This document shows positions 1-44,272 of a stretch of DNA of 44,272 bases, one piece after another; the first letter of the stretch is position 1; every line of letters starts with the position of its first letter. This DNA is from a virus. The stretch covers positions 1 to 44,272 of the IMG/VR virus record IMGVR_UViG_3300032086_002105; one strand, written 5' to 3'. The notes beneath the pieces were generated by a model, which was not told the DNA's origin, searched no databases, and was given only the letters and a program-made list of their open reading frames with translations. The translations under genes and the position numbers were made by a program.

Positions 1-1271
1 AAATCTGCATTTCCTGAGTAATCACGAATGTTCATGGCACTAGCAGTATCAGTTGTCTGAATAGACATATAAGCTGATGAACCATCACCAATGATTAAAT
101 CTATTTTATCACTACCACCATCAAATAAAACATTGCTTCCGTATGCTTCAAAAGCTCTTGTTCTATTTCCAAAAGTACCCATGTCTACAGTACCCGAAAA
201 TACAGGACTTGCTAATGGAGCTTTAAGTGCAATACTATTTGTTACTGTTGTACTAAAGTTTGCATCATCACCTAGTGCAGCTGCAAGTTCATTTAGAGTA
301 TCTAATGTTGCTGGTGCTGAATCGGTAATCGCTGCAACTATAGTAGATTGTGTTGCATATCCGTTTGAAGAAAGATATGTTCCAACATCTGAATCAGTAT
401 ATTGAGTTATATTATTACTGAATGTTGTTCCTGTTAAAGTTAATCCAGTTCCAGCACTATATGTTGTATCAGTATTTGAAACTGTATTTGTTATTACTCC
501 AGTTGAACTGTCATATGATATTCCAGTTCCAGCACTTATTGCACTTCTAGCGTCTGAGTCTGCATACATTGTAGGTTCTGAGTAAGATATAACACCCGTT
601 GAACTATTATATGCAAGATTTCCACTAACACTTATTGCACTTCTAGCGTCCGAGTCTGCATACATGGTTGGTTCAGTATACGAAATGACACCAGTTGAAC
701 TATCATATGCAAGATTTCCACTAACACTTATTGCACTTCTAGCGTCTGAATCAGTATATCCTGCTGGGATATCACCGAATGATAAAACACCACTTCCATT
801 TGTTTTTAAAACTTGTCCGTTTGTTCCGTCTGAAGTAGGATAGGTGATAGAAGACCCTGTAAGGGCGTTGGTTGCAGTCAAAGTAGTTGCAGTTAAGTCA
901 CCCACCTGTAAGTCTGCAAGTGTATAACCTGTCCCACTAGTATTGACTGTAGTTGTAGGTTCTGCTTCTAATCCGTCAAATAATTTCCAAGTTGAGTCTG
1001 ATGCATCTCTAAAGAAACCAGTATACTCTGATACTCCGTCACCCAATCCGTCATCATAGTTTCCGTAAATACCAATATCTAAAGTGTCTGAAGATAAGTT
1101 TGCATTTGCAAGCTCCAACATTGAATCTTCCACTGAAGTTGTAGTGGAATTAACTGTTGTTTGGGTTCCGTTGACTGTTAGGTTGCCTGATACAGTGACG
1201 TTTCCGTCTACTTGTAAATCTGCATCGGTTTGTATACCTAAATCAGCACTGAATTTCGAATTAGTTGCCAT
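1..1271 (-). CDS. Tail fibre-like structural protein (partial, 3' end outside window)
   Basis: The frame is open from the ATG at 1271 to the left edge of the window, giving 423 codons with no stop. The N-terminus reads MATNSKFSADLG and soon meets a module of the type GNLTVNGTQTTVNSTTTSV, also present in the 521-residue protein at 2952-4517. Further on come a short motif PTSDGTNGQVLKTNGSG, shared in variant form with two neighbours, and a 32-residue repeat (DARSAISVSGNLAYDSSTGV) in about three copies. Such Gly/Ser/Thr-rich beta repeats are typical of trimeric phage fibres and virion decoration proteins. A CATAAATA late promoter motif lies 28 bases upstream and a terminator separates the gene from the one before it, so it is probably its own late transcription unit. 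Receptor specificity cannot be read from sequence. Confidence 0.8.
   Translation of the reverse strand, partial: MATNSKFSADLGIQTDADLQVDGNVTVSGNLTVNGTQTTVNSTTTSVEDSMLELANANLSSDTLDIGIYGNYDDGLGDGVSEYTGFFRDASDSTWKLFDGLEAEPTTTVNTSGTGYTLADLQVGDLTATTLTATNALTGSSITYPTSDGTNGQVLKTNGSGVLSFGDIPAGYTDSDARSAISVSGNLAYDSSTGVISYTEPTMYADSDARSAISVSGNLAYNSSTGVISYSEPTMYADSDARSAISAGTGISYDSSTGVITNTVSNTDTTYSAGTGLTLTGTTFSNNITQYTDSDVGTYLSSNGYATQSTIVAAITDSAPATLDTLNELAAALGDDANFSTTVTNSIALKAPLASPVFSGTVDMGTFGNRTRAFEAYGSNVLFDGGSDKIDLIIGDGSSAYMSIQTTDTASAMNIRDYSGNAD
493..780 (-). repeat. 96-bp tandem coding repeat in fibre gene
   Basis: The string GCACTTCTAGCGTC starts at 541, 637 and 733, each exactly 96 bp apart, and the flanking sequence is also repeated with scattered substitutions. 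The unit encodes 32 residues of the fibre protein (core DSDARSAISVSGNLAYDSS). A variant of the same unit (YADSDARAAVSGG) is found once in the 408-residue protein at 6756-7982. The repeat is in frame, so gain or loss of units would lengthen or shorten the fibre without breaking it. Confidence 0.85.
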
Positions 1272-1299
1272 AAAATACTCATTTATATTTGTCTAAATC

Positions 1300-1307
1300 T
1301 ATTTATG
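1300..1307 (-). promoter_or_regulatory. T4-type late promoter motif CATAAATA
   Basis: CATAAATA on the minus strand lies between the terminator at 1322-1350 and the fibre start at 1271. With T4 spacing, transcription would begin about 6 nt downstream, near 1294, leaving a leader of about 23 nt. The position immediately after a terminator supports a real promoter. One mismatch to TATAAATA lowers confidence. Confidence 0.5.
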
Positions 1308-1321
1308 GTTTTTTTCAAGCC

Positions 1322-1350
1322 AAAAAAAAGGGGAACCGAAGTTCCCCTAA
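1322..1350 (-). terminator. Rho-independent terminator with UUCG tetraloop
   Basis: Read on the minus strand the RNA forms a 7-bp stem GGGGAAC / GUUCCCC closed by a UUCG loop with the stabilising C-G closing pair, followed directly by a run of eight or more U. It sits 22 nt after the stop of the 136-residue structural gene. This is the clearest intrinsic terminator in the window and ends the leftward structural transcript before the fibre gene. Confidence 0.93.
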
Positions 1351-1371
1351 AAAGATTTTCTTTTATTAGAT

Positions 1372-1782
1372 TTAAGCGTCTACCACTGTTCTATCAAATT
1401 TAACGATTGTGCTATTTGCACTCGCAGGTGTTATTAACAACCTTACATTATCACCACTAATATCTGCATCAAAAGTTGCAAGATTGGTGTCTTTCAACGT
1501 TCCATATGAAGTCATAGTTACTGTAGAACCATCGTGAACTAACATAATTTCGGTTGAGTGGAAGTTTGTTCCCTCGTCCATTGCAATAACGTATCTTGCA
1601 GCTCTATACGATGCGTGAGCAAATGTATCGAGTGCAACTTCTGTTGTTGCAGTATATGTTGTTCCACCAGTCTGTTTATTCTTAGACTGTATGGCTTTAG
1701 TTGTGACTATTTCATCATTCGCAACATCAAAAGTGATAGCACGGATTAACTCAGCAATTTTAAAAGCATTTGTTTTAGCCAT
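1372..1782 (-). CDS. Small virion structural protein with one copy of a repeated beta domain
   Basis: This 136-residue protein has a C-terminal part (DGSTVTMTSYGTLKDTNLAT and RLLITPASANST) that matches the two tandem domains of the next gene upstream (1795-2916), whose copies read NDGS...FTNASL and RLLITPANTNT. It is therefore a single-domain relative of its neighbour. The ATG at 1782 has a good ribosome binding site (AAGGAG). It lies 12 nt after the neighbour's stop and just before a strong terminator, so it is the last gene of the leftward structural operon. The role, decoration or fibre accessory, is inferred from context; no enzymatic motif is seen. Confidence 0.75.
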   Translation of the reverse strand: MAKTNAFKIAELIRAITFDVANDEIVTTKAIQSKNKQTGGTTYTATTEVALDTFAHASYRAARYVIAMDEGTNFHSTEIMLVHDGSTVTMTSYGTLKDTNLATFDADISGDNVRLLITPASANSTIVKFDRTVVDA

Positions 1783-1794
1783 TTTCTATTCTCC

Positions 1795-2916
1795 TTACAA
1801 TGTTGTTTTCTTAACTGAAACAGTTGTGTTAGTATTCGCAGGTGTAATCAGAAGTCTCTGTGAGCTTCCTGATACGTCTGCACTTAATGTAAACAATGAT
1901 GCATTTGTGTATACGTCTCCAAATTGGACGAAGTATGCGTCTGAACCATCGTTAGTTAATGTCACCTCTGCAAAATGTGAACCCGCACTCGCATGAGTTG
2001 CGACTAATTCAAATTTAACTCCCTTAATTCCTGTTGAAACACTAGACAACACTTGGTCTGCTGTAGTAGCAGAGAATGTTGTAGAATTTCCAGCAGCTGG
2101 AAGTTTAATATATGAACTGGATACACTTGTATTAGTATTTGCTGGAGTAATTAACAATCTCATGTCACCACCACTGATATCAGTAGAAAGTGAGAACAGA
2201 CTTGCATTCGTAAATGTGTCTGCAAATTGTGAGATATAAGAATTACTTCCGTCATTTACTAAAACGACTTCTGCAAAGTGATTACCCGCACTTGCGTGGG
2301 TTGCAACTAGATTGATTTTCACCGCTCTATTTGCAAGTGGAACTGACAATAACACTTGGTTTGAATCTGTTGTTGTCAAATCTGAACTTCCTGTGGAAGC
2401 AGAACTTGACGCAGAACCAGGCGTTCTAACTACTAATACGTCACCACTTACAGCATTTGCTTGTAATGTGATTGTTGAAGTGTTAGTTGTTGCATAGTCA
2501 GCACCCCCATCTACTAATAAGACACCGTTCAAGAATACTTGTTCGTCACCAATTGAATAGGACAATGTTTGTCCGTCATCATCTGTTCCTGAGAACACTG
2601 TTTGGTTAGAAGTAACAGTAAAAGTGTATAGGTTATCTCCTGCTGACGCGGAGTCTGCAAAAGAAAGTGAACCACTTCCGTCTGTTTGTAATACTTGTCC
2701 TGATGTTCCATCACTAGTTGGGAAAGTTATAGCATCATTAATTGTCAAAGAGGCTGGGATTGACCCTACCTCTACAACGGCAGCCGAACCATCATTCTTC
2801 TCAGTATAAACCCTACCGTGGTAAGTGTTTAGTGCTAATTCACCGACTACTAAATCACTAGTAGTAGGGACTGCATTCTGAGTAGAACTCTTTTTAAATG
2901 TAATTACAGTTGCCAT
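1795..2916 (-). CDS. Modular virion structural protein with tandem ~85-residue domains
   Basis: The 373 residues divide into modules. Residues 1-50 (MATVITFKKSS...LVVGELALN) are an attachment-type N-terminus also seen at the start of the 521-residue protein. A short PTSDGTSGQVLQTDGSG motif follows. Residues about 95-165 form a beta domain (NQTVFSGTDDDGQTLSY, then VFLNGVLL) shared with the proteins at 6756-7982 and 16449-20231. Residues about 185-373 are two copies of a domain with VATHASAG, NDGS, TNASL and RLLITPANTNT. The ATG is preceded by AGGAG. The architecture is that of a phage tail or capsid appendage protein; the precise location in the virion is unknown. Confidence 0.8.
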   Translation of the reverse strand: MATVITFKKSSTQNAVPTTSDLVVGELALNTYHGRVYTEKNDGSAAVVEVGSIPASLTINDAITFPTSDGTSGQVLQTDGSGSLSFADSASAGDNLYTFTVTSNQTVFSGTDDDGQTLSYSIGDEQVFLNGVLLVDGGADYATTNTSTITLQANAVSGDVLVVRTPGSASSSASTGSSDLTTTDSNQVLLSVPLANRAVKINLVATHASAGNHFAEVVLVNDGSNSYISQFADTFTNASLFSLSTDISGGDMRLLITPANTNTSVSSSYIKLPAAGNSTTFSATTADQVLSSVSTGIKGVKFELVATHASAGSHFAEVTLTNDGSDAYFVQFGDVYTNASLFTLSADVSGSSQRLLITPANTNTTVSVKKTTL

Positions 2917-2951
2917 TTGACTCTCCTATTGATTGATTGATTTAACTATTA

Positions 2952-4517
2952 TTAAAATGTTCCACCATCAATAGCTGTAATTGCAACGTCACCTGAAGTG
3001 AGTGTAAAATTACTTGAGTCGAATGAAGCTATACCTTTACTTGAAGTAGTTGCATCGTTGATAGCAACATCACCACTAGTCACTGTGTAGTAAGAAGCAG
3101 AGAATGAAGCAATACCTTTGTTTGCATCTGTTGCGTCTTCAGCAGAAAGTGTTATACTTCCGTCAGCGTTTGTGACATCAAGTCCTTCACCAGCAGTTAA
3201 AGTTGCAAGTTCCATGTCTCCATTAGAACCATTACCAATTAAGACTTGTCCAGCTGTTGGAGCTGCACCGTCTACTGAAGTAATAGAACCTGTAAGAGCT
3301 AAACCACCAAATTTAACATTACCAGCTGTACCCGAGAATGTTGAAGATGAATCAGTTGCATCAGGTATAAATGTAAATGCAGCGTCTGTATCATCGTAAC
3401 CGAAGAAACCTACTTTTGCACCACCTGAGTTATACTTAAATTTCAAACCTCTATCAAGGTTATCGTCTGAAGCATCATCACCGATTTCAAATACTGGGTC
3501 AGCAACTGATGTAGTTGTTGAGTTTACAGTTGTAGTAGTTCCGTTAACTGTTAAGTTTCCAGTTACAACAACGTTTCCTGAAGCAGTCATTGTTGTTGCA
3601 GTGATGTCATCTGAGTTTAAGACACCTGAAACTGTCAAGTCATTTGTAACTGTTAAATCGTTTCCGATTGTTACGTTACTAGGTAAACCTACTGTTAAAG
3701 TTTGTCCTGAAGCAGAAGTTTCGATTTCGTTAGTTGTTCCAGCAATCGTTAATGATTGTGAATCTAAATCGACTGAACCACTGTTGGAACCGTCTGAGAA
3801 ATCTAAGTCTTCTAAAGTTGCAGTTGCTTGGATTTTATCCAAGATAGCTGCAGATGTCATTAATGATACGTCATCATCAGAGAAAGTTTCCCCTGAAGTT
3901 TGGACTACCGCACCATCTAACATTGCGAATTCAACAGTTCCAGCACCTATTACAGTGACACCTGATGAGTTCATTGTTACATCACCACTCATTGATACGT
4001 TGTCAAATGAATCAGTTCCGTCATGGACAAGTATTTGTCCTGTTGAAGGAGTATTGATATCAGTATCCGACGCACCTGCTAATGAAGATGTTGTTGAGAC
4101 AAAAGATAGGTTTCCTGAACCGTCTGTTGCCATAACTTGGTTTGCACTACCGTCTGTTGAAGGTAATACGAAAGCTAAGTCTGCTGCTAATGAATCGGGA
4201 GCTTTCAAAGCAACGGAATGTACACCGTTGTCTGAATCTTCCATTAACTTTAATGAACCACCTGAAGTGGAACCATTACCGACTTTTAAGTCAGCAGGGG
4301 TTGCAGAAGTTCCAGCCAATATATCCGTATAATACTTACCACCGATGGCTTGTATTAAAGGAGTTGAATTGTCTGAATCTACTGATTCAATAAAGAGTTT
4401 TGCACTAGCACCTGAATTCGCTCTATCCTGTACATACGCTAATTCACCTTCCGATAAGTCTGAGACTGTTGGAGCTGAAAGGCCTGTACTTCTTTTGATT
4501 TGAATTACTGTTGCCAT
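2952..4517 (-). CDS. Tail fibre-like structural protein, 521 residues
   Basis: The N-terminus (MATVIQIKRSTGLSAPTVSD, GELAYVQD) is the common attachment module of marine phage fibres. The body is low in charge and rich in Ser, Thr, Gly and Asp, with repeats such as IGNDLTVTNDLTVSG and GNLTVNGTTTTVNSTTTSV; the latter is shared with the leftmost fibre. Near the C-terminus two copies of KGIASF(S/D)...YYTV/FTLTSGDVAI occur, and the protein ends in DGGTF, the same five residues that end the 80-residue protein at 4673-4915. No chaperone or peptidase domain is visible. The 155-bp gap upstream holds three stem-loops, so its expression may be uncoupled from the preceding genes. Confidence 0.8.
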   Translation of the reverse strand: MATVIQIKRSTGLSAPTVSDLSEGELAYVQDRANSGASAKLFIESVDSDNSTPLIQAIGGKYYTDILAGTSATPADLKVGNGSTSGGSLKLMEDSDNGVHSVALKAPDSLAADLAFVLPSTDGSANQVMATDGSGNLSFVSTTSSLAGASDTDINTPSTGQILVHDGTDSFDNVSMSGDVTMNSSGVTVIGAGTVEFAMLDGAVVQTSGETFSDDDVSLMTSAAILDKIQATATLEDLDFSDGSNSGSVDLDSQSLTIAGTTNEIETSASGQTLTVGLPSNVTIGNDLTVTNDLTVSGVLNSDDITATTMTASGNVVVTGNLTVNGTTTTVNSTTTSVADPVFEIGDDASDDNLDRGLKFKYNSGGAKVGFFGYDDTDAAFTFIPDATDSSSTFSGTAGNVKFGGLALTGSITSVDGAAPTAGQVLIGNGSNGDMELATLTAGEGLDVTNADGSITLSAEDATDANKGIASFSASYYTVTSGDVAINDATTSSKGIASFDSSNFTLTSGDVAITAIDGGTF

Positions 4518-4563
4518 TTTTATATTTTCCTATTATAGTTTTAGTAAAAATTAATTAATTAAT

Positions 4564-4645
4564 TCTCGTTCACTATCCCGAGAGACTCATAATATATTAA
4601 ACTATCCTCTCACTATGAGGGTCGATACCTTCACTGGTCGGTATC
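4564..4645 (-). promoter_or_regulatory. Array of three stem-loops with a shared AGTGA loop
   Basis: In minus-strand RNA three hairpins follow each other in the 155-bp gap 4518-4672. The first (4645-4624) is GATACC / GGTATC with loop GACCAGTGAA. The second (4620-4606) is CCTC / GAGG with loop ATAGTGA. The third (4583-4564) is TCTCG / CGAGA with loop GGATAGTGAA. Stems differ while the loop motif is kept. No U-tract follows any of them, so they are not ordinary terminators. The rest of the gap is AT-rich, with ATTAATTAATTAATT and a TATAAT-like word about 20 bases before the next ATG. Confidence 0.65.
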
Positions 4646-4672
4646 CTTGATTTTTGTCTTTTATTTAGTGTT

Positions 4673-4915
4673 TTAAAACGTTCCACCGTCTAAAATAGTG
4701 GTTGTTGTCCATTTATCTGTTGTTGCATCATAAGATAAAAGTCCGTCATCTGTTTCTGTTGCATCTACGTCTGATAATTCGTTGATTGATTTAGCAGATA
4801 GATTTACGTTTGAAGATGAATTACCAATTGCAACTTGTTTTGCACGAATATTACCCTGTCCTTGGACTTTACCTCCAATCGTTGCAACTCTACTTAATGT
4901 TCCTTTAATTGCCAT
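4673..4915 (-). CDS. Small structural protein, 80 residues, DGGTF C-terminus
   Basis: The protein starts MAIKGTLSRVATIGGKVQGQ and contains SINELSDVDA...DGLLSYDATTDKWTTT, a phrase that in many phage fibres marks the shaft (compare SNGQILTWDNANQYWEP at 6756-7982). It ends in ILDGGTF, like the larger fibre protein downstream, although the codons differ. The start is supported by GAGG eight bases before the ATG, 4 nt after the previous stop. It is probably a short virion or fibre-associated protein; function is not established. Confidence 0.65.
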   Translation of the reverse strand: MAIKGTLSRVATIGGKVQGQGNIRAKQVAIGNSSSNVNLSAKSINELSDVDATETDDGLLSYDATTDKWTTTTILDGGTF

Positions 4916-4919
4916 ATGA

Positions 4920-5252
4920 TTACCTCGTTACGCCTGGGGTGACAATCGCTTGACCTTCTACCACACGAGTAGTCTGTCCACCACTACTTGTCACATTTAA
5001 ATCGTAAACATATCTACCCGACTCCAATGCAGTTGTTTGAGTATCACTTAAAGTTAATGTAACTTGACCTGTTGCTTCTGAAATGGAAGTTCCAAAGGTA
5101 GCACTAACAGTAGAAGAACCATAAGTCTTTCTAATTTGTGCAGAGGCAGTGTAACCACTCATGTTTAAAACCCCACCACTAGTATCAGTCACATCTACAG
5201 TAATACTGAAATCTGTTCCTTGGTCGATGAATATGTTTGCAATAATAGCCAT
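4920..5252 (-). CDS. Small beta-rich virion protein, 110 residues
   Basis: Sequence phrases such as IDQGTDFSITVDVTD, GYTASAQIRKTYGSS, GQVTLTLSDTQTT and GRYVYDLNVTSSGG indicate an immunoglobulin-like beta sandwich of about 100 residues ending TPGVTR. Proteins of this form are common among the baseplate and fibre genes of T4-like marine phages. There is no Shine-Dalgarno sequence before the ATG; instead TATAAATA lies exactly 5 nt upstream, so a late transcript would start at the initiation codon. Function beyond virion structure is unknown. Confidence 0.7.
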   Translation of the reverse strand: MAIIANIFIDQGTDFSITVDVTDTSGGVLNMSGYTASAQIRKTYGSSTVSATFGTSISEATGQVTLTLSDTQTTALESGRYVYDLNVTSSGGQTTRVVEGQAIVTPGVTR

Positions 5253-5257
5253 ATAAC

Positions 5258-5265
5258 TATTTATA
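5258..5265 (-). promoter_or_regulatory. Late promoter TATAAATA, 5 nt before an ATG
   Basis: A perfect T4 late promoter word lies in the 18-bp gap between the repeat protein (5271-6746) and the 110-residue gene. The spacing TATAAATA-GTTAT-ATG places the expected +1 on the A of the start codon, since T4 late transcripts start about 6 nt after the last A. The same arrangement is found before gp25 at 23067-23074. Confidence 0.65.
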
Positions 5266-5270
5266 CAAAA

Positions 5271-6746
5271 TTATACTTGAGTGTTTGAAGGATTTTTAGA
5301 GAATCTTGCAGCGGGGACTGTTTGGTGTATTTTCTCGGGTGTAGAGTTTTCATTTGTATAAATCTCTTGAACCTTTCTTACAGTTCCACCGTCATTCAAA
5401 TAAACTCCCTTCACTTTGGCAACTGGGCCGATACTTCTAGTTGTTGTATATGGTGTCTGATATATGTATGGTGACCTATGTTGATAATTTACTTGGTAAG
5501 GTGTCTGATAAATGTTAGGTTGTCTTGCAACATTTTGTGTACTTGTTTGTGCATTCACTGGGTTTCTATATGTGAATGGTGACCTAGTCTGATAAATTAT
5601 AGGTTGTCTAGCGTTTGCAATGTATGGATTTGATTCTTGTGCATTAACAGTTTTTTGAGCAGTTGTTTGTGAACTTACATTTGCAATCGGTGTTTGATTA
5701 TTAAGAGGCTGTCTATGTTGATAAGTAAACGGTTGTCTATGTTGATAGATTACTGGTTGTCTTACAGGTTGCTGATATTGATAGATTAATGGTTGTCGTG
5801 CATTTCTAATATTAGGTTCTTGACCTTGTGCAGTTGCAATAGGTGTTGTAAACGGACTCTGAAACGTAAATGGTTGTTGTGCATTTACAGGATTCGAGGA
5901 ACGATATATTGTATAAGGTTGTTGTGTAGCTGGTGCAATATATGGATACGGTATATTTAATCTAACATTCTCACCGAGATAGATATATGGGAGCTGATAG
6001 AAACCAGTCGCGGCACCACCTGCTACTGGTGTTCTAGCGGGTTGTAAATACCCTTGTGCAATCACTGGAGTTCTAGCTTCTGTAAACCATTGTTTACTTC
6101 CAGTAACGTCATAACCGTCACCCTGAGGCCCTTGATAAAAATCTATTTCTTCGGGGTCAGCAAATTTTGCTTGTTGTATTTGATACCAATAGATAAATGG
6201 TGAACGTGCAAACCCAACCTGTTGATAAGAAACTGGGCCGACATTCTGATACGTGAATGGATTTCTAGCATCCACAGGTTGTCTAGCAGGTTGCTGATAC
6301 GAGTAAGGAAATGGAGACCTGTATTGGTATGTAAATGGACTTTGTTTACTTACATTTGAAATAGGTGTTGTAAATGGACTTTGTTTACTTACATTTGCTT
6401 GATTAGTTTGTCCATTAGCAATATAAGGACTTTGTGTCGTACTTGGTTGTCTATATGAATAAATTGCTGGGTGTTGATAAGTCACCTGATATGTAAAAGG
6501 TGACTGACTTTGTGCTTGATATGTAAATGGAGTTTGTTTGTTTACATTAGTTAAAGGTTGTTGTCCAGCAACTGGCGACCTATAAGTTGAAGGTGTTTGA
6601 CTCGGACTTCTATATGAGGTCTGAGAACTCGCAGGAGTTCGTTTTACTATCTGTTTCGTTTCATTAGACTGAGCAGAAGCAGGTGTTTGACCTTGATACG
6701 GTTGTTGTATCGTTGACCCTATATTAATGTATATTTCGTCTGACAT
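5271..6746 (-). CDS. Gln/Tyr/Pro-rich low-complexity repeat protein, probable virion component
   Basis: Most of the 491 residues are short degenerate repeats of the form (Q/R)-(S/Q)-P-(F/I)-(T/I)-Y-Q, for example KQSPFTYQ, RQPVIYQHRQPFTYQHR and RSPFTYRNPVNAQ. The repeats occupy about residues 40-195 and 265-450, separated by a less repetitive part (DPEEIDFYQGPQGDGYD). Acidic residues are rare in the repeats while Tyr, Gln, Arg and Pro dominate, so the region is probably disordered and adhesive. Residues about 445-480 (VKGVYLNDGGTVRKVQEIY) look like the short beta repeat of minor tail proteins and may anchor it. The ATG at 6746 has GAGATGA upstream. It lies between fibre genes and shares their strand. 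Function is unknown. Confidence 0.75.
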   Translation of the reverse strand: MSDEIYINIGSTIQQPYQGQTPASAQSNETKQIVKRTPASSQTSYRSPSQTPSTYRSPVAGQQPLTNVNKQTPFTYQAQSQSPFTYQVTYQHPAIYSYRQPSTTQSPYIANGQTNQANVSKQSPFTTPISNVSKQSPFTYQYRSPFPYSYQQPARQPVDARNPFTYQNVGPVSYQQVGFARSPFIYWYQIQQAKFADPEEIDFYQGPQGDGYDVTGSKQWFTEARTPVIAQGYLQPARTPVAGGAATGFYQLPYIYLGENVRLNIPYPYIAPATQQPYTIYRSSNPVNAQQPFTFQSPFTTPIATAQGQEPNIRNARQPLIYQYQQPVRQPVIYQHRQPFTYQHRQPLNNQTPIANVSSQTTAQKTVNAQESNPYIANARQPIIYQTRSPFTYRNPVNAQTSTQNVARQPNIYQTPYQVNYQHRSPYIYQTPYTTTRSIGPVAKVKGVYLNDGGTVRKVQEIYTNENSTPEKIHQTVPAARFSKNPSNTQV

Positions 6747-6755
6747 TTCATCTCA

Positions 6756-7982
6756 TTATATAACAAACCACAAGTGACCAGTTGATGTAGAACCAGCACT
6801 AGCGGGTGCAGAATTGACTATTTCATAATCTAATTCTATACTATCACTATTTATTTCGATACCATTTGAAGTGTTTGCACTAAAGACACCTGTTGAACTA
6901 TTATATGCAAGTCCGTTTCCACCTGACACGGCAGCTCTTGCGTCTGAATCAGCATATGTTGCACCAGCAGTAAATGTAAGTGTACCCAATCCGTCATCAT
7001 ATGATACTGATATGTTACTATGTGCGGCACTTGTAATCATTTGTGCAGCTGCATCTTGAATTCTTTCTGTAGTTGAAAACAGATTTGTTGTTCCTTCTGT
7101 AAGGTCGTCTGTATCACCACTTAATGAAGAAAGAGATTGATTATCTGCTGGTTCCCAATACTGATTTGCATTATCCCATGTAAGGATTTGACCGTTAGAA
7201 GGTGTTGTGGTATAATTAATGTCTGATAATGCACTTGCACTATGTGTAGATATACTTGTGACTGTTCCAGCACTACCTGAAGTATTTCCAGTGACATTAC
7301 CAGTGAGGTTTCCAGTGACATTTCCAGTTAAATCACCAGTAACGTCTCCAGTTAGATTTCCAACAAAATTCTTACCAGCTGCAAGTGTAATATCTTCTTG
7401 TGAATAGATACCTGTTCCAGCAGAATCAAATTCTATTTTTGCACTTGTAGAAAGTGTAGTTGTTCTTCCAGTTGAAGAACCATTTAATATTACACCATTT
7501 GTATTTTTGTTGTAAATAGTGTTTGCAGCGGTTTCAGTAAACTGACCGTCTGTTCCACCACCAGTTCCAATTGCACTTCCTAAGTATGAACCTGTATATG
7601 CATAAACAGTGATAACATCACTAACTGATGCACCTACGTTAAGTGTAATTTCTGTATGTTTGTTTCCGTTTACACCACCGATTGTATAATCTGTTCCTAA
7701 AAGTAAATGAGTTGCATTTTTAAATACTTGGATTCTTCCACTTCTGAATACTAAAGAGTTACCAGCAGAATCATTACCCGAGAATACAGTTTGACCACTC
7801 GTTGCACTATACTTAAACTCTTGAAAGAAGAATGCTTTATCTTCAAGGCTGTTAAGTGCATCAACTACATTTGAAGTTGATTCAGTTCTTAAACCTGATA
7901 ACTCACCAACGTCAACGGCAAGTTCATTATACTTGGTTCTGAAATTTTCTATCGTTGAAAATTGGTCTACTGTTTTTGCCAT
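6756..7982 (-). CDS. Modular tail fibre-like structural protein, 408 residues
   Basis: The N-terminus (MAKTVDQFSTIENFRTKYNE, then DVGELSGL and NVVDALNSLED) is a short helical attachment region. Residues about 58-130 form the beta domain SGQTVFSGNDSAGNSLVF...GTDYTIGG shared with two other structural proteins here. Residues 204-231 are a run of four-residue TGN/TGD repeats. The C-terminal half has SDINYTTTPSNGQILTWDN, SYDDGLGTLTFTAG and YADSDARAAVSGGNGLAYN, again shared with the leftmost fibre, and the protein ends with SAGSTSTGHLWFVI. This is typical of phage fibre shafts. The start has GAGAGATAGA upstream. Confidence 0.8.
   Translation of the reverse strand: MAKTVDQFSTIENFRTKYNELAVDVGELSGLRTESTSNVVDALNSLEDKAFFFQEFKYSATSGQTVFSGNDSAGNSLVFRSGRIQVFKNATHLLLGTDYTIGGVNGNKHTEITLNVGASVSDVITVYAYTGSYLGSAIGTGGGTDGQFTETAANTIYNKNTNGVILNGSSTGRTTTLSTSAKIEFDSAGTGIYSQEDITLAAGKNFVGNLTGDVTGDLTGNVTGNLTGNVTGNTSGSAGTVTSISTHSASALSDINYTTTPSNGQILTWDNANQYWEPADNQSLSSLSGDTDDLTEGTTNLFSTTERIQDAAAQMITSAAHSNISVSYDDGLGTLTFTAGATYADSDARAAVSGGNGLAYNSSTGVFSANTSNGIEINSDSIELDYEIVNSAPASAGSTSTGHLWFVI
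7288..7371 (-). repeat. 12-bp tandem repeat encoding (D/N)-(L/V)-T-G
   Basis: Seven consecutive 12-bp units start with CCAGT or CCAAC on the plus strand at 7288, 7300, 7312, 7324, 7336, 7348 and 7360. They encode GNLTGDVTGDLTGNVTGN-type repeats in the 408-residue fibre protein. The bases vary mostly at third positions, so the protein repeat is maintained by selection as well as by duplication. Confidence 0.85.
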
Positions 7983-7983
7983 T

Positions 7984-8193
7984 CTATCTCTCTATAAGTT
8001 TGGTTAATAAGGATTTAATTTCTTCCATATCACCTTTTAATGTATTTATCTCTTCACGAGTTGTTTTCATAAGTTCTCTACGTTTCATTGTTAATTTAAA
8101 GTTTTCTATATCTGTATTAACAATTCCGTGAGAACTTTCGTCTCTCACTAAGTGTGAGTGACCTTCAACTTTTACATACTCAATATCTTTCAT
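7984..8193 (-). CDS. Small coiled-coil protein, 69 residues
   Basis: The frame could start at 8211, but the ATG at 8193 overlaps the stop of the giant structural gene as TAATG, the coupling used throughout this window, and gives the natural N-terminus MKDIEYVKVEGHSHLVRDES. Residues about 30-69 (RRELMKTTREEINTLKGDMEEI...) form a charged heptad-like helix, so a coiled coil is likely. It lies 1 nt before the next fibre gene's upstream region and is probably a virion or assembly-associated small protein. It is not recognised further. Confidence 0.65.
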   Translation of the reverse strand: MKDIEYVKVEGHSHLVRDESSHGIVNTDIENFKLTMKRRELMKTTREEINTLKGDMEEIKSLLTKLIER

Positions 8194-11100
8194 TATGCAA
8201 GTGCCATACATCTAAGTGCAGTAATCAATGGTACTACTGATGTATTTGTTCCTTGTCCAACTATTTTCACAGCAAATGCACTGAATTCAGGCAAGTCGTT
8301 TGCAGTGAATTCGTATTCTTTAAAGTTTCTTCCGTCATTCTCAACTGAGACATCGGGACTTCCATTAGTATTGAAGAATTGGAATCCAATATCATCTAAT
8401 GGTGTATCTTCGTCATTTTTAATTATCTTATACATGACTTTGATATCTGTTGTTGGCGGTCTGAAGAAATCTCCAATAACTTTAAGACTTGTAGCAGGTG
8501 TTTTAAGGTTCACTTTACGTGTTACATATACCATTGCATTAGAATCCCCTTCGGGTTCAGTAGAAGGGATATATGTGGTTCCTGTAGGGACATCTGCACT
8601 ACTATCTATGTTGTTTAATCTGTTTGCAATACCTATACAACCAATTGTTCCCACGTCTATAACTGGAGAAATGTTTTGGTTGAATGATGCAAGTTGTAAG
8701 TTAACACTAAATGATTTTGTACTAGACATTTCATTTTGTTCATTGATTGTTGATGCAACAATACTTGGTGCATCAAAGAATGCATTATCATTCAATGTGA
8801 TAAATGTACTTGTTGTACTCTTAGTGTATGCAGTTCCACTGATTACACCTTCGGGTGAACTCATTCCAGTCCCTTGAATACTTGCAAGAATTTGTGTATT
8901 CTTAACTGCAATGGAAGGAATCATTGTATGAATTGCATCAAAGTAATAGTTTCTAGTTGATAGTGCATTACTTCCACCACTAACTGTTGATACTAATGCA
9001 GTGTATCCTGACACAAAATTAAATGAAGATAAATCGGGTATCACTGTATATGAATCAATTCCTCTATTACTGATTTGTGTAAACGTTGTATTTAAAGCTG
9101 CAACTGGAATTGAACCTAATGTTTCACCAACCGTACCAATCTCTACTGATAGGGTTGTTCCATTTGCATCGAAATTGTTTATGACTAAGGTTTCTGTATC
9201 TAGATAACCACCGCCTGGGTTGCTAATTAGACAACTAGTAACAGCACCACTTGCAACTACGACACTAAGTGTTGCACCTGTTCCACTAGTAGAACCTGAA
9301 CTAATTGCTAAATTATTATATGTTCCGTCTGTAGGTGTTGCATTAACTGAATTACTACCCAAGGTTAATATTGAACCTGTCTTATCTCCTGTTAAACCTG
9401 ACATGACTACATTATCTTTATTTCCTACTGAATCATACATTCCATGTAAGTAGTTGTATACTTTAACATAGTTTTGACCAACAAAAGTTTCTATTGGATT
9501 GTTTTGTAGTTTAGTTGAAGGTAATGCATCATTCTCAAATTTTAAGTTTGAAATTTTTGAAGTATCAAATCTACATGTTTTGATTTTGATTTTCATATCA
9601 TCAGTTTGTTCTGCAGTCCATGTGGAAGCATTCTGAGATAAGAATAGTGAACCAGCATATGGTTGACCTGCGATTGTTTGTCCTGTTGCAAGGTCTTTCT
9701 CACCCATTCTTGAAATGAACATGTTGTATTCATTTGAGTTTGAGTATACAACCAATGCATACTCTACGTTTTCTTCTACGTATACTGGGGAATCAAAAGT
9801 AAATGTTGTTGCAACTGACCCATCTGCAGACGTATTGACGGCAGAAGGATTATGTGTTACAGTAGAGAAAGGAAGAACAGTCTGGCCGGGATATCCGTTT
9901 ACCATAGTTCTAACTTCTACTGAAACAGGCATTGAAGTATCTTTAGTTTCAAAGAACACGTCTACTGAAGATAAGAACATACCTCCGTCAGCTTCACATA
10001 AGAATGATTGTGCAAGTGGGTCTCCCCAACCTCTATCTAATCTTGAACTTCTTCCAATTCTATCAACAAATCTATCTCTCATATCGTCAATGATTATTGG
10101 AACCTCAATAGGTGGTTCAGGCCACGATACTACTGGTGGGGTAAACACTAGTGGTGATTCGACTGGTATTACTGCTACAGGGTCGGGAACCGCTGGAGTT
10201 GGGTCGGGTATCACTGGTGGTGTCATATCTTGTGGTGGGTCATTTACCCTCACAATTTCAGCAGGTGCTTGAGGTAGTGCTGGTGCAGTTGTGTCTGTTG
10301 GTGCAGAGTTTAAATTCTCACCCCTTCTAGACATTGACCTTGAACCTTGTAATCTTTCCATAACCACTCTACCATTTCTTGTAGATACGATTTCTGTTTG
10401 TGATGCTTGTAATAGTCCTTGTGCTTGATATACTGCACTACCATTTGAAGCAGGATTACTTAAATTGTTTGCAGAAGATGTTATTCTTAATTCTCTTTGT
10501 CCTGTTGCAAACTTGTCTATTGAATTATTCGGTAATTCAAAGTATGCACGTAATCTTCCGTTTCCGTCTGTTTTACAATTTGATGTAACTGTTGTTCCAC
10601 CGTCTTGTGAATAAGTTCCACTGTAAGGTCTTACGAATCTGTTTACGTCTATGTTGTCAAAGAAGAAGTAATGATTCGAACCAGGCTTTAAGTTGGTTGC
10701 ATCTATCTCAATAGTCCTTGCACGCATGAAAGGAACAATTGATACTGACACGATTCTATCGTTTCTTGTTTCTACAAAGTCTTCTACGACACTTGTTGTT
10801 ACACCTGTTCTTGTTTGAATCTCAGGTGTCTCTGTAATTTCTCTTGTTATCTCTAAACCAGCAACCCATTCACCACCTTGTGCTGGGTCTCCTGACCATG
10901 AACCATTAGAAGTTGCTTGAACTTCTGAAGACACTACACTTGGTTCACCTGCCCATGTGGTTTGCCACGAGTTCCAAACTGTTCCTAGTGCATTTGTGTT
11001 GTCCGATAATACTGCATCAAAGTTTCCTTCTCTATTGATTCTAACTTCGGGTAGTTGTTCTGTATCTTGCCATATATCTGTTTCGGGTGTCAACTTGACA

Positions 11101-14100
11101 TTACCTACGAATGCAAATACATGGTATGGGTTAACATTGATTGAACGAGACGCTTTATTTTGGTCTACATATGCAAGTTCTGTAAATGGTAATGTTATTA
11201 AGTCACCAGTTTTTGTAAAGTTTGAAGATGCACCTGAGTTTAATCCAATATCAAAGAACTGTTGATAAGACTGAGGTCTTAACATACCCATTTTTGTATC
11301 GATAGAACACTTATAGTCGGGGTGATTTACGTCACCAATCTTATGACCTCTAAAGTTATCTACTAAGAAACCTGACTTATATCTATCGAATCCGTCTGCA
11401 TCTAAAATCTGTTTTGATTGAGTATCTTTCTCAAGTAATGATAGTGAAGTAATTCTTTCTAAGTTAGTGACCCTGTTATTAATCTTTCCGATATCTTTCA
11501 TAGTATATCGTCTATGGTCTTGTGACCTTACTCTGATTTGGTTTAACTTATTAGTGTAAGGTGGTATTGACAATTCAAACATTTCGATTGATTCGTCAAT
11601 GGCTTTAGGTTTAGTTGGTGATAAGGAAGGATTTCCAGTTGATACTTGGAACATTCCTGACTTATGTAAAAATACTTTATCTATTCTACCAACATAGAAT
11701 GATATATCACCCACAACACTTGAACCACTTACTGGGGTATCAACTGCACTTGCGTTGGTTGTTGCAATATTTGTTCTTGTTCCTAAGAAAGAACGTCCAC
11801 TCTCATATCCGAATGGAGCATATCTTGCACCTTCTCCACTTGTATCTGATAAGTCAACAATACTTGTGGAATCTGTTGGGTCTTGTGAAGTGTTTGTTGC
11901 AAAAGTTGTAGACCCTAATATCTGACCAACTAATGGTCTGAAATCGACTGAGTCTGATAACTCAAAAGTTCCATCAGGTTCTAATCCACCCAAGTCTACT
12001 TTGTTTGGTGAGTAAACTGGTATCTCTGAATACGGAATTGAGTTGTATGAATTTACGTCAAAGTAATCACCACCACCTGATGATTGGAAGTAATCAAAGA
12101 TTACTAGAATTTTATTGTTTGGAGTTGGTTCACCAGGCTTCAATACTAGTTTTGAAAGGTCATAGTATCCGTCTCTCTGACCATTGTCAAAGAAGTATCT
12201 GTTTTTAATATTTGGTGACCCTGCTGTTACTGATGCAATAGTTCCGACTGCACCTGAAGTCTGACCAATAATACTTTCTGTATTAGTAAATACTTTATCG
12301 TTAGTGTAATAGAACCATGACACAGCTGGGTTTGAACCTAGTGTTACTATATTTGCACGTGCATCTGAAGTTTGTCCTACAATCTCTTCATTAACAACAA
12401 AGGTTCCAGTTGTAGTAGTAATAACTCCTGAAGGTGGTACTGCATCTCCTGATACTCCTTCGTATATTCCACGAACTTTATATACATCAGGAACACCTAG
12501 TGTAATTTCTTTGTTATCGTATGCAGTTCCATAGAATACTGTATTTGTAGCAGAACTAGTTCCGACTTTTAACATTCTTCCACTTCTTAGTGTTTTAGTT
12601 CTGTTAACTGGGTCTGTTATTGTAACCGTGTATGAAACTTTTACTGTTGCACCACTGTTATTTGCATTAATACCACTGAATGTAATCTGTTGTCCTGAAC
12701 CTGAAGGTGAAACCGAATTTGTAAGTGTATCGGGGTCAACTAAGTCTCCAGCAGATAATGTTCCACCAGCACCTTGAATACATGCAATTGTAAAGTTGTC
12801 TTTGTTTACTGCACCGAATGTACCATTAGAACCAGTGTCTATAGTAAACGTACCCGTATTGGTAAGTGCAACTGTAAATTGTCTTCGTATTTGAATTGAT
12901 TCACCTGTATGTGTTTTAACCCAGTTTCTTGGCCATGCGAATATGTTTGCAGTTTGGTTTTGGTCGTATAACGTTGCACGTAATCTCGAACAACCACCTT
13001 GATATTCACCACTTGAGGCAACTGTTACTGTTGCAAGTATATCACTTGTGACTGCACTGATAATTAAATTTTGACCTGAAGTAGGATTGTGAATAACGTC
13101 TCCTTCTTTAAGTTCTGTAGTAAATTTAGTTCCGAAACCTGTAATAGTTGTAGTTGAACCGAATATTACTGTTCCTGTTAAGTTAAATACACTGTCTAAA
13201 ACTACACTTGCAGTAAATCTTTCATTGTTAGAGTCATTTGATTCTTGTATTACACCTCTAACTCTATCAATGTTATATGTTCTAACTCCAGTGATTGCAC
13301 CAGCTGATTTAGTTGTACTTGTTAAACCTTTTGAAGATAAACCATTTCCAACTGTAAATGTACCAACCACATCATGCAACATAAGAATATTATTAGTTGC
13401 ATCTACGACTGAAACAATACCTGTTGCACCTGTTGTGTCTTCTGTTATTTTATCTCCAACACTGAATTCACTTGAAGAGGAAATACTAGTTAAAGTAATC
13501 TTTGTGAACATTTTGATATCAAACAAGTATAAATTGTATACACCTGTTGTATGTTCATCAACATTTCTAACTCTACATAAACCGATTGGATTTCCAGTAA
13601 CAGCTGCACCAGCACTTGGTGTATAATCTACTAAGTTTGCAACTTGGAATGGGTCTAATGCAGTGTTACCTACGTCATTACCAAATTCGGGTAATGAATG
13701 TACACTTGTAACTCTTAATTTGTTACCTAATCTAATAGGTGTGTTTGCATTGTCTAAAGAAACTACTGACCTTGCTTTATTTAATGGAACTGTTGTTGTT
13801 CCTATTTTATCAATCTCATATCCTTTAACATATGCTTTACCAGGCGATACTTGCATGACAAATTTAGATTCGTCACCACCATTTGATTTTGTATAGACTC
13901 CACCATTGATTGAAGTGTCTAAGTGTTCCTTTAAATTTGGAACGAATTGTCTTACAACAAAATCACCATTTGCATCGAAAGTTCTTCGTGCCATTGTATG
14001 TTCGATTTCATTGTATATTGGTTTATCTACTTTGAGTTCGATTAAACCTTTGTTAACTCTAACGAGTTCTACGAAGTCTGTATCAGTGGTTGTAGTAAGT

Positions 14101-14909
14101 GCATACTTACTTAATACCACATCAAACTTAAGTCTATCTGCACCAGCAGCGTTTTCGTTTGTTGTTCCTTGTGAGTTATCTAATAAAGAATTATCTTCTG
14201 CAGAGGAGATTAACTTTTCTGTAATAGTTAAACCAACTCTATATGAAGGAGCACCCGAGTATTTTTCTAATATAAGTTCTTGTGCTGGAACTTTTACAAA
14301 GAATCCTCTTAAGAATAGAACACCTTCTGATATGTTTGCAATTGAAGCTCTTCCTGTTGGATTTGAGTCTACTGTTAATGAGTCTACTGTAAATTCATTA
14401 TTGTTTGAACCTACTGATGTAATAGCACCATTTTGGTCTACTGTAACTTCTTGTAGTTCTTCACCAGCAGAGAATGTAAATGAGTTTGATGTATCTGTTC
14501 CTTGTGATTGATATCTAACAAAGAGTGTAGTTTTATCGTCTGTTGTTTCTGCAGTAGAAGTAACAACCTTACCTACAACACCTGTAGTTTTACCTTGTAT
14601 TATTTTTCCGTGAAAGGATTTTCTGTATGTCTCAACTGAAGAATCACCACTAACATTTGGATTGGAAGACTTTACCTTAACAAAGTAAAGTTCCATATCG
14701 ACATCAGTTTGAGCACCAGTAACAATCGAACCCTCTTCAAATATATGATTACCAAATCTTTCAATTTGGTTTTGTAGGATTGATTGAGACTGAGTTAATT
14801 CCCTTGCTTGTAAAGGTCGACTTGCACGAAATAAGACCTTGTGGAAATTTTTATCCTGACTGTAGTCGTCATAATAGGGTGATATATTTAAATCAGTTTT
14901 CTCTGCCAT
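8193..14909 (-). CDS. Giant DUF4815-like baseplate/tail structural protein, 2238 residues
   Basis: The N-terminus (NISPYYDDYSQDKNFHKVLF, RASRPLQARELTQSQSILQ, QIERFGNHIFEEGSIV) matches the DUF4815 family of large phage structural proteins. A long beta-rich region follows with repeated G-x-VVGKVV and TSGAVGTI type elements. Residues about 1540-1607 form a Pro-rich hinge (TPPVIPDPTPAVPDPVAVIP), after which comes a conserved beta domain beginning RGWGDPLAQSFLCEADGGMF. At about residue 1820 there is a Gly-rich repeat (GTGATLSVVVASGAVTSC) resembling repeats in gp8 at 14947-16407. It is the largest gene here and lies directly after gp8, in the place of T4 gp9-gp12, so it may connect the wedge to fibres. 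Exact role is unknown. Confidence 0.8.
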   Translation of the reverse strand: MAEKTDLNISPYYDDYSQDKNFHKVLFRASRPLQARELTQSQSILQNQIERFGNHIFEEGSIVTGAQTDVDMELYFVKVKSSNPNVSGDSSVETYRKSFHGKIIQGKTTGVVGKVVTSTAETTDDKTTLFVRYQSQGTDTSNSFTFSAGEELQEVTVDQNGAITSVGSNNNEFTVDSLTVDSNPTGRASIANISEGVLFLRGFFVKVPAQELILEKYSGAPSYRVGLTITEKLISSAEDNSLLDNSQGTTNENAAGADRLKFDVVLSKYALTTTTDTDFVELVRVNKGLIELKVDKPIYNEIEHTMARRTFDANGDFVVRQFVPNLKEHLDTSINGGVYTKSNGGDESKFVMQVSPGKAYVKGYEIDKIGTTTVPLNKARSVVSLDNANTPIRLGNKLRVTSVHSLPEFGNDVGNTALDPFQVANLVDYTPSAGAAVTGNPIGLCRVRNVDEHTTGVYNLYLFDIKMFTKITLTSISSSSEFSVGDKITEDTTGATGIVSVVDATNNILMLHDVVGTFTVGNGLSSKGLTSTTKSAGAITGVRTYNIDRVRGVIQESNDSNNERFTASVVLDSVFNLTGTVIFGSTTTITGFGTKFTTELKEGDVIHNPTSGQNLIISAVTSDILATVTVASSGEYQGGCSRLRATLYDQNQTANIFAWPRNWVKTHTGESIQIRRQFTVALTNTGTFTIDTGSNGTFGAVNKDNFTIACIQGAGGTLSAGDLVDPDTLTNSVSPSGSGQQITFSGINANNSGATVKVSYTVTITDPVNRTKTLRSGRMLKVGTSSATNTVFYGTAYDNKEITLGVPDVYKVRGIYEGVSGDAVPPSGVITTTTGTFVVNEEIVGQTSDARANIVTLGSNPAVSWFYYTNDKVFTNTESIIGQTSGAVGTIASVTAGSPNIKNRYFFDNGQRDGYYDLSKLVLKPGEPTPNNKILVIFDYFQSSGGGDYFDVNSYNSIPYSEIPVYSPNKVDLGGLEPDGTFELSDSVDFRPLVGQILGSTTFATNTSQDPTDSTSIVDLSDTSGEGARYAPFGYESGRSFLGTRTNIATTNASAVDTPVSGSSVVGDISFYVGRIDKVFLHKSGMFQVSTGNPSLSPTKPKAIDESIEMFELSIPPYTNKLNQIRVRSQDHRRYTMKDIGKINNRVTNLERITSLSLLEKDTQSKQILDADGFDRYKSGFLVDNFRGHKIGDVNHPDYKCSIDTKMGMLRPQSYQQFFDIGLNSGASSNFTKTGDLITLPFTELAYVDQNKASRSINVNPYHVFAFVGNVKLTPETDIWQDTEQLPEVRINREGNFDAVLSDNTNALGTVWNSWQTTWAGEPSVVSSEVQATSNGSWSGDPAQGGEWVAGLEITREITETPEIQTRTGVTTSVVEDFVETRNDRIVSVSIVPFMRARTIEIDATNLKPGSNHYFFFDNIDVNRFVRPYSGTYSQDGGTTVTSNCKTDGNGRLRAYFELPNNSIDKFATGQRELRITSSANNLSNPASNGSAVYQAQGLLQASQTEIVSTRNGRVVMERLQGSRSMSRRGENLNSAPTDTTAPALPQAPAEIVRVNDPPQDMTPPVIPDPTPAVPDPVAVIPVESPLVFTPPVVSWPEPPIEVPIIIDDMRDRFVDRIGRSSRLDRGWGDPLAQSFLCEADGGMFLSSVDVFFETKDTSMPVSVEVRTMVNGYPGQTVLPFSTVTHNPSAVNTSADGSVATTFTFDSPVYVEENVEYALVVYSNSNEYNMFISRMGEKDLATGQTIAGQPYAGSLFLSQNASTWTAEQTDDMKIKIKTCRFDTSKISNLKFENDALPSTKLQNNPIETFVGQNYVKVYNYLHGMYDSVGNKDNVVMSGLTGDKTGSILTLGSNSVNATPTDGTYNNLAISSGSTSGTGATLSVVVASGAVTSCLISNPGGGYLDTETLVINNFDANGTTLSVEIGTVGETLGSIPVAALNTTFTQISNRGIDSYTVIPDLSSFNFVSGYTALVSTVSGGSNALSTRNYYFDAIHTMIPSIAVKNTQILASIQGTGMSSPEGVISGTAYTKSTTSTFITLNDNAFFDAPSIVASTINEQNEMSSTKSFSVNLQLASFNQNISPVIDVGTIGCIGIANRLNNIDSSADVPTGTTYIPSTEPEGDSNAMVYVTRKVNLKTPATSLKVIGDFFRPPTTDIKVMYKIIKNDEDTPLDDIGFQFFNTNGSPDVSVENDGRNFKEYEFTANDLPEFSAFAVKIVGQGTNTSVVPLITALRCMALA

Positions 14910-14924
14910 TTTAACTCTCTTGTA

Positions 14925-14941
14925 GGGGACGTTGTGTCCCC
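14925..14941 (-). other. Stem-loop after gp8 stop codon
   Basis: GGGGAC and GTCCCC form a 6-bp GC-rich stem around a 5-nt loop, 6 nt after the gp8 stop and 15 nt before the next ATG. No U-run follows on the minus strand, so it is not a normal terminator; it may protect the upstream message or moderate read-through. Confidence 0.5.
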
Positions 14942-14946
14942 ATTAA

Positions 14947-16407
14947 TTACATTTCGATTATCAGTTTGATATCTTCGATTTGGTCTGCAGCTCTTGTTAC
15001 TGCACCTCTGTTTTCAACATACATTATTTGACCTGAATATCTTTCAACTTCGGGGAATGCAGCGTTAACAGAATTTACAGTTCCTACGGAAGAACCACTT
15101 ACGTAAACTGAATCTGAAGATGCAAAGTCTACATATCCACCAGCACTATTTGCAACTGGGACATGTGAAACGACTAAACCACTAATTGATACAACTCTTG
15201 ATACTGCAACTCCACTTCCGTCTGCAGCTGCTGATAGTATTAGGTTATCTACTGCAAGACCACTAACACTTGAAAGTGTCATTTGTGAATATGCAGCTAA
15301 TGAAGTTGAGGTTGCAACTGTTGTTGTTCCAACATTGAATGGGTCTTGAATTAAACCAATTCTTCTGAAATCATTATCGATTGGGAAGTCACCCGAACCT
15401 TCTGCAAACTCTAATCTTGCATTAACACAAACAAAGTTTCCACCAAGTTCTTGAACTGGGTCTGCACCGTGTCCTAATAAAGGTGATATGATTGGTTTCA
15501 ATGTTCCACCCGAACCACCACCGATACCTGAGATACCCGATACACTAATAGAAGCACGTTTGTATCCTGACCCGACTGTAGTTACGGTAACATGAGTAAT
15601 TGCACCTGAAGATACTACAACAGTACATACTCCACCCGAACCATCTCCAACGATAGGTACACTTGTGTATGTTCCGTCTGTATAACCACTACCACCAGCT
15701 GTTACTGATACATGGTTGATTCCTCCGTTTACTGCAGAGTTCTCTACGTCCCACTGAGCAGAACCATCGTCTGTTGCAGTTGAACCTATTGCACCACCTG
15801 AACCTGTTCCGTCTACTGATGCAATTGCACCAATTGTTTTAACTGGTATGAAATCGTTTGTGACAAACTTAATTGTTTCTGAGGCAGAAATAGTATACAT
15901 GTACTTCCATAGATAACCACGACCTGAGGCAGCAGTCGAGTCAGCAGTTTCTACTAAAGTTGTTGCACTTGTTCCAGTTGGTTTTACGTCTGATACTACT
16001 ACAGCACCTGAAGAATTTCTACCAGTTCTGATACACTTGTACACATTGTATTCATCAGTGATTACATAGAATCTTGAATCATATAAATTGTTTGAACTTG
16101 ACGCAGGACTTAAATTAGTTGCACTGTAATCATGTGAGTATTCGTCATATGAAGTACCTGAAGTCCAATCATGTCTTGTTAGTCCGTGTGATACGTCTGA
16201 TGTAGAAACCTTTTTCATTGCAATCATGTCTGCATATGAATCTATCTCCTCTCCAACTGCATTCGCAGGTGCAGGCGGGTTATTCTCATCAGTCCAATCG
16301 AATGAACGTCCTATGAATATGTAACTCGATGAGGCACTCTCACCAAAGTCTTCCTTAAATTGTTTCGCATTGTGGATTCGAAACTTTTCCGTTATTATTG
16401 CTGCCAT
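14947..16407 (-). CDS. gp8: Baseplate wedge protein gp8
   Basis: The N-terminus (MAAIITEKFRIHNAKQFKED, then SSYIFIGRSFDW) and the phrase NLYDSRFYVITDEYNVYKC with GYLWKYMYTI are typical of the gp8 family of T4-like phages (gp8 baseplate wedge). The protein has 486 residues compared with 334 in T4; the extra length includes Gly-rich repeats (GGINHVSVTAGGSGYTDGTY and a second copy ending VGSGYKRASIS) of a kind also seen in the giant neighbour. It works as part of the wedge with gp7, gp6, gp53 and gp25. Expression is from two tandem late promoters; the proximal one would start the message right at AGGAG, the Shine-Dalgarno sequence, 14 nt before the ATG. Confidence 0.88.
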   Translation of the reverse strand: MAAIITEKFRIHNAKQFKEDFGESASSSYIFIGRSFDWTDENNPPAPANAVGEEIDSYADMIAMKKVSTSDVSHGLTRHDWTSGTSYDEYSHDYSATNLSPASSSNNLYDSRFYVITDEYNVYKCIRTGRNSSGAVVVSDVKPTGTSATTLVETADSTAASGRGYLWKYMYTISASETIKFVTNDFIPVKTIGAIASVDGTGSGGAIGSTATDDGSAQWDVENSAVNGGINHVSVTAGGSGYTDGTYTSVPIVGDGSGGVCTVVVSSGAITHVTVTTVGSGYKRASISVSGISGIGGGSGGTLKPIISPLLGHGADPVQELGGNFVCVNARLEFAEGSGDFPIDNDFRRIGLIQDPFNVGTTTVATSTSLAAYSQMTLSSVSGLAVDNLILSAAADGSGVAVSRVVSISGLVVSHVPVANSAGGYVDFASSDSVYVSGSSVGTVNSVNAAFPEVERYSGQIMYVENRGAVTRAADQIEDIKLIIEM

Positions 16408-16426
16408 TTTTTTAATCTCCTCAGAC

Positions 16427-16445
16427 TATTTATATACTATTTATA
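16427..16445 (-). promoter_or_regulatory. Two tandem late promoters TATAAATA
   Basis: Perfect TATAAATA words on the minus strand occupy 16427-16434 and 16438-16445, 11 bp apart, in the 41-bp gap before gp8. The proximal motif predicts a start near 16421, which is the first base of AGGAG; the distal predicts a start near 16432. Both serve gp8. Confidence 0.8.
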
Positions 16446-16448
16446 ACA

Positions 16449-19400
16449 CTATGCAGACTTAATGTAAGAACTAAATGCAATATTAGACCTTAAATTAGGA
16501 ACGTCTGAATAATAGTTAACTGTATGTTGTGGGAAGTAGGTTTCAAGGTCTGAAATTCGTAAACCTTCGGGTTTAGATTCTTCAGTCATTATATTACCTG
16601 TTCCATTTTCTAAAATTAAATCGTCATTATCTGTTTCGTCTTTTAGATAATACGATATGTTATAAACTTGTTGTCCTGTTATGGTATTTAGACTCCTTAA
16701 TGAGCTACCTAATGGTGCATGACTTATGATTGAAGTCCTTTCCGTTGAGATATAGTTATCTTGTACATCATCAAACGTTGCATCTTCCATTATAATCAAA
16801 TCATTATTCTCCATGATTAACTTATCACCTATAATTTGACCAGCTGCTTGTTCTACAATACTTGGTTCTAAACCAAAGTGATAAACTTCTTCTTCATATA
16901 AGAATCTATTTCCGTTTTCTAATAAGAAAACTTCGTCTTGTTGACTTCCGACTGATACTACTTTACCTTTATCGGAAGGTCTTCTCTCGTTACTTGTTAT
17001 TAAGTAACCATTATCTGCAGTGTCTATTGATATAACAGTCGGCATGGTGTCTGAACTGTCTTTATTTGCAGTTCCACCCATTCCTGAATGGTTTCCACAA
17101 TAATAATAGAATGTATCTTCGTGTGTATCTCCTATTTTTATCTCAAGTGTCAAACCAATATCTCTTACACCTAGTCTGTACTCTGAACCACCACCATGTG
17201 TTCCGTCTGCAGTCGTTGAAAATCTAAATGGGTGTGATTGTGGGTATACAAAGTGATAAGTATGTCCTCTTTTTAAAGTTAGAGTTGCATTTTGTTCACC
17301 ATTTATTTCGTATACGTTTTGTGAACCATTATTAACAACACTTACTATGAATGTTTCTACACCACTTCTTTGTTCTTGTCTTCTCGTTTTATATGAACTT
17401 GTTGCAACAAACGACTTTATTCTGAAAATATTTAAGTGTCTGTTTCTATGAGACGAATCACCATACTCTGTAAATGGTTCGGTGATTGCAAGTCCAGTTC
17501 TTGGGTCTGTACTAACTGTTGGAACCCCTGCGTCTTTTAGAACAACTAATGGTTCATTCATTTCTTCATCAGTAGTCCAAAGAAGTATTTGTCTCATTGA
17601 ATTTGCAAATGCTTGTGGATTAGTTAAGACTGGTGCTTCGTTTATAACAATTGTAGGTCTAAATTTAATTTGTTTTTCTACAGTTGTGTCAACTGTTTGT
17701 TTAATTGCAACCTCACCAAAGAATACGTGTCCAGCTGGGTGTAATAAATCCTTGACAACTGACCTATATTTGTTTATACTTTCTCCGACCTTAATAACAT
17801 ATGAATGTGTTTGGTAGTATAAACTGTCTTGTATATTAGATGCACTTGCATCAAGTGTAGACCTATCACCTAATAATTGTTCTTGTATTACACCTTCACC
17901 TGATACCAAACCTCTTGCTTGATATGGGTTAGATTTTAAAATCTTAAATGTGTCGACTGAATTGAAATCTACCATTTCATTAGATAAGAATAAACCGTCT
18001 AATGAAGTGTATGTCAATATGTGTCTATCTGCATCATATGATACAACCTTTCCAGTAGTACCTGACACTCTTCCTGTTATTACTAAATCCTTTGTTAAGT
18101 TTGCACTAGGTGTAGTAATTAACATAGGGAAGTGTGATGTTCCACTTAGAACAGAGTCTTCTGTAAATTCATGTCCTTGTTCTTGAATGTTAATCGAACC
18201 AACTCCACCAATCGTATCAGAATATGCATATAGTTTTGCACCTGTTCCACTTGATACTGTTGATTGAGTGTTTAGTTTTACAGTAGTAGAAGTTCCACCA
18301 GTGATTTCTTCACCAGTTACGAATGCACCTGTATCAGTGGATAATCTTTTTATGATTAGACGTTTGTTTTTTGAATCATTTTTTAGAATTGTACCAGTTG
18401 CACCCGAGTTTGTTCCAGTAACAACCTCACCTTCTACGTATCCTGTCGTATCTGTAAAGTAAAGATAACCGCCTGGGAATACTTTAGGAACTTCTGTATA
18501 ACCAATACCACCCGATTTAATAAAGACACTTCTAATATTTGAGTTAGTAGTTTCCATTTGAACTGGTTCACCGTCTTCACTAAGTAATCTCATTTTCTTA
18601 GTATAGATTTCAACCAACTCACCACCATTTAGTGGAGTTGTAAATACAACTCTATCGTTTTTATGTGTATAATCGGTAACGGATATTTTTTCTATTCCGT
18701 CTACATACACTTCAACACTTTCGTCATTGAAAATGATTTGATTACCATTGTTGTCTGCACCAGTGAAAAGTGCTTGTCCAGCAGTTGCAGTAATTTCATA
18801 CTGACCCCAAACAGTTGCACCCTCTAATATGATTTCATCACCAACGGAACCAAGTACAGCTTCTGCACCACTTCCTCTATTACTAGATTCGAATACTACA
18901 AGGTCTCCCCCTTTATATCCTGTTCCACCGTCTTCAATAAAAATTTCATCAACTTGTCCTTCTAATAGACCATTGACTACTGCTTTTGAAATGGTTGCAT
19001 TAGTATTTGATTTTGCACCTGTGAATTCTATTGCATCATTAAGTGAATACATAGAACCTACACTAGATTGTTCTAATAATATACCACCACCATGACTAGA
19101 TTCTGTATTTGATTGAGTTCCATCATAGGTACCAACATATACTGCTGGTAGACCTGACTCAAATAATATGTCTCCGTTATCGTCATGTTGAATGTATGTT
19201 GAAGAAGAAGTATTAGTGATATCTGAAACGATACCCTTTAATGTTCCTGTTGTGGTAGTAACTCCGTCTCTATCTACTAATGTGACCTGTTGGTCTTTTA
19301 AGAATGTACCTTTATGATTATCTGTAATCTCTAGTGAGTATTCACCTGTTTCTGCATCGATTGGGAATACATTTTCTATGATTGACTCTGCTTGTATTCG

Positions 19401-20231
19401 ATTACTTGCAGTGTATTGTGTTATCTTATCTGTAGCACTTGGTGCAACTCTTAAGTCTGACATCAAAATGTTTACTCTTCTCTTCTGAGAGTAATCTGAT
19501 TCTGATGCATAAATTGTTTCGTTGTCGGGATATCTAATCTCTGCATCTTCGTTATAAAGAATCCTCATTAAGAATTTTAATGATTCTGCAGTTCCCTTTT
19601 CTTTGTATAAATCTGATATACCTTTAATCGTTAACCTTTTATTTTGTGTTTGTTTAAGGTCTAACGAAGGTAAAAAATCTGTTTGGAAATGTTGTAGAAA
19701 ATCTTCAGAAGTCCTATCGATATCTGAATAGTCTAGTATCTTATTGTTTGCAGCTATTGTGTTTTCTTTGTAACCACTAACTACACCTGTTTGTTTTGAC
19801 TCTCTTCCTGTAAGTGTCTCTCCTTCTGAGAAACCAGTTCCGTGTATGGAAGATACATAAATTTGTAATCCATTTATTGAATTAACTTTTGCAACTGACT
19901 TTGATACTGAACCAACTACATACTCACCCACTTTCCATGGTTCGGCAGTTGCATTAGGGTTTGCACCCGTTGATTCGTATATTAATTTTGATGTCTCTGC
20001 ATCAGAAGATGGTTTGACAGTCTGAGGTTCTACTAAAATAGACCCCAAACTGTCTTCCATCAAGATTCCGTCTAACTCACTTTCGGAACTTAGTGTTACT
20101 ATCTCCGATTCTAAGTATTCAAAATACGATTTTAAAAATAGTTCAAAGACGGGTGCCTCGTGCTGAATATATTCAGGCAGTAATGAGGTTAACCTATCTG
20201 ATAGTTTTTCTATCTTAAAATCGTTAGACAT
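16449..20231 (-). CDS. Large baseplate wedge protein (gp7-like) with a cupredoxin-like domain
   Basis: The 1260-residue product begins MSNDFKIEKLSDRLTSLLPE and continues with HEAPVFELFLKSYFEYLESE and LTIKGISDLYKEKGTAESLK, a start typical of the large wedge protein between gp6 and gp8 in marine T4-like phages; by position it corresponds to T4 gp7 (1032 residues). Residues about 460-555 contain the shared beta domain (GQALFTGADNNGNQIIF). Residues about 960-1055 read like a cupredoxin: RGHTYHFVYP, SHPFRFST and YYYCGNHSGMGG, with potential copper ligands His, Cys, His and Met. The C-terminus carries repeats LIMENNDLIIMED. No Shine-Dalgarno sequence is clear; the next gene upstream ends 4 nt before. 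Confidence 0.75.
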   Translation of the reverse strand: MSNDFKIEKLSDRLTSLLPEYIQHEAPVFELFLKSYFEYLESEIVTLSSESELDGILMEDSLGSILVEPQTVKPSSDAETSKLIYESTGANPNATAEPWKVGEYVVGSVSKSVAKVNSINGLQIYVSSIHGTGFSEGETLTGRESKQTGVVSGYKENTIAANNKILDYSDIDRTSEDFLQHFQTDFLPSLDLKQTQNKRLTIKGISDLYKEKGTAESLKFLMRILYNEDAEIRYPDNETIYASESDYSQKRRVNILMSDLRVAPSATDKITQYTASNRIQAESIIENVFPIDAETGEYSLEITDNHKGTFLKDQQVTLVDRDGVTTTTGTLKGIVSDITNTSSSTYIQHDDNGDILFESGLPAVYVGTYDGTQSNTESSHGGGILLEQSSVGSMYSLNDAIEFTGAKSNTNATISKAVVNGLLEGQVDEIFIEDGGTGYKGGDLVVFESSNRGSGAEAVLGSVGDEIILEGATVWGQYEITATAGQALFTGADNNGNQIIFNDESVEVYVDGIEKISVTDYTHKNDRVVFTTPLNGGELVEIYTKKMRLLSEDGEPVQMETTNSNIRSVFIKSGGIGYTEVPKVFPGGYLYFTDTTGYVEGEVVTGTNSGATGTILKNDSKNKRLIIKRLSTDTGAFVTGEEITGGTSTTVKLNTQSTVSSGTGAKLYAYSDTIGGVGSINIQEQGHEFTEDSVLSGTSHFPMLITTPSANLTKDLVITGRVSGTTGKVVSYDADRHILTYTSLDGLFLSNEMVDFNSVDTFKILKSNPYQARGLVSGEGVIQEQLLGDRSTLDASASNIQDSLYYQTHSYVIKVGESINKYRSVVKDLLHPAGHVFFGEVAIKQTVDTTVEKQIKFRPTIVINEAPVLTNPQAFANSMRQILLWTTDEEMNEPLVVLKDAGVPTVSTDPRTGLAITEPFTEYGDSSHRNRHLNIFRIKSFVATSSYKTRRQEQRSGVETFIVSVVNNGSQNVYEINGEQNATLTLKRGHTYHFVYPQSHPFRFSTTADGTHGGGSEYRLGVRDIGLTLEIKIGDTHEDTFYYYCGNHSGMGGTANKDSSDTMPTVISIDTADNGYLITSNERRPSDKGKVVSVGSQQDEVFLLENGNRFLYEEEVYHFGLEPSIVEQAAGQIIGDKLIMENNDLIIMEDATFDDVQDNYISTERTSIISHAPLGSSLRSLNTITGQQVYNISYYLKDETDNDDLILENGTGNIMTEESKPEGLRISDLETYFPQHTVNYYSDVPNLRSNIAFSSYIKSA

Positions 20232-20235
20232 AATC

Positions 20236-20700
20236 TTAGCTTAATGTAGCACCTAGGTTTGAAATTGGGAACCAATTTGAACCATTCCAAATACAAATAA
20301 CTGCATCACCTTGTCCACTAAGAATGATTTGGTCTGTTGTATCTGCTGAGTAACCCCAAGATGAAACAGTAACCTCTGCATTTGCAGTTGAACTATCTGT
20401 CTTGTAAATTACTTTAATCTGACCTGTATCTGTTCCGTCATCTAACACGAATTCAACTGCTGTAGAACCAGTCAGTGTGATTTCACTTGCAAAAGATGAT
20501 GCAAGGTTAGACGCAGTTGCAGTTAATACTGTTATATCGTCAACTGCTAAATGAGTTGGGATATTTTCGAATAACTGACCTATGGTCATTTTTTTGTTGA
20601 CGGGTGTTCCGCCTGGGTTATCTACTATGTGTAGTAAATCATCAGCACCTATATCTGTATCTGATACTTGTGTTAATGCACTTATCTTCTTATCTGCCAT
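20236..20700 (-). CDS. Structural protein, 154 residues
   Basis: The ATG at 20700 is chosen over one at 20724 because AGGAGG lies 9 nt before it and would be inside the longer version. The protein starts MADKKISALTQVSDTDIGAD, a phrase common in phage head or tail fibre N-termini (KISALT...DLLHIVDNP...NKKMTIGQL). The C-terminal part (GQIKVIYKTDSS, WGYSADTTDQIILSGQGDAV, IWNGSNWFPISNLG) resembles small beta domains that cap fibres. It lies between gp6 and the gp7-like gene. It is probably a baseplate-associated fibre protein; exact function unknown. Confidence 0.7.
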   Translation of the reverse strand: MADKKISALTQVSDTDIGADDLLHIVDNPGGTPVNKKMTIGQLFENIPTHLAVDDITVLTATASNLASSFASEITLTGSTAVEFVLDDGTDTGQIKVIYKTDSSTANAEVTVSSWGYSADTTDQIILSGQGDAVICIWNGSNWFPISNLGATLS

Positions 20701-20740
20701 TTTAATTTTCCTCCTATAATCCAATTAAATGGGAAACTAC

Positions 20741-20755
20741 TCGGGGGACTCCCGA
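20741..20755 (-). other. Stem-loop between gp6 and the 154-residue gene
   Basis: TCGGG and CCCGA form a 5-bp stem with a 5-nt loop, 18 nt after the gp6 stop. There is no following U-run, so termination is unlikely. Together with the loop after gp8 it may mark message processing or stability points in the operon. Confidence 0.4.
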
Positions 20756-20773
20756 CCACTTGTTTCATGTTTA

Positions 20774-22645
20774 TTAATATGAACTGGTTGAGGTAGAAGT
20801 ATACCCTACACCAGCACTGCTTTCACCACTACTAATGGTGTCTACTTCACCAGTTACCTTAATATCTTCAGAAGAAATGTCTACTAGATTACCTCTAGTT
20901 GCAACGACATCATTTCCCGAAGGGATAACCGTGAAGTCAATCGATGAATCAGTATTAACCGTTGAGGTTATATTGATGGCATTGATTGTAATCTTTCCTG
21001 TAGAGTAGGCAACTGTTCCAGCTGTACTACTCTGATAAATTCTTGTTGACCCTGATAGGTAATATCTTCTTAAATTACCTTTTCCATCATCGTCAAAATA
21101 TTGTATGTTGGCTGAATCACCTTGAACATAGAAACCTGTTGAGGTTGTTATACCTCCACTCTCCGAACTATGTCCTGAATGTGGATTGTATAATGCATTA
21201 CCAAAAGTTACTGAGTAACCTTTAGTCTCTCCTATGTTGATAGACCCCCTTTTCTTTAATCTGATATTACATGTGTTAGATAGTATTGCAGTGTTACTAT
21301 CGTCAACTGCTTTTAATAAGTTTGAATGTCTAAAGATTGCATCAAAATTGTTAAGATTAGTTGTGTCAAACTTTTTAATTGCAGTGTTTACGATTGCTTC
21401 TAACTCACCTATTGATAAGTCTGTTGCATTCTCATTGTATTTGAATACGCATGTGATTAGAATCTTGACAATCTCTGCATCAATTATCTTAGGTCTAACA
21501 GTTAACATGTTTAAATCATTTAACTTCTTTGTGACCAATGTTTTTTCTGTATCAGATAGATAGTCTGAGTTTTGTGGTTTAAGTGCAACGAACACTTTAC
21601 CATATTCGGGTGGGTCATTGTCTTCACCACCCCACACTGCAACAGCATCAGCATTCGGATAATACTCTTGTACTTTTGCTTTATAGTCGTTAAGTGTTAC
21701 AAGTCTGTTTTGGGAAGTGTAAAACTTCGTGGCTTTAAACTTGATTGAGTCGATTGATTCTTTCTCTGCACCACCACTTGCTTTTGTTACATTAGTAACT
21801 TGTGAATTTGAGAAACCATTGATTGTTCCATTTAAAATAAATTGAGTAGCACCATTTGCATGAACTTTGTCCACTATTATATAAGTTACGTCAATAGTGT
21901 CTCCGTCCAATAATGACTTACCTAATGTTCCGTCACCAAAGTAAATTTCTACATATCCCTCTTCGTTCTCTTGTGCATAATACACCTTAGAAGTTGTTGT
22001 GATATTTGATATACCTGTTGAAAGTGTGTAAGTTTCTGTCACTCCATTCGAAGTTACGGTTACTATCATTCGTGATTTGTCTACTCTTTCATTAGATAAT
22101 ACAAACTTTGGATTTGATAACTGATTATCAAATATGAATGAGTCGTTTGCATATGTTCCTTGAACAACCTCTACGTTATTATAGTTGTATGAGGTTCCAT
22201 TTTGAGTTGGTCTTTTAGTGGAAGTCACTACAAAGTTGTATGAACTTCCGTCAAATACAGTCACAAAGTTTGTTCCTCTAAGTAATTGCATTTCTGTAGT
22301 TGTTGGTTGAGTTCCGTCTGCATTTCTTACATTCTTCATTTCTAAATCAATGAATGCAGAAGAAGAAACTTCTGAAGCAGGAACAAATCCTAAATCCTTT
22401 GCACGTGATACAACGTTCTTTCTGATTTGTGCAGAATCTAAAAATAATTCTGAAGCTGCAATGTTTGTGTTTACTGCACCAATGTGAGATGCATATGCGA
22501 GAAGGTCGACAAGAACTGACATACTTGAACCTTCAAAGTTATAATCCTTGAATTGTTCTTGACCTTTAAGATAATTCTTAAGGTTATCTGCAATGTTATC
22601 GAAATCTAAATCGGTTATGTTTAATTGTGAACTTTTTACTGCCAT
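20774..22645 (-). CDS. gp6: Baseplate wedge protein gp6
   Basis: The product has 623 residues, near the 660 of T4 gp6. The start region, with TDLDFDNIADNLKNYLKGQ, DYNFEGSSMSVLVDLLAYAS and AASELFLDSAQIRKNVVSRA, is diagnostic of the gp6/baseplate J family, as is the middle part NDPPEYGKVFVALKPQ. gp6 forms the ring of the baseplate inner part and changes shape on contraction. The ATG overlaps the gp25 stop as TAATG, so the two are translationally coupled, matching their physical contact in the wedge. The C-terminus is rich in Ser and Thr (SSGESSAGVGYTSTSTSSY). Confidence 0.93.
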   Translation of the reverse strand: MAVKSSQLNITDLDFDNIADNLKNYLKGQEQFKDYNFEGSSMSVLVDLLAYASHIGAVNTNIAASELFLDSAQIRKNVVSRAKDLGFVPASEVSSSAFIDLEMKNVRNADGTQPTTTEMQLLRGTNFVTVFDGSSYNFVVTSTKRPTQNGTSYNYNNVEVVQGTYANDSFIFDNQLSNPKFVLSNERVDKSRMIVTVTSNGVTETYTLSTGISNITTTSKVYYAQENEEGYVEIYFGDGTLGKSLLDGDTIDVTYIIVDKVHANGATQFILNGTINGFSNSQVTNVTKASGGAEKESIDSIKFKATKFYTSQNRLVTLNDYKAKVQEYYPNADAVAVWGGEDNDPPEYGKVFVALKPQNSDYLSDTEKTLVTKKLNDLNMLTVRPKIIDAEIVKILITCVFKYNENATDLSIGELEAIVNTAIKKFDTTNLNNFDAIFRHSNLLKAVDDSNTAILSNTCNIRLKKRGSINIGETKGYSVTFGNALYNPHSGHSSESGGITTSTGFYVQGDSANIQYFDDDGKGNLRRYYLSGSTRIYQSSTAGTVAYSTGKITINAINITSTVNTDSSIDFTVIPSGNDVVATRGNLVDISSEDIKVTGEVDTISSGESSAGVGYTSTSTSSY

Positions 22646-23061
22646 TATCGTGTCCTTGTAACGTTTATTTCAACCTCTTGTTGTGGGGCTCCGTTTTTGA
22701 TATTATAAAATATCATTATATTCAATGCATTTGAATCTTCGTCCCCAAATACAATATCAACGTTCTCTACACGAGGTTCAAACTGTTCTATTTCTTTTGC
22801 AAGATTCCTTCTCATTCTGTTTAGTTGTCTATCAGTATTTAATTCAAATAATTTATTTCTGACTGAACCACCAAAGTTGGGTTTAAAAGGTCTTTCATAC
22901 TTGTTGGTCATGACTATATTTCTAACAGACCTTTTGATTGCATCTGTATCAGTCTTTCTGACTATATCACCAGTGATTGGGTGTTTACGAAAAAAGATGT
23001 CTAAATCTGAATAGATATCTTTCGTTGCAACCGTTTTTCCGTTATTTACTAAGTCTACCAT
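22645..23061 (-). CDS. gp25: Baseplate wedge protein gp25
   Basis: At 138 residues this matches the GPW/gp25 family (T4 gp25 has 132). Characteristic stretches are DIFFRKHPITGDIVRKTD, IVMTNKYERPFKPNFG and ELNTDRQLNRMRRNLAKEIE, then FEPRVENVDIVFGDE. gp25 joins the wedge to the sheath and initiates its assembly. No Shine-Dalgarno sequence precedes the ATG; TATAAATA stands 5 nt upstream, so late message would begin at the start codon. It is followed by gp6 in a TAATG overlap. Confidence 0.93.
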   Translation of the reverse strand: MVDLVNNGKTVATKDIYSDLDIFFRKHPITGDIVRKTDTDAIKRSVRNIVMTNKYERPFKPNFGGSVRNKLFELNTDRQLNRMRRNLAKEIEQFEPRVENVDIVFGDEDSNALNIMIFYNIKNGAPQQEVEINVTRTR

Positions 23062-23066
23062 ATATC

Positions 23067-23074
23067 TATTTATA
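23067..23074 (-). promoter_or_regulatory. Late promoter TATAAATA, 5 nt before gp25 ATG
   Basis: The perfect motif lies in the 17-bp gap between gp5 and gp25. The order TATAAATA-GATAT-ATG predicts transcription start at the A of the ATG. The spacing is identical to that at 5258-5265, although the 5-nt spacer sequences differ. Confidence 0.7.
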
Positions 23075-23078
23075 CAAA

Positions 23079-24329
23079 CTAATCAGGTTTCTTTGTCTTA
23101 CCAGCAGAAGAACCTGAAGTAATTGTATGTGTATGTGTTGAAAGTTTGACACCCTTACCTTTGACTTCTCCACTTGCAGTAATACTACTTGAATTTGTCT
23201 GTTTACCAGTGACATCTAATGTCGATTGTAAAGTGGTTGCACCTGATACTGTAAGTGTTCCCGTGACTGTTGTGTCTGATATAATTTCTGTTTTGTTATT
23301 ACCAGTGATTGTAATCTTACCTTCTGATAATACGTCTGTTGTTCCTTTGAGGATATCTGCTTTTAGATTTCCTTCTGTAATCTCTGAAGTGACATTACCC
23401 TTTAACACTTTCATATCTACATTACCAGTGTTAACATTGATTGTCACGTTTCCTTTCTCTACTGTTAAGTCTGCATTACCAGCTATATAAATCTTATCGT
23501 CCTTTGCAACTATCTGATAATTATCATTTACGATTCGTTGCACTACACTTCCATCAGGGTGAACCTCCTGAAACGTTCCTGACCTATGATAAGTTGAAAG
23601 TCTTTCTTTACCAACTGTATCGTCCACTTCAATAACGTGACCCGACTCTGATTGATACACTTTGTTATATGGATATACTGGTTGTGCAACTGAATCGGGA
23701 ATTGTATGTCCTTTTATTTCAATCTTCTTATCTAATACAGAATCACCACGTGCAAGACTTGACACATCTGACTCTCCAGTGTATAATGGATAGTAGGGAA
23801 GCATATCTTTAGTGACTGTTCCTTCTGTAATAGTCGAACCTGTTGCATCATAATTAATTGTTAATTTTTTTGGTGACTTAGGTTGTGTATCGATTGCACT
23901 TGTTAGACCATGTGGTCGTCTTGAATCTTGTTCGGGATTTGGTGCATCAGGTGTTCCTTTATAATCTGCAACCGTTAATCTACGTGGGTCATTAAAACCC
24001 TTTTCCACACTTCTTGATAATTCATTTCCGAATGCATCAACCTTATATCCTGTTTGAGGTATACCAGTTGCAACACCAAACACAATTGGGTCTTGCATTG
24101 CAGTGTCCCTAAAATATCCAAACACGGTTGTTCCTTCAACTAAACCATGTTGCATTCCTATACCCGAAAGTCCAGCAGAAGTTGTAGGAAGTAATACTTG
24201 AGCCCATGGTAAATCGGGTGTTGATAATTCTAATTTATTATCAGTATGAATTCCATGTATACGAACACGAACCCTTCCTATCTTAAGAGGGTCGTTTCTA
24301 TCTTCTACGATTCCAAAAAAATGTTTCAT
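23079..24329 (-). CDS. gp5: Baseplate hub / spike protein gp5, lysozyme domain absent
   Basis: Residues 1-90 (KHFFGIVEDRNDPLKIGRVR, GMQHGLVEGTTVFGYF, DPIVFGVATG) form the OB-fold of gp5/VgrG spikes. Residues about 275-400 have the regular pattern of a trimeric beta helix (NADLTVEKGNVTINVNTGNV, then VLKGNVTSEITEGNLKADIL). Between them is a linker of about 180 residues but no T4-type lysozyme domain, so it has 416 instead of 575 residues, as in marine relatives. The C-terminus with THTHTITSG may bind a metal ion at the tip. It overlaps the upstream hub gene as TAATG and is the central puncturing spike. Confidence 0.9.
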   Translation of the reverse strand: MKHFFGIVEDRNDPLKIGRVRVRIHGIHTDNKLELSTPDLPWAQVLLPTTSAGLSGIGMQHGLVEGTTVFGYFRDTAMQDPIVFGVATGIPQTGYKVDAFGNELSRSVEKGFNDPRRLTVADYKGTPDAPNPEQDSRRPHGLTSAIDTQPKSPKKLTINYDATGSTITEGTVTKDMLPYYPLYTGESDVSSLARGDSVLDKKIEIKGHTIPDSVAQPVYPYNKVYQSESGHVIEVDDTVGKERLSTYHRSGTFQEVHPDGSVVQRIVNDNYQIVAKDDKIYIAGNADLTVEKGNVTINVNTGNVDMKVLKGNVTSEITEGNLKADILKGTTDVLSEGKITITGNNKTEIISDTTVTGTLTVSGATTLQSTLDVTGKQTNSSSITASGEVKGKGVKLSTHTHTITSGSSAGKTKKPD

Positions 24330-25768
24330 TATAATACTTCTTCCGCAGGGTCTGCGTCTTGTAATGGTTTTACGTCTGCAATCTTAGCTGCAAAACTTTC
24401 TTTAACACATTCTAAATGCATTTCACCTTCTTGTGAGGTAACACTCATGACTATAGATAAATCAGTAATCAGATATCTCCCGTCATTTAATCTGTCTTCT
24501 TTATTTGTTGGTTCGGGTTGTGGTATTTCTAATTGAACAACATTCCCTACTGTTAAATCTGTTCTCATAGGTACAGTCACTACAATTTTATTTTGTTGTA
24601 GTATTTCTAGTAATGCATTTCTTTCTAATCTTGCATTGTCGACTGACTTATATCCTTGGAACACTTCGTCACTACCTAGTGTATCGACATTATCAAATAG
24701 GTGTGAACTTGTAAAGTCATAACTGACATTACTATCGTATGATTCATTTGGTGGAAAGTCAATATCTACTTCTGTCACAGCAGGTGATATCAAAGGGTCA
24801 ATTTGATTTTCAAGTGTTAATGACCTTTCCATTTCACCCGTTCTTATTAAAGGGAAACCTGACAAGTGTTTTCCACGACTCATAGTTTTTTCTAAATCAT
24901 ACACAAACTCAACTTCTTGTTTTCTGATTGGGTCGTATGTTTTTTGCATAGAAGCATATGCACCTTTGGCTGTTCCTCTAAGTGTATCAAATTGTTGTGG
25001 TATGTAGAATGATTTTATCATAGAGTTTAAACCACCCTTTGCATTCAAGTCTAACTCAGAAGTTTCTTCTGCACTTCTTGGTCTATATGAAAACGGAACT
25101 GGGAACTCACGTTTCAACATAGTGTCAATTGAACTAAATCTAAATCCACCATTAAGTGTTTGAAAGAAGAACATACCATTTTTCCATTCTGCATTTTCAC
25201 CAATGTTTGCTTCGTTGACTACATAGTCAATAAATCTTGAAACAGTCCAGTTAGGACATATGAATTGCATGTTCTTTGGTTCTGTTTCTTCAAACCAATC
25301 AAACTCTTGTGGTTTCACATTTGCTTCTTCAAGTAATGCTTGTTGTAACATTTCTTCGTATGAACCTCTAAACATTCTACTCAAACGTTTCTTTCTACAG
25401 TAAAACATTCTTGGGTCACAAAATCTAAGTTGATAAATTTGAGAGGCCTCTTTTGGTCTTTTGACATTTTCAACTTTATAGATTCTAAAAGTTTTATCGA
25501 TTGTAAATTTCTTTTCGGGGTCTTGACCAACACCTTCTTTTTGTGCAACTGAAATACGAATGTATTCTTGACCAGTAAATTTATAGTTTCCTAGTATATT
25601 CAATCCGTCTAAAACATTTACATGACCAGTAGTGAACTTATTGTAAATTGATTCAAATAACTTGACCCCTATTGCAAGGCTTGATATATCAACCGACTCG
25701 TCTTCTTGGTTTACAATTGCAAGTGATTCAATACTAAACTCACCAGCTTTATAATTTCCTGCTGACAT
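24329..25768 (-). CDS. Probable baseplate hub protein, gp27-like
   Basis: This 479-residue protein starts MSAGNYKAGEFSIESLAIVN and has phrases such as GVKLFESIYNKFTTGHVNVL, FTGQEYIRISV and IYQLRFCDPRMFY, which describe the tube-like beta domains of hub proteins related to T4 gp27 and the VgrG base. It is translated immediately before gp5 with a TAATG overlap, and gp27 with gp5 forms the hub in T4, so context supports the call. Length is somewhat above T4 gp27 (391). The assignment rests on position and fold-like pattern, not on an obvious sequence signature. Confidence 0.7.
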   Translation of the reverse strand: MSAGNYKAGEFSIESLAIVNQEDESVDISSLAIGVKLFESIYNKFTTGHVNVLDGLNILGNYKFTGQEYIRISVAQKEGVGQDPEKKFTIDKTFRIYKVENVKRPKEASQIYQLRFCDPRMFYCRKKRLSRMFRGSYEEMLQQALLEEANVKPQEFDWFEETEPKNMQFICPNWTVSRFIDYVVNEANIGENAEWKNGMFFFQTLNGGFRFSSIDTMLKREFPVPFSYRPRSAEETSELDLNAKGGLNSMIKSFYIPQQFDTLRGTAKGAYASMQKTYDPIRKQEVEFVYDLEKTMSRGKHLSGFPLIRTGEMERSLTLENQIDPLISPAVTEVDIDFPPNESYDSNVSYDFTSSHLFDNVDTLGSDEVFQGYKSVDNARLERNALLEILQQNKIVVTVPMRTDLTVGNVVQLEIPQPEPTNKEDRLNDGRYLITDLSIVMSVTSQEGEMHLECVKESFAAKIADVKPLQDADPAEEVL

Positions 25769-25770
25769 TA

Positions 25771-26493
25771 TTATGAACTCATTACTCTATTAAATTCTCT
25801 AACTACCCTTTTAATGTATTGTGGTTTTATGTATTTGATTTTTCTCTTTTCTTCATTTTTTTCCCACTCATCATCATAGATTGTTTTCTCGTACATACCA
25901 TTTACAAACGTATTTGATTTATTACCGTTTAAATCATAGTAATATGCAGTTCCGTCTGTTTGATTGATTCCATTTTTTACAGTACAAGAGTGACCACTGA
26001 TATTACCAGTTACGATTTCACTTGCTTGAAATTTATCCCCTTCTGTTCCTACTCTTGCAAAGTTGGGTTCTACCTTTGTTACCTTTGCACTTATTGTTGT
26101 TCCGTCTCTTGTACATGATACAGTTTCACCTAATAGGAACTTACCTGTTGCACTTACGATATCTGATTTATTATGTGTCGTTATGAAATGACCACCAAAG
26201 GCATGTGACATGTATTTTTCAAAGGCTCTATTGTCTTTCCACCAGTCATAATAGTTATTCATTTCGTTAACTAAAAAGAATGTCCAGTGTAAATCTGAAT
26301 CACCGTATATATTAGTTGCAACTACATCAGGTCTATCACCTTCTTGTAATTCATAATACTCATAATCTATAATACTATTAACTGCAGAAGTGTCAATCTT
26401 AGATTTCCTAAAGAAATCTTTAATGGTAATGACCTTACCACTATCTAATGTGTATTGAATCTCGGGAAAATTTTTAAAAAATTGTGTTGCCAT
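25771..26493 (-). CDS. gp53: Baseplate wedge protein gp53
   Basis: The 240 residues start MATQFFKNFPEIQYTLDSG and contain NSIIDYEYYELQEGDRPDVV, IYGDSDLHWTFFLVNEMNNY and YDWWKDNRAFEKY, the signature of T4 gp53, which links neighbouring wedges. It is longer than T4 gp53 (196) by an insertion at residues about 115-180 with Gly/Thr repeats. The ATG overlaps the stop of the preceding gene, and the Gly codons at the end of that gene (GGAGGTAGAGGA) also serve as its ribosome binding site. Confidence 0.9.
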   Translation of the reverse strand: MATQFFKNFPEIQYTLDSGKVITIKDFFRKSKIDTSAVNSIIDYEYYELQEGDRPDVVATNIYGDSDLHWTFFLVNEMNNYYDWWKDNRAFEKYMSHAFGGHFITTHNKSDIVSATGKFLLGETVSCTRDGTTISAKVTKVEPNFARVGTEGDKFQASEIVTGNISGHSCTVKNGINQTDGTAYYYDLNGNKSNTFVNGMYEKTIYDDEWEKNEEKRKIKYIKPQYIKRVVREFNRVMSS

Positions 26494-27662
26494 TATCCTC
26501 TACCTCCACCTTTATTTCCAGGCTGTGGTGGTGTTGATAATTGACCACTAGTATTTCTTGTTTTTTCTCTCATTACATTACTTCCAAAGAAACCTGTTCC
26601 GTCTATCTTTTCACCATAAGTATCTTTTCCTAATGCAAGTGAAGATTGACCACCACCAATATCTGACTTTCTTTTTGACTTAGATATTTGTTGATAAGTT
26701 TCTTGTGTAATAACTTTAACTTCAGTAAACTCAAGACCTAATTCAGTTGATACTGGATAACCGTCATGAAATAGTTTTGTTGAATGTGATACCGTGCAAT
26801 CTGTTAAAACAGAAGGTAAGAAGTCTTCAAATCTTTGACTAATAGAACCTTCATAATAGATATTAAATATGTTTGGATAGTTGAAGTATCCTTCTGCAGC
26901 TCCGTCTGCTTCTGCATTTGCAAAAGTATCAGGCAACATTGCAGATTTAAATGACCAAATAATATCTTCAACTTGACGTGCTTCGTCTGAACTTTTAGGA
27001 TAGAACTCGTAACTAAATGAATGACTTCTAAATTCTACACCTTTAAAAAACTGTTCTTCCATAGGATTTTTTGCTTTACCTTGAAGAAAGTTTTTAACAC
27101 CACCAGTTACAGCATTAGCACCAGCATCTACCATTCCTTGAAATGCTTCTTCTAAACCACTACCAAATGCTTGAATTCCATTACCACCTCCGTCAAAGGT
27201 ATCAATAAGATTTCTTTTGTTTGCACCAATACCTTCGTTCTCATATGTCACTTTAGTATCAAAAGACAATTCATCGGGGACATACAATGCAATAGAAACT
27301 TGTTCTTCTCCACTAAAAATATTTTTAGCATTACTACCCTCTCTTGCTTTTCTTGGTCTAGTTTCAAATACTATATACGAATCTAAATCTTCTCCAACTG
27401 GATATGTTAAATCTCTTATGTTTTTGACTGGTGGTTTTTTTGCAACTGATTTTGCAAGGTTTGAGGCATTAAGATTAGTTTGAAGTGTTGCACGTCTATC
27501 GTCTAATAACTTTTGTGCTTTTGCCTTTTCACTTGCAAGCATGTCTTTTGCATACGAACCAGTATACTCTTTACCTTCGAATTTTGATTTGATTCCTTTA
27601 AAGGATTTGATTGCACTTGCAGCCTGGTTTACTTTGTTTAATAGTTTGTCTATACTTGGCAT
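26493..27662 (-). CDS. Baseplate tail tube cap protein (gp48/gp54 family)
   Basis: In the 389 residues the part GVEFRSHSFSYEFYPKSSDE followed by EDIIWSFKSAMLPD and YPNIFNIYY is the tail-tube-like domain of gp48 and gp54. The N-terminal 90 residues are basic and helical (AIKSFKGIKSKFEGK). Because a better gp54 candidate exists at 30946, this gene is more likely gp48, the cap on which the tail tube starts. It is the first gene of the leftward structural block; AGG lies upstream of its ATG, and the 47-bp gap to the divergent gp4 gene must hold the promoters. A Gly-rich tail (PGNKGGGRG) ends it. Confidence 0.75.
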   Translation of the reverse strand: MPSIDKLLNKVNQAASAIKSFKGIKSKFEGKEYTGSYAKDMLASEKAKAQKLLDDRRATLQTNLNASNLAKSVAKKPPVKNIRDLTYPVGEDLDSYIVFETRPRKAREGSNAKNIFSGEEQVSIALYVPDELSFDTKVTYENEGIGANKRNLIDTFDGGGNGIQAFGSGLEEAFQGMVDAGANAVTGGVKNFLQGKAKNPMEEQFFKGVEFRSHSFSYEFYPKSSDEARQVEDIIWSFKSAMLPDTFANAEADGAAEGYFNYPNIFNIYYEGSISQRFEDFLPSVLTDCTVSHSTKLFHDGYPVSTELGLEFTEVKVITQETYQQISKSKRKSDIGGGQSSLALGKDTYGEKIDGTGFFGSNVMREKTRNTSGQLSTPPQPGNKGGGRG

Positions 27663-27709
27663 GTTTTTTTGAACCTAAATATTAAAAATTATGATTACTA
27701 GTGTTATTT

Positions 27710-28153
27710 ATGTCTAGAAAAAGTTATTCGGGCAAGTTTAAACCAAAGAACTATAAAAAATATAAGGGTGACCCCACCAAAATTATCTATCGTTCACTTT
27801 GGGAAAGAAGATTCATGGTCTATTGTGATAATAACCCGAGCATAATCGAATGGGGAAGTGAAGAAATCATTATACCATACAGAAGTCCAATAGACAAACG
27901 TGTTCATAGGTACTTTCCTGACTTTTATATCAAGTATGTCAATGGAAAAGGACAAGTTATACGGGAAATCATAGAAGTGAAACCCAAAAAACAGTTATCA
28001 CCACCCAAAGAACCCAAAAGAAGGACTCAAAGATACTTAAACGAGGTTGCAACCTACGTTGTTAACCAAGCAAAGTTCAAAGCTGCAAACGAATACTGTC
28101 AAGATAGGAAATATGGGTTCAGAATACTTACGGAAGACCACTTAGTAAAATGA
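27710..28153 (+). CDS. gp4: Head completion protein gp4
   Basis: The protein reads MSRKSYSGKFKPKNYKKYKG, then IIYRSLWERRFMVYCDNNPS, IIEWGSEEIIIPYRSPID and RYFPDFYI, with a later EVKPKKQ. This agrees closely with T4 gp4 (head completion, 150 residues). The arrangement PDFY...EVKPK recalls a TnsA-like PD-(D/E)XK nuclease fold, which the family is thought to have. The ATG at 27710 is preferred over an upstream GTG at 27701 because it starts where the conserved family does. It overlaps the next gene by ATGA and diverges from the gp48-like gene. Confidence 0.92.
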   Translation: MSRKSYSGKFKPKNYKKYKGDPTKIIYRSLWERRFMVYCDNNPSIIEWGSEEIIIPYRSPIDKRVHRYFPDFYIKYVNGKGQVIREIIEVKPKKQLSPPKEPKRRTQRYLNEVATYVVNQAKFKAANEYCQDRKYGFRILTEDHLVK

Positions 28154-28764
28154 AAAAGTTAATAATGTTCGATTTAGACGGGGTTTTGATAGATTCTTTA
28201 CCAAATATGAAACAATCTTGGGAAAAAACTTGTGAAATACATGATATAAGTGTCCCATTTAGTGAATATGAAAAAAGAATTGGTCGTCCATTCAGAGATA
28301 TCATAGAAGATTTGGGTATAGAATACACTTCTTCAATTAAAGACACCTATGATAAATCTTCTCTCGAACTATTAGACCAAATTGAGATATTTGAAGGTGT
28401 CCATGAACTACTTGTTGCACTTACAGTGATAAAAAAACGTAAGATTGCAATCTGTACTTCTAAAGATATCGATAGAACAAAGAAAATACTACAAAGAATT
28501 GCAACGTTTGATTATGTATGTTCTCCTAAACAAGGACTGAGAGGTAAACCTTCACCTGACCAACTACTTTACACTTGTGCATTCTGTAATGTTGACCCAA
28601 GTGATACACTTTATATTGGAGATATGGACGTTGATAGACAGGCTGCTGAGAGAGCAGGGATAGATTTTGTCTGTGCGAGTTATGGTTATGGTGATGTGGA
28701 AGGGGGTGTAGTGTGCGAAAAGAGTATACAGAGACCGATAGAACTACTAAAGTTGTTGGACTAA
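28150..28764 (+). CDS. HAD-superfamily phosphatase
   Basis: All four HAD motifs are seen: motif I FDLDGVLIDS with nucleophile D8 and D10, motif II CTS (T103), motif III GKPSPD (K133) and motif IV IGDMDVDRQAA (D158, D162). Residues about 17-80 form a helical cap, as in phosphoglycolate phosphatases and beta-phosphoglucomutases; KdsC-type KDO-8-P phosphatases usually lack such a cap. The 3' end overlaps the start of kdsB by 52 bp, which suggests a joint role in sugar metabolism, possibly removing phosphate from a KDO precursor. The substrate cannot be read from sequence. Confidence 0.85.
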   Translation: MKKLIMFDLDGVLIDSLPNMKQSWEKTCEIHDISVPFSEYEKRIGRPFRDIIEDLGIEYTSSIKDTYDKSSLELLDQIEIFEGVHELLVALTVIKKRKIAICTSKDIDRTKKILQRIATFDYVCSPKQGLRGKPSPDQLLYTCAFCNVDPSDTLYIGDMDVDRQAAERAGIDFVCASYGYGDVEGGVVCEKSIQRPIELLKLLD

Positions 28765-29468
28765 TTCCAGCAAGATACCATTCAACTAGATTTGAAGGGA
28801 AACCTCTGGCCTTGATAGCAGGAATTCCCATGATTCAGCGGGTTTACAATCAGTGCATACAGTCAAAATCACTCGCTAGTGTTATAGTGTTAACCGATAG
28901 TAGTGATATTTATGACTTCTGTTACTCCATGCGCATGAACTGTTTAATTGTGGACGAAGAATGTTTGACTGGAACAGACCGTTGTGCAAAAGGAATTAAA
29001 GATATTGAAGGAGATGTCTTTGTAAACATACAAGGAGATGAACCCCTGATTAATCCTGAGGCTATTGACCAGTTAGTAGAATCCCATACACTAGGTAGTG
29101 TATCTAATGCATATGTTGAGTTAGACTTTTATTCAGACAAACGACATGATAACAATGTGGTGAAAGTTGTAACAGATTCATACAATAATGCATTGTACTA
29201 TTCACGACTAAGTATACCATACATGCAAAAAGAAGAGTCCGTTGTCAAACAACAATTAGGTTTATATGCATTCAATAGAGAGTTCTTAGAAATGTTTCCA
29301 CACCTTCCAGTCCATGAATTAGAGAAAAGTGAATCAGTGGAAATGTTAAGGTTTGTTGAGAATGGGTTTAAAGTCAAAATGGTTAAGGTGGAAGACGAGG
29401 GATACTCGGTAGACACACCTGAAGATTTGGTGATAGTAGAAAATATTTTAAGGAAAAAATTATGTTAA
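28713..29468 (+). CDS. kdsB: CMP-KDO synthetase (3-deoxy-manno-octulosonate cytidylyltransferase)
   Basis: The enzyme couples CTP and KDO to CMP-KDO, the donor for lipopolysaccharide inner core. Family features are present in order: GLIPARYHSTRFEGKPLALI (residues 16-35), LTGTDRCAKG (85-94), VNIQGDEPL (104-112), YYSRLSIPY (162-170), QLGLYAFNREFLEMF (181-195) and GYSVDTPEDL (230-239). The 251-residue length is normal. The start is GTG at 28713, with GGAAGGGGG a few bases upstream. The gene lies in a late structural operon between gp4 and tail genes, so CMP-KDO would be made while virions assemble. It might alter the host surface or feed sugar onto phage proteins; both are inference. Confidence 0.92.
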   Translation: MRKEYTETDRTTKVVGLIPARYHSTRFEGKPLALIAGIPMIQRVYNQCIQSKSLASVIVLTDSSDIYDFCYSMRMNCLIVDEECLTGTDRCAKGIKDIEGDVFVNIQGDEPLINPEAIDQLVESHTLGSVSNAYVELDFYSDKRHDNNVVKVVTDSYNNALYYSRLSIPYMQKEESVVKQQLGLYAFNREFLEMFPHLPVHELEKSESVEMLRFVENGFKVKMVKVEDEGYSVDTPEDLVIVENILRKKLC

Positions 29469-30358
29469 TATTTTTAAATGAACAGTCAGACTATGACAAA
29501 GTTGAAACACTCTTTAATGAGATTAAAGACACGTCTAGACCCAAACTATTATTGTTTGGAGATATTTTAAAACACGAGGTTCTTACTCGAGACCTTAAAA
29601 TGTCTGCATTACGATATTGTAAGGCCATAATGAAATACAACATTCGTGACCCATGGTTAAAAGAAGACGGTATACAAAACAATGAATTCTATCTTGAAAC
29701 ATTAGAACGTCACATTCAACCAGCAAAACTCTATAACAAACGATTAGAAAATACTGAAGACAATGCATTCTTTCATGCAAGTAAATGTAGATATCTCTTA
29801 GACACTTGGAAAGAAGAAGGTTGGTATTCATATCCACAAGGTAGTATGAAGACTGACTCTCTTGGTGTATGGTTTCACCCAGGCTCTTGTAGACAATATG
29901 CAATGTACTTGGGTAAAATGGAAAAACAAGGTATTGTTTTTTGGGATTGTCAAGAAGAGTTTTTTACTGAAAACAATATTATAGATTTCAATACATGGAA
30001 AGATATCTTCAGTGTTGATAAACAACAATGGATAGACACAAGGGGATTTGCAGAAGGAAGTCCGAATACCTTTTCAAATAAACCTTTACTAGAATGGCAC
30101 GTTGACGAGGATAGACCACAATACTATCTAACTGCATATCGTATTCAATCAGAAATATTTAACTTCAAATTACCAACACTAATCGGTGAAACTACAGTAG
30201 ACTACTTAGACCTCTTTAAAGATAGTAATAAGTCTTTAGAAATACACATGAAAGACAACAAGTTATTTGATGATACTGATTTAGAACAAATCATGCACAT
30301 ACCTTTTGAAGAAAAAGAATGGGAATGTGAGACATTTAAAGTTATAAAAACATTCTAA
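29462..30358 (+). CDS. Unrecognised 298-residue protein of the kdsB cassette
   Basis: The ATG overlaps the end of kdsB by 7 nt and has AAGGA upstream. The first 50 residues (MLIFLNEQSDYDKVETLFNE, KLLLFGDILKHEV) are alpha/beta in pattern, and the middle has aromatic and His/Cys-rich phrases FFHASKCRYLL, SLGVWFHPGSCRQYA and LLEWHVDEDRPQYYL. No signal peptide or membrane helix is seen. Because it is coupled to the HAD and KdsB genes it may use or transfer the sugar, but no glycosyltransferase motif is recognised. It is followed after 18 nt by the next structural gene, with a late promoter between. Confidence 0.7.
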   Translation: MLIFLNEQSDYDKVETLFNEIKDTSRPKLLLFGDILKHEVLTRDLKMSALRYCKAIMKYNIRDPWLKEDGIQNNEFYLETLERHIQPAKLYNKRLENTEDNAFFHASKCRYLLDTWKEEGWYSYPQGSMKTDSLGVWFHPGSCRQYAMYLGKMEKQGIVFWDCQEEFFTENNIIDFNTWKDIFSVDKQQWIDTRGFAEGSPNTFSNKPLLEWHVDEDRPQYYLTAYRIQSEIFNFKLPTLIGETTVDYLDLFKDSNKSLEIHMKDNKLFDDTDLEQIMHIPFEEKEWECETFKVIKTF

Positions 30359-30361
30359 AGG

Positions 30362-30369
30362 CATAAATA
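30362..30369 (+). promoter_or_regulatory. Late promoter motif CATAAATA
   Basis: CATAAATA lies in the 18-bp gap before the ATG at 30377. The expected start is at about 30375, leaving a leader of only 2 nt. There is no Shine-Dalgarno sequence. It would let tail genes 30377-35562 be transcribed apart from the sugar cassette. Confidence 0.55.
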
Positions 30370-30376
30370 ATAGACA

Positions 30377-30949
30377 ATGGCAGGTCTATTTGAAAAATTA
30401 CAAAACGAATCTCCTTCAGAATTAGAACAAAGGAGCTTCGAATCATTGGAATGGTTCAAAGACAACCTAAGAAATGTAAAGGTGAGACCTGACCAAACAC
30501 TAAGAGAAGGTGAAGTGGTCACTACACTTGAAATAGGTAGAATGTATATGTATTTCTATGATGCAAAACATAAAAATACACTACCCTATTTCGATAGATT
30601 TCCTTTAGTCATACCAATTAGAAAGTATGCAACAGGATTTATAGGAATCAATTTACATTACATTGCACCTCGTTATAGAGTTTTATTCTTAGAAGAGTTG
30701 TATGAATATACAAACAATAAAGATTATAACGAGACAACTAGATTTAGATTAACATATGAATTACTGAAAGGGGTATCAAGATTGAAATATTATAAACCAT
30801 GTTTAAAAGAATATCTCTACGGTCACATTACAAGTCAATTTAGTTTAGTCCCACCTCAATTTTGGGAAGTGGTTGCAATGTTACCGTCACAACAATTTAA
30901 CGTAAACGCAAATTCTGTATATGCAGATAGTAGAAGGAAGGTAGTATGA
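30377..30949 (+). CDS. Conserved T4-like phage protein, 190 residues, function unknown
   Basis: The protein contains EIGRMYMYFYDAKHKNTLPY, FDRFPLVIPI and GFIGINLHYIAPRYRVLFLE, a pattern I associate with a conserved family in large myoviruses, usually left unnamed. The C-terminus (VPPQFWEVVAMLPSQQFNVN, then ADSRRKVV) is polar and ends four nucleotides into the next gene (ATGA overlap). The charged N-terminus (LEQRSFESLEWFKDNLRNVK) is helical. The neighbours are baseplate and tube genes, so a virion or assembly role is plausible. I cannot give a specific name with confidence. Confidence 0.75.
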   Translation: MAGLFEKLQNESPSELEQRSFESLEWFKDNLRNVKVRPDQTLREGEVVTTLEIGRMYMYFYDAKHKNTLPYFDRFPLVIPIRKYATGFIGINLHYIAPRYRVLFLEELYEYTNNKDYNETTRFRLTYELLKGVSRLKYYKPCLKEYLYGHITSQFSLVPPQFWEVVAMLPSQQFNVNANSVYADSRRKVV

Positions 30950-31758
30950 GTGTAGGAATCAGTGAGTTTATATCTTATTTTGATACGGGTGCAAGACCCA
31001 ATTATTTTGATGTTCAAATCATAGGTGGTGATAACCAAGGTGGTTTTAAATTTAAAACTGATGACGGACATAACTTCCGTTGTATCAATGCAAGTTTCCC
31101 AGGCGTTGAATTGGGAACTAACGAAGAAGCAACATTCGGAGCTCCTCGTCAAATCCCTGATGGAACAGTTAGTTATGACGGTGGGTTATCACTGACATTC
31201 ATATGTGACACTTTCTTCTACGATAGAATCCTTATCGACGCATGGCAACGTTCAATATTTGAAGGTAAACCTGAAGGTAGTTCACATAGTAGAGATAGGG
31301 GAACAAAGTTTCAACCAGTCATGAAATACATAAACGAATACACTGGAAGTATCAACGTTGCACAATTAAGTATGGGTGGGAAACCAAGAATGTTATACGA
31401 ATTCCAAGACGTATATCCAGTATCATATGACGAACAAACAGTTTCAAGTTCGAATGAAGGTGGTGGAATTATGGAGTTCGAAGTCACATTTGAATATAAA
31501 AACTTTGAAGTTTCATATCCAAGTGAAGCAGACGAAGTAAGAACAATAGAACCAATGGACAATGGTGCAAAACAAGACCCATTAGGAAAAGGAAGTATTT
31601 TAGGTGCAACTATGGATACACTCAAAGTGTTGTCTAGGTTTAATCCAAAGGCTGGAGAATACCTAAATAAAGTAAGTGGTCTTGAAGGCCAAATTACCCG
31701 TGGTAAGAATATCAGTAGAAAAATTGGTGGTCTTAACATCGGTGGTGGTGGTGATTAA
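30946..31758 (+). CDS. Tail tube-like baseplate initiator (gp54-like)
   Basis: Residues about 14-195 have the tail tube pattern: ARPNYFDVQIIGG, FRCINASFPGVELG, SLTFICDTFFYDRILIDAWQ, MKYINEYTGSINVAQL and FEVTFEYKNFEVSY. T4 gp19, gp48 and gp54 share this fold. A C-terminal tail of about 70 residues (LGATMDTLKVLSRFNPKAGE...) goes beyond a normal tube subunit and resembles gp54, which starts tube polymerisation on the hub. The next gene is gp26, also part of the hub set. The start has GGAAGGTAGT upstream. A true gp19 tube subunit is the alternative; length and context favour gp54. Confidence 0.75.
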   Translation: MSVGISEFISYFDTGARPNYFDVQIIGGDNQGGFKFKTDDGHNFRCINASFPGVELGTNEEATFGAPRQIPDGTVSYDGGLSLTFICDTFFYDRILIDAWQRSIFEGKPEGSSHSRDRGTKFQPVMKYINEYTGSINVAQLSMGGKPRMLYEFQDVYPVSYDEQTVSSSNEGGGIMEFEVTFEYKNFEVSYPSEADEVRTIEPMDNGAKQDPLGKGSILGATMDTLKVLSRFNPKAGEYLNKVSGLEGQITRGKNISRKIGGLNIGGGGD

Positions 31759-31787
31759 GAATTAATTAATAAAGTGAGGATAATATA

Positions 31788-32492
31788 ATGGCATTACCAA
31801 TACAGTCGACACCGACTTATAGAACAGTTTTACCAGTTAGTGGACAAGATATAGAATATCGTCCATTTCTAGTAAAGGAACAGAACATTTTAGTTCAGGC
31901 TAAAGAAGGTGCAGACACAAAACAGACTATGCAATCTGTTAAAAAATTGCTACAAGCAGTGACCAATGACAAGATAGTTATTGAGGAACTACCGACTACA
32001 GACTTAGAATGGTTATTCATTCAAGTAAGAAAAGTATCTGTAGGGGACACATCTAAATTGATGTTTCCATGCGTGAATAGAGAGTGTCCACATACAAAAG
32101 AGGTGACACTTAGTTTAGATGATATTCAACCTGAAGGTGAGATTCCACAAGACTTTACTGTTATGATTACTGACACGGTGGGTTTAACATTAAGTATACC
32201 TAATGTTGCTGGAGTCGAAAAGGTCGCAGACCTAAAAGAAGAAGCACAAACAGTAGAACTTATTAAAGAATCCATAGTAAACATTTTTGACGAAGAGAAT
32301 GTTTATGAAGGTGCAGATTTGACTAAATTAGAACGAGACGAATTTGTGGATAGTTTAACTTTCCCTCAGTTAGAACTTTTAGGAAAATGGTTCGACCAAC
32401 TTCCTAAATTAACAACTACACTGGAATGGGATTGTGAAGAGTGTGGAACGAAGAACGAGCAGAAGTTAGAAGGAATTCAGAATTTTTTTTAA
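31788..32492 (+). CDS. gp26: Baseplate hub protein gp26 (tail assembly chaperone-like)
   Basis: The 234-residue protein has YRPFLVKEQNILVQAKEGAD, a feature of the T4 gp26 baseplate family (PF12322), then LEWLFIQVRKVSVGD. Two cysteine pairs, C95/C100 (CVNREC) and C216/C219 (CEEC), probably bind zinc. The frame ends in NFF directly at a run of eight T, and the codons TTT TTT TAA form a -1 slippery site that joins it to the following frame. gp26 is not reported as a major part of the mature T4 baseplate, which suits an assembly role upstream of the tape measure. GAGGATAATATAATG is the start region. Confidence 0.88.
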   Translation: MALPIQSTPTYRTVLPVSGQDIEYRPFLVKEQNILVQAKEGADTKQTMQSVKKLLQAVTNDKIVIEELPTTDLEWLFIQVRKVSVGDTSKLMFPCVNRECPHTKEVTLSLDDIQPEGEIPQDFTVMITDTVGLTLSIPNVAGVEKVADLKEEAQTVELIKESIVNIFDEENVYEGADLTKLERDEFVDSLTFPQLELLGKWFDQLPKLTTTLEWDCEECGTKNEQKLEGIQNFF

Positions 32493-32689
32493 TAGCTCTT
32501 TCTCATGAAAGTGTGTTCAATCATTATAACACTAACTTTCAATTAATGCAACACCACAAGTATTCGTTGACTGAGTTAGACAATATGATACCTTGGGAAA
32601 GAGAAGTTTACATTAAGTTGTTAATGCAACATCTTAAAGAAGAGAAGTCTAGACAAGAGGCAGAAAATGCCAAAATGAAAAGACGATAA
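31788..32689 (+). CDS. Probable -1 frameshift product gp26-gp51-like, 300 residues
   Basis: An open frame reaching to 32689 lies in the -1 frame relative to gp26. It lacks a convincing start: the only upstream candidate is GTG at 32441, inside gp26, without a proper ribosome binding site. Slippage at T TTT TTT (32483-32489) right before the gp26 TAA would add 66 residues beginning LIALSHESVFNHYNTNFQLM and ending in a basic helix (EKSRQEAENAKMKRR). The added part contains YSLTELDNMIPWEREVYIKL, of the type annotated as gp51 hub assembly protein in marine phages. The G/GT chaperone pair of lambda has the same plan. Confidence 0.65.
32483..32511 (+). promoter_or_regulatory. Candidate -1 ribosomal frameshift site
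   Basis: The heptamer T TTT TTT in the gp26 frame occupies 32483-32489 and is followed at once by the TAA stop at 32490. Eight nucleotides further, CTTTC-TCAT-GAAAG (32498-32511) can form a small hairpin at the usual distance for a stimulator. The stem has only 5 bp, so the slippery run and the stop probably contribute most. Confidence 0.6.
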
Positions 32690-32705
32690 TTTAAAGGAAA
32701 CGGTT

Positions 32706-33086
32706 ATGGGTGATAAAAAAGAAAACAATACGAATGAAGTTGAAATTTCTTTAGAGAAGTATATGGCACTTATCGATAAACTCGATGAGCAAGAAGACAA
32801 CATTAAAGAAATGCAAGAGGAAGCTAAGAAAGCACGTGCTGGATTAGCACCTCCAAAAAGAAAAGTTATAGATTTGTTCTTAGATGACAATGACATAAAC
32901 GAAAAATCAATTATAGGTTTCATATCTTTCTTCTTAATGGTAGTGTTTGGTATGACTGACTTAGTCACAGCACTAGTATGGGATATGGACTTGAAAGTAT
33001 CAGAAACAATCTACACATCATTTGTTGTAGTGACACTTGGTGCATTCGGTATATCAGAAGCTGGTAAAGCATTCGGTGGAAAATAG
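32706..33086 (+). CDS. Two-helix membrane protein, possible holin
   Basis: Residues 1-60 are strongly charged and helical (LIDKLDEQEDNIKEMQEEAK), likely a coiled coil. Two hydrophobic segments follow, about residues 69-91 (IIGFISFFLMVVFGM) and 101-119 (IYTSFVVVTLGAFGI), with a short C-terminal GKAFGGK. There is a good AAAGGAAACGG binding site upstream. It lies between the hub genes and the tape measure. The topology would suit a small holin or a membrane anchor, but the position inside a tail operon also allows an assembly or injection role. No family name can be assigned safely. Confidence 0.7.
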   Translation: MGDKKENNTNEVEISLEKYMALIDKLDEQEDNIKEMQEEAKKARAGLAPPKRKVIDLFLDDNDINEKSIIGFISFFLMVVFGMTDLVTALVWDMDLKVSETIYTSFVVVTLGAFGISEAGKAFGGK

Positions 33087-33096
33087 GAACGTATAA

Positions 33097-35562
33097 ATGG
33101 CAACTGGCGACGATAAGTTAATTAGAGAACAACGGGAAGATTTAGCAAAAGAAATCAAAGAGGTTAATGCAAAACTGAAGCCTGGATTTCAGAAAATCAT
33201 TAAAGACTTAGAAGAAGTCTCTCCACAAGTTGCCAAAATAACAGCAGACTTTAGGGAATCTAGTAAAGATTCCTTTACGGGTGCGTTAGCAACTAAGAAA
33301 TTAAAAAACCTCACTGGTCTTGTCGACAAATATATGAAAGAGGGTGAGTCTGCCCTTGACCCTAAAGAACTCAAACAATTACAATCAAACTTCTCACAAG
33401 AAATTAATGGTGTAATGGAAACCTTCGACTTTGAAGGAATGAGACAGGCACAAATAGAATTCAACGAAACCCAAGACAAGATACAAGAACTTGAAGACGG
33501 AAGACAAGCAAGACTAGAACAGTCAATGAAAAGTAATAATGTTCTTGCTCAGTTGGATAAAAAAATTGAAGAAGCACGTTCCAAGTCAATTGGATTAAAC
33601 GGTGCAGCCGCGGATGCAAACAACAAACTTATACAAGATTTACAAAGAGAAAGAGAAGACAAAGCAGATAAAATGACTGCAGCCTATGATAGAGAAATTG
33701 CAGCCGAAAGAAAAACCTTAGAAGAAAGAAGTGAAGCACTTTCTGAAACAACAGAAGCATATAAAACAGGTTTAGAAAAAGCAACTAAATTTGAAGGTAC
33801 AGAGAAGTTCAGTAGTGGTATTGAAGAACTAACTGGAATTGATATACTTGGTTTTGCTGATACAGTCACTAAGAAAGTAAATGCAATAAGTGACATTATG
33901 GGTTCAATCGGTGGTGTATTTGGTGAAGCAGGTGAAGGACTCAAAGATAAAGTCACTGGGTTCATGGGTGGAGTCAAAGACTTTTTCACACCCAAAGGAA
34001 AAGAAGGTGGTGGAGATTCTCCTATCGGTGGTGCAATCAAAGGTAAAGCCGATGGAATGGCAAAAGGAATGTCTGACAAAGCTGCAGACAAAGGTGTCGG
34101 ATTACCTGCCAAATCAGGCAAGAGTGGTGGTTTCTTAAAATCAATTGCAAACGGAGTCAAAAAATTTGGTGACTCTAAAGTATTAAAAGGTGCATTAACA
34201 CTTGGTATACTTGGTGGAACAGTAGGACTTCTTGCAATAGGATTAAAAGCATTTAATGGATTAGACTTCAAAACTATGTTTAAAGGTTTTGTTGCACTTG
34301 GTGCTTTAATCATGTTTGCAAGACTTATCGGTAAAGCAACATTTGGAATTCTTAAAGGTGCTCTTGCAATCGGTGTATTGGGTGCAGCCTTAATTCCATT
34401 TGCATTTGCACTTAAGTTAATGAAAGACGCAGGTTTAGGAACTATACTAACCATTGCAGTCGGACTTACTGCACTAGGTGTAGCAGCTGCAATACTGGGT
34501 GGTATGCTTCCAGTAATGTTATTAGGTGCTGTTGCAATCGCAGCCTTAGGTGCAGCTCTGATTCCATTTGCATTTGCAGCTGAAATGGCTGCTGGTGCAT
34601 TCAATATGTTCATTGGTGACCTTATTAAGATTAGTTTGGTTGACGGTGCTAACTTAATTCTAGTTGGTGCTGGATTAGCAGCGATTGGTGCTGGTCTAGT
34701 AGCAATGACTGGTGGAAATCTATTAGGAAGTCTAATGGAAGGTATCGGAAGTCTATTCGGTGCAAAATCTCCTATGGAGAAAGTCACTGACTTTGCAAAA
34801 GGTTTACAAGATGTAGACATGACTAAGATTACACAACTAGGAGTTGCATTTGAAAAACTACAAAATGCAGAAGGTGCTATTAAGTTGTTTAGTGACGTTG
34901 ACGGAAAAGCAAAGAGTCTAAAAAAATTCGCAGAATCTATTGATTTATTATCAGCTGCACTTATCAGATTAGAAAGTGGTGTTCCTAAAGAAGAAAGTTG
35001 GTGGGATAAAATGACTTCATTTGCTGGAAAAATGATGGGAACCACTGAAGAAGAAAGAATTGCTGAACAAGCACAAAAATCACAACAGAGACTTGATGGT
35101 ATTTCGGGTGGTGCATATTACGCTGCAGATGAGTTAGACGACTTCATAGGAACAGGTGGAGACGTTCAAAGACAACCTAGTGCAATGTCAATGGAAATGT
35201 CACAAGTCAAAGCAGAACTTACTGGTCAAAGACAAGCAGAAGAAATTAGATTATCTAAACTGCAAGAAATGATGTTAGAACACAATATTGTTGCAAGACA
35301 AAAATTCGGAATACCACACTTATATTCACCCGAAGAGATTTCTGCAGCTGGTGTTCAAGACCAAGGTGGAATGGTTAAGAATGCAAGACAAGAAGTGTCT
35401 GCAACTGCTTCTACTGGAAATCAAATTGCAATGGCAAGTAATCAAAACATTGTCAATCAAGGAAGAACATACAATAACCTAAACAAACCACAAACTAACA
35501 ATGACGACTATTCAGTCTATAAGTTTGGTGGTGCAATGGGTATTGGTGACGAAGACTTCTAA
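33097..35562 (+). CDS. Tail tape measure protein (gp29-like)
   Basis: The 821-residue protein starts with about 220 residues of charged coiled coil (LIREQREDLAKEIKEVNAKL ... AAERKTLEERSEALSE). A Gly/Lys-rich linker follows (residues about 270-350), then a long hydrophobic Ala/Gly region at about 363-560 with repeats LGAALIPFAFALKLM and LGAALIPFAFAAEMA. The C-terminal 200 residues are polar with Gln-rich parts. This is the plan of tape measure proteins, and the position right after the chaperone pair confirms it. T4 gp29 has 590 residues, so at about 0.15 nm per residue this tail would be near 120 nm. Overlaps the convergent gene by 4 bp. Confidence 0.85.
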   Translation: MATGDDKLIREQREDLAKEIKEVNAKLKPGFQKIIKDLEEVSPQVAKITADFRESSKDSFTGALATKKLKNLTGLVDKYMKEGESALDPKELKQLQSNFSQEINGVMETFDFEGMRQAQIEFNETQDKIQELEDGRQARLEQSMKSNNVLAQLDKKIEEARSKSIGLNGAAADANNKLIQDLQREREDKADKMTAAYDREIAAERKTLEERSEALSETTEAYKTGLEKATKFEGTEKFSSGIEELTGIDILGFADTVTKKVNAISDIMGSIGGVFGEAGEGLKDKVTGFMGGVKDFFTPKGKEGGGDSPIGGAIKGKADGMAKGMSDKAADKGVGLPAKSGKSGGFLKSIANGVKKFGDSKVLKGALTLGILGGTVGLLAIGLKAFNGLDFKTMFKGFVALGALIMFARLIGKATFGILKGALAIGVLGAALIPFAFALKLMKDAGLGTILTIAVGLTALGVAAAILGGMLPVMLLGAVAIAALGAALIPFAFAAEMAAGAFNMFIGDLIKISLVDGANLILVGAGLAAIGAGLVAMTGGNLLGSLMEGIGSLFGAKSPMEKVTDFAKGLQDVDMTKITQLGVAFEKLQNAEGAIKLFSDVDGKAKSLKKFAESIDLLSAALIRLESGVPKEESWWDKMTSFAGKMMGTTEEERIAEQAQKSQQRLDGISGGAYYAADELDDFIGTGGDVQRQPSAMSMEMSQVKAELTGQRQAEEIRLSKLQEMMLEHNIVARQKFGIPHLYSPEEISAAGVQDQGGMVKNARQEVSATASTGNQIAMASNQNIVNQGRTYNNLNKPQTNNDDYSVYKFGGAMGIGDEDF

Positions 35563-35759
35563 ATCGTTTTATACTTATCTTTACGAGGGATAACCTTCGT
35601 TTTATCTTTGTGGACTTGAGTTAGTCCGTGGGTGGGTGTTTCTTTACGAACACTGACATTAGGTTTTGGTTTGCCAAAGATTTTCTCCCAGTTATCTGAG
35701 TAGAGTTCCTCGTTTGAGTTCCGTCTTTTGGAACCCTTTCCTCCATGCCATTTTGTCAT
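35559..35759 (-). CDS. Small basic protein with KWHGGKGS N-terminus
   Basis: The 66-residue protein starts MTKWHGGKGSKRRNSNEELY and continues SDNWEKIFGKPKPN. Proteins with the KWHGGKGS start are frequent in marine T4-like phages, where they have no assigned function. The charge is strongly positive, which might allow nucleic acid binding. It follows a 39-residue membrane protein by 6 nt without a Shine-Dalgarno sequence and its stop overlaps the stop of the convergent tape measure gene. Confidence 0.75.
   Translation of the reverse strand: MTKWHGGKGSKRRNSNEELYSDNWEKIFGKPKPNVSVRKETPTHGLTQVHKDKTKVIPRKDKYKTI
35583..35609 (+). terminator. Possible plus-strand terminator inside the convergent gene
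   Basis: After the tape measure stop there is no free space, but ACGAGG (35583-35588) can pair with CCTTCGT (35594-35600) with one bulged T, followed by TTTTATCTTT. This could end the plus-strand late transcript within the antisense 66-residue gene. The stem is short and imperfect. Confidence 0.4.
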
Positions 35760-35765
35760 AATTCA

Positions 35766-35885
35766 TTATATCAGTGGTGGTTGATAATTTAAAAAAAGAT
35801 ATATTGCAGCTGCTATACCTAATATCCCTATCAATGCAGAGATAAGAAACTGTCTAATAACTCTTTTTTCTCTCTTTGTTCTCAT
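35766..35885 (-). CDS. Small membrane protein, 39 residues
   Basis: The ATG at 35885 overlaps the stop of the bS21 gene as ATGA. The product begins with a basic stretch [12 protein letters not shown] and continues with one hydrophobic helix ([20 protein letters not shown]), ending NYQPPLI. The positive-inside rule predicts the N-terminus in the cytoplasm. It ends 6 nt before the next ATG. Coupling on both sides and the clean membrane helix support a real gene. Function is unknown; a small lysis or membrane-modulating peptide is possible. Confidence 0.7.
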
Positions 35886-36130
35886 TTTAATACACCATAG
35901 AAGGGGTGTCTTCTTGGTTGGTTAGCACGTTTTGCTTCCAACTTCCTTCTACGTTTAATCTCTTGATTCTTTTGATTTCTCTTAGTGTTAGGTTTCTCAT
36001 AATACTTTCTGTCTCTACACTCTTGAACTATACCCTTCTTCTCACAATTCTTTTTAAACCTTCTTAACATTCTGTCAAAAGGTTCTTCTTGCCTATTCTT
36101 AGGATTTATTCTTGGTGTTACTGTTGTCAT
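35882..36130 (-). CDS. rpsU: Ribosomal protein bS21 homologue
   Basis: Residues 15-66 read [20 protein letters not shown], then [20 protein letters not shown] and RRRKLEAKR, matching bacterial S21 (EPFD.ALRRFKR.CEKAG...R.R.YYEKP). S21 sits on the 30S platform next to the anti-Shine-Dalgarno end of 16S rRNA and takes part in initiation. Viral bS21 genes are known from marine phages including pelagiphages. This copy has a longer basic C-terminus ([14 protein letters not shown]) and an N-terminal extension of about 12 residues. There is no ribosome binding site before its ATG, only TAAT, so it depends on coupling to the methyltransferase gene 2 nt upstream. Confidence 0.92.
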
Positions 36131-36131
36131 A

Positions 36132-37019
36132 TTATTTAAAAAATTGTTCTAACGATTCCTCTCTGTTTTTTATTTTATCTGAACTATACTCTAGTTCTCC
36201 TTCTTTACGAAACACTAGAATGAACTCATGTACTTTCGCAGTGTATCGTTTACTTGCACACTTACCCGCTTGTAAGGCTGCAAATATAGTGTCGTTCTTC
36301 ATGACTATTATATCATGTAATTTCAGACCCGATTTAGTGAACATATTTATGGTATCTGAATGAAAAGGTTTGTATTCTCCGTCCCTTCTCCAATCACCAC
36401 AAACCCAAACACAAAACCCGCCTGGCTTTAAAACTCTCTCTATGTTGTTTCCACAAACTTGTATCCTTTCACAAAAGTCTTCATACTTTCTTAGGTCGGA
36501 TAACTGACCCTCTGCACTTTCATATCTTTCTATATCCCCGTAAGGTGGACAAGTCATAACTAAGTTTGCACTCTCATCATCTGTATGAGACATTTCACAC
36601 CCGTCACTCTCTAAGATATCATAGTATCCGTCAAAGGAATGTCTTCCCATTTCCTCTCTAACTTTTTTTACTGTTTCAGAAGATACGTCATAACCAACAT
36701 AATTTCTTCCTAATGAAGCAGACACGAATGCACGTGTCATTCTTCCAGCAAAAGGGTCAACGATTGTATCACCAACCATAGACCAATAGTGAACTATGTT
36801 CTCACATAAACCAGCATGAAACTCCGACATCATTAAACCATTAGGAAGACGAGGACAAACTCCTCTCTTTTCTTCGTATGCAGTTAAGTATGCATCGTCC
36901 CAATTGTTCTTAGATGATTTAGTAGGTGTTATAACTGACTGAGGGTTCCAACCAAACTGGTCGATAACCCTTTCGTTTTCATTCCATGGTAGAATGTTTT
37001 TGTAGTATTCACTTTTCAT
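36132..37019 (-). CDS. DNA methyltransferase (N4-cytosine/N6-adenine type)
   Basis: The S-adenosylmethionine site is [11 protein letters not shown] (residues 88-98, motif I) with VGYDVS closing the strand, and the catalytic motif IV is TCPPY (156-160). The order motif I before IV with the recognition part after it points to a gamma-like arrangement. [20 protein letters not shown] is the usual later strand. The protein has 295 residues; no restriction endonuclease lies beside it, so it is probably a solitary methylase protecting phage DNA or changing its regulation. The preceding phrase [18 protein letters not shown] resembles the PxE...motif X area. Target sequence cannot be predicted. Confidence 0.88.
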
Positions 37020-37051
37020 AATAATCTAAAAGTGTGAAGTCACCCCACGCC

Positions 37052-37168
37052 TTACAGCAACCCGTTCTTCACCGACCAGTCCGCAATAGATTTGCTACTG
37101 ACCTTTCCCTTACTAAGTACCCCCATTTCCACGGTCTTAGTGTTGTAGTCGTCTTTCAAGTTATTCAT
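37052..37168 (-). CDS. Small protein, 38 residues, between gp32 and methyltransferase genes
   Basis: An ATG at 37168 opens a frame of 38 codons (start MNNLKDDYNTKTVEMG, end SIADWSVKNGLL). The residue composition is soluble and balanced, unlike random low-complexity frames. It lies in the 180-bp gap after gp32 and points the same way. No Shine-Dalgarno sequence is seen, and the start codon lies inside a predicted two-part hairpin (37145-37186), so translation may be controlled. The function is unknown. Confidence 0.55.
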   Translation of the reverse strand: MNNLKDDYNTKTVEMGVLSKGKVSSKSIADWSVKNGLL

Positions 37169-37186
37169 TATGAATTAAACGACTAC
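37145..37186 (-). promoter_or_regulatory. Hairpin enclosing the start of the 38-residue gene
   Basis: GTAGTCGT (37186-37179 on the minus strand) pairs with ACGACTAC (37152-37145), an 8-bp perfect stem. Inside it ATTCA and TGAAT can form a second stem that includes the ATG at 37168. No U-run follows. The structure could hide the start codon or serve as an end-stabilising loop for gp32 mRNA. Confidence 0.55.
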
Positions 37187-37199
37187 CCCATATTAGAAA

Positions 37200-38099
37200 C
37201 TAACTATCAGAAGCTAGTTTCTTAAAGTAATCCATCGCGTCATCTTCTTCAACTTGTGGAGTAGATTCTGCTGATGCGATTACAGGTTCCTCTGCAACAG
37301 TTTCAGTGTTTACATTTGACCAAGGCACTTCGTCTAAGTCTTCTGCAACACTTTCTGCAGTAGCAGTTGATACACTTCCAGTGAGTCCGAGAACTCTATC
37401 GAGTTTCTCTTTTAGTTCGTCATAAGACTTGAACTCACTTGGTGCAATCACTTCGTTTAAAGAATAAGTAGAGTTATTTATCTCATTTAACTTATCTTCG
37501 TCATCAAAAAGTGGTGAAGGACTTTCGAACTCTGATTTATCATAGTTCCAGTATCCGTCTACTTTTCTGATTTTGATTTTGAAGTTAGCACCTTCTCCTC
37601 TTAAATCAAAAGGATTTATTGCATTTTCGTCTTCAAACGCAGGTGAGATAGCTTCTTTGAGTTGTTCAAAGATTTTTTTACCAAATCTGTATTTGAAAAC
37701 TTTACCCTCATTGTCGGGATTTTTTGGGTCTGAAACAACATAGACATTAGACACATAATGTAAACGTCTTTTCTGTTTACGTGCAATCTCTTTGTTTGCT
37801 TCAATTCCTGTATTCCACAACTGAGAATTGTATTCAGAGACAGGGTCTTGTTTATTGAGGGTAGTCAAAGACTTCTCAATATACCAACCGCCTGGCCCTT
37901 GGAACCCGTGGTCGAAGTATGATACCCAAGGCATCTCTTCTCCTTCGGGAGTAGGTAAGAAACGAACCACAGCATAACCATTACCAGTTTTATCTAGTTC
38001 GGGTTTCCACATGGTGTCGTCTTGAAAGGATTTTTTTTCTCCCGCTGAAGGGGAAGCAGTTTCCATTGCTGCTCTTAGTTTATCTAATGATGTTGACAT
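37200..38099 (-). CDS. gp32: Single-stranded DNA-binding protein gp32, no zinc ligands
   Basis: The core matches T4 gp32: NGYAVVRFLPTPEGEEMP, VSYFDHGFQGPGGWYIEKSL and NEGKVFKYRFGKKIFEQL. The acidic C-terminus (TPQVEEDDAMDYFKKLASDS) is the protein interaction tail of such proteins. T4 gp32 binds zinc through one His and three Cys; this protein contains no Cys at all, and the region reads KSLTTLNKQDPVSEYN, so the zinc site is lost, as in cyanophage relatives. It coats replicating DNA and works with gp59 encoded upstream. The ATG has AGGAG, and a sigma70-like promoter plus hairpin lie in the 184-bp gap upstream, which would allow separate regulation. Confidence 0.93.
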   Translation of the reverse strand: MSTSLDKLRAAMETASPSAGEKKSFQDDTMWKPELDKTGNGYAVVRFLPTPEGEEMPWVSYFDHGFQGPGGWYIEKSLTTLNKQDPVSEYNSQLWNTGIEANKEIARKQKRRLHYVSNVYVVSDPKNPDNEGKVFKYRFGKKIFEQLKEAISPAFEDENAINPFDLRGEGANFKIKIRKVDGYWNYDKSEFESPSPLFDDEDKLNEINNSTYSLNEVIAPSEFKSYDELKEKLDRVLGLTGSVSTATAESVAEDLDEVPWSNVNTETVAEEPVIASAESTPQVEEDDAMDYFKKLASDS

Positions 38100-38142
38100 T
38101 GTATTCTCCTATTGTATAACATTGTATTAGCATTTTATCATG

Positions 38143-38164
38143 TATAAGAACCTTGGTTCCTATA
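38143..38164 (-). promoter_or_regulatory. Hairpin at predicted 5' end of gp32 mRNA
   Basis: TATAGGAACC and GGTTCTTATA pair almost perfectly (one G-T) around two bases. The predicted transcription start for the promoter at 38170-38198 is about 38163, so the loop would form the very 5' end of the gp32 message, 43 nt before the start codon. T4 gp32 controls its own translation by binding a leader structure; a comparable use here is inference. Confidence 0.55.
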
Positions 38165-38169
38165 CTCCT

Positions 38170-38198
38170 ATTATAGTATATTTCTACTAATCCTACAA
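38170..38198 (-). promoter_or_regulatory. Sigma70-like promoter for gp32
   Basis: On the minus strand TTGTAG (38198-38193) is followed after 17 bp by a perfect TATAAT (38175-38170). Four of six bases match TTGACA. It lies in the only sizeable non-coding gap of the replication block and points to gp32. It is probably an early or middle host-polymerase promoter. The gap 38100-38283 also has a 6-bp palindromic stem ACATAC / GTATGT at 38254-38269, just after gp59. Confidence 0.75.
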
Positions 38199-38283
38199 GA
38201 GGGTTTTTGAAACATACCTTATATTTAGTATTTCTTAGACTTTAAGTTTTTATACATACTAGTGTATGTCCTTTGAAACGCTT

Positions 38284-38874
38284 CTATAAGCATAATTCAA
38301 TCAACACCTTTTTGTACTTATTGATATCTACAGATACAAAACTTTTGTATTTGTTTATCCTATTCTGTACATCGGGGTAGACCAAATTTTCCGAAATGAG
38401 TCGTTCCCAATCTTTGGTGAAACCAATGATTTCATCTAAGATACACATCGTCTCGAGGGATATCTTCTTACCTAAAAACTCTTTGAGTAATATAGGGTGT
38501 TGTCCGTTCTTCACTTCTAACACTTTATTGATAGTCCTCTTACGAAGTAAATCAGCAACTTCCGTTTCAAATAGATACGATAGTTTCTGATTTCTTTTCT
38601 TCCATTCCTTATAGACTTTAACACACTCGTTATCAAGTAAGTCACCAGCCCATGAGTCCTTTAGAGACAAGTTTGCAATGTAAAAGTCTTGCAATTCTTG
38701 TTTGTGGGTTTTGAACAATTTACCAAAGTGGTATTTGTCCTTTCGTTTCAGAAATGAATTGATATCACTCTTTACTTTACCATTGTACTTTATAAAGTCA
38801 TAGTCCTTAGAATGAAAGTGTAACTTTATTCCAAGATAAAGAGTGTATGCATCATATCCTTCACGACTTGTCAT
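38284..38874 (-). CDS. gp59: Helicase loader gp59
   Basis: The 196-residue protein starts MTSREGYDAYTLYLGIKLHF and has YDFIKYNGKV, FLKRKDKYHFGKLFKTHK, FYIANLSLKDSWAGDL and ETMCILDEIIGF. The same pattern and length are found in T4 gp59 (217 residues), which binds fork DNA and gp32 and loads the gp41 helicase. The gene order gp33-like, one small gene, gp59, gp32 agrees with T4. It overlaps the upstream Sm-like gene as TAATG. The assignment is supported by sequence and context together. Confidence 0.88.
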   Translation of the reverse strand: MTSREGYDAYTLYLGIKLHFHSKDYDFIKYNGKVKSDINSFLKRKDKYHFGKLFKTHKQELQDFYIANLSLKDSWAGDLLDNECVKVYKEWKKRNQKLSYLFETEVADLLRKRTINKVLEVKNGQHPILLKEFLGKKISLETMCILDEIIGFTKDWERLISENLVYPDVQNRINKYKSFVSVDINKYKKVLIELCL

Positions 38875-39161
38875 TAAGTTATTATCTTCTTTTCCTTTGG
38901 AATTTCGATACCACTTACTGCAGTTCTATGTGCTTCTGCAACTTCTTTGTTACACTTAGCAATAAAAACATATGAACCAAATATCATTTCAGTTGGATTC
39001 ACTTCACCTGTCACTGCAACACCTTTAGAGAAACCCATTCCTCCTTCGGGTGTGTTGACAATCATTTTTGGATTAGCAAGTGTTACTGGTTTACTACTTA
39101 CTAGTTCACCAACATACTCACCACTTGTAGCAACGACTGCTACTATATCACCTTTTTTCAT
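38874..39161 (-). CDS. Small beta-barrel protein, possibly Sm/SH3-like
   Basis: The 95-residue sequence starts MKKGDIVAVVATSGEYVGEL and continues VTLANPKMIVNTPEG, GFSKGVAVTGE and GSYVFIAKCNKEVAEAH. The order of short strands with a GD-x-V...G-E-Y-V-G turn recalls Sm or SH3-like barrels that bind RNA or protein, but no invariant motif proves this. It lies between gp33-like and gp59, a place where T4 has no gene, and is translationally coupled to gp59. Presence next to late-transcription and replication genes suggests a nucleic acid-related role. Confidence 0.6.
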   Translation of the reverse strand: MKKGDIVAVVATSGEYVGELVSSKPVTLANPKMIVNTPEGGMGFSKGVAVTGEVNPTEMIFGSYVFIAKCNKEVAEAHRTAVSGIEIPKEKKIIT

Positions 39162-39169
39162 AATTACTC

Positions 39170-39409
39170 CTAATCTGAAAAGAATGAGGCAATACTTCCT
39201 TTGGAATTCTTACCTCGGTTAATTAAATTTAAACCAGCAGCTTCTGCTTCCAGTTTATCTTTGAGAGGTTGTGTTAACAATCTCTTTGCACTTTCGGGTT
39301 CGATATTGTTTAACTCACAAACCTTTACAATTGCAGACATGATATCTGCACCTCGTCCTTTGACAATTAGTTTTTCAACTTGTTCTGAGAACTCTTTTCT
39401 TGATATCAT
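39170..39409 (-). CDS. gp33: Late transcription co-activator gp33-like
   Basis: The 79-residue protein MISRKEFSEQVEKLIVKGRG, with MSAIVKVCELNNIEPESAKR and LKDKLEAEAAGLNLI, follows the pattern of the short gp33 proteins of cyanophages. T4 gp33 (112 residues) bridges host RNA polymerase and the sliding clamp gp45. The C-terminus SIASFFSD looks like the hydrophobic clamp-binding tail seen in T4 gp33 and gp55. Position two genes before gp59 and gp32 agrees with T4. The TATAAATA promoters in the structural regions need such a factor. Confidence 0.82.
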   Translation of the reverse strand: MISRKEFSEQVEKLIVKGRGADIMSAIVKVCELNNIEPESAKRLLTQPLKDKLEAEAAGLNLINRGKNSKGSIASFFSD

Positions 39410-39410
39410 A

Positions 39411-39866
39411 TTACCACCTTAAGTTATATCTATTTTCGGGGTCAACTGGGTCTACTTGTAATGGTAAACGAAAGAAGTGTTCACAATCCCATGAGTCATA
39501 GTTGTTTTCCCATAACCAATCATGTCCTTCTTCTTCCAGTTGTTCTTGCATTTCGTCTTCGTCTGCTTCACTCCCTTCTGCAAGGTGGATATAATAATCA
39601 CGTCCACATTCGTCAAAGGATTCTATGAATTCATTCTCTTCGAATTCACATGGTTCCATATCACCTTCTGCATCATCTTTCATATAAGCTTCTAAGGTTT
39701 CCTTCTCTTCTTCGTTAGTCACCTTAATGATATAACAACCACTTCTCCAAAGACATTCTATGACCACTCTATCTTCGTTGTCATTGTTCTTAAACACTTC
39801 ACGTTCAGTGTAAGACTTTTTAAACTTCGGATAGATATGATATTCTTTTCCTATTTCAATTTCCAT
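39411..39866 (-). CDS. Highly acidic protein, 151 residues, unknown
   Basis: The protein has many Glu and Asp residues, especially from residue 52 on (EEEKETLEAYMKDDAEGDME, EFEENEFIESFDECGRD, SEADEDEMQEQLEEEGHD), with several Trp (DWLWENNYDSWDC). It begins MEIEIGKEYHIYPKFKKSYT and has a WRSGCYIIKV strand. The next gene is also acidic. Such surface charge occurs in DNA-mimic inhibitors, but also in ordinary halophilic or marine phage proteins. It is adjacent to gp33 by a 1-nt gap. GGAG in the previous gene's end serves as binding site. No family is recognised. Confidence 0.7.
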   Translation of the reverse strand: MEIEIGKEYHIYPKFKKSYTEREVFKNNDNEDRVVIECLWRSGCYIIKVTNEEEKETLEAYMKDDAEGDMEPCEFEENEFIESFDECGRDYYIHLAEGSEADEDEMQEQLEEEGHDWLWENNYDSWDCEHFFRLPLQVDPVDPENRYNLRW

Positions 39867-40175
39867 TTAAAACTGCTCCAGTTCCATGTTGTCTCTCCAG
39901 TCTCTAACTATACTATAGTAAGCATAGTAAGTCGGACTAGTATCATGAACACCAAGTCCACCTTCTGAATAAGGTGTTGTTAAATAATCGATAAGGTGGT
40001 CTGCTTGGTCTAACACTTCTTCTGTTAGGTCTTCCTCACTATCGATTTCAAGATACTCTAATAGTGTATCATATGCACTATCGTATGCTTGGGACTCTAC
40101 CCACTCATCACCTTTGGAGATTATCTTATTCCAATTGAAATCTCCGTTTAAATTAAATTCTTTTGTTTCACTCAT
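39867..40175 (-). CDS. Acidic protein, 102 residues, unknown
   Basis: Starts MSETKEFNLNGDFNWNKIIS and is acidic and helical (LLEYLEIDSEEDLTEEVLDQ, ADHLIDYLTTPYSEGG), ending RDWRDNMELEQF. The start codon has GGAG within the end of the nuclease gene. It directly abuts the 151-residue acidic gene (TAA followed by ATG). The two probably form a functional pair, but no motif allows a function to be named. Confidence 0.7.
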   Translation of the reverse strand: MSETKEFNLNGDFNWNKIISKGDEWVESQAYDSAYDTLLEYLEIDSEEDLTEEVLDQADHLIDYLTTPYSEGGLGVHDTSPTYYAYYSIVRDWRDNMELEQF

Positions 40176-40177
40176 TG

Positions 40178-40861
40178 TTATACTCCATAAACATTTTTAT
40201 ACCTTACTCGAAGGTCATTCAATTCGTCAACATAATCCATTGGATTTGCAGAGAATATTTGAAAGGCGTTGTGTCCTTCCACAGCTACTAATGCAGTAAT
40301 CTCTTCGATTGCCTGACCCGTAAGTTCTTCTACCATAATTGCATATGCAGTCATTTGAATGTACCATGGTTTTGCCATGTACTCTTCTTTATACTTTGCA
40401 CTGGTTTTAAAATCTATAATACTTAACTGGTCGTCAAAGATACCAACACAATCGACACGTCCAGCCATTTGTAATACGTTTGAATAGAGAGGTGCTTCAA
40501 TTGCAATCGGTATAATCTCGTCTAATACTGGTTGCATAGCTTTAAACATTCCTTCTTGTAATACGTTATCAAACTCTATAAACTCTTTTTCTTTTCTTAA
40601 ATAATCTTCTACTAGGTTATGGAAGTTAGTTCCACGTTTAGTTGCTTGTGCAGTAATCTTGTTTGCAGTCTCTTCACCTACACGTTTTCTCCACAACTTG
40701 ATATGGTCACGTGATAGTAGACCCGTGACACTGGTGACACTTGGATAGTAAAAAGTTTCATCTGTATCCGTGTAATATCTCTTACCGTCTTTGTTTGTTG
40801 TTTTTAAATCTAGATTTTCTAATTCATACAAATCCAGTAAGGTTGTTTTTAATTGTGTCAT
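40178..40861 (-). CDS. PD-(D/E)XK nuclease, RecB/Cas4-like
   Basis: The 227-residue protein has the RecB-type order of motifs: RGTNFHNLVE (H81), E122 in EAPLYS, GRVDCVG (D137), IIDFKTS (D150, K152) and QMTAY (Q169, Y173). Such single-domain nucleases in T4-like marine phages are usually described as exonucleases acting in recombination or host DNA breakdown. No helicase domain or cysteine cluster is present, so it is not a full Cas4. Upstream binding site is weak. It lies next to replication and transcription genes. Confidence 0.88.
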   Translation of the reverse strand: MTQLKTTLLDLYELENLDLKTTNKDGKRYYTDTDETFYYPSVTSVTGLLSRDHIKLWRKRVGEETANKITAQATKRGTNFHNLVEDYLRKEKEFIEFDNVLQEGMFKAMQPVLDEIIPIAIEAPLYSNVLQMAGRVDCVGIFDDQLSIIDFKTSAKYKEEYMAKPWYIQMTAYAIMVEELTGQAIEEITALVAVEGHNAFQIFSANPMDYVDELNDLRVRYKNVYGV

Positions 40862-40869
40862 ATCTTATT

Positions 40870-41178
40870 TTACTTCTTTCTTGACTGTATGTCAATATGC
40901 TTTTGGATAGTATCTCTAGTCTTTACTTCTTTTGCAGACTTTCGGTGATACCTTTCACCTAATGGTGTGTCGATATTGTTAGAAGCAATCTTGGACATTA
41001 CTTCATTGAATCCACTATCGGGTTTAACTCTGTCACCTGTACCACCCACAAGGTTAGGTGCAGATATTTGTTGTTTGAGGTGTGGGTTGTTTAATCTGAA
41101 ATCTTCGAGGTCTCTCCAAGACATTTGGTATTCTACCAATTCACCAGTTTCAGTGTTTAGAAAATCATATGTCGGCAT
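40870..41178 (-). CDS. Conserved marine phage protein, 102 residues
   Basis: The product starts MPTYDFLNTETGELVEYQMS and has LEDFRLNNPHLKQQISAPNL, GDRVKPDSGFNEVMSKIA and a basic end (KSAKEVKTRDTIQKHIDIQS). The first residues resemble the FmdB zinc ribbon, but the cysteines are missing. I associate this composition with a conserved family in cyanophages of unknown function. GAGGAG precedes its ATG, and it overlaps the previous small gene by 14 bp. Confidence 0.75.
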   Translation of the reverse strand: MPTYDFLNTETGELVEYQMSWRDLEDFRLNNPHLKQQISAPNLVGGTGDRVKPDSGFNEVMSKIASNNIDTPLGERYHRKSAKEVKTRDTIQKHIDIQSRKK

Positions 41179-41338
41179 TTAATTTCTCCTCAATGATTTG
41201 TCTTACTTGTTCTTCCCTATACCATATACTACTAAACAGTTGTGTATGTGTAGGCCATTCTACTATGAATCTTCTATATCCGAATGGTCTCTCTGCGTAT
41301 AAAACACAATCACCATAATTTTGTAACACTATTCTCAT
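41165..41338 (-). CDS. Small protein, 57 residues
   Basis: An ATG at 41338 overlapping the upstream stop as ATGA opens a 57-codon frame. The product begins MRIVLQNYGDCVLYAERPFG, continues RRFIVEWPTHTQLFSSIWY and ends in a charged helix (REEQVRQIIEEKLNADI). It fills exactly the 156-bp gap between the two neighbouring genes and contains the binding site of the next gene. The composition is that of a small soluble folded protein. No function can be inferred. Confidence 0.75.
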   Translation of the reverse strand: MRIVLQNYGDCVLYAERPFGYRRFIVEWPTHTQLFSSIWYREEQVRQIIEEKLNADI

Positions 41339-41868
41339 AACATAAATTGTGGAACAGGTCTATCAGTCCACTTTGCAAATTCTTTTTTATAGATTGCATA
41401 GTATTTATGGTATGCAGATATAGTGTCATTTTCAACTTTGACATCTTCAGGCATACACTGAGGTGGTTCTGACCATGCACCTGTTTTAATATTATCAGGC
41501 AAGTGACTTAGTATCTTTCTGAGTTTAGTATCAGTTAAGTGTACCTTCTCATAACGATAAGTGTATTCGTCACATAGTGCAGTGAACATATCATATGCAT
41601 ATCGATACTGACAAGAGTTCTCTCTGACCCAACGTGTAGAAGGGTGATTGATATGAGAGGCTTTATATAAGATAGGTTCTCTGTCGTAATCTAGTTCCCA
41701 CCTTTGGATTCTACGTCCACTAGAAGAATCGGTGTATTGAGTTCCGTCTAACATTCTATGTGCAGTGGATAACATTTGTGCATACTCGATAATCATTTTG
41801 ACTACGTGTTTATCACAATGTAATTCGGCAGACCTCCAAGGGTCTTCATGTAAGTAGAATAGATTCAT
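41335..41868 (-). CDS. Conserved phage protein with HCDKHVVKM motif, 177 residues
   Basis: Strong motifs are spread along the protein: AELHCDKHVVKMIIEYAQML, LSTAHRMLDG, INHPSTRWVRE, YAYDMFTALCDEYTYRYEKV and KWTDRPVPQF. Several His, Cys, Asp and Arg residues are grouped as in an active or metal site. The family is common in large marine and other phages, where it is unnamed. It is coupled by ATGA overlaps on both sides. An enzymatic function is likely from the conserved polar motifs but is not known to me. Confidence 0.75.
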   Translation of the reverse strand: MNLFYLHEDPWRSAELHCDKHVVKMIIEYAQMLSTAHRMLDGTQYTDSSSGRRIQRWELDYDREPILYKASHINHPSTRWVRENSCQYRYAYDMFTALCDEYTYRYEKVHLTDTKLRKILSHLPDNIKTGAWSEPPQCMPEDVKVENDTISAYHKYYAIYKKEFAKWTDRPVPQFML

Positions 41869-42134
41869 AGTTGTTTAATCTCCGATAAGGTTTCTTCCAC
41901 GTTCTTCCATGAAAGGTGTCCAATAACATCTTCAGTTATACCACTAGTATAACACAACTCTTCTCCATTGAGAACCGCTAATTCCCATAAACCGTTTTTA
42001 CCACCGTATGAGAAATCGTGTTTAACCACACTTGCACCATAACCGTTTGGAAATGCATACACATGTTGCACTCCACCGTTAATATACTGAGTATCTTTAA
42101 GATACTCTCTAAATCTTTCTACATTATCATACAT
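41865..42134 (-). CDS. Hypothetical protein, 89 residues
   Basis: Begins MYDNVERFREYLKDTQYING and contains VQHVYAFPNGYGASVVKHDF, YGGKNGLWELAVLNGEELCY and a helical end. The alternating pattern suggests a small alpha/beta fold. The ATG overlaps the previous gene by 16 bp and has GAGGAG upstream. Function unknown; the coupling suggests joint expression with the HCDKHVVKM protein. Confidence 0.7.
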   Translation of the reverse strand: MYDNVERFREYLKDTQYINGGVQHVYAFPNGYGASVVKHDFSYGGKNGLWELAVLNGEELCYTSGITEDVIGHLSWKNVEETLSEIKQL

Positions 42135-42289
42135 TCTTCTTTCTCCTCAATATGATATAATTTACTAAAACATGTAGAACAAGTTTGTCCTACCCCGTCA
42201 ATAAAATAGTTTCTTTTCTCGACATGAGTGTCAACTGGTATTTTAGTATCACACTTGCACACTACACATGACTCAGTTTCTTTATTCAT
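42119..42289 (-). CDS. Small zinc-ribbon-like protein, 56 residues
   Basis: The ATG at 42289 is chosen because it overlaps the upstream stop as ATGA; a start at 42316 would lie inside that gene. The protein MNKETESCVVCKCDTKIPVD has CVVC near the N-terminus and CSTC in GQTCSTCFSKLYHIEEKEEC, a spacing suited to one zinc ion. Small zinc ribbons in phages often modify host transcription or act as adaptors, but no specific role can be claimed. Confidence 0.7.
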   Translation of the reverse strand: MNKETESCVVCKCDTKIPVDTHVEKRNYFIDGVGQTCSTCFSKLYHIEEKEECMIM

Positions 42290-42507
42290 TTTATAAACTC
42301 CAATTCTTGTTTCCAATTCTTTTTGTTTGATTCATAACATGGACTATTGATTTGACATATGATAAGTCTACCACCGTCCATATCTAATCTAATACTATCT
42401 GTTGTAAACATACCACCATTGACATCATGGACAATGGCTTCAATCTTTCCGTCTTTGTCTTCTTTGTGAAGTTTCTCAAATAGTTTTACTAATTCTTGTT
42501 TTGTCAT
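42286..42507 (-). CDS. Hypothetical protein, 73 residues
   Basis: Starts MTKQELVKLFEKLHKEDKDG with an amphipathic helix, then beta-type KIEAIVHDVNGGMFTTDSIR and GGRLIICQINSPCYESN. It overlaps both neighbours by ATGA. The pattern is that of a small alpha-plus-beta protein. No family recognised. Confidence 0.7.
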   Translation of the reverse strand: MTKQELVKLFEKLHKEDKDGKIEAIVHDVNGGMFTTDSIRLDMDGGRLIICQINSPCYESNKKNWKQELEFIK

Positions 42508-42671
42508 GCTATTAAAATCTGTATCATTGGTGGGAAGAAAAATGTATAAACCATAATTGCAAATATGAATAACAAAATTGCAACTGCAAGTTTAACTGTA
42601 AACTTTATAACTGATGGAAATATCTTAAATGCAAGATAGATACACGTTAATAATCCTATAATCTCTAACAT
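42504..42671 (-). CDS. Small hydrophobic membrane protein, 55 residues
   Basis: The ATG at 42671 follows the endolysin stop as TAATATG, and the stop overlaps the next ATG as ATGA. The product MLEIIGLLTCIYLAFKIFPS has a first hydrophobic part at about residues 2-19 and a second at 28-46 (LAVAILLFIFAIMVYTFFF). It lies directly after the cell wall hydrolase gene, the usual place for a holin or lysis accessory protein. This is the best position-based holin candidate in the window. Confidence 0.72.
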   Translation of the reverse strand: MLEIIGLLTCIYLAFKIFPSVIKFTVKLAVAILLFIFAIMVYTFFFPPMIQILIA

Positions 42672-42672
42672 A

Positions 42673-43245
42673 TTATTTGTAAAAAATGTGTTCGTTAATA
42701 ACTACAGTCTCATTCAATGAGTCTGACCAATATGGATTAACATATACACTATGGTAGTGTGTTGCACCTTCAGTGATATCACCGTATGCACCTTGCACTA
42801 CGTTCCTTGCAATGTTAAGTGAAGACAACCACGTTGGACTATCCAATGGGTCGTCTGATTTACCGTCACAAAACCAACTGAACTGACACTGGTGTCTGAT
42901 AGGAACTTCTACTCCTTTCCAGTTTGTTCTCCACTTTGCTTGATACACTACACCACAAGCAGTTGTTGGGTAGTTAGGGTGTTGCATTCTATTCAACACT
43001 ACTTGTGTCACTGCAATCTTACCTGCGAGTGGTTGATTACCAGCTTCAAAATAAATGTTTTGTGCTAAACAGAAAATCTCATTGTTAGCATCAGAAGCTT
43101 CTACCTTACTTGGTATCATTAAAATAAACATTAGTAAGGCACCAAATCCCATTCCTGCTAGAAATGATTTAAACATTACTGAACCTGTATACTTGACTTC
43201 CTCGTCAATTGCTTTTCCGTATTTACTATGCAACATGTCTTTCAT
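42673..43245 (-). CDS. Cell wall hydrolase (SleB/CwlJ type) with N-terminal membrane anchor, probable endolysin
   Basis: Residues 54-190 match the Hydrolase_2 family: CLAQNIYFEAGNQPLAGKIA with the likely catalytic E67, VTQVVLNRMQHPNYP, QCQFSWFCDG and EGATHYHSVYV with H163 and H165. Residues about 26-45 (KSFLAGMGFGALLMFILMIP) form a membrane segment rich in Gly and Ala after a charged N-terminus, so the enzyme may be held as a signal-anchor (SAR-like) endolysin. It would cut peptidoglycan at the end of infection. The ATG overlaps the upstream stop as TAATG, and a small membrane protein gene follows. Confidence 0.88.
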   Translation of the reverse strand: MKDMLHSKYGKAIDEEVKYTGSVMFKSFLAGMGFGALLMFILMIPSKVEASDANNEIFCLAQNIYFEAGNQPLAGKIAVTQVVLNRMQHPNYPTTACGVVYQAKWRTNWKGVEVPIRHQCQFSWFCDGKSDDPLDSPTWLSSLNIARNVVQGAYGDITEGATHYHSVYVNPYWSDSLNETVVINEHIFYK

Positions 43246-43601
43246 TATGCAACCTCAGAATATACTGGTTCGATATCTCCATCTAATATTTTTGCAACTA
43301 GGTCTTCGATATCATATTTGAAACCACCGACATGCCAACTGTATGTCTCTAAAGGAACTCTTCCGTCCTTCCAATTATAAATGGAAGCAAATTCATAATC
43401 CCAATCTTCGGGGTCATCTTCGTCTTGGACTTTAATAGTCAAACACCATTCACAATTAACTTTTGCATATGGGTCTGCGTCCATGTAAGTAGGTTTACCT
43501 AAGAGACCTATGAGTTTATCATAGGTCGTAGTAACGTATCCTTGGAGGGAAGAACCACTCTTCCCACTTTCAGACACTTCGTATTCAATTATATTCGACA
43601 T
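43245..43601 (-). CDS. Hypothetical protein, 118 residues
   Basis: Starts MSNIIEYEVSESGKSGSSLQ and contains GYVTTTYDKLIGLLGKPTYM, YAKVNCEWCLTIKVQDED, WDYEFASIYNWKDGRV and an acidic end. The YDKLIGLLGKP...FASIYNWK form is one I have seen in several phage hypothetical proteins. It overlaps both neighbours as TAATG. No function known. Confidence 0.7.
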   Translation of the reverse strand: MSNIIEYEVSESGKSGSSLQGYVTTTYDKLIGLLGKPTYMDADPYAKVNCEWCLTIKVQDEDDPEDWDYEFASIYNWKDGRVPLETYSWHVGGFKYDIEDLVAKILDGDIEPVYSEVA

Positions 43602-43855
43602 TACGCTGCCTCCAACATTCCAAGAGGAACCGAGTATCTTCCATTAGGAAGGTCAACAGTCGCTCTTTTGATTTTAACTTTAACAACAGTACCAAGTGTT
43701 TTCTTGGTTTTCTGTACCACGTAAACTTTAGAACCAGCAACTATGGTATTTTTACCAAGTAGGGTTTTAAGTTCACCCACCAAAGAACTTACAGCATTTA
43801 AGTCTGCAAGAGAATCGAGGGATTTCAGTTCTTTTATTAATTTAGCATTTAACAT
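43601..43855 (-). CDS. Small protein, helical N-terminus and SH3-like C-terminus, 84 residues
   Basis: Residues 1-35 are helical (LIKELKSLDSLADLNAVSSL). Residues 36-84 (NTIVAGSKVYVVQKTKKTLG, TVVKVKIKRATVDLPNGRYS, VPLGMLEAA) have the order of strands of a small SH3 or KOW-like barrel. The start has AAGGAG at correct distance. It could bind nucleic acid, but that is inference. Confidence 0.7.
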   Translation of the reverse strand: MLNAKLIKELKSLDSLADLNAVSSLVGELKTLLGKNTIVAGSKVYVVQKTKKTLGTVVKVKIKRATVDLPNGRYSVPLGMLEAA

Positions 43856-43865
43856 ATTTTACTCC

Positions 43866-44237
43866 TTATCTTAAATAGTCGGGGCCGTATTTTCTCATAC
43901 CACCAATTTGGTATCCGTCAAAAAGGTTTCCCCTTGGTGCATTCAACGCTGGTTTACTCCAACCAGCAGACATTAAAACATCACCTTCTTTGAAAGTGAT
44001 TCCAGCATTTCCTTTAGTCCATTCTTTTCTATTAATGAAACCCCAAACAGAATGTTGGTTTCCACTGTCTGTTATGACTTTGATATACTTACGATTTACT
44101 TCATAGAAGTAATTATACTCTGTAAGTGTTGGATATTGTTTTAAGTGTTCAGCAAGTAAATCTGCACATAGTTTGTCACATAATTGCAACAACTCTTGTT
44201 CAGTGTTAACTTCGTTTACTAATTGTGATAATTTCAT
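43866..44237 (-). CDS. Hypothetical protein, 123 residues
   Basis: Begins MKLSQLVNEVNTEQELLQLC with a helix, followed by a probably folded region (YNYFYEVNRKYIKVITDSGN, HSVWGFINRKEWTKGNAGIT, FKEGDVLMSAGWSKPALNAP). The phrase INRK...KEGDVLM...W..PA..APRG recalls small phage proteins of unknown function. An AAAGGAG site precedes the ATG. It is the first gene of this block inside the window; its promoter lies outside or at the extreme right end. Confidence 0.7.
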   Translation of the reverse strand: MKLSQLVNEVNTEQELLQLCDKLCADLLAEHLKQYPTLTEYNYFYEVNRKYIKVITDSGNQHSVWGFINRKEWTKGNAGITFKEGDVLMSAGWSKPALNAPRGNLFDGYQIGGMRKYGPDYLR

Positions 44238-44272
44238 ATTTTCTCCTTTAATCTTCTACTCTATTAGTATAC

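Follow-up and report, generated by a model that had tools for sequence, protein, structure and literature searches.

The gp26-type gene of the virus studied here ends in a run of Ts, and the reading frame one base back stays open past its stop codon. This raises the question of whether the two frames are joined in one product by a -1 ribosomal frameshift, and which signals in the RNA might direct it. The window, meaning the whole stretch of DNA that was analysed, is a 44,272-base IMG/VR record (IMGVR_UViG_3300032086_002105) in which the gp26 part and the extension are each present in a single copy. From the comparisons described below, a -1 slip of some ribosomes very probably lets this marine T4-like virus produce one tail-building helper protein in two versions. 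The features of the locus are listed in Table 1.

Table 1. Features of the gp26 locus and its surroundings, in positions of the window.
Feature	Position	Strand	Details and basis
gp26-type gene, proposed tail assembly chaperone, short (N) form	31788..32492	+	234 aa plus TAA; Pfam T4_baseplate, phrog_150
Internal Shine-Dalgarno-like AAGGA in Glu-Gly codons, 8 nt before the heptamer	32470..32474	+	Anti-SD duplex, codon bias
Slippery heptamer T_TTT_TTT	32483..32489	+	X_XXY_YYZ register of the gp26 frame; conserved as T_TTT_TTN
-1 frame extension, gp51-type domain	32489..32689	+	66 aa plus stop; phrog_634; proposed fusion-only product
6-nt spacer with 0-frame stops TAA TAG	32490..32495	+	Letters; stop position in relatives
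Long-range stem, 5' arm CTCTTTCTCA	32496..32505	+	Covariation of pairs 8:113 and 11:110
Long-range stem, 3' arm TGGGAAAGAG	32594..32603	+	As for 5' arm; fold of 32490-32608
Small local hairpin CTTTC-TCAT-GAAAG	32498..32511	+	Starts 8 nt after the heptamer; overlaps the stem 5' arm
ORF with one membrane-like segment	32706..33086	+	126 aa; between extension and putative tape measure gene
Putative tape measure gene	33097..35562	+	821 aa, six hydrophobic segments; position and hydrophobicity only

The gp26 gene, its extension and their neighbors

The gp26 product belongs to the Pfam family T4_baseplate (2e-49, with 168.7 bits against a curated cut-off of 24.5) and also matched phrog_150 (1.8e-52). 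Its gene ends in the window as AAT TTT TTT TAA, so that eight consecutive Ts are found at the junction. The initial annotation had placed a T_TTT_TTT heptamer in the gp26 frame directly before the TAA, and it was found there, at 32483-32489 with the TAA at 32490-32492; a second 0-frame stop, TAG, follows at 32493-32495. The 66 further open codons that had been claimed for the -1 frame are also present. After a slip, reading would continue from 32489 through the junction ...NFFLIALSHE to a stop at 32687-32689. The interval originally given, 32441-32689, is correct at the extension stop, but its start is that of a mechanical GTG-to-stop ORF and the meaningful extension runs from 32489. The extension matched phrog_634 (1.4e-26), a family named 'baseplate hub assembly catalyst', and in addition the C-terminal end of phrog_150. 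Its structure model has three helices at a pLDDT of 79. A search of the locus against Rfam gave no match, and promoter and terminator scans around it gave nothing specific.

The gp26 protein was modeled by AlphaFold2 with a pLDDT of 91.9. When compared with the PDB by VIA-align, the model was closest to the HK97 tail assembly chaperone (2ob9, Z 7.1) and to YqbN (3klu, Z 6.8), which we take to be a prophage tail-chaperone-like protein; the next structure reached 4.7, and a Z of about 7 is below 8, the level where a chance arrangement is excluded. Foldseek found no match to the model in the PDB better than E 0.74, and a PDB sequence search gave chance-level matches only. The model has tail assembly chaperones as its nearest solved structures, which is suggestive of a similar role. 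The T4 proteins gp26 and gp51 are classed among the chaperones of hub assembly; assembly needs gp51, which is not part of the particle (PMC3004832). From its sequence, the present locus is predicted to encode a short form and a C-terminally extended form that share their N part.

The initial annotation had set the pair directly upstream of a tape measure gene. The extension is near such a gene but not immediately before it, because the 126-aa ORF at 32706-33086 intervenes, and the downstream gene is itself putative. This ORF has its hydrophobic segment at residues 69-87 and has matches in 40 related loci. For the 821-aa product of 33097-35562, no Pfam or PHROG match was found, and comparison with the Cr30 and Mosig proteins for tape measure identity gave no convincing similarity. 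Since the product has no family match, we infer that it is the tape measure protein from position and hydrophobicity. Two other regions of the window can be mentioned here. Within the structural gene region, 28150-29468 contains the gene of a HAD-type hydrolase and then an overlapping second gene, whose product looks by eye like a CMP-KDO type sugar-nucleotide cytidylyltransferase and has no PHROG match. On the minus strand, 5271-6746 encodes a 491-aa protein in which Q-x-P-F-x-Y-Q-like motifs are repeated over most of the length; its PHROG match is weak and lies close to the C-terminus.

Conservation of the slip site and other explanations for the second frame

Relatives were gathered from IMG/VR, GTDB contigs and isolate phages. 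A gp26 match was present in 248 loci, and dereplication left a set of 181. The extension is in the -1 frame in 242 of the 248, and five have no extension match. T4 stands apart, with its extension in the same frame as a gp26-like domain inside gene 51. The initial annotation had proposed checking whether the slippery site and frame relation are kept in related phages. They are: wherever both parts are present, the -1 relation occurs together with an in-frame T_TTT_TTN (242/242 loci), a frame relation that is evidently far beyond chance. The second slippery codon among these loci is TTC (118), TTT (102), TTA (19) or TTG (3). A 0-frame stop stands directly after the heptamer in 79 of the 242 and after one codon in 149, together 228. 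In a separate observation, loci L204-L247 lie on contigs of many GTDB bins from unrelated phyla, including archaea, and these look like phage contigs misbinned into genomes.

The dereplicated loci show that constraint is concentrated at the slip site. The first slip-site Phe codon is TTT in all 181, against 71% TTT elsewhere, and the codon preceding it ends in T, again in 181/181. Other Phe, Ser and Asn columns of gp26 are less constrained, the next best reaching 88%, 80% and 89%, respectively. The second slip codon encodes Leu in 20 loci. The T stretch is thus kept though the residue changes, because the codons that are not Phe are TTA or TTG. Downstream, variation is greatest at the third codon positions of the -1 frame. 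Over the first 44 codons this frame has no stop in the 181 loci, whereas the other two frames have 934 and 823. This comparative evidence strongly supports a programmed -1 frameshift.

There are other ways in which a second frame could come to lie behind gp26. The junction is a homopolymer, and indel errors are common at homopolymers. A sequencing error or a decayed gene is nevertheless excluded for practical purposes, because the relatives share the -1 relation; it recurs in 242 loci, whether these come from IMG/VR, from GTDB contigs or from isolate phages, and both frames are under purifying selection. The eight Ts of the window could also make the RNA polymerase slip, so that mRNAs of altered length give the fusion, as transcriptional slippage does occur in Thermus dnaX (PMC5009743). 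This is very improbable, because 119 of the 181 loci have a run of six Ts only, yet the heptamer register is kept in all of them; the Shine-Dalgarno-like motif upstream and the stem downstream also fit ribosomal frameshifting. Equally improbable is that the second frame is a separate gene with its own start or with coupling to gp26 termination. GenBank records do annotate it as one, with varying starts, and the upstream Shine-Dalgarno-like motif could in principle serve initiation. However, no ATG is found in 142 of the 181 loci at or before the first ten extension codons, which makes a separate gene unlikely, and in 90 of the 181 the -1 ORF lacks all three of ATG, GTG and TTG as far as 10 codons past the slip. 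The -1 frame is often open for 0-8 codons upstream only, the start annotated in P-HM2 cuts away half of the domain, and the frozen heptamer would be left unexplained. The initial annotation had stated that the second frame has no good start of its own. An ATG overlaps the gp26 stop in 11 of the 181. Relatives with a clear independent start, which had been named as evidence against a frameshift, are thus few, namely these 11 and the distant Vibrio K474 and Pseudoalteromonas XG4.

Junctions of the overlapping kind can be seen in several distant relatives (L028 at 3723-3905, L035 at 3744-3932, L030 and L032-L034), where the ATG overlaps the gp26 stop as TAATG or TGATG. The junction reads TGATG in Caulobacter Cr30 and Rhizobium N34, which would favor a separate gene in them. 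The loss of the heptamer in Vibrio K474 suggests a switch from frameshifting to coupled initiation, and the lineages with TGATG or TAATG junctions may have moved to coupled initiation.

The reading preferred here is therefore a -1 ribosomal frameshift. With high confidence, gp26 and the -1 extension can be regarded as a tail assembly chaperone pair of the G/GT type, whose fusion is made by a slip on T_TTT_TTT. Most ribosomes would read gp26 to its TAA and produce the short form. Some would slip back one base on the heptamer and produce gp26 fused to a helical domain of 66 residues. Both products would presumably chaperone the tape measure protein and the tail tube. That slippage takes place, and at what frequency, is inferred here.

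RNA signals around the slip site

The AAGGA within the Glu-Gly codons upstream of the heptamer may be one of the signals; the conserved motif lies 8-10 nt ahead of the heptamer. Across the 181 loci, the predicted duplex with the 3' end of the 16S RNA is strongest 8-15 nt before the heptamer, and its mean energy is -6.36 kcal/mol, compared with -4.85 in synonymous shuffles (t about -10). The Gly of the motif is nearly invariant (179/181 loci) and GGR codons are used for it more than elsewhere. The Glu before it is encoded by GAG in 66% of loci, against at most 41% at 24 other Glu columns. Judging from these patterns, the Shine-Dalgarno-like codons are under selection. A Shine-Dalgarno sequence is known to stimulate -1 frameshifting at a spacing of 9-14 nt, with dnaX and many IS elements as examples (PMC5009743).

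The second candidate signal is a long-range stem that begins 6 nt downstream of the heptamer and closes a loop of about 88 nt. It was first proposed by RNAalifold from 17 close relatives, and the fold of the window at 32490-32608 contains it (z -2.66). In an unbiased scan of column pairs over 176 diverse loci, its helix was the top result. The wobble pairs 8:113 and 11:110 ranked 1 and 2 of 1,416 third-position pairs (z 8.9 and 6.6) under permutation inside GC3 strata. On the protein tree, compensatory changes fall on 10 branches for one stem pair and on 8 for the other, the mean over 1,711 pairs being 1.0, although one unrelated, faster column pair also reaches 10. The stem has an energy of -11.4 kcal/mol, compared with -6.0 after synonymous shuffling, and nine control window pairs were near zero. 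Among 65 sequences, 38 cells were changed on both sides of the stem, compared with 19.7 when shuffled (0/500). About 54-56% of loci have a strong stem, whereas it is weak in S-PM2, P-SSM2 and S-H9-1.

It could be argued that, the frameshift itself being real, the stem arises as a by-product, because codon bias and protein conservation act on both arms. The two arms do encode conserved residues (ALSHE and PWERE), and the stem is missing in some lineages. But the covariation is at synonymous third positions, involves two pairs of one helix and survived stratification by GC3. In addition, half of the stem energy is lost when codons are shuffled synonymously with the protein left unchanged, and versions of the stem slid along the 65 sequences pair worse. 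A by-product is therefore unlikely, though less remote than the other explanations of the locus considered above.

The small hairpin that the initial annotation had reported 8 nt downstream is present at 32498-32511. Its conservation is weak (mean z -0.39) and it competes with the better supported long-range stem. It was rejected on this account as the main stimulator. The initial annotation missed both the Shine-Dalgarno-like motif and the long-range stem. A trade-off between the two was also considered, as their strengths across the 181 dereplicated loci gave a Spearman coefficient of -0.37. It was dropped and is not claimed, because phylogenetically independent contrasts gave r -0.13, which is not significant.

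The motif and the downstream stem are likely promoters of slippage. The upstream anti-Shine-Dalgarno interaction would promote it, as would a stem closing about 6 nt downstream, in the way known from the bacterial dnaX cassette. The chaperone frameshift of marine T4-like phages is probably under the control of a dnaX-like element consisting of the Shine-Dalgarno-like motif, T_TTT_TTN and a long-range stem with its 3' arm some 100 nt inside the extension; the stem would have been gained or lost between lineages while the motif persists. The dnaX cassette likewise has a Shine-Dalgarno-like motif upstream, a slippery heptamer and a downstream stem of about 10-11 bp (PMC5009743), but its gene and product are unrelated. 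The present element also differs in that the stem is long-range and a 0-frame stop lies inside the spacer.

Counterparts in T4 and other phages

In T4, the marine gp26 profile matches gp26 over its length (3.3e-18) and residues 5-185 of gp51 (2.2e-6). With the extension profile, residues 206-244 of gp51 were matched (1.3e-4), and gp26 was not. Because both profiles match gp51 and the first part alone matches gp26, T4 gp51 corresponds to the fused long form and T4 gp26 would be the counterpart of the short form. The proteins are homologous, gp51 being the longer with an extra C-terminal domain, but genes 26 and 51 of T4 are separate and divergent, whereas here there is one gene plus a -1 extension. 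T4 would then have two genes where these marine phages use a frameshift. The initial proposal, in which gp26/gp51 is the T4-type version of the lambda G/GT system, gains support from the short and extended T4 homologues and from the chaperones as closest structures. In comparison with lambda G/GT, the present loci have the T_TTT_TTN heptamer with upstream and downstream RNA signals.

A 2016 review described G-T frameshifting as conserved in long-tailed phages, with T4 excepted. Tail assembly chaperones of T4-like phages were since identified by Vladimirov, Gautam and Davidson (2022, Virology 566:9-15), according to the available text of PMC10885494 and PMC12846349. The former, by the PRFect authors, cites that study for short and fused genes, and the latter, on phage Adele, refers to it in connection with poly-T slippery sequences of T4-like phages. 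From these citations, the equivalence of gp26/gp51 with lambda G/GT appears to have been published already, poly-T slippery sites included. Since the citing papers mention fused genes and poly-T sites, the frameshift as such is probably already known. The Shine-Dalgarno-like motif and the long-range stem of the present loci are not mentioned in the available text of PMC10885494 and PMC12846349. No description of either was found in the largely open-access literature covered, and the two signals seem to be newly described. In the phage Adele work, the tail chaperone gene of a myovirus is likewise assigned a -1 frameshift at a poly-T motif on comparative evidence, but in other virus families, Vandenendeviridae and Andersonviridae, and with the motif GTTTTT rather than T_TTT_TTN (PMC12846349).

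The frameshift also bears on annotation. In cyanophages, the 'gp51 baseplate hub assembly catalyst' was reported to be without the first about 200 residues of T4 gp51 (Sullivan et al., 2010, PMC3037559). This is the same protein domain as the extension, treated there as a short separate gene, and the residues appear to be missing because gp26 would supply them through the frameshift. In GenBank, gp51 is annotated inconsistently in the isolate phages of loci L026, L027, L036 and L038-L042. In P-HM2 it is a 30-aa piece from an internal Met and in S-PM2 a gene just after the junction, and it is unannotated in the S-H9-1 and ACG-2014d records. In none of these isolate-phage GenBank records is gp51 joined to gp26. 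A frameshift would explain why the start of gp51 is annotated inconsistently or not at all, and the rule offered here is to annotate gp26 and gp51 as joined at T_TTT_TTN.

Lambda sets its proportion of short and long tail chaperone by recoding and T4 does so with two genes; the frameshift state can now be placed inside the T4 superfamily as well. The conserved RNA signals would provide testable handles on the chaperone ratio in a group of viruses that is very common in the ocean.
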